Below are positions 1 through 60,267 of a stretch of 60,267 nt of DNA, one piece after another. Origin of the DNA: Aureobasidium sp. EXF-3400 (lineage: Eukaryota; Ascomycota; Dothideomycetes; Dothideales; Saccotheciaceae); contig SWBL01000317.1 of NCBI GenBank assembly GCA_024195585.1, forward strand, positions 1 through 60,267. Direction: 5' to 3'. Each line of letters opens with the position of its first letter. The stretch's first letter is position 1. Under the pieces are notes generated by a model. It searched no databases. It had not been told where the DNA came from and worked only from the letters and a program-made list of their open reading frames with translations. Both the position numbers and the translations under genes were made by a program.

Positions 1-258
1 GCAAAAAACTGGTGAACAGGAAAATCCTCCCCTATTGCCTTCATACAACGTGTTTGGTTCGCGTATTACTGAACGTGGCAATGGTTCGTATTTTATTTGT
101 TGAGCTTCCCAACCACTAGACCAAAGGCGTCCCTTTGGTGACCAAACGGTGATGAGGTTGCCGCTGAGAGGGTCCCAACTTTCATCGTATATAAATGTTG
201 GATGCACGACGCCACCCGAACAAAGAAGGCGTGCAACTCATGATTTTTCGTGTTCTCG

Positions 259-1262
259 TTACTTCTTCATGGCTTTTGCCTTTTCGGCCGCATGCATAGC
301 AGCTCTTTGACTCCTGCTTCCACCCAACTTGGGTCCTTTGATACTTTCCAGCTTGTTGGCACCAAAGGTCGGTGGAGGCGGTGGAGCAGTCCTTCTAATG
401 GCCCTATCTTCAGCAGCAGCATAGAAGTTCTTCTTGAACTCTTCGGCCATGCGTTCGTCAGCGTCTTGGTTGTCGTCGGAGGCAGGTTTGGCGGCAGAAG
501 CCGAGGCAGAGGGTTCGTATATATTGAGCTGGGATTCGCGGAGGATTTGGTCGACCATGGCGTCGCGGGCTAGATCTGCGCTGTTGCGGCGGTTGCGCCA
601 GTGTGGTTTGCGAGGTGGCTTCTGACGGCGAGTTGTGGCTGTTGTCGAGGTAGGATTTGTTACATCCACTTGGTTCAGGTGACCATGAGAGGCTGAAAGT
701 TGTGTCTCGTTCTGGTGTGCTGTAGTCCTTGAGGTGAGAGTAGGTTCTGCTGGTATAGAAGATGGTGTCGAGGCTTCATGTGATGGAGTTAAGCGGGCCA
801 GTTTGGAGTCTACATAGGCCATCCTTGGATCGTCAGTCTTTTCTATAGCTTGTAGTGGTACTAGATGGATAGGAGAAAGACGCACATATGCTTGTCGTCT
901 GCCGAAGTGACATGCCCCGTGGGAGCAACAAAGCGAGCTTGAGCGTGCTCGACGGGGTTCAATGGTGTAGGCGGAGCATTTGTGTCGACGACGCTGCTGG
1001 TACCGCTATCGTTGGTGTTGCGTAACGACGAGAAGGCTACGCCGCCCTTCCTTGAGCCCAGCGGTCTGACATGGCTCAAGGACACACTGCCCTCTCTTGT
1101 TTCTGGTTCGACGTCTTGATGTTGCTTGCTGATCGCCACTGTCGCTGAAGCCGTCCGTGTCGCTGCTTCGTCGTCGGATGGTTCATCATCATCGCGTCTC
1201 TTGCGGAAAACCTTCCTGCGTTTTGATGCTCTGAAAACCGGTCCTTCGTTTGTGTCGGCCAT
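259..1262 (-). CDS. HEP59/C9orf78-like (Tls1-like) splicing-associated protein
   Basis: Two exons, complement(join(259..823,886..1262)), 313 aa. The 62-nt intron (GTGCGT...CAAG) splits an ATG codon and joins '...DDKHM' to 'MAYVDSKLARL'. The N-terminus is basic and acidic (KRRKVFRKRR followed by DDDEPSDDEA) as in human C9orf78 and fission yeast Tls1. The middle is disordered, and the C-terminus holds the short conserved blocks RDAMVDQILRESQLNIYE and AEEFKKNFYAAAEDRAIRR, then a Lys/Arg-rich tail. The family (Hep_59) binds the spliceosome (Brr2 in S. pombe) and affects telomere silencing; a nuclear role here is by homology. The ATG at 1262 was chosen over one at 1289 because the fungal N-terminal block starts there. 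It diverges from the DsbA-like gene. Confidence 0.72.
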
Positions 1263-1684
1263 GATGTCTAAGGAGAGAGTGCTTCTCATGTTTGGTACAC
1301 CTCTTTCGTCATTTTTTGCATGTGAAAAGCCAAGACAATCCTTCTACCAATTGCTCCTTCCAGTTACCTTCTATACCACTGATTGTCATGCCTCAGGCTG
1401 AATATACCTAGCTGTAGACCTATTCCAGATTCCCATAACCGCCTCTACTGACCAGTAGAATATCTCGTCCCTCTTGCTTTCAATTGGCCTGCGACTTCTT
1501 TGCGATCCCATTCCGCGCTAACCGAATGACAATTATTAAGCAAAGCCATCCATCCAATTCTACAATATCTCAAGACAAAACATTTGCCTCTCTCCATATC
1601 TCTTATAGAACTAACCCACCTTGATATTTCCCACCGACCATCAATCCATCGCCCATCCTGGCTTTCCGCACCACCCTCCGCAAC
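1263..1684. other. Divergent intergenic region, HEP59 / DsbA-like
   Basis: These 422 bp between two head-to-head genes must hold both promoters. The 60 bp next to the downstream ATG are C/T/A-rich (ccaccgaccatcaatccatc), typical of fungal 5' leaders. No further gene or repeat is seen. Confidence 0.5.
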
Positions 1685-2437
1685 ATGACAAACTACAACA
1701 TCTCCATCGTCAGCGACACCGTCTGTCCTTGGTGTTACGTGGGAAAGAACCGCCTCCAAGTCGCCATCAACAAACACAAGCAATCTTACCCCAACGACAC
1801 ATTCACCACAGCCTGGTTCCCATTCTACCTAAACCCTGATGCCCCAAAGCAAAGCAGAGACAAGCAAACCATCTACGTCGAGAAGTTCGGCGAGCAGAGA
1901 GTAAAGATGATGCAAGGCCGTCTCTCGGAAATCGGCCACGAATTAGGTATCAACTTTGCTTATGGAGGCAAGACTGGAAACACCAGGGATTCGCATAGAG
2001 TGGTGCAGTTGGCGAAGACCAAGGGAGAGGAGACACAGACGAGAGTCATGGAGAAGTTGTTCAACGCTTACTTTGAGTTGAACGAGGATATCACCGATCA
2101 CGCTGTTCTCACCAAGGCTGCGGTTGGTGGTGGTCTTGAAGAGACAGAGGTCAAGGAGTGGTTGAACAGCGACAAGGGTGGTCCTGAGGTTGACCGCGAG
2201 GTTGCTGCTGCTCAGAGGAGGTTCATCTCTGGTAAGTTTGCTTGCCAAATGACCGACAAGCTCAAGTTACTGACTCCTGCTGCTTTAGGTGTCCCTCACT
2301 TCACTTTCAACAACATGTACGAAGTCGGCGGTGCAGAGGAACCTGCTACTTTCTTGCAGATCTTCAACGAGATCAAGAAACGCGAGGGAGCAGATGCATC
2401 GGCCACCACTCAAGTGTCATCTGGCAACACTTGCTAG
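1685..2437 (+). CDS. DsbA/FrnE-family thioredoxin-fold oxidoreductase
   Basis: The protein has the DSBA-like thioredoxin domain: an N-terminal beta strand, a Cys-Pro-Trp-Cys active site at residues 14-17 (VCPWCYVG), a helical insert, and the cis-proline loop GVPHFTF near the C-terminus. FrnE-type relatives are cytosolic disulfide or polyketide-associated oxidoreductases; the substrate is unknown. A probable 57-nt intron at 2232..2288 (GTAAGT...TTTAG) gives join(1685..2231,2289..2437), 231 aa. The intron is a multiple of three and has no stop, so the unspliced reading frame also stays open (250 aa). Spliced protein reads RRFISG-VPHFTFNN, which fits the family better because the active-site beta strand then follows directly. 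No signal peptide is visible. Confidence 0.85.
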   Translation: MTNYNISIVSDTVCPWCYVGKNRLQVAINKHKQSYPNDTFTTAWFPFYLNPDAPKQSRDKQTIYVEKFGEQRVKMMQGRLSEIGHELGINFAYGGKTGNTRDSHRVVQLAKTKGEETQTRVMEKLFNAYFELNEDITDHAVLTKAAVGGGLEETEVKEWLNSDKGGPEVDREVAAAQRRFISGKFACQMTDKLKLLTPAALGVPHFTFNNMYEVGGAEEPATFLQIFNEIKKREGADASATTQVSSGNTC

Positions 2438-2798
2438 ATGTAGCAATTTCACCAAATTATTCCGGAAGTGACTCGGATAATGCCATGTTTGTGCTTTGAT
2501 ATGGATGATGATAATAAATACATAGATGCAACAAAGATTTCCTATACCTTCTCTGCGAGGGAAATGCAACTCACAGCAGCAATCAGTCGCTCCGCTCGTC
2601 GTGCATATGTCCTTCTGCCTTTTGTTGAAAAAACAAGCTTCTCTTTTGGTTGTCCATCAAAATATCCTCCCATGTAGATTTTAGGTGAGCGCTAGATGAT
2701 GGTAACAATAAAGCCTCCATGTTCATGAATCGTCAAGCAATCCTTCTGGAAACGTATATTCCACAGGTGATTTTGTTTTCAGAGGAAGTCTTTTCCAT
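2438..2798. other. Convergent 3' intergenic region
   Basis: The 361 bp lie between the 3' ends of the DsbA-like gene and the CCCH gene. AT-rich stretches (gatgataataaataca near 2507) suit polyadenylation of the plus-strand gene. No coding signal is seen. Confidence 0.4.
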
Positions 2799-4543
2799 TT
2801 ACTTGGTTCTTTGCCCGCCAATGGGTCCAAGGGTGGGTTCGCTCTTTCCGGGCAGGAGACCGAGGGGGGAGACCGAGGGCTTCCTCGATGAGCTCGCAAA
2901 CTCATCCTCCTCTTCCATGGAGAACAAACCTTGGTCCTCTTCTTCGATCGTCTCATTGCGACCCAGACTATTGCTGCTGATACCTCTATCAAGTCCTCCG
3001 CGAAGGTTGGCACGGGAGTCGCCAGACGAGGTACGGGGATGCAATGACGGAGACTTTTCGGAAATCCTGGTGCTCTGAAGCTCACGGGTGAGCATCGACA
3101 TGCTTGCCTGTTTCGGTGGGCTGCCGATAAGAGAGCCAAAGTCACCTCCAGCGAGTGACGAGGAGCGCAATGAGGATGGTCGGAGTGGTGAGCCAATGTG
3201 ACCAAACCCGTTCTCTCCCTCCTTGCGGTATGAGCCCGAAGACCAGATTGAGCTATATCTTGAAGGGCTACCAGCGTGTGGGCTAACGCTGCCTACTTTG
3301 TTATCCATGGGGATCTGTCCATTCGATATCGCGCGACGGCCAGCAGACAAGAAGGAGGGATTGATGTCATCGTCAGTCTGCTGCGAAGGTCTGCGCAATT
3401 TCTCCGGGGGAAGAAGCTCATGCAGACTTGATGGCAAGAGGTCTTCACCAATACCTTCCTCTTCGCTCTCCTCGGAATCAGTAGCGTCTGGTGGGAAATG
3501 TGAATAGAACGAAGGCCGTGTGCCGACACTAGCGGACATCATAGGTCTGGGTCGTGAAAATCTCTCCGAGTGCAAAGGTCTCTTTCCAAAGCTCATTGGC
3601 TCTTCGAAGGTGGGAGGGGAAGAACCAGCCAGAACGCCATCAAGTGTAGTGTCTCCAAGACCGCGAAGAGTGCTTCCAAGGAAGGCTTTGTTCGGCAAGG
3701 ACGACGGGGGTGACTCGAGGCCGTGACCGAGACGAGGAGGAACAGATGACGCAAACGGACCGTGACGCGCAGCATGGGAGATGCCCTGACTATCGAAGGA
3801 ACCAGGCAGAGGCGCGTCTAGCACGCTCAAACCTCTGGCGTTTGGCGATGCTCCAAAGCGGTTATCGTTCATGGGAGAGCCAAAGGTGTTGCTGGGATCT
3901 AGCGATTGTGGCTGTGAAGCCTGGAGGTATGGCGCAAGGTTCGGGAGGTTTGGCACATCTTCTTGCTTGGGATATCCCATCTCTTGAGGCTGCTGTTGTT
4001 GCTGCGAGGCCAAGTCGTTGGCTTGCATAGTGAGCAATGAAGGTGGGGCGGGAGCATATGGTTGAGGGCCACGACGTCCGTAGTTGAATGGCTGGCCGCC
4101 GCGAGGAGGTCTGTTGATGACTCGGCCATCGGGGAGGATATGTGCAAGGGCACAGCTTTGACCGAATCTACAGCTACCCTGGTATAGCGAGTCAGTGACA
4201 CGTAAGAGTAGACACATGCGACGATAGCGCAAGTACCTTGGCAAAGTATTTGCAAGGCGCATTCTGCGTCATGGGGTCCATGTCGTGTGAGAACTGGCAG
4301 GCCGCGCCGGCTTGACAGGTGCCAAATGGATAGAACTTGCATGGCACATGCGACGTGTCTGAGAAGACATGTTAGATATGCGATGGCTCAAGAGCTCAAC
4401 TTGGCCATACTCTTTGCTTTGGGAGGACTGCGGGCGCCGGCGAAGGCTGCGGCCGAATTTGGCTGGGGAAAGTCCCTCGGCATGTTTTGAGCGAACGAGG
4501 CGCTGCTGGAGCGCCTGTGAGGCGTGTTTTCTTCGACGCTCAT
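2799..4543 (-). CDS. CCCH-type zinc-finger protein (Lee1/Scp3-like)
   Basis: Three exons, complement(join(2799..4178,4237..4358,4411..4543)), 544 aa. Introns are 58 and 52 nt with GT-AG ends and CTGAC/CTAAC branch points. Two adjacent CX7CX5CX3H fingers lie at about residues 51-95: CKFYPFGTCQAGAACQFSH, then CKYFAKGSCRFGQSCALAH, the second interrupted by intron 2. The remaining 440 residues are Ser/Pro-rich and disordered, with acidic patches (DSEESEEEG). Such proteins bind RNA or DNA; yeast Lee1 and fungal 'spindle poison sensitivity' Scp3-type proteins have the same layout. The function here is unproven. The start MSVEENTPHRRSSS is the nearest ATG in exon 1; an in-frame ATG also occurs at 4603. 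Confidence 0.85.
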
Positions 4544-6133
4544 GGCCAGTTTGCCAGCCAGGAGAGGTTGGTGGTGGGGTGTGGAGAGGGGCAGTTGGCA
4601 CAAGAAGAACAGGCGGAGGAGGATCGGAGCGTTGCGGGAGAAAAGGTGTCGAGAGGGGAACGAGAGGAGCGAACGCTAACAACGCCGCTGCTTGTCGAGC
4701 TGAAAACCGTCGCACTGTAGACTGGATTGCTTCTTGTTGTATCTTGCAGGCCTTGTGCTCGGGCAAGCTTGTGAGATGGTCTGTCTTCACGTTGCTCGAG
4801 TCCGACAGCGCTGAACCATGTGAGCCGATTGGTCACCTGCGCCACTTCGCAATGCCATCCGCTCATCACGTTCACCTTCAGGGCTATCTTGGCCGGTATC
4901 CACCTCTACTCCACCTCGTAGTAGAAGTGCGATAGCGGTCAATGTGCGGCTGTTGCCTGGGTTGGTGTAGACTTGTAAAAGCCTTTCTCGTCGACCCGGC
5001 GTGGAAGGAAGTCACAACTCGGTCTTGATTGCGTGTTACTCTGTGTCAGTGGCATGTAGAATCGAGAAGCTTCATCTCTCGCTCGAGTACGGCGTCCGGC
5101 ACCGTACTCTGACCATCCGGGATACCTTCATGTTAGAAAAGATGTTATTTCCATCATTTTTCGGGCACATAGGCTCATTGGCTGCCGACCAGACTGCGAC
5201 ATGGCTAATCGGCACGTCTCTTTCCGTCTCAAGGACAAACGACTGACTCCCAAACTCTGTGGACGTCGCAATCAAACTCTGGACTTTCTGTTCAAAGAGA
5301 AGGCCATTGCTAGGACCCGGCATAAAGCTCCGTTTGGTCACACAACAGCCATCTGCTTCCTCACCGCCACAGAGAGCGTCACGCGTGCAGCTTACCGCAC
5401 GAGCTGTTCCTCTTTGAACCGCACGCTTTGTTCCTGGCATATGAGATGCGGAGATTTTCCTGACACATGGTCAATCGGCGGCTGTTGTGTCACTTTCCGG
5501 CTTCAATATCTGGACATCCTGTCCTTGGATGTGTGGATGCTATCCCGGAAGTTCCACGAGTAAACGAGGCTATCCGGCCAAGGCGAGTTTGAAATTATCC
5601 AGTGGTACTGCTGCAGGAACCCTCACATGGACGCACGATCGCTTCCAAATTGTGGAAGAGGTAGATCTGTGCCTGGTGGTATGGTATGGTTATGGGGGAC
5701 GAAGGTGAAGACAAGTGGAACGAGTAACAACAAGAACAGGTAGGTGAAGGTGAAGGAAGCCAGGTTCCAAGTATGTTAGGAAGGCAGGTTTGATGAAGGC
5801 CAGTAGAGCAACTCTTCTGAGATGCTGTAGAGAATTGTCCAACCATGACCTGCATCAATGTGCAAATGCTGCTGCTGATCCTGGGAGTGAGGGGCCACAG
5901 AGCAAACGGAGCCTCACGACTATCCATCGTTATGGACTGTTGATTGGTCGTCACCAACGACGACCGAGTGCGCCTGCCATTCTAAATCCCGTCACTGTTC
6001 GCTCTTTCCTCGTTTACCTTTTTCCGCACCGCACTTTCTTTATTTACTCGGTGTATCACTCGTTCACCTCACCTCAACTTTTCCTTACCTTACCTTACCA
6101 AAGTCATTCGTTCTTCCATCCATTGGCCTCACC
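4544..6133. other. Long divergent intergenic region (1.59 kb)
   Basis: This is the largest gene-free stretch in the window and lies between the divergent CCCH and secreted-protein genes. Short reading frames exist on both strands but none has recognisable protein content or splice continuity. The last 120 bp before the secreted-protein ATG are strongly pyrimidine-rich and include three tandem TTACC units near 6084. It may hold long 5' leaders, distal regulatory sites or a noncoding transcript. Confidence 0.4.
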
Positions 6134-8035
6134 ATGCGTCTGGCAACCTCTCTTGTGGCATTGAGCCTCTTCGGCTTGTCCCTTGCTACCAGCGATACCC
6201 AAAAGTAAGTCTATAACATCTGCGCATCCACCAGAAAGATCGTGGCACGTGTTCTGCTCTTTGGAAATCTGCTGACACGACTTCTCAGCGCACTGTCTTC
6301 TTGCGAGCCCGTCACCCAGACTATCACTGTCTCGATCTGCCCTGCCTCTGCAGTCCACTCGGCCATCACAAACTCGTTCTCTACCATTACCAGCTACTCG
6401 ACTCTGACCAGCTATGTGACTGTGGCTCCTTCGCAGTCTGCCGTTGGCCCTGCTTCTTTGTCTGATGATCAGCTGCCTTCTGCCTCGGGCTATTCCTACA
6501 TCGTCAGCGATGGCACAACCAGCTGGATCAGCGGCGCTTCCCCTACTGGCAGCTTCAGCGAGACTCTCACCAAGACTGTCCAGGTGACCGTCTTCCCCAG
6601 TCCCAGTGCTGACCCCGAGGTCACCATCACTCAGACCACGGTCCTCACAATCACGCCCCCTGCTGTCACTTCGTTCATGCCCCAGTCCGCCAGTGCCTTG
6701 GCTGGCTCGGCAGACGAAGACCTCACGACCTCAACCGTGACTGCTTACTCGACCAAGAGCGTCATTTCAGTACTGACTATCTATTTGTCGTCGAGAAGCT
6801 CCAAGTCTGCTACTATCATGACTTCATCTCACTCAACCCACACTGTGACTGGACCTCCCACCTCTACCACAATCACGGTCGAATTTGCAAGCACCTCGGA
6901 ATCGGTCTGTTCTGTTAGCTATGTCGACGTGACCACTGATCTTACCTACACGGTCTTTGCCACTCCCCCTGCTGGCTCCACTTCCGCCCTGAACAGTGCC
7001 GGCAATCTCAGTTCTCTCGCTTGGGCTGCATCTGCCTGGAATGCTACTCTAACTGGTTCTTTGCACAAGCCATCTGGCGTCTCAGGTGCTGCCGTCACAA
7101 CTCTGACTGGCTCATCGATGTCTTCCGTATCCGTTGAAGCTGCCGCTCAGAAGACTGCCACTGCTATCTCGCCGATCGTTCCTTCATCAGCCTACCGTCA
7201 TGGCAAGAATGCCAGCTCAACCTTGGCTTCGGCTACTGGATACGTTCCATTCATGCCAGTTCCTGTAATCTCTCTGAGCGCGCCTGCTGCATTCTCGCGT
7301 ACCTCATCTACCCTAACCAAGATGTACACCAACACCTCGAGCTCGATGCCGACTCCGAGAGTGTGTGGTGAACATGGTAAATTCACCCTGACCGTAAGTG
7401 CTCACCTACTTCATGGATGGGACAAGGCTAACATGAACACGTAGTGGGATGATGAGCCTAGTTTCTTGCCTACTGAGCCCATCACCGAAGCTAGTCAAGC
7501 TCCACCTGTCTCCAACCCATACCACCACATGTACTTCTCGGATGGATTTGTGTACGCTCCACCTCCATCGGTGCCCTTCGTGCCCGTTTCACCCCCTCGT
7601 CTTGTCATGTTCGTGGCAAACGAAACTGGTGTCAACGATGACCGTAATCAGGGCGGACAACTTCGTGGAGAGATTGGTGCCGGCAGACGCAGAAGCTCAA
7701 ACTCATTCTGGTTCAATGCCTACAGTGTCTACCTTGGATGCGAGAACCGATCTGCCCATCAATGCGAGCTGCAGATCACCGGCCTTGTTTACCACGAGAA
7801 GACCAGGTCCGAAGTTGCAGCATTCCACCAGAGTGTTTCCCTTCTTCCATGCCTCCTGCCCGACGGCTGCGGGCTCACTCAGGTTCAGTTTGACTCTTCC
7901 ATGAAGGGGCTGAGTGGTATCCGTATTCAAGCCATTGTTAACTATGAGCCTGTCTCTTGGTTCATGGACAACCTGGCTCTCGGCTGGACCAACAACACTT
8001 GCGCTGCTGGCTTGCTGAGAGAAAGCAGCCAGTAA
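6134..8035 (+). CDS. Secreted Ser/Thr-rich protein with conserved C-terminal domain (DUF7371-like)
   Basis: Three exons, join(6134..6204,6289..7393,7445..8035), 588 aa. Exon 1 encodes a signal peptide (MRLATSLVALSLFGLSLA). Exon 2 encodes a long Ser/Thr/Val-rich, likely O-glycosylated stalk with repeated TVT/TITSY-type strands. Exon 3 carries a compact domain from WDDEPSFLP through PYHHMYFSDGFVY, FWFNAYSVYLGCEN and a Cys-containing end (CLLPDGCGLTQ), which resembles the fungal DUF7371 domain. No GPI signal or membrane helix follows the domain, so the protein is probably released or held in the cell wall. Introns are 84 and 51 nt. The domain name rests on memory of the family, not on a search. 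Confidence 0.72.
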
Positions 8036-8456
8036 AAGATGCGAGATGGGAAGTCGTTGATTGTAATATTAAAGGTTACTTAGGCAGGCAGGACTTGTCT
8101 TGGGCATACAACTGTGATATGAAGAGAAGAGCAAGGTTGTCAAGATTGCGACAGATGAAGTACATAAACAATCAAGTAACAAGAGTGCTCTGAAATGAAA
8201 GATGATTCGGTCATTGACTTGCAGGTGAACGATTTGTCTTGCTTGAAGATGGTGGTCATGTCTTGGCAGGTGCAACAGCGAGCAGCCGCGCTTTCGCGGA
8301 AGCAACATGGAAGTGAATCGCGCTTTCCTTCTTTACCACACACCTCATCATCATCATCACTACGCCAGCGCTTGTCAACTGCCGATCGCTGGGCGCACAT
8401 CACTTTCACTGTCACTCTCACTCCTGGAAGCGGGCACAAAGAACGACAGCATCATC
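8036..8456. other. Intergenic/5' leader upstream of TAF12
   Basis: The 421 bp separate the secreted-protein gene from TAF12. The TAF12 frame stays open for 50 codons upstream of the chosen ATG (from 8307), including a His run, but that extension does not look like the TAF12 N-terminus. Confidence 0.4.
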
Positions 8457-10217
8457 ATGAGTCAACCAGGCGGCGCACCACAACCGGCCTCGGCCTACCC
8501 TCCTGACATGATCCGCCCAGAGAAGATCGCAGGAATTCCCATGCTCTCGGCTGAGAGTAAAGTCACATATACCGAAGGTCTCACTAAATTGTGGACTGCA
8601 CTGGAAGCGAACCCACGTGGCAGCGACACGCACAACAAGGCAACCGCGAAGATCAAGGAAGTCTCGCGGGAGATCATGCGCCACATCACTCACTGGAAGG
8701 CCAACAACCAGAACCAGCAGCAGCAGCGAGCGCAATCTCAAGCTCAAGTCCCGCAGCTGCCCCAGCAACAGCAACAACAAGCACCACCACAACAGCAGGC
8801 GCAACCCACTCCTCAGCAGCAGCAACCCGTCCCGCAACAGCAGACCCAGCAGCCCGCAATGTCGAACCCTCCGCCGCAACAACAACCGCAGCAACAACAA
8901 CATCATCCTCAACCACCCCAACAGCAAATTCCACAGCAGCAGCAACCGCAACAGCAGCAAGTCCCCCAGGTTCCGGGCAACTTTCCTCTCGGCCCACAAG
9001 CAAAGGCCTTCCTCGGCGGCTTCAAGGTCTTTCCTCCTACCAACATCATCCCCAATACTCCAGACTATGAAAATTACAAGAGGCGTATTATGACTAGCTT
9101 GACTAGATTGGTTACTATGCAGGAGAGCAGCGTCAGTCGCTTCCAGCAGACACATGAGAAGATATCACAGCTAGAGGCCGCTGGACAGACGGCAACTCCA
9201 GATCTAGTCTCTGCAAGAGAAGCTGCTAGAATGGGCGTTCAGGATGCTAAAAACAAAATTGACGGTGTTCGCAACGATAACGAGAAGAACCGTATGGCCT
9301 GGGCCGACAAGTCTAAGGCACCGCAACAAAACAACTCGCAAACTCCTATGACTCAACAACAGGTCGCCTCGCCTTACAACCCGACAGCCCAAGCCAACAA
9401 CTCTGGCCAGGCCATGAGCCCTGTGCCCGCCAACCCCTACCAGCAACAATCGAATGTCCCTCTTCATCCTCAGCAACAACAGCAGCAGCAGCAGCAGCCT
9501 CAACAGCCCATCGCTCGTCCTCCTAACCAGCAGCAGCCCTACCAATCACCCGCTCCCCAAGGTCAACCTCAAGCCCTCTCACACGCCGATGCCATCAACC
9601 AAGCACAGCGCAATTATTCGCAGCAAGGAACTGGCACGCCCACATCTCAGTCCGGCAACCAAGCTTTTAACCACACTCAACAAACCGCGCTCAATGTCGG
9701 CAATCCCAAATTCCCCATCCCCAAGAACCTGCCAACCACAGGCACCCACAACCCCGTTCCGCTTGGTCCTGCTCGCCCTACCTTCGGCGGTCCCAGTAAT
9801 GGTGCTCCTGGTATGATGGGTCAACCTGCTGTGCAAAAGACGCCCCACTTCATTCTCGAGGGAGAGGGAGACCGCGTGCTGAGCAAGAAAAAGCTGGATG
9901 AATTGGTCAGACAAGTCACAGGCGGTGGTGAAGGCGATGGTCTGACTCCCGATGTCGAAGAGTCCGTCCTCACTCTGGCCGATGACTTCGTGGACAGCGT
10001 TATCACTGCTGCTTGCCGCCTGGCCAAGATCAGACCCAACTCGACTCTTGACATTCGCGATATCCAAATCATCCTCGAGCGCAACTATAACATCCGCGTC
10101 CCTGGTTATTCCCTGGATGAAGTTCGTACCGTGCGCAAGTTCCAGCCCGCACCTGGATGGACACAAAAGATGAATGCCGTGCAAGCCGCCAAGGTCATGG
10201 GAAAGAACGATGCATAG
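8457..10217 (+). CDS. TAF12: TFIID/SAGA subunit TAF12
   Basis: Single exon, 586 aa. The C-terminal ~120 residues hold the TAF12 histone fold: [14 protein letters not shown], then [18 protein letters not shown], then [20 protein letters not shown]. This fold pairs with TAF4 in TFIID and with Ada1 in SAGA. The N-terminal half has one conserved helical block (residues ~25-80) and two Gln-rich low-complexity tracts (about residues 87-170 and 335-365), encoded by CAG/CAA repeats. The start [19 protein letters not shown] is preferred over the in-frame upstream ATG at 8307. It acts in the nucleus in RNA polymerase II pre-initiation and co-activation. Confidence 0.93.
8710..8970 (+). repeat. CAG/CAA (polyglutamine) low-complexity tract in TAF12
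   Basis: Irregular cag/caa/ccg triplets encode a Gln/Pro-rich segment. A second, shorter (cag)n run lies at about 9470-9500. These tracts are likely to vary in length between strains. Confidence 0.8.
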
Positions 10218-11133
10218 AATGTTGTCGTTTCCAACCCGAGACAGAGAGTGCGAGCACCGGTGCTAAGAAGAAAGAGAAAGGAGCCTACTCAATGAACAAT
10301 TGAAGAGGTCACAAAATATTTGCTTTGAAGCGAGGAGTTCTGGGAACGGAAGGAATTGAGGTTTATCATTGGCGTAACGAAAAACAGGAAGAAACGGGGC
10401 ATGGTTTCTCTGATTAAATTGGGGTTGTCCATGTGCTCGAAGGGGCTATTGCAACAAATGGAGGTAACCTATGGTTATTCCTCACTGGTGGCTACATCTA
10501 TCTTACTATCGAGCATCAATGGATCGTAAGAATCAATATCTTTGCTTAACTGTCCATCTTAATGTTCGTACATCTTCTTTGGTGTCCCACAAGTATCATC
10601 ATCACAGGCTGGATGTAGTCTTTGCTACTTTGGATAGAGCTGAGTGCACTTTTTTCTTCTTTTTCTTCTTTTTTTTCCTCCGGTCGTCCAGGACAGGGTG
10701 ATACCGCTTACATGCGGCCTGGAGCGGTTTCTGCTACTTTTCTATACCTCGACATGTATTTGGGCTCGTCTCAGTATATCATCGTGACCATATGACCCGT
10801 ATCTATCTTCTGATATACTTCTCATATCAACAGCTATGGTGATGGATGAGATAAACAGGTACGATGGTTTTAATATACTCAACCTTGAAGCTTCAATTTC
10901 AGACCATGTGTCAAGCAGCCAGACTCGAGACTAGAATACACGACGAGGAAAAAGAAGCATAAATCATGACGTATTACAAGAAGAGGATTAGAAGTGGGGT
11001 TTCAGTGATCATGCTTTGGAAAGAAAAAAGGATAGTTTAAAAAATGCCATATCCAAAAAGTCCATATCTCGAAACACCAAAAATATGCAAGACCAACCAC
11101 CGTCATCCATTTCCTTGCCATGCATACATACTC
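10218..11133. other. Convergent 3' intergenic region TAF12 / CMR1 with pyrimidine tract
   Basis: The 916 bp between two convergent 3' ends show no gene. A pure 33-nt pyrimidine tract lies at 10649-10681 (T-rich with scattered C). The flanks are A/T-rich and could hold polyadenylation signals for both genes. Confidence 0.45.
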
Positions 11134-12755
11134 TTACATCCATAAGCACAGTTTACCACTAGCAGTACCCGCAGCGATCCAGTCCTTGCTCTGATGGAAC
11201 TGCGCAACACTAGGCACGGCAGTAATGCCATCACCTCCCAATTGAGCGAGCTGCTGTCCATTGGATGCATACACATCTACGAATCTATTCATGTTTCCGA
11301 TAACGAAACGTTGGATGTTGTCGGCGGGTTGGAGTTGCCATTGTGCGCGAAGACTATACGTGTTGTCAGTATTTGAGACCCTTTAAGAGGAAAAGGGTGA
11401 GAAACGTACATGGTGACCCAGCGGCCGGTCTGGTTGTTATGTGGGATTATGGTCGTTGGTGTCATTTGTTCGTCATTCAATTCTGTGCCAGCGGATAATG
11501 TTCCAACACTGCTGAAGTCGTAAATCTTTACCGTGTCGTCGTAACTTGCTGTGGCAATCTGGCCTGCGGAGTTGAAGGCTGCATGAGAAACACTCAATCT
11601 GCTCTCGTGAGCTCCCATCTCTACGGGCGCTTTGTCATCTCCATCTCCCTTCAGCATTCTCAGGTCCCAGAGACGCAAGTAGCGGTCTAGTGATGCGGTA
11701 GCGAAGATATGAGGATGCGCGGGATTGAGACTGAAACCTCCTATCTTCTTTTCTGACAAGGCGAAGATGTCGGTGCCACTGCCTGGTTTGGATCTTGTAT
11801 CGTGACGACCAAAGTTTCCGTTCAAGGTGCTGAAGAAGAGGTTGTGAGGGTCAAATTGAGACATTTCGACACCACTGAGGGGTTCATCGTCATCTTTTGG
11901 AGCGTAGGCTTCTACGGCTACACCTTTTTGCAGGTCGAGTTTGCGGATTGAACTGTCGTAACTTGCAGAGTATAAAGCATTAGGATCGTGAGGGGAGAAT
12001 TGGAAGGCGGAGATTGTGCGAGTGTGGATTTTGAGGGTGGTGATTGAGGGTTTGGCTTCTTCGTCGTCTGATTCGTCATCGTCTTCGTTCTTCACGGCAG
12101 GAGTGGGTTGTTGGGAGGCATCGAAGAGGCCTAGACTTCCTAGCTTGTCTCCAGCAAAGACAAGAGCTTTGTCTGTAGTCGGATGGAAGCCCAGGGAGTA
12201 GATTCTCTCAGGAGTTATCTTGATCTGGCTTGGTTCGAAGCCTTCCCACAGTTCAAGATTGCTCATACGTTCTCGCAACTCTTTCAATTCTTTGTCGGTA
12301 GTTTCCTTGACATCCTGGGCGCTGAATGTTCGCTCGCCTGGATTGGCAGGTCCGACGAGTCGCAGGAAGTTGCCACTCTGATCCCAGTCCTTTCCTGCAA
12401 CCACGACATCCGAGAAGCGCAAGTCTGCAGAAACGCGTTGTCGTTTGGCTCGCTCGGCTTGAGCCAGCAATTCCGACTCTTCCTCTGCTTTCCTCTTTGC
12501 AACCTCGCTGTCTGCGACAATACCTTTTAGTCGACTTGATGTTCTCCGAGGCTGGACCTCCTCTTTCACCTTCGTGACAGGCGTCTTCTTCTTTCTGGCA
12601 GACTTGTCGGGAGTGGGGCGTGAGGCTTTCTTTGGCGCGATGCCAGCAGATGCGGCTTCGAGTTGCAATTGACGGAGCAAAGCCTGGTTCTTTGCTATAT
12701 TTTCCTGTCGTTGCAATTCATATTCGCTGAGCTCGGCGGCAGATTTCTTGGGCAT
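11134..12755 (-). CDS. CMR1: DNA damage-binding WD40 protein CMR1 (WDR76-like)
   Basis: Two exons, complement(join(11134..11353,11410..12755)), 521 aa, the usual CMR1 length. The 56-nt intron (GTACGT...GTATAG) splits an Ile codon in WVT-I-LRAQW. The basic, Lys-rich N-terminus ([20 protein letters not shown]) precedes the family block [20 protein letters not shown] and a seven-bladed WD40 region ending [11 protein letters not shown]. Yeast Cmr1 binds UV-damaged DNA and joins an intranuclear quality-control site under replication stress. The gene diverges from the Mtf2-like gene. Confidence 0.92.
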
Positions 12756-13064
12756 AATGATGTTCGAGGTTGGTGGTGGTAGATTGACACTTTGGCAGCC
12801 TCGAGAAAGTCGAGGAAGACGCGAAGCGTGTCAATGACGTGCAAATCGGTCTTTGGCATTCTGGAATGCCGATCGCAAACACTTTTGTTCGACAAGTCGA
12901 TTGAGAAAGTTGCTATACCATACCCAACGTCATATTTGCGAAACATTCAGATACAAACCCTGCTGGACAGGTACGAAAGACACCGGAGAGTTTGACACTT
13001 GAAGATTTGAGCGACATCGCCACACAGTCGTTGATTCTCGGAACAAGATTATACACCAAAAGAA
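12756..13064. promoter_or_regulatory. Divergent promoter region CMR1 / Mtf2-like
   Basis: These 309 bp separate two start codons in head-to-head genes, so both promoters must lie here. No defined binding site was recognised. Confidence 0.4.
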
Positions 13065-14435
13065 ATGTCTGGATGCGCGAATGCTGGTCAAGCTCTCAGT
13101 AGAGGCTTGAAGTTGTACACACCCAGGACCTCATATACACTGCCCTTCCTATACCAGACGCCAACACTGCGCCGCTACTATAGTGCACTACAAGACCTGG
13201 CCAAGGAAAACGCCCCAAAGACCGATCCAAACCTCAGGTTGCGGAAATCAGCTCGAGAGCCCACATCCACCACTCCGCGTAGCGAAACGAAGCCAGAGTA
13301 CGAAGACTATGTTCCTTTTGAGACTCCTGCAGTTGCCGAGTCAGCCGTTGTTCAAACAACCATGAAAGGAGAGTCTCTGACAGGCACAGAGCGTGATGCC
13401 TTTGCCAAACTCGAGACCCTAGCCAACGCTCCCAAACGTCCTGCTCCTGGGTCAAGGAGAATACCACGCCAAAGTAGCTTCGAAAGTTTAGACGACGTGC
13501 TCAACGAAGCAATCACAGCCATCGAAGCCAGCGGACCCAAGGAAGTCAGCGAGCCCATACCGTCCTGGGCATATATCATGAAAAAGCCGAAGAGGTCTGA
13601 ATACGACACGCTCAGTCTGGCACCTGCTCCACAACCAGAGCGAGGACCGTCCGAGTACCGCGAGCTCGGATCCGAAGACAAACGCACCATGGCCGCCCTC
13701 TACAATGCCAAAACCGACACCATGGTCTGGCGAATCCTCGAAGCCCGCCTCTTCTCCCCAATCGCCAACCTCCACTTGGACAGCCCAGCCCCTGCTTCTG
13801 CCAGCATATCACCCGCACGCCGTCGCTTCATCCTCCAAACCTTCCCTAAACGAGTCGTTTCCGCAGCCTCACTGCTACGAAACCACTTTCCAAACTCCAA
13901 CCTCATCCGCGCCATCCTGCCTCGCGTAAAGCAGTTGGGTGAATCAGCCTACGCACTAGCGACCTCTCCAGACCTCTACAACCAACTCCTTGCCTTCGAA
14001 TTCCGCAAATTCGCAGATGTGGATGCTTGCAACGATTTGCTCCAGGAAATGGACGATAATGTTGTTGAGCCCTCGCCCTATACCCTCCGAGTCTTGGATC
14101 ACATCCTCCAATTCCGCCAGGATGCCGTCGAAAAAACAAAGCTAGGCACCAATGTAAAATCTGTCTTTATAACAGAAAAATACCGCAGAGATTTTGCAAT
14201 CATGGAAAGCTGGAGGGCCAAGGTTGAGCAGAGTTTGGCTGTGCAGCAGACTAGATTGCAGAGGAAAGCAACCAATGATGAGATGAGGATCAAGGAGGAT
14301 CAAGATGATGAGCAAGATCCTATTCGCTATATTTCTACGCCCGATGTCGGTGAGAAGAAGGCAAGATATCAGATCCGGGATGAGCGTGGATCGAGGGAAG
14401 CGGAAAAATACAAGTCTCGCAAGTTGATAGAGTGA
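13065..14435 (+). CDS. Mtf2-like mitochondrial protein (RNA processing/translation)
   Basis: Single exon, 456 aa. The N-terminus is Arg/Ser/Tyr-rich and lacks acidic residues for about 45 positions (ending TLRRYYSALQ), as in a mitochondrial targeting peptide. The middle is disordered. The conserved C-terminal domain starts near YNAKTDTMVWRILEARLFSP and continues through FPKRVVSAASLLRNHFPNSN and ANDLLQEMDDN-like helices (here ACNDLLQEMDDNVVEPS). This matches the Mtf2/Nam1-like C-terminal domain, whose yeast member couples mitochondrial transcription with RNA processing and translation. The assignment rests on recognition of this domain; the precise role in this fungus is inferred. Confidence 0.75.
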   Translation: MSGCANAGQALSRGLKLYTPRTSYTLPFLYQTPTLRRYYSALQDLAKENAPKTDPNLRLRKSAREPTSTTPRSETKPEYEDYVPFETPAVAESAVVQTTMKGESLTGTERDAFAKLETLANAPKRPAPGSRRIPRQSSFESLDDVLNEAITAIEASGPKEVSEPIPSWAYIMKKPKRSEYDTLSLAPAPQPERGPSEYRELGSEDKRTMAALYNAKTDTMVWRILEARLFSPIANLHLDSPAPASASISPARRRFILQTFPKRVVSAASLLRNHFPNSNLIRAILPRVKQLGESAYALATSPDLYNQLLAFEFRKFADVDACNDLLQEMDDNVVEPSPYTLRVLDHILQFRQDAVEKTKLGTNVKSVFITEKYRRDFAIMESWRAKVEQSLAVQQTRLQRKATNDEMRIKEDQDDEQDPIRYISTPDVGEKKARYQIRDERGSREAEKYKSRKLIE

Positions 14436-14780
14436 TCAGGCTAGTAGCATCATCTACGATAGTTGACGAGAACATTTTCAACTTGCTTCACATGAACACG
14501 AGTAAGAGGACGTTGATATTGTTTGCGTCATGAGATATCGTTCTAGGTTTCTGTGGTCGCTGTCTGTGTGTTTCTAAGTCGAATGCTGCCGTATAATGTT
14601 TCAAAACAGGAAAGGAAAAGGCTGAGAGAGATGAGAGATGAAAACAAACAGATGAATGCAAAACGCAAATGAGAACATGATATGCGTGAGCACCCAATCC
14701 AAACCCGCTCGTTCCAATCGTACAAGAAAAGAAAATGCGACGCCAGGTCCCGCCTTGACTACATTGTGTATACTCGTTAC
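14436..14780. other. Convergent 3' intergenic region
   Basis: The 345 bp between convergent genes show nothing but A/T- and A/G-rich sequence. Several short frames are without protein character. Confidence 0.4.
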
Positions 14781-16481
14781 TCAAACCTCACCCCAGCCAC
14801 CCAAAACACCATCGCCGGTACTTCCAACACTGACTACGCTGCCCGTGCTACTCGGGAAATCCCAATAGCGGCGAGATCCTCCAGAGCGCGTACGCTTGGT
14901 ACTCTGGCTAGCACAGCTGCTGCTTTGCGCACGACGATGCATTAGTGTTTGCAACAAAATGCTCTCTCGTCTGCGTTGTGCTGACACCGAGGCTGCATGA
15001 GAAACTAGCGGATGATGTCGTCTGATGAGATCAGCTCGACGGCGTGACTCTGGAGAAGTGCCTAGAGCAGAAGCCGTGACGGCAGCGTTACTGGGAGAGG
15101 CCCAGTCTGCTGGTAGAATACTCTGTGACGTTTGTTGTGGTTGCGACTGTGATTCAGGAGGAGATGGCGATGGTGGACGTGACGTGAAGCGGCTGCGGAG
15201 GTATTGGAATACCACTCCAATGTCCAAGTCGCGTTCCCAATACTCGGTTTCTTTGTCCTTGTCGTGTAATGGCGCCTGGTCTTTGGCTAGTACATCAGGT
15301 TGTTCTGGAATACCCCATAGTGAAGTGTCTGCTTCAACAGCAGGTGAGACAGGAGGATGTGCGAAAGTAGGAGCAAAGAAGGGAGGAGCGAAGTTAGACT
15401 CAGGGGCGTCCACAGAATGAGCTGTTGCAGTCGACGATGGGATTTGTCGTGGTTGTGTTTGCGCAGACTGGTCAACCTGGTAAGGTGTGTAGGTACTGAA
15501 AGCGCGATCTTGCCGATCGTTCTCAGCGAGTTGGTTGGCAAGTATACCAAGCTCTTTCGCAATTCTGTTCAAAAGTCGATTCTCCCACACTCGATCCTGA
15601 TGTGCAGAGAAGACTTCAGTCAGGGGCGACTGCTGAGTTGGCGTCGTCTGGGCTTCTGGCGCAAGTTCTTCGCCAAAAATGACGGACAAAGTTGTGTCAT
15701 CCAGACCCATCAGATCCTTGATGACTCTACGAGTGACACGCTGCCAAAATGACTCGGTTTCGGTATCTGCGGTCGGCGCAGCAGTCGAAGCAGCACGCGA
15801 AGCGATTGATAGCCTCTTCTTACGTCTGCGTGTCTCCTTCTCAATCTCCTCTAGCACGGCACGACTCTGCTCCAGACGCCATTTCTCAACACGTAGTCGT
15901 CTCTCGTCCTGTTTGTCCGTCTCCTGCTCTTCCAGAGCATCGAACTTGCGTTGTACGCTGCTACGTCTTCGCTGGGCTCGGCGTCGGTTGGATGGGTTGT
16001 ACCTCTCAAACTGCCATAGATGTTCTTGAACATTGTCGTTGTTGTGGTAGAGTGCGGGGAAAGAGCCCATGCCATCATGGTTGGGCAGCACTGCACCACC
16101 GCTCTGATCGAGAGAGAAGGACGGATGGAAGGTATGTAGGCCGTCGTCTAGACTGTCCAACTCTTCGTCATCCTCTTCCTCAATATCCGTGCCCTGACAG
16201 GTGCCTTCTCCATCGTCGTTGGCCTGCCTTTGGTCCGAGCGGTCGCCGGTCTCGAGAGAAGCAAAGTCGGAGTAGGCAGGTGCTTGCTGGGTATGTGATG
16301 TTTGCGAGGTGTACGAGGTCCAGGATGGTTCGTGTTCGAGTTGTGGTGAGAAGAGAATCCACTCTTGCGACTCGTCGACACGTCCGTGATGTGTGGCGTC
16401 TTGAGCGGTCGCGAGTGATTGTGGGATGGATGCTGGTCGCTGGATCTGACGCCGCTGCTGGAGCGGCTGTTGGAATGCCAT
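14781..16481 (-). CDS. Conserved fungal protein of unknown function, coiled coil
   Basis: Single exon, 566 aa. I do not know a function. Visible features are an N-terminal block SQEWILFSPQ; a strongly charged coiled coil (about residues 165-225) rich in Arg/Glu/Lys (QRKFDALEEQETDKQDERR); a conserved helical block SFWQRVTRRVIKDLMGLDD followed by LSVIFGEE; a block ENRLLNRIAKELGILANQL; and a Ser/Arg-rich tail with SSCASQSTKRTRSGGSRRYW and WGEV at the end. These blocks recur in proteins of filamentous ascomycetes. No signal peptide or membrane helix is seen. It may be a regulatory or scaffold protein. Confidence 0.8.
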   Translation of the reverse strand: MAFQQPLQQRRQIQRPASIPQSLATAQDATHHGRVDESQEWILFSPQLEHEPSWTSYTSQTSHTQQAPAYSDFASLETGDRSDQRQANDDGEGTCQGTDIEEEDDEELDSLDDGLHTFHPSFSLDQSGGAVLPNHDGMGSFPALYHNNDNVQEHLWQFERYNPSNRRRAQRRRSSVQRKFDALEEQETDKQDERRLRVEKWRLEQSRAVLEEIEKETRRRKKRLSIASRAASTAAPTADTETESFWQRVTRRVIKDLMGLDDTTLSVIFGEELAPEAQTTPTQQSPLTEVFSAHQDRVWENRLLNRIAKELGILANQLAENDRQDRAFSTYTPYQVDQSAQTQPRQIPSSTATAHSVDAPESNFAPPFFAPTFAHPPVSPAVEADTSLWGIPEQPDVLAKDQAPLHDKDKETEYWERDLDIGVVFQYLRSRFTSRPPSPSPPESQSQPQQTSQSILPADWASPSNAAVTASALGTSPESRRRADLIRRHHPLVSHAASVSAQRRRESILLQTLMHRRAQSSSCASQSTKRTRSGGSRRYWDFPSSTGSVVSVGSTGDGVLGGWGEV

Positions 16482-17001
16482 GTCTGGTCGATGGATGTCT
16501 GTAGCTTAGGATGGAGGCTCAGGCTCCTCTCAGGGGAAAGGGATGCAAGCAACGTGTGCTTTGGCTCGTCTGCAGATGATGTTGGTTGTGGCTCGTCCAG
16601 TATGCGCTGTCGATCCTGGGGTATTTGCTTCTTATCCGCCGTTTATTGATGTACAGACAACGCCATCAGTATTTGGTCATTTGCATCGTAAAAGCAGCAA
16701 AAGAAGACGAAAGCTTGCTGGGACAAGACCAGAAACCATCCTTGTCGACTCATGCGCCTGCCCAACAAGTCACGACACGCTGCTGAGCCCATGGCACCAT
16801 TCCTGCCTGTTTCCTCGTGAGCCCGTTGTGACGCACTAGCCACAGCCTAATCGCCTTAGCGTCAGATAACATCGCAACCTTGATAAGTTTGATTCTCTCC
16901 GCTATCGCCTTGCCTGCAAAAAGATACCTATATACACCGAGAAATCCTGAAACATGCGTCATGTCCATCGTCTTATGCCCGTCAGATCATCTCCCCGTCG
17001 G
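16482..17001. other. Intergenic region between two minus-strand genes
   Basis: These 520 bp hold the 5' region of the coiled-coil protein gene and the 3' end of the VPS62-domain gene. Nothing else is recognised. Confidence 0.4.
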
Positions 17002-18681
17002 CTACTCTGTCGTCTCTGGACCCTCTACATCATCCCCTATTTCATCACCGGGCAACCTCTTCTCTCCGTCGTTGCTGCCCTCCTCATCTCCAAGCCAGTG
17101 TTTGATTATGCACTGTGCTTGCATGCGCTGACAGACCTTCTTGCGACCCAAATTCTTATATCTGGGTCCGAGTGGCCCACTAACATAATGGTATTGTCCC
17201 CAGAATCGATACTGCCTCTTGTCGCTCATGGGGTAGATTTTGTCTCCCCAGTGGCCCCCGAAGTTGAACCAGCTCACCGGTGCGTACGGAGTCTGCGCCG
17301 ATGACTTCAAGTGTCGAGACGTGTAGTTGTACACATACGCGTGGTGATTTAAATTCGGATCCCATAGTGGTCCCTTGTCGGTCTGGTCATGCAAGAGACC
17401 CCACGGCAACACATACGGGTGTAACCCTGGCGTAGCATAGACTGCGTGTGTGCCTGTCGCACTGTAAACGACTGGCCGCTTGCCATACTTCTCGATTGCG
17501 TGGTATGCGTATGCATCTCCTGCTCCGTGTTCCGAGATGTACACTGCTTCGGGTGTTCCGTTTCGAAATCTGACCATCGAGTGCTCCCAGTCTCCCACGT
17601 GGTTGCCGAATCGTATGTTTACTACCTTATTTCCAAGGTTGTAACTGTAGAAATAGAACCAGAATGCGTCGACCACTCCATCTTCCTTGGGAACAACGAT
17701 TAGCACTGCCGGTGCAGAGCTGTGTCCTCCACGTTCTTGCAACCTGTCCGATGGTTTGCCACGTTCCTCCAGACCATGTCTGCTGAAGTCGTTCCTGCGT
17801 TTCTGACCTTGCACTTGTCCTTGCCGGAGTGGTGGGTTGTTCGACACTCGATCAGGGCGTTGGCCATAAAAGTGTTCGGGGCTTCTGGGTATGTTGGAAC
17901 TCCCGCCCAACCAATCGGGAAGCTGTTCCACGTCGTCGTCACTTTTCAAGTACGCAAAATGACCAAATTTGTTGAGCTCATCGAGATTGTCGAGAGTCCT
18001 ATCGTTCTCCATGCTTCGTACAAGAGTGTAGTTGGCGTACGGCGATGTATGAACGAGATGTTCAGCAATATCACACGGCCAGAATTGCTCTCCTGAGAAT
18101 AAATGGACATAAGGCGTGTAATCGTAGACATATTGGGGAATCTTTCGTGAGAGATGTTCTTCTTTCGACCACGTCTCTGGTCTTTCGAGGCCACTAGTCC
18201 AGAAAGATGAAGCATCCGGCAAGTTGTGGGATTCGATTTGCGACAAAGGTATTTGCTGGTTTGACTGTGAGATCTGGTAGAGCGAGTCCTCGCCACTCGA
18301 GCTCGTTGTCCCGCAATTGCTCAGCCATCGACAAGTATGCTTGTTTACCCACGAGAGAGAAGACTCAGTCCAGCTGGTGATTTCTTTCTGAGTGGCAACA
18401 TGACCGGCCTGGCCAGAATGAGGATGTGCTGATGTCAGTGTTAAGCCGCATAGTATAGCGGGCACGACAGCCATAGGCTGGATCCAGCTTCTACACATCA
18501 CAGCCTTTGTGGTAGTAGTGTAGTAGGAGTGAGTCTGATGGGTTCGCTTCGGGGCATGGGAAGAGGTGTGTCCGCCACGGGAGAAGGTGGCAGCGATGTA
18601 GTGTAGAAGGGAAGATGAGAAAGTGGTGCAAGATGTTTGAGGATCAAGGTCGCCGTTAGAAGCAGCTGATTCCACTGTCAT
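17002..18681 (-). CDS. VPS62-domain protein (vacuolar sorting-associated family)
   Basis: Single exon, 559 aa from the first ATG. The body matches the fungal VPS62 family: SRKIPQYVYDYTPYVHLFSG and EQFWPCDIAEHLVHTSPY at the front, AFWFYFYSYNLGNKVV and RFGNHVGDWEHSMVRFRNG in the core, then WFNFGGHWGDKIYP and QYHYVSGPLGPRYKNLGRKK. A hydrophobic segment at residues ~66-84 (MAVVPAILCGLTLTS) is either an internal signal anchor or, if translation starts at the in-frame ATG at 18498, a cleavable signal peptide (498 aa). I favour the second start because the preceding 60 residues are poorly conserved-looking. Yeast Vps62 takes part in vacuolar delivery; the biochemical activity is unknown. Confidence 0.85.
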   Translation of the reverse strand: MTVESAASNGDLDPQTSCTTFSSSLLHYIAATFSRGGHTSSHAPKRTHQTHSYYTTTTKAVMCRSWIQPMAVVPAILCGLTLTSAHPHSGQAGHVATQKEITSWTESSLSWVNKHTCRWLSNCGTTSSSGEDSLYQISQSNQQIPLSQIESHNLPDASSFWTSGLERPETWSKEEHLSRKIPQYVYDYTPYVHLFSGEQFWPCDIAEHLVHTSPYANYTLVRSMENDRTLDNLDELNKFGHFAYLKSDDDVEQLPDWLGGSSNIPRSPEHFYGQRPDRVSNNPPLRQGQVQGQKRRNDFSRHGLEERGKPSDRLQERGGHSSAPAVLIVVPKEDGVVDAFWFYFYSYNLGNKVVNIRFGNHVGDWEHSMVRFRNGTPEAVYISEHGAGDAYAYHAIEKYGKRPVVYSATGTHAVYATPGLHPYVLPWGLLHDQTDKGPLWDPNLNHHAYVYNYTSRHLKSSAQTPYAPVSWFNFGGHWGDKIYPMSDKRQYRFWGQYHYVSGPLGPRYKNLGRKKVCQRMQAQCIIKHWLGDEEGSNDGEKRLPGDEIGDDVEGPETTE

Positions 18682-19401
18682 CCGGATGCACGGGTCAGCA
18701 AAAGTCCGTATAGGTAATCACATGCTACAAATAGACAGAGTCATAACTATCGTTCGAGTGATTTGCGTTTGAGCGGACACAAGTGTCAAAAAGTAAGCTC
18801 TAAGCAAGGGAAGGGAACGCGTCAGCCATGGAAAGACAAGCAATGCCGCTGCGAATGGGACATGCGGATGCATGAGACACAGCGCCTAAACAACGCACGC
18901 ATAACCCGGAAACACGAGGGGAATATGTCCAACAAAAGCCGGTAAGCAACACGTACTCGAATGGTGTCGCAGAGGGGCGCACTTGGCACTCAGGGACTCT
19001 TCGGATGCGTCGGGATATAAACTATGTGCGGGGTGATGACGATGAGCAGGCTTCTAGAACTGAGCAAGGCCCTTGCTGAGGCACCAACTGTTCATACGAT
19101 AGATGTAAGAAGAGGGGGAAGAGATGGCAGCTACAAGACAGGCTGAAGAAGCAGGATGCAAGGCAACAATGTAATGCCTAGTTGACTAATGCTAGAAAGT
19201 GAGCATCGTCATTGTCGGTCAATAGCAGCTGTAGAAGGCTAGGGTCCGGATGGCACTAGCACCTGCTTCCGAGTCCCGGCCCGCTGGCCTTTGCGCTGTT
19301 TGAAGATTATCCGAACTGTTTTGAGTCTCAAGCTCGAAGCTGCCATTCACCTGACGAACATGAGCATGCCAACAAACTAAGTATGCCACCTCTCCAGAAC
19401 C
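18682..19401. promoter_or_regulatory. Divergent intergenic region VPS62-domain / TFIIIC subunit
   Basis: These 720 bp separate two head-to-head start codons and so hold both promoters. An ACGCGT hexamer occurs near 18819, but without a reason to expect cell-cycle control it is not called. No gene was found. Confidence 0.4.
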
Positions 19402-20703
19402 ATGGCAAGCACAAAAATGGAAGACTCGGAGGATGAGTCCGAGTGGGAGTACGAGTACGACACGAATGCGACCGACGACTTTTACCTGACTCTCGACTTG
19501 ACAACACACATCCCACCTGCACTCGCTAGGGACAGGCGCACCAAGGCTCAGAAGTCGACCACCCGCGGCTCGAATAAGAGTCTTGCCAATGCGCCTGGCA
19601 CTGCCGAGTCTGGTACAAAGGATGGCGCGGTTCCAGATGGCAACGGAGACTCGACCAACACACCAGCCGAGCGCATGCAGATTGTCGGCCTGCACGACAG
19701 GAACCCAATCATCTCCTACAACAACTCCATCTATTCATGCCAATGGGCTACCGACCTAGCCACTCAGATTTTCCTCACACCACCGCCGACCGACTTCGAT
19801 CCCGACCACGCAGCCCTTCGATCGACTCCTTCTTTCGACGTCCTAGGTACGAGCGCTGCAAGACTTGTCGCCATACCAGCCAGTATCCAACCCCGAGAAA
19901 CTGCTCCACCGGCCGTCATAAGAGCCGCATACGCGGGTCCAGAGAGCACATACACAACAGCCGAGGGCGACGTGATCGAACACACCACAGCTCAAGGCTT
20001 GCGCATCGGCCTCCCCTCTACCGCCAGTGCCCAGCGAACGAGTCAAGCCAAATTTCTAGAATCTCTGTCAGCCATCAAAGCTCGTCGCGGCGACCAGGAT
20101 GCCGTGCCCGTCACAAACATCAAGGTCTATCACCCACCCGAAGGCTGGGAGGAAGAGCGTGCAGACTATATCGAAAAGGAAAGCGCTCGTAGCAAAAAAG
20201 ACAAGGCAGAAGCAGCTGCACGCGCAAAACGAGAAAAGGCAGAACAAACAGCTCGACTCACCAGGCTGAACCGACGTCCCGCATACGCTAGGCCAAACCC
20301 TGACGACGAGGTTGAAGAAGAAGAAGGCAGTGGAGAGGAAAACGAGGACGAAGCAAACAAGGATGCCGATGCCGATGGTAACAAGCTGGTCACACGCAAG
20401 AGAAGAACTCTAGCTCGAGGCGGTGCCCGAGGAGGTGCACCTAGTGGTAAAAGGCTGCGCCAGAGCTTGGGTCTGCCCGAAGCCAGACGTGACGCGAGAC
20501 CAAAGGGTCGGCCACGCAAGAAGAGGAAGGTGGATGCAGCACCTGAAGCAGCTGCCGAGGAGGCCAACGAAGACACCCCTGCTGCAGGACCCAGTCAAGA
20601 TGGTACGAGCACACAGGCCGAAGCCGAGCAAGAGGATACGAACATGGCCGAGGGCGGTGCTCATGATGATGACGACGATGGTGCAGAAGACAATGGCGAT
20701 TGA
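19402..20703 (+). CDS. TFIIIC triple-barrel domain subunit (tau55/TFC7-related)
   Basis: Single exon, 433 aa. The N-terminal ~130 residues form the TFIIIC triple-barrel domain: EWEYEYDTNATDDFYLTLDL at the start and RMQIVGLHDRNPIISYNNSI with YSCQWATDLATQIFLTPP at the end. The family joins tau95/tau55-type subunits in the tauA module of RNA polymerase III factor TFIIIC. The rest is Lys/Glu-rich with a coiled coil (KKDKAEAAARAKREKAEQ), then acidic runs, an AT-hook-like GRPRKKRK at about residue 373, and a terminal acidic tail. It is a nuclear protein by composition and family. Confidence 0.85.
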   Translation: MASTKMEDSEDESEWEYEYDTNATDDFYLTLDLTTHIPPALARDRRTKAQKSTTRGSNKSLANAPGTAESGTKDGAVPDGNGDSTNTPAERMQIVGLHDRNPIISYNNSIYSCQWATDLATQIFLTPPPTDFDPDHAALRSTPSFDVLGTSAARLVAIPASIQPRETAPPAVIRAAYAGPESTYTTAEGDVIEHTTAQGLRIGLPSTASAQRTSQAKFLESLSAIKARRGDQDAVPVTNIKVYHPPEGWEEERADYIEKESARSKKDKAEAAARAKREKAEQTARLTRLNRRPAYARPNPDDEVEEEEGSGEENEDEANKDADADGNKLVTRKRRTLARGGARGGAPSGKRLRQSLGLPEARRDARPKGRPRKKRKVDAAPEAAAEEANEDTPAAGPSQDGTSTQAEAEQEDTNMAEGGAHDDDDDGAEDNGD

Positions 20704-20853
20704 TGTTATAGACTTCTTTTCTTTGCTTTACATGATACCACAAATGCGAATACCTGAAGATAGCAACCATACTTTTCATTCTTTGCTCAAAAAGACAAAT
20801 CTACACATAACCTCAATCCTGTTCATCCATCTCATATACATCACTCTTTCCCT

Positions 20854-22587
20854 TTACTTCTTAGCACCGTGCCACTGCTCATACACAGCATCCCAACCCT
20901 GCTCATTCATAGCACGCTCACGCTCCATGACCTCAGCAGTAGAGTTGTCAGCATACTCGACCAGTGCCTTCTGGATGCTGATCTCTTTCAAACCAATAAT
21001 TCTCGCAGCCAACAAAGCAGCATTGGTGCTGTTGTTGGTGCCCACAGTAGCCACGGGCACACCACGAGGCATGTTGAGGATACTGAGCACGCTGTCTGTG
21101 CCATCGCCAATGGTAGGCTTGACAGGGACACCGATGACGGGGATGGCGGTGTGCGAGGCGGCCATACCAGGAAGATGTGCTGCACCGCCTGCTGCGGCAA
21201 TGATGACTTGGATGCCACGGGGCATGGCGCCGTGCACGTACTCGGACATCCAGTCGGGGGTGCGGTGGGCAGAGGTGATGTGGGTCTCGAAGGGAATGTT
21301 GAGTTTTTTAAGGATGGCGATGCCGGCTTGGAGGACGGGCATGTCGCTGAAAGAGCCCATGATGACGCCGACCATAGCATTTTGTGCTTGACCGGCACCG
21401 CTGGCGGCCGACGAGGCAGAAGCTGGTGCACTCTTCTTGCCGCGGATCTCGTCGGTGATATCCAGCAAAGGTTGCATGGCCTTTTCGGCTTCGCGCATGC
21501 TGGGTGCTGTGAGAGTCATGTGGCCCATCTTTCTGCCGGGGCGAGCATCGCCCTTGCCGTAAAGGTGGATTGAAGCACCGACGCCAGCAGCGATAGAACG
21601 CTCGGCAATCTGAACGGCAGAGTCGGGTGTGGAAGCACCAAGAATGTTGAGCATGATCGAGGGCTCTCTGATGCGAAGCTCGTGTTGCTGAATAGGGATG
21701 TCCAAGATGGAGCGAAGATGAGCATCGTACTGCGAGATAGGGCATGCTTCGATAGTGTAGTGACCAGAGTTGTGAGGTCTGGGAGCAATCTCGTTGATCA
21801 AGAGACTGTCGTCGTCGAGCAAGAACATCTCAACACCGAAAACACCCTTGCCCCAGAAGCAAGCAACGGCCTTCTTTGCCAGCTCCTGAGCCTGCTCAAG
21901 CACCTTCTTAGAGACGTTACGTGCGGGAGCATACACGAGCTTGCAGATGCTGTCTTCGTGGATGGTCTCAACAGTGGGGTAAGCCAAAACACCGTCCTTG
22001 GTCTTGACAACCATGACAGCCAATTCAGCCTTGAAGTTGGCCCATTTCTCAGCATACAAGGGACGGCTTCCAAGAGCCTTCAACGCAGCGTCAAAGTCGG
22101 CGGATGACTTGACTGGGAAGTTTCCACGTCCATCATATGCCTCTGTGCGTGACTTGAGCATGAAGGGGAAGCCGATCTGCTCGCCAACCTTTTGCAAATC
22201 CTCAATGGTAGCTCCGGCCAAGGGAATTGACTCAGCAGTAGCGACATTGTACTGCTGAAGATGCTCCTTTTGGGCGTACTTGTCCTGGATCATGCGAATG
22301 GTTTTCCAGCTGGGCTCCACGGCGACCTGAGATGAAATCTTTTCCAGAATCTGAGTATCTACGTGCTCAATCTCGACGGTGACGACATCGCAAGTTTTTG
22401 ACAACTTTTCGATGGCTTCCGGGTCTTTGAATGATCCTTCAAAGTGGCCTTCATGGCTGCTGATTTGCTTTGCGGGTGACTTTGCTGCGTCCAGAATGTT
22501 GACTTGGATGTTGAGGCGGTTTGCTGCCTCGACGAACATACGGCCCAACTGGCCACCTCCGAGCAAACCTACGACTTTCTTGTCCAT
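20854..22587 (-). CDS. ADE2: Phosphoribosylaminoimidazole carboxylase ADE2
   Basis: Single exon, 577 aa, close to yeast Ade2 (571). It converts aminoimidazole ribonucleotide to its carboxylated form in purine synthesis. The N-terminal PurK-like ATP-grasp part starts VGLLGGGQLGRMFVEAANRL and includes SRTEAYDGRGNFPV and NEIAPRPHNSGHYTIEAC. The C-terminal PurE-like part carries VIMGSFSDMPVLQAG, SAHRTPDWMSEYV and AAAGGAAHLPGMAASHT. A linker rich in Ala/Ser joins the two. The start MDKKVVGLL is preferred over an upstream in-frame ATG (22671). Loss of such genes gives red pigment in yeasts. A candidate Gcn4/CpcA/Bas1-type site lies 165 bp upstream. Confidence 0.97.
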   Translation of the reverse strand: MDKKVVGLLGGGQLGRMFVEAANRLNIQVNILDAAKSPAKQISSHEGHFEGSFKDPEAIEKLSKTCDVVTVEIEHVDTQILEKISSQVAVEPSWKTIRMIQDKYAQKEHLQQYNVATAESIPLAGATIEDLQKVGEQIGFPFMLKSRTEAYDGRGNFPVKSSADFDAALKALGSRPLYAEKWANFKAELAVMVVKTKDGVLAYPTVETIHEDSICKLVYAPARNVSKKVLEQAQELAKKAVACFWGKGVFGVEMFLLDDDSLLINEIAPRPHNSGHYTIEACPISQYDAHLRSILDIPIQQHELRIREPSIMLNILGASTPDSAVQIAERSIAAGVGASIHLYGKGDARPGRKMGHMTLTAPSMREAEKAMQPLLDITDEIRGKKSAPASASSAASGAGQAQNAMVGVIMGSFSDMPVLQAGIAILKKLNIPFETHITSAHRTPDWMSEYVHGAMPRGIQVIIAAAGGAAHLPGMAASHTAIPVIGVPVKPTIGDGTDSVLSILNMPRGVPVATVGTNNSTNAALLAARIIGLKEISIQKALVEYADNSTAEVMERERAMNEQGWDAVYEQWHGAKK

Positions 22588-23142
22588 GTTGGTGGAATTG
22601 AGTATGATTATAGATAGATACGGGTGGATAAGAGGTTGCGTAAATGTTCTATGTGAATGTTTCAATGCCAAGAACTATGACTGCCAAAGTCAAATTCTGA
22701 GGGCCGATCTCTTTTCTGATTGCGATATTCGGAGCAGCCAGAAGACGAGTCAAGATAGGTATCAAATTGAGCATACACATCATATTACGAAAATAAAGAA
22801 ACATCTAAATGGTCGAGTCTGGACGAGTAAGAGCTGGATATTTTCTGATGGACAAATTGGCAGGAGTAAAAGTGCCTCGATCGATAATGACATGGACGGA
22901 CAGACTCTCGAAGCATGGGGGACAGCAGTGATGCAGTCACGTCGTGAAATATTGCCATTTGATCGTTGTTGTTCCTTTTTGCGAAAACGGCGCTTTTTTT
23001 GTAACACCGACCAATTTGTCCCGGAAGATGCTTGAATTCGCTAGCAAAGAGAATTTCATCATGTCTCGCCTCATGATTGATATAACCCAGAGACAGCCAT
23101 TTTGTACCCCATGAACACCCCAATTCCAAGTGTGTAAATTGC
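22588..23142. other. Intergenic region: ADE2 promoter and eL18 3' UTR
   Basis: These 555 bp between two minus-strand genes hold the ADE2 upstream region and the 3' UTR of the ribosomal protein gene. The open frame here on the minus strand is read-through of eL18 introns and UTR, not a gene. Confidence 0.5.
22747..22752 (-). promoter_or_regulatory. TGACTC site upstream of ADE2
   Basis: The minus strand reads TGACTC about 160-165 bp before the ADE2 ATG. This core is bound by Gcn4/CpcA and by Bas1 in purine and amino-acid genes of ascomycetes. A hexamer can occur by chance, so the call rests on its position. Confidence 0.35.
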
Positions 23143-23974
23143 TTACACCTTGAAACCCTTCGAGCGTCTGCGACCACGGGCACGCTCGAACTTGCGACCC
23201 TTGCTCTCGACGTAAGGCTTCTATAGAGGCTGTTAGTATATATGCAAATCCAGGCTGGGTGCTGTTCGCGAAACAGGCGGAGGGTTTGACGTGCCTTGTG
23301 AGAGTGGGGACCGAAGCCGAAGTGCTTGACGGCCTCACGGGCGTTCTTGGGACCACGGAGGAGGAGGGTGTTGGCACCGGTAGGGGCGCGCATGGCCAAC
23401 TGATCGATGGTCAGGGCCTCACCACCAGCGGCGACAATGCGGGCGCGGGCAGTGTTGGTGTAGCGGAGGGCAGCGATCGAGAGCTTGGGGAGCTCAAGGA
23501 GACGGTTGTCGTCAGTGACGGTGCCGACCAAGACAATGGTCTTGCCCTCGTGAGCCTTGCTGGAGTGCTTGTTGGCAGCAGTGGCAACGATCTTGGAGAG
23601 CGACATGGGAGGGCGGTTGATCTTGCTCATGTACAGACGGCGGAGGACAGTGGCGTTGAACTTGCTGTCGGTACGGCCTTTGCGCAAAAAAATGTCAGCC
23701 CTGCGCACTTTGTAGATTTTCTTGCAGCCATTGCAGGCGCACGTCTTCAAGCACCGCAGCAGCAGCCAGGCTCGTTCTTTTCCTCTCAATGCTGGCAAAG
23801 TCGGCTGCTGGCGGTGCAGGATGGGCGGTCGCTTCGATGGCTGTCTTCGGGAAGGGGATCCTTACGGGTCAAGAATCTGTAGAGCTTGACCAGCAGAGCA
23901 GTGTAGGGGTTCTCCGACTTGGGAGCCTTGCGGTGGCCCGAACGGACGTGGTGGTGGTCAAGATCGATACCCAT
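23143..23974 (-). CDS. RPL18: Large-subunit ribosomal protein eL18
   Basis: Three exons, complement(join(23143..23220,23295..23677,23866..23974)), 189 aa. Exon 1 encodes [20 protein letters not shown] up to FLT, exon 2 runs [15 protein letters not shown] to GFGPHSHK, and exon 3 gives [25 protein letters not shown]. The product is the universal eukaryotic eL18 of the 60S subunit. Intron 1 is 187 nt (GTAAGG...CAAAG), long for this window. Intron 2 (23221..23294, 74 nt) has a GC donor (AAG|GCACGT) with a perfect TACTAAC branch point and a TATAG acceptor. No nearby GT donor keeps the reading frame. The 212-bp repeat copy A lies 279 bp upstream. Confidence 0.95.
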
Positions 23975-24836
23975 GGCGAAGTTTTGCTAGTCGACCGGGA
24001 GGATAGTTGTCGGAATAGTCGTCTCGTCGTCTCGTCTCAGTGGAAAGAGCGTCCGACGCAGCGAAAATCAGCAAGTGCGTGCGGAGGTCCAAGCGCACTG
24101 ACGAGTTCGGATGCCGAGGTTTAACCGCCAAGACTCGACTATCAGCGTGAACAATTCATGCCACTAATGAACCGCTGAATTGACAAAGTTGTATCTACTG
24201 TTGTCTTGGACTCTCATTTCGATCGGTGTATTCCCAGGATCCTTCATCATCTCCTCCCCATGTGCTGAATTCTGTCACGCTCCTCGCTCTCACGACAACA
24301 CGTACGCGGCGCTGGAACTACCAAAATGCACGGTTCTTTCCAGACGGTAGTGAAGTCCATAGAGAGTCGATAATATTGCGACTCTCGGTGGAAACTTCTC
24401 ATGTACTAAAGGAACTGTGCGTTTCTACAGCTGTCTGCGTGACATAATTATGCACATGGGGAGGCCTCATCTGAGGCTGTTGCACAGTCACCTCCACCAG
24501 ACGCATACTCTACTTGACACTTCGCGTACATATCAAGGCTTTGCGCCAATACAATGCTCTGCTTTACACATCTAGGTCAACTACATCAAGCCTTTTTGCC
24601 TGTTATGCGCCCAAACTCCATGCGATGCCCTGCGATCACAAGACCCATATATAGCCCAAGACGCCGTGGGTTTCTCTAATGAACAAAAGAAAGACAACCC
24701 CCACTGGAATATTGCAATCATCTTTCATCATGCATTTTGTAATGTGCTCCTCCATCTAGACCGAGTGGTCCGAAAAGGGTTATAAACGGGCACAAGGAGA
24801 TACAACAAAAAGGAAAAAGATCATGCATGTTAGCTC
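23975..24836. other. Intergenic region eL18 promoter / carrier 3' end, holds repeat copy A
   Basis: The 862 bp contain the eL18 upstream region, the 212-bp element at 24253-24464 (listed separately) and the 3' UTR of the carrier gene. Nothing else is recognised. Confidence 0.5.
24253..24464 (+). repeat. 212-bp hairpin element, copy A
   Basis: This intergenic element has a collinear partner at 37780-37991 (168 of 212 positions identical, no indel). The ends form an inverted repeat of about 28 bp: 24253-24280 pairs with 24437-24464, beginning with a perfect 13-bp arm CCTCCCCATGTGC / GCACATGGGGAGG. Inside, 24324-24339 pairs with 24409-24424 (16 bp with G-U pairs), and 24356-24392 forms a hairpin with an 8-bp GAGAGTCG/CGACTCTC stem. 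It has no coding capacity. It may be a MITE-like element or a structured noncoding RNA. No clear target-site duplication was found (TCATCT occurs on both sides, but offset by 2 nt). Confidence 0.85.
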
Positions 24837-25963
24837 TTAGACTTCTGGTCTGAGACCCACGAAGAAGTCGCGTGTGAGCTCGAAACTCAGCCAACTGCTG
24901 GCCATACTGGGAGCGACCTTGAGGAGGTTAGGTGCAATTCCCTTGTACAAACCCTTGATGCCTTCGTGCTTGACGATGACTCTGACGGCATCGAAGATCG
25001 ATTTGTACTGGTAACCCATTCCGGACATGGTGTTGATCTGGAATCTGCGGCGAAGCAAATCACTGTAGGTCTTGATCAGCAAAAGCTCGTTCATTTCTAC
25101 ACCGTGAAGCTTACAAAGGATATGTGCATGTTTGCGCGATGGCTCCTGAGATAGCACCTGCACCCAATTTTCCAACAGAGCTTGGGTTGTCCGAGCCTTC
25201 TGGGGTAAATGCTTCGCGGACCGATTCATAGACCATGAAGTTCAACCCAACCTTACACAAGTCAGCTCTATGATCGGATTCAAAAGTCAGAATGCCCTTA
25301 CATATGGTGCAACACCAGCAACTGTTGGGACTATGCCTCGGTATAGAGCAAAGAAACCGCCCTCTGTTTTATACATCTTGACCAATGTCGGCCACATGCC
25401 TGGTAGCTTCTTTCCAGCTTCTGCTTTTTCTAGGCCTGCAAATGAGGCTGACTGAATCGAGAGTCGTGTGCGGACGATATCGAGGGGGTAAGTTGATGTC
25501 ACAGAGGTGATACCAGCGATAGCACCACACGACAAGCGTTGGAGCGCAGTGAGAGGCGCACCAGGAGTGTCCTCAAAGAACTAGAATGGGTCAGCGAATG
25601 ACCGTAACCACGAACGAGAGCTGGAGGCGCATTGCATACACGCTTGTAAAAATTGTAACTTCCAAACTGTACAGCCGAGTAAGGCACGATGCGAATGCAG
25701 TTTGTGCCATTGCCTGCCATGAATCCACGGAATCCTTCTTCACGCCACATCTTGCCCAAAGCCTTGCCTATCGACATTTTATATTCTTCTCGGCCAACGC
25801 TCTGAATCTGGAAGAGAATCTTGAGGCGCTCGAGCGGCGACACGACGGTTCGCGACACGGCACCCGCCATACCTCCAGCAATGAAGGATGCGACTACCGG
25901 TTGTGAGAGCCATTCTTTTGTACCGTCCCACGGCTGCGACGGTACTCCAGATCCGGCAGCCAT
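24837..25963 (-). CDS. Mitochondrial carrier, YPR011C-like (APS/PAPS transporter family)
   Basis: Four exons, complement(join(24837..25062,25115..25251,25302..25580,25640..25963)), 321 aa. Introns are 59, 50 and 52 nt with GT-AG ends. The three carrier repeats carry the signature motifs PLERLKI, PLDIVRTR and PFDLLRRR. Close features to yeast YPR011C include AGGMAGAVSRTVVSPLERLK, GNGTNCIRIVPYSAVQF and YPLDIVRTRLSIQSASF. The yeast protein moves adenosine 5'-phosphosulfate and 3'-phospho-APS across the inner mitochondrial membrane. Substrate transfer to this protein is by similarity only; coenzyme A-type carriers are close relatives. Confidence 0.88.
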
Positions 25964-27236
25964 TGAAGATTCGGTCGAAAACGTCCTTGAGAGTATCTGA
26001 GATATGTCTGTTCGACTAGAGATGACTCGACTGGAGGAGATTGGGTCGGAGACGCGTCGACGAGTGAACGGTCTACTCTATCGCGCTCTCGTGTGTGCCG
26101 ACTGTTTCGCTGGTGCTCGTGGAAGGACGATGGTGTTGCCGGGTTGACGCCAAGTCGCGATGCTGAAAACACGTCGAGGAGAGGTCAAGGTGGATGTTGT
26201 TAGGATACGTAGATAGCTGAGTGATAGCGAGCGTGAGGACAAGGCATTGGTCCACGAGAAGTAGCCGTGGTTGTGATGACCAGAAACCCGGTTGATTCAG
26301 GTTCGTTGCTGCGCTGTTACGACTTAATCCCGAGTAACGTGGGTCGCGCTAGTTTTTGCCCAGTCACTGTTCCTTCTCGTCCCTCGGCCTTCTCTCCTTC
26401 TTATCAACGGGCAATACCTTGAGAGACAAGTGCTACTGGTCCGCCTCTTTATAAGCCTCCATCGCTCGAAGCCGATATAATTGCCAGGGGCTGACGAGAT
26501 CATGAGTACAGAAGCCACAAATCACGAGCACTAGTGACCGACAGCCGAACATGGCTCGTCCTCCAGTCATCAGCACACAAACACATCCAACGTGCTCTTG
26601 GTGTGACATCTAATCCCGCGTCTTGTGAGCCTCTACTTGTTTGTCATCTCTTTTCAAACATTCTTCTCCTCGTGTACAGCATCAATTGCACACGACATCT
26701 CTCATATTTCAAGTGCTGCCTCGAAGCTTGAACTCGATCTGTGGAGATCCTGTGGGGTACTTCGTCGGCTCTGTCGGGTGCGTACGGGTTGCTGACCATC
26801 GAAGTGCGGAGGAGCTTCATGATCTTCCTTCTGCTCTGAACTCAACTTGTCCATCTCCGAGAACTCAATGTTTGCTTCTTTGAGTATTGATATCACTGTG
26901 TCTGGCTTCCGGAGGGTCGGGCCCTAGTGCACAAGCCTCTTGCGATATCTGAGTTGAAATGCCGACACAACAGCCTCGAGGAGGGGAACATGTCTCTTAA
27001 TGTGCTGATGTTTCTCAGAGCTTCAAAGAGGGATGTTTGAGCTATCAGAATACACAGTCATTCGTGCCCTTCAATGGCAATGGATGGTGCACTGCTCTAA
27101 AAAGTGTACTTTATGAACTCCAGCACACAGGAGAGGAAGTATAGGTAGGCGACATATGAGAGTACATGAACGTGATAACTAAACAGACAGACTTCAACAA
27201 CCCCACACAAAAACAGTGACAAAAGAAATACACAGA
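25964..27236. other. Intergenic region upstream of the carrier gene (1.27 kb)
   Basis: This stretch holds the carrier promoter and the 3' region of the H1-like gene. One open segment on the minus strand (26702-26938) has some protein character and is listed separately. An ACGCGT hexamer occurs near 26052. Confidence 0.4.
26702..26938 (-). other. Orphan open segment, possible gene remnant or small gene
   Basis: About 78 codons are open after a TAG, encoding a hydrophilic segment with block KPDTVISILKEANIEFSEMD, then Gln/Glu/Asp-rich sequence to a TGA. It has no in-frame ATG near its start, so it would need an upstream exon; a CACTAG just before it could act as an acceptor. I do not recognise the protein. 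It may be chance. Confidence 0.2.
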
Positions 27237-28313
27237 CTACTCTGGGTTGACCGCACTCCTCATGGCCTCAACAGCATTAGCAGCAAGCTCCCAAGTCCTA
27301 CTCATGACACTCTGCTGCTCATTATCAGCTTGATACCCACTATCATTACTCGTCATCTTCTTTCCCGGACTCTTGGACCTGTTGCTGCCTCCAGTAAACG
27401 CATCCTGGACTTTCTTCACTGGACTCGCATTAACGATGGTGTTCTGCGCTTTCTTGACTGGGGAGCTGATGGCACTGACGTTTCCGTTTCGGCTTCCATT
27501 TCCGTTTCTGTTCCCATTGCCATTGCCGTTTCGGTGCTGCTGGTACTGCTTTTTCTCTTTCGCCTCCTTGACCTTGAACTCTTCAATGATCTTGGATCTC
27601 TCCTTTTCAATCTCTTTCCAGTACAACATATCGTTGATATCTTCGATATGAGGGACTTCTCCTCTCTCCTGTTTCTCATACATGTCTTGGATCATTTCCG
27701 CCATCTGCTTCTTGCTGTATTGGGCTTCGAGGGTCCCAATCCTTTTCTCGTGGGCGATATCCCATGCTTGCTCATCGACGTTTGAACTCCATTCGAGGAA
27801 GGCTCCGAAGCTGCCGATGCTCTCGAATGCGCCTTTGGCTAAGCCTTGCGCATACATGACTTGCAGTTGTTGGATGAATTGATCAGTGTACCGGGAACCG
27901 ATTTCGGCGTATACCTTACTGCGCTCCCTTTCCTCTGCCCTTCTAGCGTCGATCTTTGCCTGGGCTGCAGGACCCAGTGGGTTGCTGCCATCAGCTTTGA
28001 CAACCCACTTCTCGTACTTTGGAGCAGCTGTCTTGGGGGCAGCCTTTTTTGTGGCAGTCTTTTTGGGAGCAGCCTTTTTGGTAGCAGCCTTCTTGGTAGC
28101 AGCCTTCTTTGGCGCAGCCTTCTTAGGAGCGGCCTTTTTGGTGACTTTGGCGCCTGTGACTGACTTCTTGGGAGCGGCTTTCTTGGTAGCAGTGGTCTTC
28201 TTCTTGGGCTTCGGAGCAGGAGCCGAAGTTGTAGCAGTGGTGGTTGGCTTGGGGGTTCGTTTTGGCCTCGACGACGCAGCGGTGCGTACTACTGTTTTTT
28301 TCTTGGGTGCCAT
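27237..28313 (-). CDS. Lys/Ala-rich (histone H1-tail-like) protein of unknown function
   Basis: Single exon, 358 aa. Residues 1-100 form a very basic tail made of KKAAPKKAA / KKAATKKAA-type repeats, like the C-terminal tail of histone H1. No winged-helix H1 globular domain follows. Instead there is a charged helical region from KYEKWVVKADGSNPLGPAAQ through RYTDQFIQQLQVMYAQGLAK and AFLEWSSNVDEQAWDIAHEK to a coiled coil (YWKEIEKERSKIIEEF), then an Asn/Gly repeat (NGNGNRNGNGSRNGN) and a C-terminal tail with two SPVKK motifs. SPVKK/SPxK motifs are typical of DNA minor-groove binding and CDK sites. A chromatin role is inferred from composition. Confidence 0.75.
   Translation of the reverse strand: MAPKKKTVVRTAASSRPKRTPKPTTTATTSAPAPKPKKKTTATKKAAPKKSVTGAKVTKKAAPKKAAPKKAATKKAATKKAAPKKTATKKAAPKTAAPKYEKWVVKADGSNPLGPAAQAKIDARRAEERERSKVYAEIGSRYTDQFIQQLQVMYAQGLAKGAFESIGSFGAFLEWSSNVDEQAWDIAHEKRIGTLEAQYSKKQMAEMIQDMYEKQERGEVPHIEDINDMLYWKEIEKERSKIIEEFKVKEAKEKKQYQQHRNGNGNGNRNGNGSRNGNVSAISSPVKKAQNTIVNASPVKKVQDAFTGGSNRSKSPGKKMTSNDSGYQADNEQQSVMSRTWELAANAVEAMRSAVNPE
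28020..28200 (-). repeat. Degenerate tandem codon repeat for KKAA(P/T) units
   Basis: The sequence repeats a ~12-15 nt unit (gcagccttyttggtr on the plus strand), encoding the Lys/Ala-rich tail. It is a coding repeat and could change length by slippage. Confidence 0.7.
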
Positions 28314-28791
28314 GACGGTATGCTATTCAGCCGTGGATTGTGTCAGTGGTTTCGGTGAGAGTAGAAAGAACATGCGCGAGTAGGTGCGGGACAGCAGCAA
28401 ACTGGACATCCGCAGGTGTATAACTGCAGGGAAACACAGTACTCGAAGGGTGGGGAGGCATGAGTGAAGTGGTGTTTGAAGCAGCTTCACAGATACCGGA
28501 AATGTTTCGAGTCAGATATCAGAACGTGGACACTTACGAAGAGGATTCACAGTGAAGCAATAATACAAGTTGTTGAAGCACTTTTTTGAATTGTATCGAG
28601 CAAATCTAGCAGAAGAAAGCCACGATGAGTTGGAACTATAAAGAACCAGAAGATAGAGCAAACGACCCCCCTAACGCCTTTGGCCGTCACGGCATGATTA
28701 TTTGTTTATGACTTTTGAGTCCATCTACCAGAAGAATGCAGAAGACCGGCCTACTACTGAGGCCTTGGAGACGACATACATTCCTCAAAGC
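28314..28791. other. Intergenic region, H1-like promoter and GDH2 3' end
   Basis: These 478 bp hold the upstream region of the H1-like gene and the 3' UTR of GDH2. Nothing else is recognised. Confidence 0.4.
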
Positions 28792-31700
28792 TTACGAGCG
28801 CAATTTGGCCATGCGTTCATTCATGCTGCAACAGTGGTTAGTCAATCGTTCATCTTATTACATTCCAATCAGCAAACTTACAAAGAGAAGAAAGCGAATT
28901 GACTGGCTGAAATGCCGCGCTCGTAGATGAAGCGGGACGACAAGTACGAGCCGAAAATGGCACGCAGGTAGTTTTCAGGAACCTGTCGCATAGATTAGCA
29001 TATCGTCGATGGCAGTGTATTAGTTCACGGTAGACTCACTCTCTCGATGATGAGATCGAGGCCGATTTTCTCCAGCAAGAGGCTGGGAAGGGCGTCCTTG
29101 AGCACTGACTTGCGAAGCTCAACGTTATCCCAGAGCTCGGTGTTTTGCAGTTCCTCATCAAGGTTAGTGATGGCGGTACTCAGAACATCACTGAGAACAC
29201 TCTTGGGAGTGCCGGTGGCTTCGCTTTCTCTCCAAATGGCCTCAAACTCCAGTCTAGCGTTGTTGCAGATGGTTTCCTGAACTTGCTTGACGTATGCCTT
29301 GTAGAACTCGGGAGTGGTGCCGTCTTCGTGGACACACATGTTCTCGATGAAACCGGCATTGTCGAATGACAATGAAGCCAGGACCTCAAGAGAGGACGAT
29401 GTGACACCACCCTTGTTGGCAGATGCATCCTTGAAGAGAATGCAGCCGGCCTTCTCAAGACGGAGCTTAGCGTCTTGGGTGATGAAGAGGTTGGCACCTT
29501 CGACGATGTAAGGGATGATTGACTTGCCATCGACAATGAGCTTGTTGACCGAGTTCAGGTTGATGGACTCAGGACGACCACCACAGGGCACGAAGACATC
29601 GTATGCCTCCTGGCGCAGATGGAAGGTGTTGCGGAAAGCCATGCCGTTGTTGACGACCTCGCCCGAAGGAAGAGTGATGTTGTTCTCTTCGACCAGGACT
29701 CTGTAACCCTGGGGTGAGAGCTTTGAGACATCGTACTGATGAATCATAACACGCTTCTTGGCCAGACGAAGCAACTCCTCTCTGTCCAGACCGTTGGGGT
29801 CGAAAAGAACACCCATACCGTCGACAATGGCGGTGTACTTTTCCTGTCCGAGAAGAATCTCGTTGCTTCCCAAGTCACCATCGGGACCACCAGTCTGGAG
29901 CTTTCTCATGCTCTTCTGGTCAAGGTTGAGCTTGCGGTAGATACCAAGGACGTACTCGCGAACAGACAGTGTTGTCATGCCGTAGGCGTCGTGAGGGATA
30001 CCACCAAGCTTGGGGCTCTTGCCAGTGAAGAATGACTTCCACCAAGGTGCACCACGGGCTCTGGCGTGCTCAGTAGCCCAGTCGACGAGTCCAGCGGTGT
30101 TCTCATCTGGGCCCATGAACAGAATCTCTTGCTTTCCGTGAAGGTCAACAATGGGGTCCTTGATACCAGGACTAGTGGGTGGGAGGAGCAGATCGAGAAT
30201 GCTGTCAATGTACTTCTCGAAAGCCACGCTGGCCTTCTCTTGGTGCTCAACATCAAGCAGAATGACACCCTTGGAGCCGCCCTCAGGAATGTCCTTGTTC
30301 TTTCTTTGCTGAGTGTTTGCCAAGTTGTAGTTCTCGTCAAAGAGAGAGCGGGCATTGATGTCGTATGCTTCAGGACTTCTAGACTTGACGATACGGATAC
30401 CACCACGAGCGATGTCGCGGAAGCGAAGGTGGAAGCCACGGAACTCAGAGCTGATGACCAGGAACATGCCGTAAAGAGGCTGAGGGTACTCCTCAATGGG
30501 CAAGAACGAGGTATTCAAACGGAACGACAGAGCAGTCTTGGTTGGTGTGTAGTAGTTGGTCTTGAGAACAGCCTTGTTGAAGACACGGAAGGCAGTCATG
30601 ACCATTTCTTGGTGCTCGTTCTGGCAGGTGGTGGAGATCATGTTCTTGAGCTCGTCATCACTCAAGACTTTGTCGACCTTCAAGCGAAGGTAACTGAGAG
30701 TGGGCAGGAAGTCGTCCTCGTCACCACGGGTTTGAACGTAGTGGGTGTTGGCAAAGTTCAGGTACAAGGCCTTGACCAGGTCAGGGAACTGCTGGATGAT
30801 TTCCAGAATGAAGTCCGAGGTGAACGTCTCAGTACGAAGACGACGCTTGAGCTTTGAAAGCAGTTCAGCGTGGACACTGTTGTTTGCGTCCAGAATTGCG
30901 CTAAGAGTATTGTACTCGGAACCCAGGCGGTTCAGGAAGTGGCTGACAAAGACCCAGACGCAGTGGGCGTAGATAGTCTCTTGCAAACTGAGCTTACCGG
31001 TCGCGAAATGGTTCTGGAATTTGGTGCGTGGAACGCAGTACAACAAGGAGACCTCCTTCATGATTTGGTGAATTGAGGCCTCAATGGGAGGGTGCAAGTT
31101 GGACTCGGGTCCAGGAACAGGACGGAGGTATAGCGACATGATGGTGTATCCATTTGAGAATTGCTCAACGTACTTGCGGGACGAGGTCAGGCCGTAGTAG
31201 TGGTAAAGATCACTGAGGGCGCTGAAGAGACCCAAGGCTGAACCCTGCTTGAAGGCAATGACCAATCTCTTTTCTCTTGAGCCCTTGATCTCAAAGAGCT
31301 CGATGACGGGGCCGGTTCTAGCGACAGCCGATTCGAGAATGTGTTGGTAAATGTCTCTTGTGTTCTTGGTAGCCTTCTGGAGGAACCTCTTGTCGGAGAT
31401 AAGGTCGAGGTTGGTTTCCTCAGGGCTTGGGTTGGGCTGCTCGAAGGAGCACTGGTATACGAAGTAACATCTCAGCTGCTGGTCGAGATCACCGGGCAGT
31501 TTGCTAGACGATCTGAAAGTCTCGACGCGGTAGCTGTGGGCTCCCTTGGAGTTGTTCAGGTACTTCTCGTCGATGCGTTGTTCGTAGCGAGGTCCACCGA
31601 CGGAGGTGATGCCAGGCTTGCTGGTGTCGATGAAGACTGCGTGGTCAACAGCTTCCTTGTCCAGGCGGATCTCAAGCTGCTTGTCGTCTCTGGCGAATGC

Positions 31701-32191
31701 AGCTACCTTGGCGGCGTAGAGTGAATGGATGTGGCTGACAATGCTGCAGTGGGTTAGTCATTGTTATGAATTGAATGTGCTGCGGGAGGGTTGACATACG
31801 CATCGGAAGTCTCAGTCGAGAAGTACATGTCATCAATGCCGAGTTCATTGTAAAACCAATGAGTTTCGGTCTCGACAAACTCTGGGGGAAGGAAGCCCTT
31901 GGCCTCAATCTTGTCCATTACCCTGCATTTGAGTCAGTTGCGTGTTTTGACAAGAATCGAACCGTTGTGTGCTTACTCCTCCATCTGTTGGGTCTTGCCC
32001 TCGAACTTGGGGGCTTCATAGCCGGAGCCCTGCTCGCTCAAGACGCGGGAGTGATTCGAGGCGCCGGGCACGCTCAAATGTGTGGGTTGGGGTGAGGGCA
32101 GTCTGTCGGCGGGTCTGATGACATGCTCGAGAGGCTTGTTGAGTGGCACGCCATTGCCGATGGCGTCTCCGTTGGTGGTGGTGTCTGTCAT
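28792..32191 (-). CDS. GDH2: NAD-specific glutamate dehydrogenase
   Basis: Five exons, complement(join(28792..28825,28882..28982,29040..31743,31800..31922,31977..32191)), 1058 aa, matching the large fungal NAD-GDH (~1040-1090). Introns are 54-57 nt. It oxidises glutamate to 2-oxoglutarate and ammonium. The catalytic half is recognisable from RDIARGGIRIVKSRSPEAYD and NIPEGGSKGVI-like text (KDIPEGGSKGVILL) through MGPDENTAGLVDWA, PHDAYGMTTLSVREYVLG and VPCGGRPESINLNSVNKLIV. The last two small exons add VPENYLRAIFGSYLSSRFIY and the end MNERMAKLRS. The start MTDTTTNGDAIGNG is used; an in-frame ATG six codons upstream (32209) is possible. Function is cytosolic nitrogen catabolism. Confidence 0.95.
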
Positions 32192-33168
32192 GATGTTGTG
32201 ATGGAACACCTTGATGAAGAAAGGTGGATGTCGAGGGGAAAGTCTCGGCGAGCGTGCGACGCCGCTTTATAAGAGATGTGACGACGGTGCCGAAGTAGCT
32301 GCGAGTGAGGAAGAGCAGCTGTGAAGGAAGGTACGGTTCAGGAGATTTTTCAGAAGGAGCAGGAGCAGGGAGCTTTGAGTGAATCGAGGTTTCCCAAAAT
32401 GACGCAAGTTAAAGACGCGGCCTGAACAATCACAACAAGGAGGAGCTGTTTTGAAACGAACAATAAATGGCTCAGGCCCTCTGACCTGGCACCAGCTCCA
32501 TCTATATACCAACGTCCCAGTCACATGGCATCATTGTCGAATCCAAACTCGAGCACTTTTTCTCGCATACTCGCGGCATACCCACCTGTACCTGATCACC
32601 TCGGAGGCGCTAGCGTCCAAAGACGATCTGGGGAAATTTAGCGCTGCCGAAAATGTTCGGCCCGCGCGCCAAAACTGCTGCGCCTTTCATCTATTTTCAC
32701 ATGCCCTGGAACGCCCTGCGTCTGCGGTTATAGACGGAGTATAGGGAGTACGCAAAGGCAGCCCAAAGGCTCGTTTTCCTGCTCTCATTCGTGGCCGTAT
32801 AGAGTGAATGGTGCTGGCAGCCACGTACCTCCCTCCTCTCATCGTCACTCTCATCATCCGATCGGACCAGCTGTCTTGTTTTCGTCTCTTCAAAATGCTC
32901 ATATTTGCATACACTGTTACGTATTTTTAGTCATAGTTTGACTCTAGCCAAGTTCGCGCCATAAGACGAAGAGGTTTTGATGCCCCAGGACTGCTCACAT
33001 GGCTTCTCCCCCTCGCTCCTCATTTGCGGGGCAAACGGCTTTCGTGGAGCGACGGAGGGTCTGCCCGCTGGCCTTTCTCTAAATAAGGCTTTCCATTACG
33101 AATATTACCAAATAAGAATTGGGGAATCGCGAGTTGTTCCGTAAGGAAGCGGGGTGTTTGAAGAGTCT
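32192..33168. other. Intergenic region, GDH2 upstream and GH16 3' end
   Basis: These 977 bp include the GDH2 promoter, with long A/G- and C/T-rich stretches, and the 3' region of the GH16 gene. Short frames are present without protein character. Confidence 0.4.
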
Positions 33169-34345
33169 TCACATGAGGAACCCCATGGCTAAACCTAGAG
33201 AAAGACTACAGCTGAGGAGTAAGACCATGCGGAGGGGGATGGAAACTGAAGAGCTGGTTAGTGCTTGGGCTCAGGGGCCTATGTTCTAGGTCAAGTGACT
33301 CACCTGTGGTGGCTTTGCTTGGAGGCACAACTTTGCCAGAGCCGTTTACTGTCCACCCTGAGGGTAGTCCGGGGTACGAGGTGGCTACCGTGCTGGTCAT
33401 GCCGGATGCCGTGGCTCTCCAGTTTCCGATACCTGGGGTCGAGACCGAAGTCCTTGTGCGATGAGTCCCTTCAAACGGAACGGCACCGCTCACAACCGAA
33501 GTGATTGCAGGTGCCGAAGTGTCGACATTGGTCGAGCCTCCGTTGATGGACCCTCCAGCTGCTCTAATACTGGACCAACTTCCAGTTTGGTCTGAGTACA
33601 TATAAGACTTTCCACTCGAATAGTCCGTGACTGAAATGGACTGCACCACCATTGTATACGGTCCTGCTGAATAGTCGGTGTTGCCTCCAGCCCATGCAAT
33701 TGTGCCAGGAGCATTCGACGAATCACCACCACTCCATATACCAAGCTTGAGCAGCATGGGCGTTTGAGGGTACTGATCTCCAGCGTCAGTGGCTTTCAAG
33801 GCACGCTGTGTCTTGCCGTCCACCTGCCAGACCAGCTCTGTCGATGTCCAGTCAATGGTATATGTGTGAAAGTCTTCCGTAGGATTGTCCATGTGGAAAG
33901 CTGCGCCACGGCCAGATGTCGAAGCATCACCTTTCCGGAAGTAGATGGACTGGACTTGGTCCTGCTGGTTTCCAACCCATTCCCAATCAATCTCGTCCAG
34001 ATCGTCTGATTGTAGCACACAGCTACTGACGATTCCCTGGCCCGGAGCAGCTCTCATTTTTACTTCGACCTTGCCGAACATGATGTACCAATTTGACGTA
34101 AGCATGGGTGCGTCGCCTGACTGAGCAACTGTGAATGATACACCATTTGAGTCGTATGTTGGTGAGCCTGATGCTGTAAATTGATTCGATTCGCCAGAGG
34201 TGAAGTCGACGTTGATCGATTTTGAAAGTGCCGGATCAGCAGGACAGCCGTATTGTTGTGTTGGGTTGCAGCTACTTGTCGTTTGAGCGCGTGCAGTTTG
34301 TGTCAAGGTAAAAGATGCAATCGTGGCAAGTGCTGTTAGTCGCAT
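33169..34345 (-). CDS. Crh-like GH16 cell-wall transglycosylase, GPI-anchored
   Basis: Two exons, complement(join(33169..33245,33304..34345)), 372 aa. A signal peptide (MRLTALATIASFTLTQTARA) is followed by a Cys-containing segment CNPTQQYGCPADPAL. The GH16 catalytic motif is DEIDWEWVG at about residues 120-128; the glutamates are nucleophile and acid/base. The domain resembles yeast Crh1/Utr2, which link chitin to beta-1,6-glucan. A Ser/Thr-rich linker follows. The 58-nt intron near the 3' end (GTGAGT...CTTCAG, branch CACTAAC) is needed to reach the C-terminal hydrophobic tail IPLRMVLLLSCSLSLGLAMG, which is a GPI-attachment signal. The reading frame without splicing ends at 33206 and lacks it. 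Confidence 0.9.
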
Positions 34346-34953
34346 GAACGCTTGAAGGTTGAAAAAGTGTGACGGGTATAGCATGTTCAACGGTGTACGA
34401 CGGATGGATAAAAATGCTAGGAAAGGCAAAAACAGGAAGAAGACCGCGACGAATGAAGTTGTAGGTGTGCTTTAGAGTGCAAGCAAAAAGTCATGGAGGG
34501 CAAAATGATTAATAGCGTGATACTACCTCCAGCCATCTGTTTTGCTCGTACGGCAAATATAGTGAAGTCTACGTCAGTCACGAGAAAGCAGGGCGCCAAC
34601 TGTACCAAGCAAAGACTACAATGCGGTGTGCAACAGGTTGTCGAGGTGGCTGGGAGTGATGGGCACAACGAAAGCTGGTGGTTGGGTGTTCGACTGCCTG
34701 GCCCAAGCTCATCACTGGAACAACGAGCGGAAGAGACACCTGGAACACAGTAGCTCTGTGATCATCAGAATATGCAGACGGGTGATAAATTGTTTGATGA
34801 ACGAGAAAAGTTGTCATTATTTTGCTGAAAAAGATGTTCTATGCACCAACCGGCGGACGCCATGCTGCTCATGAAACACTCCACGCCTTTCCTTTGACCA
34901 GGCACATCTTGATCTTACATAGCCCAGCTGCGTCTCTATATGCATTTCCGTGC
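34346..34953. other. Intergenic region, GH16 upstream and RPN3 3' end
   Basis: These 608 bp between two minus-strand genes hold the GH16 promoter and the RPN3 3' UTR. No gene or repeat was recognised. Confidence 0.4.
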
Positions 34954-36552
34954 TCACATACCCTCGAACTCGCCAGCGTCGTCTTCGTCCATGTCGCCGT
35001 CTTGAATCTCCTTGGCAAGCTCACGCTCTCTTTCGCGAGCTTCCTGAGCATTCTTCAGCTCTTGTCTGTGCTTGTTCATGGGATATCTCATAGCCATCAC
35101 GCATTCGTCGTGAATGCTCAGACATGCCTTGATACGCTCGTGGAAAGCTTCGGCGGGCTCTCTTGTAGCGTAGATATCTCCTGCTTGCTTAGACTCCATG
35201 AAACCGTGTTCGTGGTCCAGAGTTGCCTCGATGACACCATCGCGAATGGCCTTTGCGACAATGTACTCAGCAGACTCCTCGCTCTCGACGCCGAGACGCA
35301 AGCAGATGTCGCGAAGCGAAATGCGAGAGTATGACAGAGAGAGCATGCGGACACCGGTCTTGATGACGTTTTGACGCAAGCGGAGGATCAAAGTGTAGGT
35401 ACCGTCACGGCGGAACTGAGTTGCGTTCTCCTCGACAACGCGAACGAAGCCTTGCAGATCGCCGACACGAACGGCCTGGACCAGACGGAAGTAGGGGTAG
35501 AGGGCGCGCTCGAGCGAGGGCTGTCTGAAGATAGCTCTGTCCGGGATGTCACCCATCAGAAGCTCGACAATGATCAAGAGCTTCATCGCTGACTGGTAAA
35601 AGCCGGCTGCAACGTTGTTGGTGGGGGACTTGCGAGTGGCACTTGTCAAGTGCTCTTGAGCTGCAGTGTATGATAGTTGGATTGCGCGAATGCGTCCAAG
35701 GTAGTAGAGGTAGCGGCAGACTTGGTTGTTGGGAGCGTTCGGAGGGAAGGTGGTCTGGTTGACCAAAAGATCGGCCTGGTTGATATCGGCGGTCGAGATG
35801 TAGTTGCGAAGGAGAAGGACGATAACGGCGGATTGGGTGTCGTTATCCTTGCGCAGAACTGCGCTACGGAGAGCAGCCAGGAGCTTCGATCTCGTGGCAA
35901 TAACGGGCGATTGCTTGGATGGTGGCTTGGGGTCGAGCTGCTCGTGGAAGAGATGGTAGTAGAAGTAGGACTTTGCGGCGAGCGAGTCCAGTGTGCGGCG
36001 GTTGTACTCTCGTACTCTGTCGACCAGAGCAGACGAGAACTCGGCACCGTGTGAGTATTTTTTCGCATCGTAGAGGTAGACCTGGTAGGAAACGTCAGAA
36101 AGGTGATGCTGTAGAAAAGGATGGCCAAGATTCTACCTGAGTCAGGACAGCCAAGTAGACGAAGGACTCCGGAAGGACATCTCCTTCCTTGTGAGCATTG
36201 CCGTTGGCAGGAGCAGAAGACTTCTTCTGGAGAGCAGACTCCAAGAAGTGCTTATCGGGCGAGTCGTGGTGAGAGGCGTACAGCGAAGCAACAGCAGTCG
36301 ACAGGGCGTCATGGAGCTGAGGGCTCTTGCGCATGCTCGATATTGAGCGGAGTACACGGAGAGTGAAGCGTCCATCGAAGCGGGCAACGGCTTGGTCAAG
36401 GAGAGCAAAGTTGGCGATGATGGCTGGAACTGCATGTCAGCGCGGTCATTGCAGTAGAGATGGGCAAATGTACATTGTGAAAGCTGCTCGGCGGTAGGAG
36501 CGTTGTCGACAGGAGCAGAGGCGACCTCGACGCCTTCCATCTTGTCGGCCAT
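34954..36552 (-). CDS. RPN3: 26S proteasome regulatory subunit RPN3 (PSMD3)
   Basis: Three exons, complement(join(34954..36081,36137..36423,36474..36552)), 497 aa. The family blocks are ALLDQAVARFDGRFTLRVLR, LRNYISTADINQADLLVNQT, CRYLYYLGRIRAIQLSYTAA and the PCI region RISLRDICLRLGVESEESAE. Rpn3 is a scaffold subunit of the 19S lid. The tail is acidic (DGDMDEDDAGEFEGM). Intron 1 has two tandem acceptors six bases apart (36429 or 36423), giving QFPAIIANF or QSIIANF in the same frame. It diverges from SPC34 with 261 bp between start codons. Confidence 0.95.
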
Positions 36553-36813
36553 GGCGATCTTTAGAAACAGAGACTAGCGGGTGCGAGAGAATAAAGAAAT
36601 GCGCAGTCTTGTTTGGATGGAGTGAGTTGATGGAGTTGTGTGTTTCGGAGCTGATGGTGCTGGTGGATTGGAGGCCGATGGCGACGGTGATGACGGAAAG
36701 AGCCAAGCACAAGCCGGAGCTCTCGTTCAATCATCACATGCGAAGTCCGTTCATTTGTTTATCCATTTTTGTTTAATTCTTGCCAAACTCTCTTGCAACC
36801 AACACAATCAACC
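36553..36813. promoter_or_regulatory. Bidirectional promoter RPN3 / SPC34
   Basis: The 261 bp between two opposite start codons must hold both promoters. No PACE-like proteasome box (GGTGGCAAA) was found by eye. Confidence 0.5.
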
Positions 36814-37594
36814 ATGACTTCATCTTTACTGTCGTCGCATCTGGACCAGATCTCTTTGTGTGCCTCGTCCATATCCGACCTTCCATTCTCGCGACCGAAA
36901 CAGTTCACCAATGCCCTTCTCACCCACCATGACATTACCGCCCTGATCAGAGACACCGAACAACACGAACGCGCCCTGTTTTCTATTGCTCCCCCTCCAG
37001 TACCTTCCAAGTCGCAAATTCAGCAAATATCTTCGGCCTTCACCACTTCAGCGTCTCGATCGATAGCTACAGCAAATACTCAAAGACCCCCTCGTCGCCA
37101 TACCGCTGTCGCTGCAGTTCTTGGCGGTGACTTGTATCGCAAGACTAGAACTGGGCACAGCGGAAAACAGTCCAAGGGTGATATCGATGTCGAGCTTCTG
37201 CTGCGAGGTGCAGAGAAACTTTGTAGAGTCTAGTACGTTCACCTCTCCAGGAGTCTGTCTGTCGGTACTAACATTCCTAAGCCCCATTCCTGGTGCTTTC
37301 GACAAGATCGGCGAGTTGAGAAACCGATATGCCCAACTAAGCGCCAACATTGCTCACTACGAAGAACGAGTTGCAATGCAATCTGCCGAACTAGACCATC
37401 TGCACCAGAACCACGATGGTTACGATCAAGACGACTATGACTATCAGGATGACCACATCGAGCCTACAGTCCATATGACCGAGGAGGACCTGGTAGATGA
37501 GGAAGAGGAGATTCGCGCGCTCGAGGACAAGAAGAGAGCACTCCAATCCAGAGTCAGCAGTATGGAAAAGGACATCGAAGGCCTTGCTAGATGA
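36814..37594 (+). CDS. SPC34: DASH/Dam1 complex subunit SPC34
   Basis: Two exons, join(36814..37232,37282..37594), 243 aa. The 49-nt intron splits a Tyr codon in CRV-Y-PIPGAFDKI. Recognisable family text includes SSHLDQISLCASSISDLPFS, FTNALLTHHDITALIRDTE, and YPIPGAFDKIGELRNRYAQL. The C-terminal third is a coiled coil (DEEEEIRALEDKKRALQSRV). Spc34 is part of the fungal DASH complex that forms rings on kinetochore microtubules and joins chromosomes to the spindle. It is found only in fungi, which supports the organism call. Confidence 0.92.
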
Positions 37595-37779
37595 AAAACA
37601 ACCGGAAACTGGCAAACAGACAAACCTCGGAAGCAACCACCGAATCCACTCGACCAAGTAAAGCACACACACGCTACAGGCAAATCCCGTTCGTTGAACG
37701 ATCGCCTCCAATAAGCCTGTACACATCCCGGAGAGCATATGAGCATCTCAAATCCAAGCCACAAGGTCAGTGTTCGCTC

Positions 37780-37991
37780 CCTTTCCATGTGCTAAATTCT
37801 GTCACTCCTCTCGCTCTCACGACCACACATACGTGGTGATAGAGCTATCAAAATGCATAGTTTCTTTCATACGGTAGTAAGGTCCAGAGAGAGTCGATAA
37901 CGTTACGACTCTCAGTGGATGTGATCTATCTATCAAAGGAACTGTGCATTTCTATAGCTGTCCGCGTGACAAAACTTTGCACATGGGGAGG
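37780..37991 (+). repeat. 212-bp hairpin element, copy B
   Basis: Collinear with 24253-24464 over its full length: same strand, same 212 bp, no indel, 44 substitutions (33 transitions). Its ends pair as 37780-37807 with 37964-37991, allowing G-U where copy A has G-C. The inner helix is 37851-37866 with 37936-37951, and the terminal hairpin is 37883-37919 with loop ATAACGTTA. An added helix AGCTAT/ATAGCT (37843-37848 with 37954-37959) lies on the same axis. It sits 186 bp downstream of SPC34. No target-site duplication was seen. Confidence 0.85.
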
Positions 37992-38197
37992 TCGGAACTG
38001 TACAGACGAGCAGCAGAGCAACGGTTTACATGACCAGCTTGGCCCGTTCGTTGTCTCCCCTTCGTTTGGCACGATTTCGTTGCTACGTTGTCAACAAAAA
38101 GTCACAAAGACCAAACAGGCATGATGATGGCAACAAATTGACGGCAACAGGGAATGAACCATGGTTGTCATCGACCCTATCGTCAGTTGGGAACTCG

Positions 38198-38239
38198 AAA
38201 GCTTAGCAGACCAAGCACAACAAAGCTTAGCAGACCAAG
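38198..38239. repeat. 24-bp tandem duplication
   Basis: The 18-mer AAAGCTTAGCAGACCAAG occurs at 38198-38215 and again at 38222-38239, a period of 24 nt. It lies in noncoding DNA upstream of the WW-protein gene. Confidence 0.85.
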
Positions 38240-38675
38240 GCAAAGGCTTATTCGCACAGACCACCTGAACGTGTTCCAGGGTAAAGCGAGTTCTGGAACG
38301 AGGGGGAAGACCATTGCGGCCGCAACATTGCAATAGCAGGCGATGAGGCTTGCTCTATCGTGGTCTGGTAGTCGGGCTGAGCAATATTGCAAATAGATAC
38401 ACACAGCCACAGAAACAAGAAACGCGACTGACATCGTATTGAGAAGCCAATCCGCTCGCTCAAAATTACCTCATGTCCGACCGTGTTTGTTGTCCTATGC
38501 TATGTGACGTGGGGCTGATTCTAGATCAATGCGGTCAACCCTCAGCTAGGGCAGCTCTTTCATCATTCCTTCACATCGCTTATTATCCTCACTTCTCTTC
38601 TGATTCATCCTAAACTCTTTCCCTTCCACCCACTCACACTCTTCACACACAGTTTACCATACACACCTCACAATC

Positions 38676-39614
38676 ATGGGTTTGCTCGGCAACTTGATCA
38701 ACGAATTCACCCACCAGGGCCAGAGTGGTAGCGGCGGCCAGCAGGGTGGCTACAACCAAGGCGGCAACAATTACGGCCAACAACCCCAATATGGTGGTCA
38801 GCAACAAGGTTATGGCGGTCAACAGCAAGGATATGGCGGTCAACAGCAAGGCTACGGTGGTCAACAACAGGGCTACGGCGCCGGCCAAGGTACACCTCAA
38901 GTCCCACCTCCATGGCGCGCTGTCTGGGACGATCGCGAAAACCGCTGGCTCTTCATCAACGAGCAGAACGGCGAACGCACTTTCGAGCACCCTGGCCATG
39001 CCGGTGGCTACGGCGGTGGCTACGGAAGCAGCTACAACCAAGGTCCTCCTCAAGGCCAATACGGCGGCTACCAACAACAACAACAGCAGCCTCAGCAGAA
39101 GAAGAACCACAACATGGCATACGGCGCCATGGGTGCTGCAGCTGGTCTTGCTGGTGGTGCATTGCTCATGCACGAGGGTCATGAAGTCAGGGAGGACTGG
39201 GAAGAAGACAAGTACAGAGCTGAGGATAAGTTTGATCGCTTCGAGAACCGCGTAGACGATGCCCCTGAGGACGCAGCTCGCTGGACAGGCCGCAAGGTAA
39301 GCCGCTTCTCGATGACTAGTAGAACGATCAAGTACTGACTTGTTCCAAAGGTCGGAGAGATCGAAGACATCCCTCAGGACATTGAGAACGACTACGACCG
39401 TGCCAAGTACGGCATGGAGAACAAGTGGGACAACGCCAAGCAGGACGTGGAGGATGTGCCTGAGGACATTGCTGGATTCGCTGGAGAAGGTGTTGGCAGG
39501 GTTGAGCGCTGGGGCGATGATGCTGACAGATTTGGCGATAACATGGACAACGCCTACGACCAAGGCAGAGACGATGAACGCTACGACGATGACAACAACA
39601 ATGATCGCTGGTAA
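38676..39614 (+). CDS. Gln/Gly/Tyr-rich protein with degenerate WW domain
   Basis: Two exons, join(38676..39296,39351..39614), 294 aa; the 54-nt intron is GTAAGC...CAAAG. The order is MGLLGNLINEF; a Gln/Gly/Asn-rich prion-like segment with four exact YGGQQQG units (residues ~39-66); a WW-like domain VPPPWRAVWDDRENRWLFIN ending ERTFEHP (the second signature Trp is Phe); a second Gly/Tyr/Gln run; a glycine-zipper-like hydrophobic helix (MAYGAMGAAAGLAGGALLMH, ~residues 148-167); and an acidic C-terminus with repeated ED(I/V)P(Q/E)DI units. I do not know a function. WW domains bind Pro-rich peptides; the low-complexity part could drive condensation. Confidence 0.85.
38790..38873 (+). repeat. 21-nt tandem repeat (four YGGQQQG units)
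   Basis: Four in-frame copies of a 21-nt unit (tatggyggtcarcarcaaggn) encode YGGQQQG. Third-position differences between units suggest the repeat is not brand-new. Confidence 0.85.
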
Positions 39615-40255
39615 AGTCTGCATCAGATCTCCGTCGCAGTCAGTCTCGACACTATCATGAAAACCCTTACGACAGCATTATTGCGAATTCGATGCATGCA
39701 GCTTGATAGCTCCTTCCTATCTCATCTTTCTAAATCCATGTTCTGTGTTGGTAACTTAGATTTTTTGTTCAAGTCAAGATTGCAGAGAGTATGACCCTGC
39801 TCTCGAGTATATTGTCCTCGCATCCAATCTACTTCCTGAATTATGGCTACATACACACAGTCTAATGATCTTGGATACATGACTGCTGATTGCCTCAGAC
39901 TCTCGGGATTCTAGAGTACTGTAGGCATTCCCATGGCTATGTTGCTTTGAAGGAGCTTCATCAGTCTGAGAACGGTGCAAGTCATCACAGACTCAGAGCA
40001 TACTCGAGGTTTCGATTTCTATTGAAAAGCGTAAAAACAATGAAATCAGACCGAATCTTGTTTATGTCTTTGAGACTGCTTAAAGTACCCTAAAGATACA
40101 GATCTCAGGTACGATCCATGTCTGGTAGATATATCGGTATAGTCCATCCTTGGCATCAAGCAAGCGGAGAAGTCACCGATGACATCGTCAAAGATTCCAT
40201 GCCGATGGAAACCCTCTCGCCTTCACACCTAGCTATTCAACACACAACCACAACA
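39615..40255. other. Intergenic region WW protein / COQ9
   Basis: These 641 bp between two plus-strand genes show no gene. The COQ9 frame is open for 46 codons upstream of the chosen start (from 40118), with no conserved text. Confidence 0.4.
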
Positions 40256-41077
40256 ATGTCTCAAATACTACGCACATCAGCAACTCGCAAACTCTTGCAA
40301 CCCATCCTCCCCCGCCTCGCCACAACACGCACATACTACAGCTACGAAACACCGCTCCCACCACCATACCCACCCACCGAAACCGCAATCCTCTCTGCAG
40401 CACTATCCCATGTGCCCACCACCGGCTGGACAAACCTCTCTCTCCGCAATGGCGCCCGCGACGCAGGATACCTAGATGTATCCACAAATCTATTCCCCAG
40501 AGCCGAGTTTGAATTGGTATTGTACCATTTACGGACACAGCGATTGGGATTAAAGGATCGCGTGCAATTTCCCGAGGAAGCAGCTTTGGGGGCAACAAGG
40601 AAAGTCAAGAGTTTGGTTATGGAGAGGATAAGGGGGAATGTAGATGTAGATGTACAGCAAAGATGGCAAGAAGTAAGTTTCCACACCCCCTCCTCACACC
40701 CTCGCAAATGTTGCTTTTACTAACCTGAGTCGCAAAAACAACAGGCACTAGGTCTCATGTCCCTAGCCGGCAACATCCCCTCCTCCCTCCGCGAACTCTT
40801 CCTCCTCGCAGACGAAATCTGGTTCCTCGCCGGCGACGACGCAGTAGACATGTCCTGGTACACCAAACGCGCAACTTTAAGCTCCATCTACGCAGCCACA
40901 GAAACATACTCGACTACAGATCAAAGCACAGACTTTAAAGATACCGAAGAGTTTTTGGATAGAAGACTAGAAGAGGCGAGGGCAGTGGGTGGTGCGTGGA
41001 GGAATGTTAATGAGTGGTTGGGTTTCCAAAGGATGGCTACTGTTAATATGGCGAGGAATTGGGGTGTGAGGATATGA
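40256..41077 (+). CDS. COQ9: Ubiquinone biosynthesis protein COQ9
   Basis: Two exons, join(40256..40672,40745..41077), 249 aa; the 72-nt intron is GTAAGT...AACAG. The N-terminus MSQILRTSATRKLLQPILPR is an Arg-rich mitochondrial targeting peptide. The mature part starts near ILSAALSHVPTTGWTNLSL and continues with ARDAGYLDVSTNLFPRAEFE, SLAGNIPSSLRELFLLADEI and the conserved DAVDMSWYTKRATLSSIYAA. The end is NEWLGFQRMATVNMARNWGV. Coq9 binds a lipid intermediate and helps Coq7 hydroxylate demethoxyubiquinone in the CoQ synthome at the inner mitochondrial membrane. Confidence 0.93.
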
Positions 41078-41458
41078 AGGGGATGAGGAAGAGATGGTTC
41101 TGAGGAAGAGAGAGAAGAGTGGGAGAGTGTAAGATTATGATGATAAAGTCACTGAATGTGAGCAATACTACAACATACACAATGCTGCTCTACACCAGGA
41201 ATGTCTCTCCTCTCAACAGAGCACCACAGACACTACTCAGAGCTTGCAGATTCAGATTTCCTCGCTCGTCGCAATGATCGTCTCAAAGCTCTGGTGGGTA
41301 CAGTAATGTCATGGTTCTGTAAAGTATTGTGCATTCTGACAGCTACGAGTATGTAGAAAGAGAAAAGAAAATGACGGAAATAGACACAGGTATATCTCGC
41401 ACAACTCCCAAACACCCCTGCCCAGCATCCATTCATATCCGGGATTACGAAACCCACT
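41078..41458. other. Convergent 3' intergenic region COQ9 / MCM2
   Basis: The 381 bp between convergent genes are A/G-rich next to COQ9 and otherwise featureless. Confidence 0.4.
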
Positions 41459-44116
41459 TCAAGCAGCAACACCAACATTCGCAGCACCAGCCCTGGCATT
41501 CCTACTTCTGCGTACAGCACCAGGTCTAGCAAGCGTGTACTTTGCAAAGGCCCTGGCCAGAGCTTTCTTGCAGCTCATCTTCTGACTGCCGACGAACGAG
41601 TCAACAGCGACGGCTATGGCGCGGTCGATGTCGGCGTTGCTGCAGAATTCGGACAGACGCATCTTCGAGAAGGACTCTGCGATACGGAGGATAGACTCGA
41701 GATGACGGACGGTAATGGGATAAGCACCCGTTGCAAGAGACTCCCTGCGCATATCCGCGAACAGTTTCGCAATCTTGTCTTGGTCAATTGAGACCAGCTT
41801 AGGACGAACTCTCTCGCGAGCATAGAGAATGTATTTCCTCAACATCTCTTGCGAGATCTCGCCTTGCTTGCCGGTTCCCTGGTCGCCGTCAATGTCCATG
41901 TTGGCATCTTGCATGCTGTTAACTGGTGCGTCATTGGCAGAGCCGCTCAAAGTAGGATGGGCTCTGCCGTGGGAGTTGACAACGAAGGCAGCCAGGCGTT
42001 CGTCTTCTTCAGGATCGACAGTGTCACGGACCACACAGAGAATGTCGAAACGTGAGAGAATGGGCTCGGTAAGTTCGACATTTTGACTGAATGGGACGGT
42101 TCCGTTGTATCGACCTCCGATAGGGTTGGCTGCTGCTACTACTGCACAACGAGCTTGTAGTGTTGTGACGATACCGGCCTTGGAAATGGAAATGGTCTGT
42201 TGTTCCATGGCTTCGTGGATAGATGTACGGTCTTGATCATTCATCTTGTCGAATTCGTCGATCAGGCAGGTTCCCTTGTCTGCCAACACCAAGGCACCTC
42301 CTTCCAGGGTCCACTCCGAAGTCATGGGGTCGCGTCTCACGGAGGCGGTCAAACCAACAGCTGAAGCACCCTGACCTGTGGCAAAGACGGCTCTGTGTGC
42401 AGTACTTTCTATGTACTTCAACACTTGCGACTTTGCGGTACCAGGATCTCCGAGAAGCAGCACGTTGATGTCACCTCTGATGGAGTGTTTGCCCTGAGCT
42501 TCCTTGCTTACACCACCAAACAGACTGAGTGCGACGGCTGTTTTGATGTCAGTGTGACCATAGATACTCGGTGCAATGCTGTTGATGATCTTGTTGATAA
42601 TCTGAGGGTCTTTTGACAGGGCAGTAATTTCGTCCATATCTTGTTCGGTCAGTCTGAAGCCGGAAAGCTGGTCATGAGACTTGACGACATGGTTGGCTTC
42701 AAGAATGGTGGCAAAGACAGGGAAACCGTTCTTGTTGTTCAAGGCGGCATCGTAGTTGTTGCGGTAGATACCAGTGATCTCGACTTCCTCGCCAGGCTTG
42801 GCCGAATCGATCAGATCCCACAAAAGAATGACTTCTCTGTGGCGAGGTAGACGACCAGCAGGCACGGTTCCGGGCGACTCCTGGAGGGTGATCTTCTGGT
42901 AGTTGCGGTAGACGGTCTTCTCGGAGTTGATGGTGAAGGGACCACGAGACTGACAATTTTGACAGAAAGAGATCTTGACTTCCGAATTCGAGTCTTGAGG
43001 GAATGGACCCAGAGTGACACCGCACTTGGTGCAGTCGAATTTGATGTACTTGAGCTGAGGGAAAACACCTGTACGGCGTGTCACGACACCGCTGACTCTG
43101 ACCAGACAGTTGAGATGGGATTGACGCAATTCTCTCAAAGTGTAGGATGTGGGCAAACCGTTGATGCGGACGTGAATTTCTGAGTGGATGCGTTCGTAAT
43201 CGGGATAGTGGTAGAGAGTGACATCCATGGCAACACGGTCGAAGATTTTGAGCGTCTCGGTAGGTACGTTGGCGATGAAGTATGCCATTGTCGGCTTTGT
43301 CATACTAAGATGGTCCCAGTCGATCTCCAGAGATTCGGCGTTGACTTCACCCAAGGTACGGATGCGGACACCATAGACGGAGATACCGTTATCGTCAACA
43401 AATTCAGTCAAGAAGGCCTTGAGCTCGCGAGCGATACCGCGATATACGGCGGGCTGTGCGATCCAGTCGGTCAGGTTGGAGGCCTTGACATCGGCCAGGC
43501 CTTCAGCAGAGAGCTCCTCGGTCATGATATCTTCACCCATGTCCATGTCGTCTTGCTCCTCATCGTATCTGTGTCGCCGCCTGCGAGGCTGTCTGGTAAG
43601 GTCCATCAGATCATCTTCGTCCTCATCCAGAGCTACTTGGGGTCTCCTTTGGCGGGCGAGCTCGCGATCACGACGGTTGAGACGGGCGTCGAGTTGTCGT
43701 CGGGCAGCCAGATCCAGGTCGTCGTAGTCTCCTTCATCGTCGATATCTTGACCTTCGTAGAAATCGTCTTCGCGGCGTCTGTAGTCGTTTTCAAAATTGT
43801 CGCCGAACAAATCAACACCAGCATCATCTTCGAGCTGTTCCTCAGCATCGTCGAGGTCTGGGATGAGGTCCTCATCAGGCTCAATTACGTCGTCTTCGTC
43901 AAGATCCAGCTCATCCCGCGGTAGCGGAGGAGGAGAGGATCTGGGAGGACTTGATGGAGGAGCGGCAGAGGATGAGCGCATGTGTACATCTTCGTCGTCT
44001 CTTTGGCGTTTGCGACCGCCGGCAGCAGCTGAGGATTCAGGTGGACCGAGTGGTGAACTGCGCGAAGATGAGTTGGCATATTTCGATTGTAGTTACTATA
44101 ACACAACGTACCTCAT
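41459..44116 (-). CDS. MCM2: DNA replication licensing helicase MCM2
   Basis: Two exons, complement(join(41459..44057,44112..44116)), 867 aa (yeast Mcm2 868). The start codon lies in a 5-nt exon (ATGAG) joined across a 54-nt intron (GTACGT...GCGCAG, branch AGTAACTA) to T-TCACCACTC, giving MSSPLGPPESSAAAGGRKRQ. Without this exon the first ATG is 26 codons further in (43981). The acidic N-terminus precedes a zinc finger CTKCGVTLGPFPQ...CQNCQ, Walker A GDPGTAKSQVLKYIES, Walker B CLIDEFDKMNDQDR and the arginine finger SRFDIL. Mcm2 is part of the Mcm2-7 replicative helicase in the nucleus. Confidence 0.95.
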
Positions 44117-44325
44117 TGTGAAAGTGTGGTTTGTGGAATATGTGAATGTCGATTGACAGGGTTGATGGTTTGTTTATTTCGTGGACCAAAAGCCCGAAAC
44201 CCCTCGGCACCGTGCACGGTGTCGAGTTGACGCGTAAAGTGCTCCCGATTAGGAAGGATCTCCGCTACGCGCTTTCCTCGTGCATCACGGTCAGCGGCTC
44301 TATCTTTATCATCTTGCATGCACAA
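44117..44325. promoter_or_regulatory. Bidirectional promoter MCM2 / UBR7-like
   Basis: These 209 bp separate two opposite start codons and must hold both promoters. An MluI cell-cycle box lies inside. Confidence 0.55.
44230..44235. promoter_or_regulatory. MluI cell-cycle box (ACGCGT)
   Basis: ACGCGT lies 114 bp upstream of the MCM2 ATG. MBF-type factors bind this box in G1/S genes of ascomycetes, including replication genes. Site and gene fit each other; binding is not shown. A related CGCG core (ctacgcgc) is at about 44268. Confidence 0.55.
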
Positions 44326-45884
44326 ATGTCTCAAAACACCGAAGCCTCACAGACCGCTCAAGAGTAGGCGAACCAGTACTAACTCCACAATGCGATGCTA
44401 AAAACCCACAGGTTCATTGCGAGTCAGTTGCAACTCGAAGCTGACGCGCGCGAAGCTCTTCCATATGTATGCGCCTCTTGTTCTAAAGAAATATATCGAC
44501 CACTAATTGACCATCACAGCAATTTGATACCTGCACAAAACCCCTCGGTCCGCTCAGGCAGGCTATCTTTGCTTGCCTGACATGTAACCCTCCAGACTCC
44601 ACGGAGAACAAGTCACACACCCCAGCCGCCGTATGCTACTCCTGCAGCATCTCATGTCACGGCGAACACGAATTAGTTGAATTGTTCACTAAACGCAACT
44701 TCGTATGCGACTGCGGCACCACCAGAGTACCCTCAACCGCTCCATGCACCCTCCGCATCGATGAGTCCACAACCCAGAAGGGCAATGTGACTGGCGAAAC
44801 AGCAGACGAGAACAACAAGTACAACCACAACTTCTCTGGCCGCTTTTGCGCATGCGGTGAACAGTATGATCCCGAGAAAGAGAAGGGTACCATGTTCCAA
44901 TGCTTGGGTCTGGGTACGGTAGAAGATGGTGGCTGTGGAGAGGATTGGTGGCATCCTGAATGTCTGATGGGCTTGCCGAGACCTCAACCTTCCGACACTG
45001 CGAACAAGGAAGAGGTGAAGCAACCTGCTCAGGACGGAGAAGCTACCGCACAACCAACAGAAGGCCAAGAAGATGTCGACGAGGCACCTCTACCACCTGG
45101 CTTCCCTGCTGAGGACGACTTTGATCACTTGATCTGCTACAAATGTGTCAGCTCGTTTCCTTGGATCAAACAATACGCCGGCCAAGAAGGCTTTCTTGGT
45201 CCCATCTACCACAAGCCGTCCTCCGAAAAGTCCGAGAACATCACAGTCGATGAGACCACAAAGGACACAACCCTTTCACAGTTGACCGGGAGCAAGAAGA
45301 GAACCGCCGAAGACGATTCAGAAACTCCCACATCTAAGAAGACAAAGGTTGAGCCTGAAGATAGTGCCCCCGAGACCGTCTCACTCAACCCCACAAGCAC
45401 AACAACCGCCGATGATGCTCCTCTACACACTAAACTACCCCCAGCCCCATCCGGCACCTTCTCCCTCTTCCTCAAAGAAGATTTTCGCTCACACATCTGC
45501 CGCTGCCCCGCCTGCTTCCCCAACCTAAAACCTCACCCACAACTCCTTGAAGAGGAAGAAGCCTACGAACCCCCCGTCTCGGAAAGCGACAACCAAGAAG
45601 CACAAAACGGACGCGGTGGCAGTGTAGGATCAGGAAGCACATACGAACGCGGCGAAGCTCTACTCAGCAACATGGACCGCGTAAAGGCCATCGAGGGCGT
45701 CATGGTGTATAACCACCTGCGTGACAAAGTAAAGGCTTTCCTGCAGCCGTTTGCTGAGAGTGGACAGGCCGTTGGAGCAGAAGACATCAAGGCTTACTTT
45801 GAGAAGCTGAGAGGTGATGAGGAGGGTATCAGGCTTGCTGGTGCTGGAGCTGGTGCTGCAGACGATGAGCAGGGAGATCACTAG
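44326..45884 (+). CDS. UBR-box protein, UBR7/Mlo2-like
   Basis: Three exons, join(44326..44363,44412..44466,44520..45884), 485 aa. Introns are 48 and 53 nt. Spliced protein starts MSQNTEASQTAQEFIASQLQ and reads into the UBR box: FDTCTKPLGPLRQAIFACLT, then VCYSCSISCHGEHELVEL, then KRNFVCDCGT and FCACGEQYDP. A PHD-like Cys/His cluster follows (CGEDWWHPECLMG, LICYKCVSSFPWI). The C-terminal part has an acidic, Lys-rich linker and CRCPACFPNL. UBR7 relatives are proposed N-recognin or histone-ubiquitin ligases; S. pombe Mlo2 affects spindle and transcription. The substrate here is unknown. Confidence 0.9.
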
Positions 45885-46348
45885 ACATGTGCTCTACTTT
45901 GGGTTCTTTGGAAGGGAAACGGAAATTGGGAAATGGAAGATACCATGGGTCGGTCAAACAAGGCACAGGCGGTGAAATTGGAACGCAATATGTACAGTTG
46001 ATAGTAATCTTTTGAAGCTCGAATCGATTCCAATCACAATCAGCAGCTTTGCCTCTCCTCTCCGTGTGCCACAGTCAGTAACGACGGAGCGGAAGAGATA
46101 CACTAAACTTCCAAGAGAACAGAATAGTATGCATCGAGAAACAATGGGTTCTCGGCTTTCTTTGGACACATCTTCAATCTAGACATTATTGTGCATTCTT
46201 ATAGCGCACAACGTACTGATTTACTAACAAGAGATACCTCTGATACTTGTTCCTCAGCCTTCCAAAGCTATGGTTAGGGGTACATACACAGCCTTTCAAT
46301 ACATCCAAAAGCCCAAACGTCTAGACATTATCCTTCATTATAACTCAT
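45885..46348. other. Convergent 3' intergenic region UBR7-like / NIF3
   Basis: The 464 bp between convergent genes contain no gene. The sequence is moderately A/T-rich and unremarkable. Confidence 0.4.
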
Positions 46349-47696
46349 TTAGATCTCGTCCTTGGAGATCATGATACCAAATGGATCTCTGTCAACTTCG
46401 CTGACATGAATCTCGATATGGTCATCCTCGAGGGCCTCGAGGTAATCCTCACTCAGCGCTGCAGAAGAAGCTCTGCTCTTCTCCTCCTTCCTCACACGCT
46501 CCCACTCTTCCTTGACAGTCGTTTCCAACTGCTGCTTCAAAACACCATGCAAGAATCCTCGCTCCGTGTTCGAGTGGAACAGTGCAATAACGCATTTGCC
46601 CTGCTCGATTGCAGCCAATGCTTCGTGATGGCTCAATTCGCCGGTAAACAGCAAATCTACATCTTCCTCGCCGTTCTTGCCTAGTCCGCCGAAGAGACTT
46701 CCTCCGCTGCCGGCACAGATGGCGACACTGGAAATGTCGATTTCGTCCATTTGCTTGCCTTGGGGGATAGCGATGGGGAAGCCTTTAGGGTTGCCGAGGC
46801 CACGGCCTATACGATCAATGATCTCGAGCAGGGGCTGAGGAGTGGAGAAGCGGACGATACGCCCCATTCCCGCAGTTGTGTTTTGGTACCCAGGTACTGA
46901 GGAGGGCTTAATTGGGCGACGGGTGTGAGTGTCGTTGCCGAGTTTAAGGGTGCGATCTTTGATGCTGAGTTGACTAGGATGGTGTTGGAGTTGGAAGGTC
47001 GGGCGCTTGAGTTCGTTGGAGGGTGTTTCTGGCTCTTTCTTCGACTCATTCTCTTTTGCCTTTTCTTCTGCTTGAGCGGCTAGTTCTTCGGCGCTCATGG
47101 GAGTGCCTGAGACAATGTCGGCGAGCCAGTCGCCTAGACCGCCAGGTGCGCAGTCGATTGCTGTGTGGGGGCAGTATACACTGATGCCTTCTGCGGCCAA
47201 TCGTAGTAGTGTTTGTTGTTGGGTGTCGGCTAGGGATAAGCTCTTGAGACCTCTGAAAATGATGGGATCTATGCTTGATGTAAAGTTAGGCGTGCTTGTT
47301 TCTGGCAGAGTTGGTGTATCGGGTGGTCGTACGGTAGGCTACGATGATAGAGTCTCCGCGCTCAATGGCTTCATCGGCGACAGCTTTGGTGAGGTCAATG
47401 GTAAGGAGGGCCGAGTTCATCTGGCGACGAATGGGGTCGAAAGGTGATTCGAGAAGAACTAGTCCAGGTCAGGGATGGCTATACAATCATGAGAGAGGTT
47501 GACGTACGGCCGGTATTGTCCCAGCTCTTGTCAGCGAGGGCCTCTGGGTAACTGGCTGTATTAGCGACCTGATGGTATAGAATGCGGAAGATATAACGAA
47601 CAGTTTACGCATTGCGCCGACGACGGCCTTGGAGAAGGGGGCCGAAGAGGTTGTTGAACTCATCTTGATTGTGCGACGTAGCGTTGCAGAGAACAT
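46349..47696 (-). CDS. NIF3: NIF3-family protein (DUF34, dinuclear metal fold)
   Basis: Four exons, complement(join(46349..47268,47333..47458,47508..47551,47602..47696)), 394 aa from the first ATG or 383 aa from 47663. Introns are 50, 49 and 64 nt. Recognisable text includes AVVGAMRKLYPEALADKSWD, NTGLLLESPFDPIRRQMNSA, DSIIVAYHPIIFRGLKSLSL, YCPHTAIDCAPGGLGDWLAD, GSGGSLFGGLG and FTGELSHHEALAA. A ~90-residue charged insert sits between the two halves. Family members bind two metal ions; their activity is debated. The first ATG adds MFSATLRRTIK, a targeting-like peptide, in a weak context; the second is in a strong one. It diverges from the BolA gene. Confidence 0.9.
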
Positions 47697-47888
47697 ACGA
47701 AATGTATTACAACAAGAGATGAGTGTACAGGAATAGAGAGAATATGAAGAAGAGGTCTCGATTGAGAATGTCAAAGTCCAGGCCAAAGCTCCCACCAAGG
47801 CTGCGTCATTCTTGAAGCGACTCTCGAGCAACCGACACTTTTGCGACAACTCAACTCAGCATCCGACCACACGATCAATCACGAAATC
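47697..47888. promoter_or_regulatory. Bidirectional promoter NIF3 / BolA
   Basis: The 192 bp between opposite start codons must hold both promoters. No known site was recognised. Confidence 0.5.
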
Positions 47889-48252
47889 ATGAGCGCCAGA
47901 ACAGACGTCGAAGCCACCCAAAACCAGCTCTCGTCTGGTGTCACACCCGAGTCGCTCAAGGCCACTCTGTTCGAGAAGCTCGAGGCACAGCATGTAGACA
48001 TCCAAGATCTGTCAGGTAATCACGATAAGATCCATTGTTCGCTGTTGACACTTCAATGCTCACGAAATACCAGGTGGATGCGGCCAAATGTTTGAAGCCA
48101 TCATTGTGTCACCGCAGTTCGAAAAGAAGACATCGCTCGCCCGCCATCGTCTCGTCAACAACACCCTCAAAGCCGAAATCGCTGCTATTCACGCCTGGAC
48201 GCCCAAGTGCATGACTCCCGCCGAGTGGGAAAAGAAGAAGGGCTCTCTTTGA
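47889..48252 (+). CDS. BolA-family protein (Fra2/Bol2-like)
   Basis: Two exons, join(47889..48015,48074..48252), 101 aa. The 58-nt intron splits a Gly codon in DLS-G-GCGQ. Conserved text: LEAQHVDIQDLS, GCGQMFEAIIVSPQFEKKTS, LARHRLVNNTLKAEIAAIHA and WTPKCMTPAEWE. The His in LARHR is the usual Fe-S ligand for BolA-glutaredoxin complexes. Cytosolic Fra2/Bol2 acts with monothiol Grx3/4 in iron sensing. Assignment to Bol2 rather than a mitochondrial Bol1/Bol3 rests on the lack of a targeting peptide. Confidence 0.9.
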
Positions 48253-48339
48253 TTGTTACATATACCCACTGTCTCACATGACAACCTCATAATGTTCAAA
48301 TGACACCACTTTTACTGTTCATTCAAGCGTACCCTACGT

Positions 48340-50502
48340 CTAGCTGAGCAACACCTTGATCTCATCGCTAGTGCGAGGGAACATATCGCGGACCAGCATG
48401 CCTTCTTCCACCTCCTCTCCTTGCTCGGCCAGTGTCATCTCGTCCAAGCCAATCATGATCCTCTCGGCTGATTCGAACTTGCTGACGAACACGTTCGATG
48501 CATCTTCACACACCCTTCGCACCATCCTCTTGTCTGCAAGCTTACCGATGAATGCTCTGGCGTCCTCCATTGCTCCTGGCAAGAATGCATCCAGCTTTTG
48601 TGCCATGTCTGCCAATCGGTCCGGCTGCATCTCCCTCAGCTTCCTGATGCCACTGATCCCTTGGTCAAGCTTGGTATTCTTGTACTCGTCAAGACTCTCG
48701 AAGAGACGCTTGAGTCCTGATTCCGACTCGAACCATGCGATCACTGTTTCTACAAGTCTCTCGGCCCGCTCTTGTACTGCTTCTTCTATTTCGCCGATCT
48801 TGTCTTCTGTGAAGCTTCGGCCCTTAAGTGTCTCGGTGGCCGCAATCAGACAGTTGATGGCAAGTATCTGGCTTTGTGGCGCTCCCATACCTTTAGCAAT
48901 GCTATCACAACCCGCTAGGTAGGGATCAAGTGCTTCTTCAAGCACGGCTTGGAAGCCACTTCGATCTCCGCCTGGAGAAGCGCCAGCTAGTGATGTGTCG
49001 TAACTCTTCATCAAGCCTTTGAGCGTGTCTAGTGCTTCCAACAAGAAGTCCGGTGGTGATAAATCTAGTGGGGTTACTGCCACATCGCTGTGAATGTTTG
49101 CAATGTGGTCCCTCATCAGCGTCCTGAACTGCTCGAACGCCTTTTGTATGATAGGCTGCAGCGTTTGCACGATCGCCGAGTCCGGTCCAAGGAAGGGCAC
49201 GAAAATTGAGCAGTAGAAGCGTATCAAATTGGAAATCTGGTAGGCCAATGTTGCATCTTCGTGACTCTGCACTGTTTGCTCAACACGTTGACGCAGTTGG
49301 CGGAGTACTCCAGACATATCTCGGTCAACCAAATCATTTAGAGCTTTCTTGCCATCGAAAGCTGCAACTTCTTCGCCGTCTGCTCCATCGGTGATTTGCA
49401 GCCAAGGCTCACGCTCCCGACCGGCTTTGATGTTCTTCGATATCTCATCTGCATCTGAGATGAACAGGATTTGCAATGCTTCACGTTCACCAACTGTAGC
49501 AGCATGCGCCCAAGCGAGCATATCGCTAACATAACGCAGTGGATCGTGTGCGCTGAGCTCGATTGCCTTGCCCAGAGCAGGACCTCCCGTACGTTGGGCT
49601 GATCCTCCAGTCAAAGCCGCGTAGAAAGCATCCGAAAGCACCTGCTCGCGGTTCTCGGCAAAGAAGTCGAGACAGCTCTGGAAAAGCGCAGGCCTCTCAG
49701 CAAGAACACGAAGAGCACGTCTGACTGAAGTGCTGAGTTGTGGATTCTCGAGATCCAACTCACGAAGCTCACGTTGAGTCCAGCGGAATAGCTTCTGGAA
49801 GGCTGCATTGAGTTGTTTCGAACTTTGCTCCAGAATCTCGAGACCTAGTTGTTGATCCTCGGTTCCCAAAAGTAATTGACTGTCGTCGTGTATTTTCTTG
49901 ACCCGGGTCAATGCTTGGAAGAAGGCGTCCGTGACTGGCTCCGCAGTAGATGTTGAGGAGGTGATCTCAGTGTCAGACAGAAGGAAGTGAGAGGTGAATG
50001 CGCCGAGTAGTTGTTGCTTAGTCTCGGTCTGCTGCCTTTGTGTCATCATTGCTGTGCTGTCTTCCATCATAGGTCCAGTCTCTCTGTTGGCAGCGGAAAT
50101 ATGGGATCGCATGCTTGAACATAACTTATTGAGATCATCGATAGCCGCGCCGACCCTTTGTAGTTGCTACAATGTTGTCAGAAAGGTCAAGACTGAAGCT
50201 CATAATTCCCTTACCTGAGCAACCTGTCCAAAATCACGAATAACTTCTCCATTGCATTGGATCAACTCTTGTTGTGCATCTAGTCGGAGGTTGCGCCTTG
50301 TCTCGGCCGTATTGTGAACTTTGCGGGCGTCCAGAGTCTCCAAAGCATCGCGAATCTCCAGGTCTGAGTATGATGCAGCAAGTACACTGGTGATCCGGCT
50401 TTGCAGAGCACTCGATCTTTGTGCTGTTGGGCCAGGAGACATGGCTGGCGAAGACGGCACTGTGGCTTCTTTCAGCCGCTCGGGAAAGTAGCCACTGGCC
50501 AT
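48340..50502 (-). CDS. COG6: Conserved oligomeric Golgi complex subunit 6
   Basis: Two exons, complement(join(48340..50166,50215..50502)), 704 aa; the 48-nt intron joins QVAQ to [16 protein letters not shown]. The N-terminal helical coiled-coil region includes [20 protein letters not shown] and [20 protein letters not shown]. Conserved blocks are [60 protein letters not shown] and [23 protein letters not shown] tethers retrograde vesicles within the Golgi, keeping glycosylation enzymes in place. The 3' end lies 87 bp from BolA on the other strand. Confidence 0.93.
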
Positions 50503-50979
50503 GATTGCGATCTTCTCAAACCGAGTTATAACTATGACTCTGTCTGCTTACTGATAATGTCAGAACCGATGGTATGGAATACAATGCGGAAGGTGTTTGT
50601 CTGAATCATGACAATTGTCTTGTTTGTTATCCAAGCAAATTCAGCATGAACTTACTTGGATAACACATGACGCTCACCGAAGACTACATACCGAAATCAA
50701 AACATATGAGCGTATCTTCGGACGAAAGCATGTTCTCACGTCTGTAGGTATGCAACAAGCCAAGCACAAGGGGTGACCTCGTCAAGAGTTGCATCTCGGA
50801 GTGGCGCAGAACAGAATTGTGGGGAAGGCGTGAGAGTCTCGTGTTTGGTCCAGGTCAGTCGATACGAAAGGGTCTTTCAACAGACTTTCGTCGCTCCTTT
50901 TTGAATCTCAGCTGCTGTTGTTCGTGGGCATGTTGTCTGTCTTCTCTTACTGAATCCTTTCATCGTGAGTTCCGTCAAG
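50503..50979. promoter_or_regulatory. Divergent intergenic region COG6 / desaturase
   Basis: These 477 bp separate head-to-head genes and hold both promoters. No gene was recognised. Confidence 0.4.
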
Positions 50980-52700
50980 ATGGCCAGCAGACGCGAACGA
51001 GTCTTCAGCCGGAGAGAGGTTGAAGCTCTGATCGCTGAAGGCCGATCAATCATTGTCATGAATGGCAAGGTGCTCAAGGTAGATGCCTGGCTCAAATATC
51101 ACCCTGGTGGTGACAAGGCAATCATGCACATGGTTGGCAGAGATGCCACAGATGAGGTGACTGCGTATGTTGCTTGATCATGTCAATTGACTATAGCCGA
51201 GCTCTTTCTCATCTTGTACACAGTTTGCACTCCCCCGAAGCTCTTGAGCGTATGCACGCCTACCAGATTGGTGTTACTGAAGGCCGCTGGACCAATTTCC
51301 TGCCCCCAATCCAAGGTGGACAGTTTCGATTGAAAGATGTTGTCGACACCGAGGACCAAGTCTTTGATCACGAAAACGACTCGTCAAGCCAGGGAAGCTC
51401 AGGAGAGCCATCTCCTCTGTTCGAACCCGTCGATGCCCAACTTCGCCAGCGCAAGCCCGCCATGTCACGATCATCCTCTGCTACATCCATGTCTTCGCTG
51501 GACGTCGACAACGAGAAACCACACAACATTCACGACCCTGAGAGCGACTGGACGAAAGACCAGATAAAGAGCGACCTGGAGAGGTACCCCGAGCTTGATC
51601 CCAAGACACAAGATGATATTATGCAAAAGTACCGCCTGCTGGATCAGCGCATGAGAAGCGAAGGCCTCTACAACTGCAACTACAAATCCTACGCCATTGA
51701 GATCTCACGATACTCCTTCCTGTTTGGCATGTTCTTGACCACCTTGCACTACGGCTGGTACTGCACCTCTGCCGTGTTCATTGGTGCTTTCTGGCACCAA
51801 CTGGTCTTCAGCGCCCATGATGCCGGTCACATGGGAATTACCCACAACTTCCACGTCGACAGTGTTATAGGCATGTTTATTGCCGATTATCTCGGAGGCC
51901 TCAGTCTCGGATGGTGGAAGCGTAACCACAACGTCCACCACATCGTTACAAACTCTCCGGAACACGATCCTGATATTGAGCACATGCCGTTCTTTGCTAT
52001 TTCGCACCGCTTCTTCAAGTCGCTCCGGTCAACCTACTACGACCGTGTTATGACATACGACCCCTTTGCCAAGTTCGTCATTCAATATCAGCACTGGCTA
52101 TACTATCCCATCCTCTGCTTCGGTCGCTTCAATCTATACCGCCTAAGCTGGGAGTATCTCATCCTTGGTCTTGGTCCTCGCAAAGGCCCCGCCTGGTGGC
52201 ACCGCTGGTTCGAAATCGCTGGTCAATGCTTTTTCTGGTACTGGTTCGGATACCAAGTTGTGTACAAGAGCATCCCTGATGGCTGGAGCCGTTTTGCTTT
52301 CATCATGATCAGTCACGCCGTCACGATGCCCTTACATGTCCAGATCACGCTTAGTCACTTTGCCATGAGCACTGCTGATCTCGGCATCAATGAATCCTTC
52401 CCTCAACGCATGCTGCGCACAACCATGGATGTGGACTGCCCTCAATGGCTTGACTTCTTCCACGGTGGACTTCAATTCCAAGCCATCCACCATCTGTACC
52501 CGCGCATGCCTCGCCACAACTTACGTAGAGCTCAAAAGCTGGTCCAGGAGTTCTGCGACGAGGTGGAGATCCCGTACGCGATTTATGGCTTCTACGATGG
52601 AAACAAAGAAGTCATTGGACGTTTGGGAGATGTTGCTAGACAAGCTAAGATTTTGGCTGCTTGCCAGAGGAGTATCGCCGAGAGCGGCGAGATGCACTGA
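50980..52700 (+). CDS. Delta-8 sphingolipid desaturase with N-terminal cytochrome b5 domain
   Basis: Two exons, join(50980..51164,51224..52700), 553 aa. The 59-nt intron ends at CACAG and gives DEVTALHSPEALERM; an earlier AG (51195) is too close to the branch point. The cytochrome b5 domain at the N-terminus has the haem motif YHPGGDKAI and a second His in ALHSPEA. The desaturase has three His boxes: HDAGH (about residue 270), HNVHH (about 305) and QFQAIHH (about 490). Long hydrophobic stretches lie between. It probably places the delta-8 double bond in glucosylceramide long-chain bases at the ER. The standalone cytochrome b5 gene follows on the same strand. Confidence 0.9.
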
Positions 52701-53411
52701 AAAGTATCCGTCCTTTCTATAAATGATCTGTTTCTAGAGTATCAACGAATTATGTTCTGCCATCTTCAATTGATCGACTTGTGCTCGGATTGTATCTAGT
52801 AGTCACGATAGGTGAAGTTTGACGTGGCCGTGGAGGAAGAAGAAAAGTAGTCATAGGAATCGAGATAGCACGAAACTGAAGGCTTTGAGACAGGAGGGAG
52901 ATTAAATGTCAAGCATTACTCAGTAGATCCCCGAACCTTGGTCAGCGTCAAACCCACGGCAAATATCAAGAAAATAACAAGGGTATCCTTGATACAGCCC
53001 AAACAGACACAACAATCGAAAAAGGATTAACCTCGAGGGAACTGTCATCACAGGAGCGGAATCAGATGGGAATCTCGGAATATGGATGGAACGGAAGCCG
53101 CGCAGTGAGACGGAAAGAATTTCCACTTTGAGTGGGGATGGCCGAGGTGGAAGGGTCTCGATGTTTTCAACGAATCAGGAAGGGGCTTATTTTTCTGAGG
53201 GAAGTTGGCCCGGGGAAATCAGTTGATAGCCCGCCGATTGCTGGCTGCTGCTGCTTGTGAACTGTCAACTTCTTCGTTTCCTGTTTCTGCTTGTTCTATA
53301 CCAACGACTCTTGTCAACTTTTCTTCTCGACTCGCGCATTCGCTCTCACTCTGACACATCTCTGTCTTCTTGACCTTCTCGTCTCTACACACACCACACA
53401 TCACCGCCACC
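52701..53411. other. Intergenic region desaturase / cytochrome b5
   Basis: These 711 bp between two plus-strand genes hold the desaturase 3' UTR and the cytochrome b5 promoter. The last 130 bp before the ATG are pyrimidine-rich. No gene was recognised. Confidence 0.4.
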
Positions 53412-54216
53412 ATGTCTCAAGAATTCACCTACTCGGACATTGCCGAGCACAACACCAAGAAGGTGAGCAGAACCACGAGAGAGTTGCTAGACGCGCGAAA
53501 GAGGAGGATATACACAAAAGGGACGAGGAACACGCGCGTCTTCGACACGCTCAACAACTACTCTATCAACTTTTGTTTAAAGGAGCATCCCTGACTGACA
53601 TGATCTCAGGACATCTACATGGTTGTCCACGACAAAGTCTACGACTGCACAAGCTTCGTCGATGAGCACCCGTACGTTTCCTCCCTCTCATATTCAATCC
53701 GTCTCCTTCCTCTCAGCGAGACTCTCCTTCAACGAGATCCTCGAACTTGATTCAACCCTCTCAACACCCCACCTATCATCCTTCCCAAGAACCCCACTCT
53801 CGCAATAGTGTGGTATCACAAGAAAAAGCATCACCCTCTCAATCAATCACCCCACCATCAGCACAAAGAAACCCCCCTCTCTCAGTAAAAGACCCCCTCA
53901 CTAACCCTTCTTTCACAACAGCGGTGGTGAAGAAGTAATGCTCGACGTCGGCGGCCAAGACGCCACCGAAGCCTTCGAAGACGTCGGCCACAGCGACGAA
54001 GCCCGCGAGATCCTCGAGGGCCTGCTCGTCGGCACCGTAAAGCGCCAACCCGGCGACCCTACCCCCAAGTCCTCTGCTCAACCCACCTCCTCAAAGACAT
54101 CTGGCCCTGATGCTGCTGGTCTGGGTGCTGGTCTTTATGCTATCTTGCTGGTTGGTGGTGCTTTGGCTTACTTCGCATACTCTTACCTTCAGGCAAATGG
54201 TGAGGTCAAGAACTAA
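53412..54216 (+). CDS. CYB5: Cytochrome b5, tail-anchored
   Basis: Three exons, join(53412..53462,53610..53671,53922..54216), 135 aa. Haem-binding text: [40 protein letters not shown] and [12 protein letters not shown] (the two His ligands are in HPGG and GHS). A Ser/Thr/Pro linker precedes a C-terminal membrane anchor ([20 protein letters not shown]), so the protein is ER tail-anchored. It donates electrons to desaturases, hydroxylases and sterol enzymes. Introns are 147 and 250 nt, far longer than the usual ~55 nt; intron 2 is C/T-rich and has a CTAAC branch point. No snoRNA boxes were seen. Confidence 0.93.
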
Positions 54217-54746
54217 GGAACTCTTCTTTTCGTTGAGAATTGGCAGAAGTGAAAGATTGGCAGATGAAAGATATTGGACGATGGAGAAGATGCAAGAAAA
54301 GGGAGGAGAAGGAGAGTCTGCCTGGTACTAGAGCATACGGGAAGAGATCACCATCTTTCTCGATCCAGGCAGAAGAGAACAAGTCCGACACGAGCAAGGA
54401 AGCGGCGTTTTCGATCATCCTACCTTAGTGGCACAGAAGGGCGCCCAGTCAAGATCTTGAGGCGCATGTGTCTTCCCAGGAGTTGGTTAAAACAAATTTT
54501 ACATATTCCAAACCATCATGATTTCAGAAGAGAGGCAGTATGCCATGTACTTAAACTGCAAGCTGTGTAGTCTGGTATCATAGACGCTCTATCATTAAAC
54601 ATGTCTTCTTGATCATGTGGAGATGTACTTTGGAACAAGGTCTGATTGACTAAGTTAGATACGGAGAAAAGGAGAAGCCCATCTCATACACCAGCTTCAT
54701 CCACAAACGCCACTCTACGGCCGCGCCCACGTGTCGGCTTCCGCAT
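54217..54746. other. Convergent 3' intergenic region CYB5 / HSE1
   Basis: The 530 bp between convergent genes show A/G-rich sequence near CYB5 and no gene. Confidence 0.4.
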
Positions 54747-56763
54747 CTAGCGGTAGTAATCACTAGCATCATCTGCACTAGCCGCCGGTGGTGCGTACTG
54801 CTGCTGTTGCGGTGGCTGCTGTCCTTGCGGAGGAGGTGCACCCTGAGGATTGTAGGCCTGATAAGTAGGCGCCGATGCAGGGGGAGCAGAAGGTTGGGCA
54901 CCGCTCAGACTAGTATAGGACTGATTAGGGTGCTGCTGAGGTGGATACTGTGGGGGATACGAAGTAGTAGCTGTGTCTTGGGGTGGCTGGGCAGAGTAAA
55001 CAGACGTCGGGCTTTCAAAGCTCGAAGTGCGTTGTCGAATAGGCATTGGCTGTTGCTGCGGTGGTGCAGGAGGTGCGTTTGCGGGTTGTTGTGGTTGTTG
55101 CGAGTAGGTTAGAGGTGCCGGTACAGGGGCGCCAGCGCCGTAGACATGGTTGCGACCGTCGGTGGGACTCTCATAGGCATTCGTACTCAGTTCTTGCGGG
55201 TTACCCGAGTTAAGGGTATGGATGCTCTGAGGACGATTGTTGTATGACTGCATGCCAGGATTGTATGCGCCATCTCCAGGAGGAGCACTAGGACCTGGTC
55301 CCATGGGTTTGGGGCTCTGACGGGCTTCAGGTGGTGGTGCGCCATTGGGAAGAAAATGGAAAGGAGCTGGAGCTGGAGTTGCTGATGGATTGCTCATGGG
55401 TGGAGGGTAAGCATAGGCATTCTGCTGAGGCTCGGATGGTGGAGGTTGGTTGTAGAAGCGCTGATCAGGAGGAGGGCCTTGTGGTGGGTATCCGGATTGC
55501 ATGGGAGGGTAGGCGTTGTAGTAGCCGCCAGAATGTTGCCTGACTGGAGCAGAGTATTGCGGTTGCGACATTGACGATTCCAAAAGGGCCTCATAGTCGC
55601 GACGGGCCTTGATGAACTTCTCATTCAGCTGTGTAAACTCATCTGTGAAGTGTTAGTGTCGGCTTGTCCGGATCAATTTGTTCTACAACAACTCACCCTT
55701 CTTTTGCGAATACTTTCCAATAAGCTCAATCAGCTTGGGTCGGATGGACAAGGTCTGGTTGTAAAGATCGGTAATCTCGTCCTCGCTGCCTGTGTCGCGC
55801 GAGTTCTCACCCCTGACACTCAACAGGGCCAACAACTTCTCAACATTTCTAATCTGTGAGAAGACATCTGCCTCAGTCTGTGCATCTCTTTCGAGCTCCT
55901 CCCTGGTAGGGTCTTGTAGCTTCTCGACGTAGTTCAGGGGGAAAATGCCCGTCTGGCCACGCAGAGATCCTTTCCACCAGTCTTTGTACACAGATTCGAT
56001 GACAGCAATCACATCGCCCTTCTTAAAAGCCAGCTCACCAGGCTCGGAGGGAATAAAGTCATAGAGAGCCTTGACTCTGCTCACCGTGGCAGCCGTTGTA
56101 CCTTGCTGAGCATCGGACTGAGGATGAGGCGAGTTTGCCGAGGCAGCCTCTGGTTCGGGTGCTTTCTCTTTCAGACTCAAGGCGAGAGCCATCTGCAGCT
56201 CTTCCTCTTCTTTGCGACGGTCGGTGTCCTCGATCTGACGCTTGACAGGCTTGCTAGGTGGGGCGAGACCAGGGTTTGAAGAGCGTAGCTTGTCATAGGC
56301 CTGCTCCATGATGCCCAGGTCGGGGTTTCCTTGGAACATATCTTTCCATTCTTGCATACGCTCGAGTATCTTGCTCTTGACTTGCTGATGGGTGTTGCGG
56401 TCGGCAGCCAAACGAAGCAGAGCGTCGGTGAAGGAGCGGGAGGACAACTCTCTATGGATGGGGCCACCGCAGTTTTGCGACAGAGCATTGGCGAGCTCAA
56501 GTGTGTACAGCTGAACGTTGGCGTTGCGGTGGGCGAGGCGCTTGATCAAGGCAGCCGTGACGGACTGAGGTCCTGTAGGCGAGGTGGATACGCGATCGCA
56601 GACATCGAGTATGAGGGCCCAGTTCTCGGAGGTCAAGTTCTCGTCGGTCGCCTTGGCTGTTGTGGCAGCATTAGTACTCTGTGACGGTACATAGTCGTCT
56701 GGCTGGTTAGGAGAGCTACTCACTGACGACCTCGTCGAACGTGTTTGCTTGAGCGCGAAACAT
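54747..56763 (-). CDS. HSE1: ESCRT-0 subunit HSE1 (STAM-like)
   Basis: Three exons, complement(join(54747..55642,55697..56656,56724..56763)), 631 aa. Exon 1 is short (MFRAQANTFDEVV). The VHS domain covers about residues 8-140 (KATDENLTSENWALILDVCD, AALIKRLAHRNANVQLYTLE). A ubiquitin-interacting motif follows (EEEELQMALALSLKEK), then an SH3 domain (RVKALYDFIPSEPGELAFKK to GIFPLNYVEKL), a GAT-like helical region and a long Pro/Gln/Tyr-rich tail. Hse1 pairs with Vps27 on endosomes and sorts ubiquitinated cargo into multivesicular bodies. Introns are 54 and 67 nt. Confidence 0.95.
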
Positions 56764-57632
56764 GGCAGCTTCGTTAATCGATTGTAAACTGAACGAGAGT
56801 AGCTCCTAGTGATCTCTCAGAAACAAAATTGCTAAGTTGCTGCCTGAGCACTTGGATGTGTTTGGTCAAGTTGCTCGTCTCGGCAACTGAGGGCATGTGA
56901 ACACCCTCCCCCGGACATCAAGTCACACGTCATTTCCGAGCGGCGAGCTGCTGCCATTCTCCAACTCACTCTGCTCTTGCCACCACCAAACCAAACCTTG
57001 ACGCGCATCGTTTCAAAGACCGCGCAACACTTGTCTTCACTGCCTCCACTGCACTGCCTCGACCAGAGATCAACACTTTCGATACACAGCCGCTTCGTCG
57101 ACCCAAGTGCAGCTATGGGAACAACCTGGCATAATCTTCTGTCCGTAAAGTCTTGTGCAATGCTATAGATAGTTACAATGCAAGAGCCTTCAGCATGAAT
57201 CATGGTGAGCATTCTTGTGACCGGGTTGTTTCATCTTGACCTTTGCCATGGTCTTCTTTCGTTGGTATACTGACAAAAAACAATTGTTCGCCTGTAAACA
57301 CCCATCGCTCTCTCAATTCCCTCTCCCTCTGTAATGCTGCCAGTGCAGAGACCGGATCCTTTGATGTCGACACCCAAACAAAATCCACACTCAATCGTAG
57401 GGGGATTTACCAGACTAAACCTCATCGACCAATCGTGACACTTCCCCAGTTCCGTTCCTGGACTCAAGTATGGCCCAGGAATACCGAATGTTAGTCTATG
57501 TCAGAAAAGATGAATCTACATCTCAAATGGCCATGTCGTATCTCATAGAAGAGAAATAAAAAAAATGTCCGTAACTCAAATGCATGCAAATGCTCGAACC
57601 GTACTCGCGGTTCAAATGGTTTGTGGTGTTTA
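56764..57632. other. Intergenic region, HSE1 upstream and kinase 3' end
   Basis: These 869 bp hold the HSE1 promoter and the 3' UTR of the PAK kinase. An A-rich run (gaaataaaaaaaatg, near 57546) lies in the kinase 3' flank. No gene was recognised. Confidence 0.4.

Positions 57633-60267
<2,635 letters not shown>

Follow-up and report, generated by a model that had tools for sequence, protein, structure and literature searches.

The Fusarium mimp elements are about 200–220 bp long, have terminal inverted repeats (TIRs) of about 27 bp and no coding capacity, and are bordered by a TA duplication. MITEs of the Stowaway/Tc1-mariner type have a target-site duplication (TSD) of 2 bp, which is TA, a pyrimidine-rich start of the TIR and a hairpin fold. 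Classical Foldback elements contain tandem subrepeats in long TIRs and have TSDs of about 9 bp, and the termini of CACTA (EnSpm) elements begin with CAC. For Mycosphaerella graminicola (Zymoseptoria tritici), the consulted part of the published account reports 2-bp TSDs in nine of 13 MITE families (eight with TA and one with CT), some families that have a common TIR and TSD with different internal sequence, and ten families without RIP dinucleotide bias (PMC4522978).

The window, that is, the whole stretch of 60,267 nucleotides of Aureobasidium sp. EXF-3400 DNA analyzed in this study, contains two hairpin elements, copy A at 24253..24464 and copy B at 37780..37991. Their coordinates, lengths (212 bp each), orientation (both on the + strand), identity (168/212) and lack of any indel between them, which had been recorded in an earlier note, were all reproduced, as were the folds of both copies at −95.9 and −92.7 kcal/mol; both copies also appear to lie between genes, as had been described. 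Copy A adjoins a gene that we take to be an L18-type ribosomal protein gene, and copy B directly follows a region in which homeologous conservation (89%) ends near 37,594. The similarity between A and B ends at the borders of the 212-bp unit. No stop-to-stop frame of at least 60 codons is located wholly within A or B, and six such frames span their borders. The best relative of copy A is on C88 (87% over query positions 10-212), and copy B has 95% identity to copies on C1, C118, and C140.

Copy A is bounded by a left TIR of 28 bp (24253..24280, + strand; first 13 bp CCTCCCCATGTGC), identified as an inverted self-match at 89%, and by a right TIR (24437..24464, − strand), identified by the same inverted self-match and the terminal 13-mer; the first 13 bp are exact at both ends. 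Two pairing registers are present: the outer arms pair with i+j=213, and an imperfect inner palindrome at 24314..24434 (element positions 62-182) pairs with i+j=244. The 33 bases at positions 29-61 have no partner on the right side. These two registers indicate that the rod is a DNA palindrome. A third, decayed relative belonging to a sister subfamily begins with the left end CCTCTCCGTGTGC at about 46057..46206 on the + strand (74% over 151 bp to L013:450-663); its right end was not found, and we regard it as a truncated element.

A search of the genome with the 212-bp unit, as the earlier note had called for, was run at the DNA level over 53.4 Mb in 717 contigs and revealed a repeat family in at least 44 distinct places, at least 41 with copy A as the query and at least three further ones with copy B. 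The terminal 13-mer CCTCCCC[A/G]TGTGC has 93 + 140 = 233 exact occurrences in the genome, and its reversed control has none; a longer terminal pattern with up to three mismatches occurs 89 + 84 times, again with no occurrence of the control. Thirty-three of 42 rows were kept in a multiple alignment, which excludes nine truncated or very decayed rows and the three further places found with copy B, and which retains five rows whose left ends are degraded (L011, L018, L029, L031, and L033). The 33 copies have pairwise identities of 67–96%, indels are present among them, and many copies contain small indels or are missing ends. The divergence without indels described previously thus holds for A against B but not for the other copies.

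Two-ended elements were collected from the window and loci L011-L088 (ends within 2 mismatches, 100–600 bp), which gave 51 elements, 42 of them 205–220 bp long; the remaining nine measure 182 (two), 196, 229, 339, 376, and 382 (three) bp. Identical flanking dinucleotides, and thus a 2-bp TSD, were identified in 32 of the 51, compared with a random expectation of 3.2; when left flanks were permuted against the right flanks of other elements, the mean was 4.62 and the maximum 15 in 20,000 permutations. Within the A/B subfamily, 15 of 26 elements have the 2-bp duplication (a count taken from the flank table). The duplicated dinucleotide varies (AT in six, CT in four, TA in four, TC in three, GA in three, and others in 12 of the 32). 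A TSD of 3–10 bp was found in none of the 51 elements, and the 2-bp duplication is missing in 19. Comparison of the flanks identified TC on both sides of copy B (37778..37779 and 37992..37993). The flanks of copy A, CT and CC, show no match and no 2-bp duplication, and its duplication is thus absent or decayed. Beyond the duplication itself, T is found at position −5 in 28 elements, C at −3 in 21, G at +3 in 27, and A at +5 in 27, which suggests that the 2-bp duplication lies within a palindromic target, T-N-C-NN-G-N-A. Twelve of the 51 elements combine three or more of these four letters, vs. 0–5 at shifted positions, and the target preference is therefore moderate.

We conclude, with a probability of roughly 0.95, that the hairpin elements constitute a MITE family, non-coding, with TIRs of 13–28 bp and 2-bp duplications, that is likely mobilized in trans by a cut-and-paste transposase. 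A MITE was one of the options offered in the earlier note, and it is borne out by copy number, common ends, 2-bp duplications, indels and missing ends, relatives of 182–382 bp bearing those ends, and the lack of both elements in the homeologous contig; decayed copies with indels and target-site duplications, which that note considered would make the element an ordinary MITE, are what the genome contains.

Relatives of 376–382 bp with the same ends were identified at L064:201-582, L058:6913-7294, L054:201-582, and L073:508-883. These are long imperfect palindromes with folding energies of −173 to −202 kcal/mol, and L064:201-582 aligns with its own reverse complement at 67%. One arm aligns over 127–148 bases with the right half of copy A (from position 66, 71 or 86 to 212), and the other arm aligns over 43–49 bases with the end of copy A, except that in L058 it aligns instead with 27 bases of the inner part. 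With one of these relatives as the query, 64 matches were listed, in which both strands of a place are counted. The 376–382-bp elements are possibly larger forms of the MITE family.

No transposase or autonomous partner was seen in 20 loci at mostly single-ended terminal repeats. Of the open reading frames (ORFs) of at least 150 codons in 11 of these 20 stretches, ten were scanned with Pfam, which gave ordinary host domains in seven and no domain in three, and the others were judged by eye. Inspection by eye of 93 ends and 100 of the other 140 yielded no isolated pair of inverted ends 1–8 kb apart. Two decayed remnants of a Harbinger-type transposase (PF13359) are located at C386:41563-41943 and C62:40266-40688, and in the one neighboring stretch read (L091) there was no terminal repeat beside the remnant.

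As a possible mechanism for the MITE family, a transposase encoded elsewhere, and possibly lost, would read the terminal repeats and cut at the CCTCCCC ends, and the element would be inserted into a break staggered by 2 bp, with T-N-C-NN-G-N-A sites moderately preferred. The 212-bp form may be a rearranged derivative of a 376–382-bp foldback element, since one arm of the palindromes of that length corresponds to the right half of copy A and the other, in most cases, to its end. That the element is a DNA palindrome would account for its rod-like fold, and the copies would later have decayed through point mutations, mostly transitions, and small indels.

Compared by description, mimp is similar to this family in size, TIR length, and lack of coding capacity but differs in its TA duplication and TIR sequence. 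Stowaway and Tc1-mariner MITEs have in common with it a 2-bp TSD, a pyrimidine-rich TIR start, and a hairpin; the duplication here is TA in 4 of 32 cases, and assignment to Tc1-mariner/Stowaway was rejected on this criterion. The long imperfect palindromes of 376–382 bp resemble Foldback-type elements, whereas the TSD here is 2 bp. PIF/Harbinger or Tourist elements, with a 3-bp TWA duplication, were rejected because none of the 51 elements has a 3-bp match, and hAT and Mutator, with duplications of 8 to 10 bp, because none has a match at 8–10 bp. CACTA (EnSpm) elements have duplications of 2–3 bp, and the 2-bp duplication alone would fit, but the ends here are CCTCCCC. The MITEs of M. graminicola, as described in the consulted part of PMC4522978 and compared by description rather than by sequence, likewise come from a Dothideomycete, are short, and combine TIRs with a lack of coding capacity; in those nine families that have a 2-bp TSD it is mostly TA, whereas the dinucleotide varies here. 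No description of the family was found among the listed titles on fungal, Dothideomycete, and Aureobasidium MITEs or on the terminal sequences. In kind, it is an ordinary MITE family.

Conservation is uneven along the element. Among the 33 copies, mean column identity is highest in the inner helix (72-87/157-172; 0.927), and it is 0.903 in the hairpin at 104-140, 0.891 in the terminal 13 bp, and 0.785 in the neighboring arm (88-103/141-156). Terminal repeats alone do not explain why the inner helix is conserved above the terminal 13 bp and the neighboring arm. One possible explanation, which we advance tentatively, is that transposition requires the inner palindrome itself, whether as an internal binding site for the transposase or as a DNA hairpin, so that active lineages have retained it. 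The high identities of the inner helix and of the hairpin are consistent with this, as is the alignment of copy A from 66, 71 or 86 onward with the 376–382-bp relatives. However, the copies are related by descent, and the conservation may stem from a few source copies; moreover, because compensatory changes are not in excess, it would be the sequence rather than the pairing that has been retained, unless few source copies account for the pattern. Transitions make up 640 of 923 substitutions. RIP was considered as a cause of the divergence and rejected, as there is no preference for CpA (C-to-T rates of 0.101 in CA, 0.085 in CC, 0.116 in CG, and 0.090 in CT).

It is doubtful that these elements represent a transposon lineage outside the superfamilies compared here, which would be characterized by the variable 2-bp duplication, the palindromic T-N-C-NN-G-N-A target, and the CCTCCCC termini, and in which the inner palindrome would act as a second recognition signal.

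Less probable still is that the MITEs are read through from neighboring promoters into hairpin transcripts that would be processed to small RNAs, as has been reported for some MITEs. Copies A and B lie between genes and have strong folds, and human hsa-mir-548 genes have been reported, in the part of the source consulted, to be derivatives of Made1 MITEs (PMC1784062); the sequences of the copies, however, show neither a strand preference nor selection on structure.

The earlier note had also suggested a structured transcript under structure constraint, based on seven helix positions that differ between A and B and still pair. These differences are real (pairs 4/209, 5/208, 75/169, 79/165, 80/164, 84/160, and 85/159) and all seven still pair as RNA, but each is a one-sided transition between a Watson–Crick and a G-U pair and none is compensatory. 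Four more differing pairs within the 1-28/185-212 arms had not been counted, since the earlier count was confined to the outer 13-bp arm and the inner helix: 17/196 and 27/186 are paired in A and mismatched in B, 20/193 is mismatched in both copies, and 15/198 changes from a mismatch to a pair.

Selection on the RNA of one strand should cause G·T (G-U in RNA) to exceed A·C mismatches. In a young group consisting of B, L020, L023, and L028, G-T does exceed A-C (7 vs. 3, 6 vs. 2, 6 vs. 3, and 8 vs. 3), and this group, as one line of descent, may be the source of the earlier impression of preserved pairing. RNAalifold predicts 31 pairs on the + strand, eight of which have some change on both sides, and the pairs that it chooses contain 105 G-T vs. 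27 A-C on the + strand and 22 vs. 182 on the reverse strand; this G-T excess arises because the pairs are chosen by energy, and fixed registers were therefore used. In the fixed registers, the 2750 cells of the 33 copies comprise 1770 Watson–Crick pairs, 214 G·T, 227 A·C, and 539 other combinations, and at the 57 mostly paired positions there are 87 G·T vs. 93 A·C. Alignment of the copies to their own reverse complements gave 119 G-T vs. 136 A-C, with more G-T in nine of the 33 copies, more A-C in 17, and equal numbers in seven. Both strands fold about equally (means of −80.7 and −84.2 kcal/mol).

Covariation across more copies, which had been proposed as a check of the RNA claim, showed no excess over shuffles in the 33 copies: six pairs changed on both sides vs. 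6.6 in shuffles, 90.0% of cells paired vs. 90.2%, and the covariation score was 0.084 vs. 0.085. This score is above the 0.027–0.065 obtained when the structure is slid by 1–3 columns, as expected because the structure was derived from the same sequences, and the slid structures have 6–16 pairs changed on both sides compared with six for the structure itself. No Rfam match was found in the window at the gathering threshold. Despite the seven pairs retained through one-sided changes, it is thus highly improbable that the elements are a structured RNA, or a family of RNA genes, with a hairpin held by selection on the transcript, given that G-T and A-C mismatches are about equal over 33 copies and covariation is at the level of shuffles.

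The genomic setting of the MITE family was also compared. The DNA to the right of copy A (window 24465-25100) matches a single other place in the genome, at 82% in C186, and the DNA to the left of copy B (window 37000-37779) has one other match, at 85%, also in C186 and about 13 kb away. Since both homeologous stretches (39673-40266 and 26908-27509) lie in C186 about 13 kb apart, the segments are collinear with the window. The element and the terminal repeat (up to three mismatches) are absent in both C186 stretches (901 + 851 bp). The homeologous intergenic DNA flanking these sites has diverged so far that neither the junctions nor an empty site can be defined to the nucleotide. Exact ends of the group are present at other positions in C186, and elements may have been lost from C186.

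The region therefore has a second collinear version at 82–85% identity, as in a diploid hybrid, and A and B are present in one version only. A protein encoded in the window has as its best hit, among the matches listed, an Aureobasidium pullulans desaturase with 91% identity. According to the consulted part of PMC11905612, diploidy was found in 30 of 49 A. melanogenum strains, whose genomes are about 50 Mb in size and average 50% GC. The 53.4 Mb of this assembly and the homeologues at 82–85% would be consistent with a diploid or hybrid Aureobasidium.

The elements show that a DNA palindrome gathering transitions can look like a pair-preserving hairpin when two copies are compared, and comparing G·T with A·C mismatches in strand-neutral registers provides a simple test for claims of pair preservation. 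They also add, from an Aureobasidium-like genome of two diverged halves, a group of MITEs whose 2-bp duplication varies, and insertions found in one half of the genome only could help to date the activity of this group.
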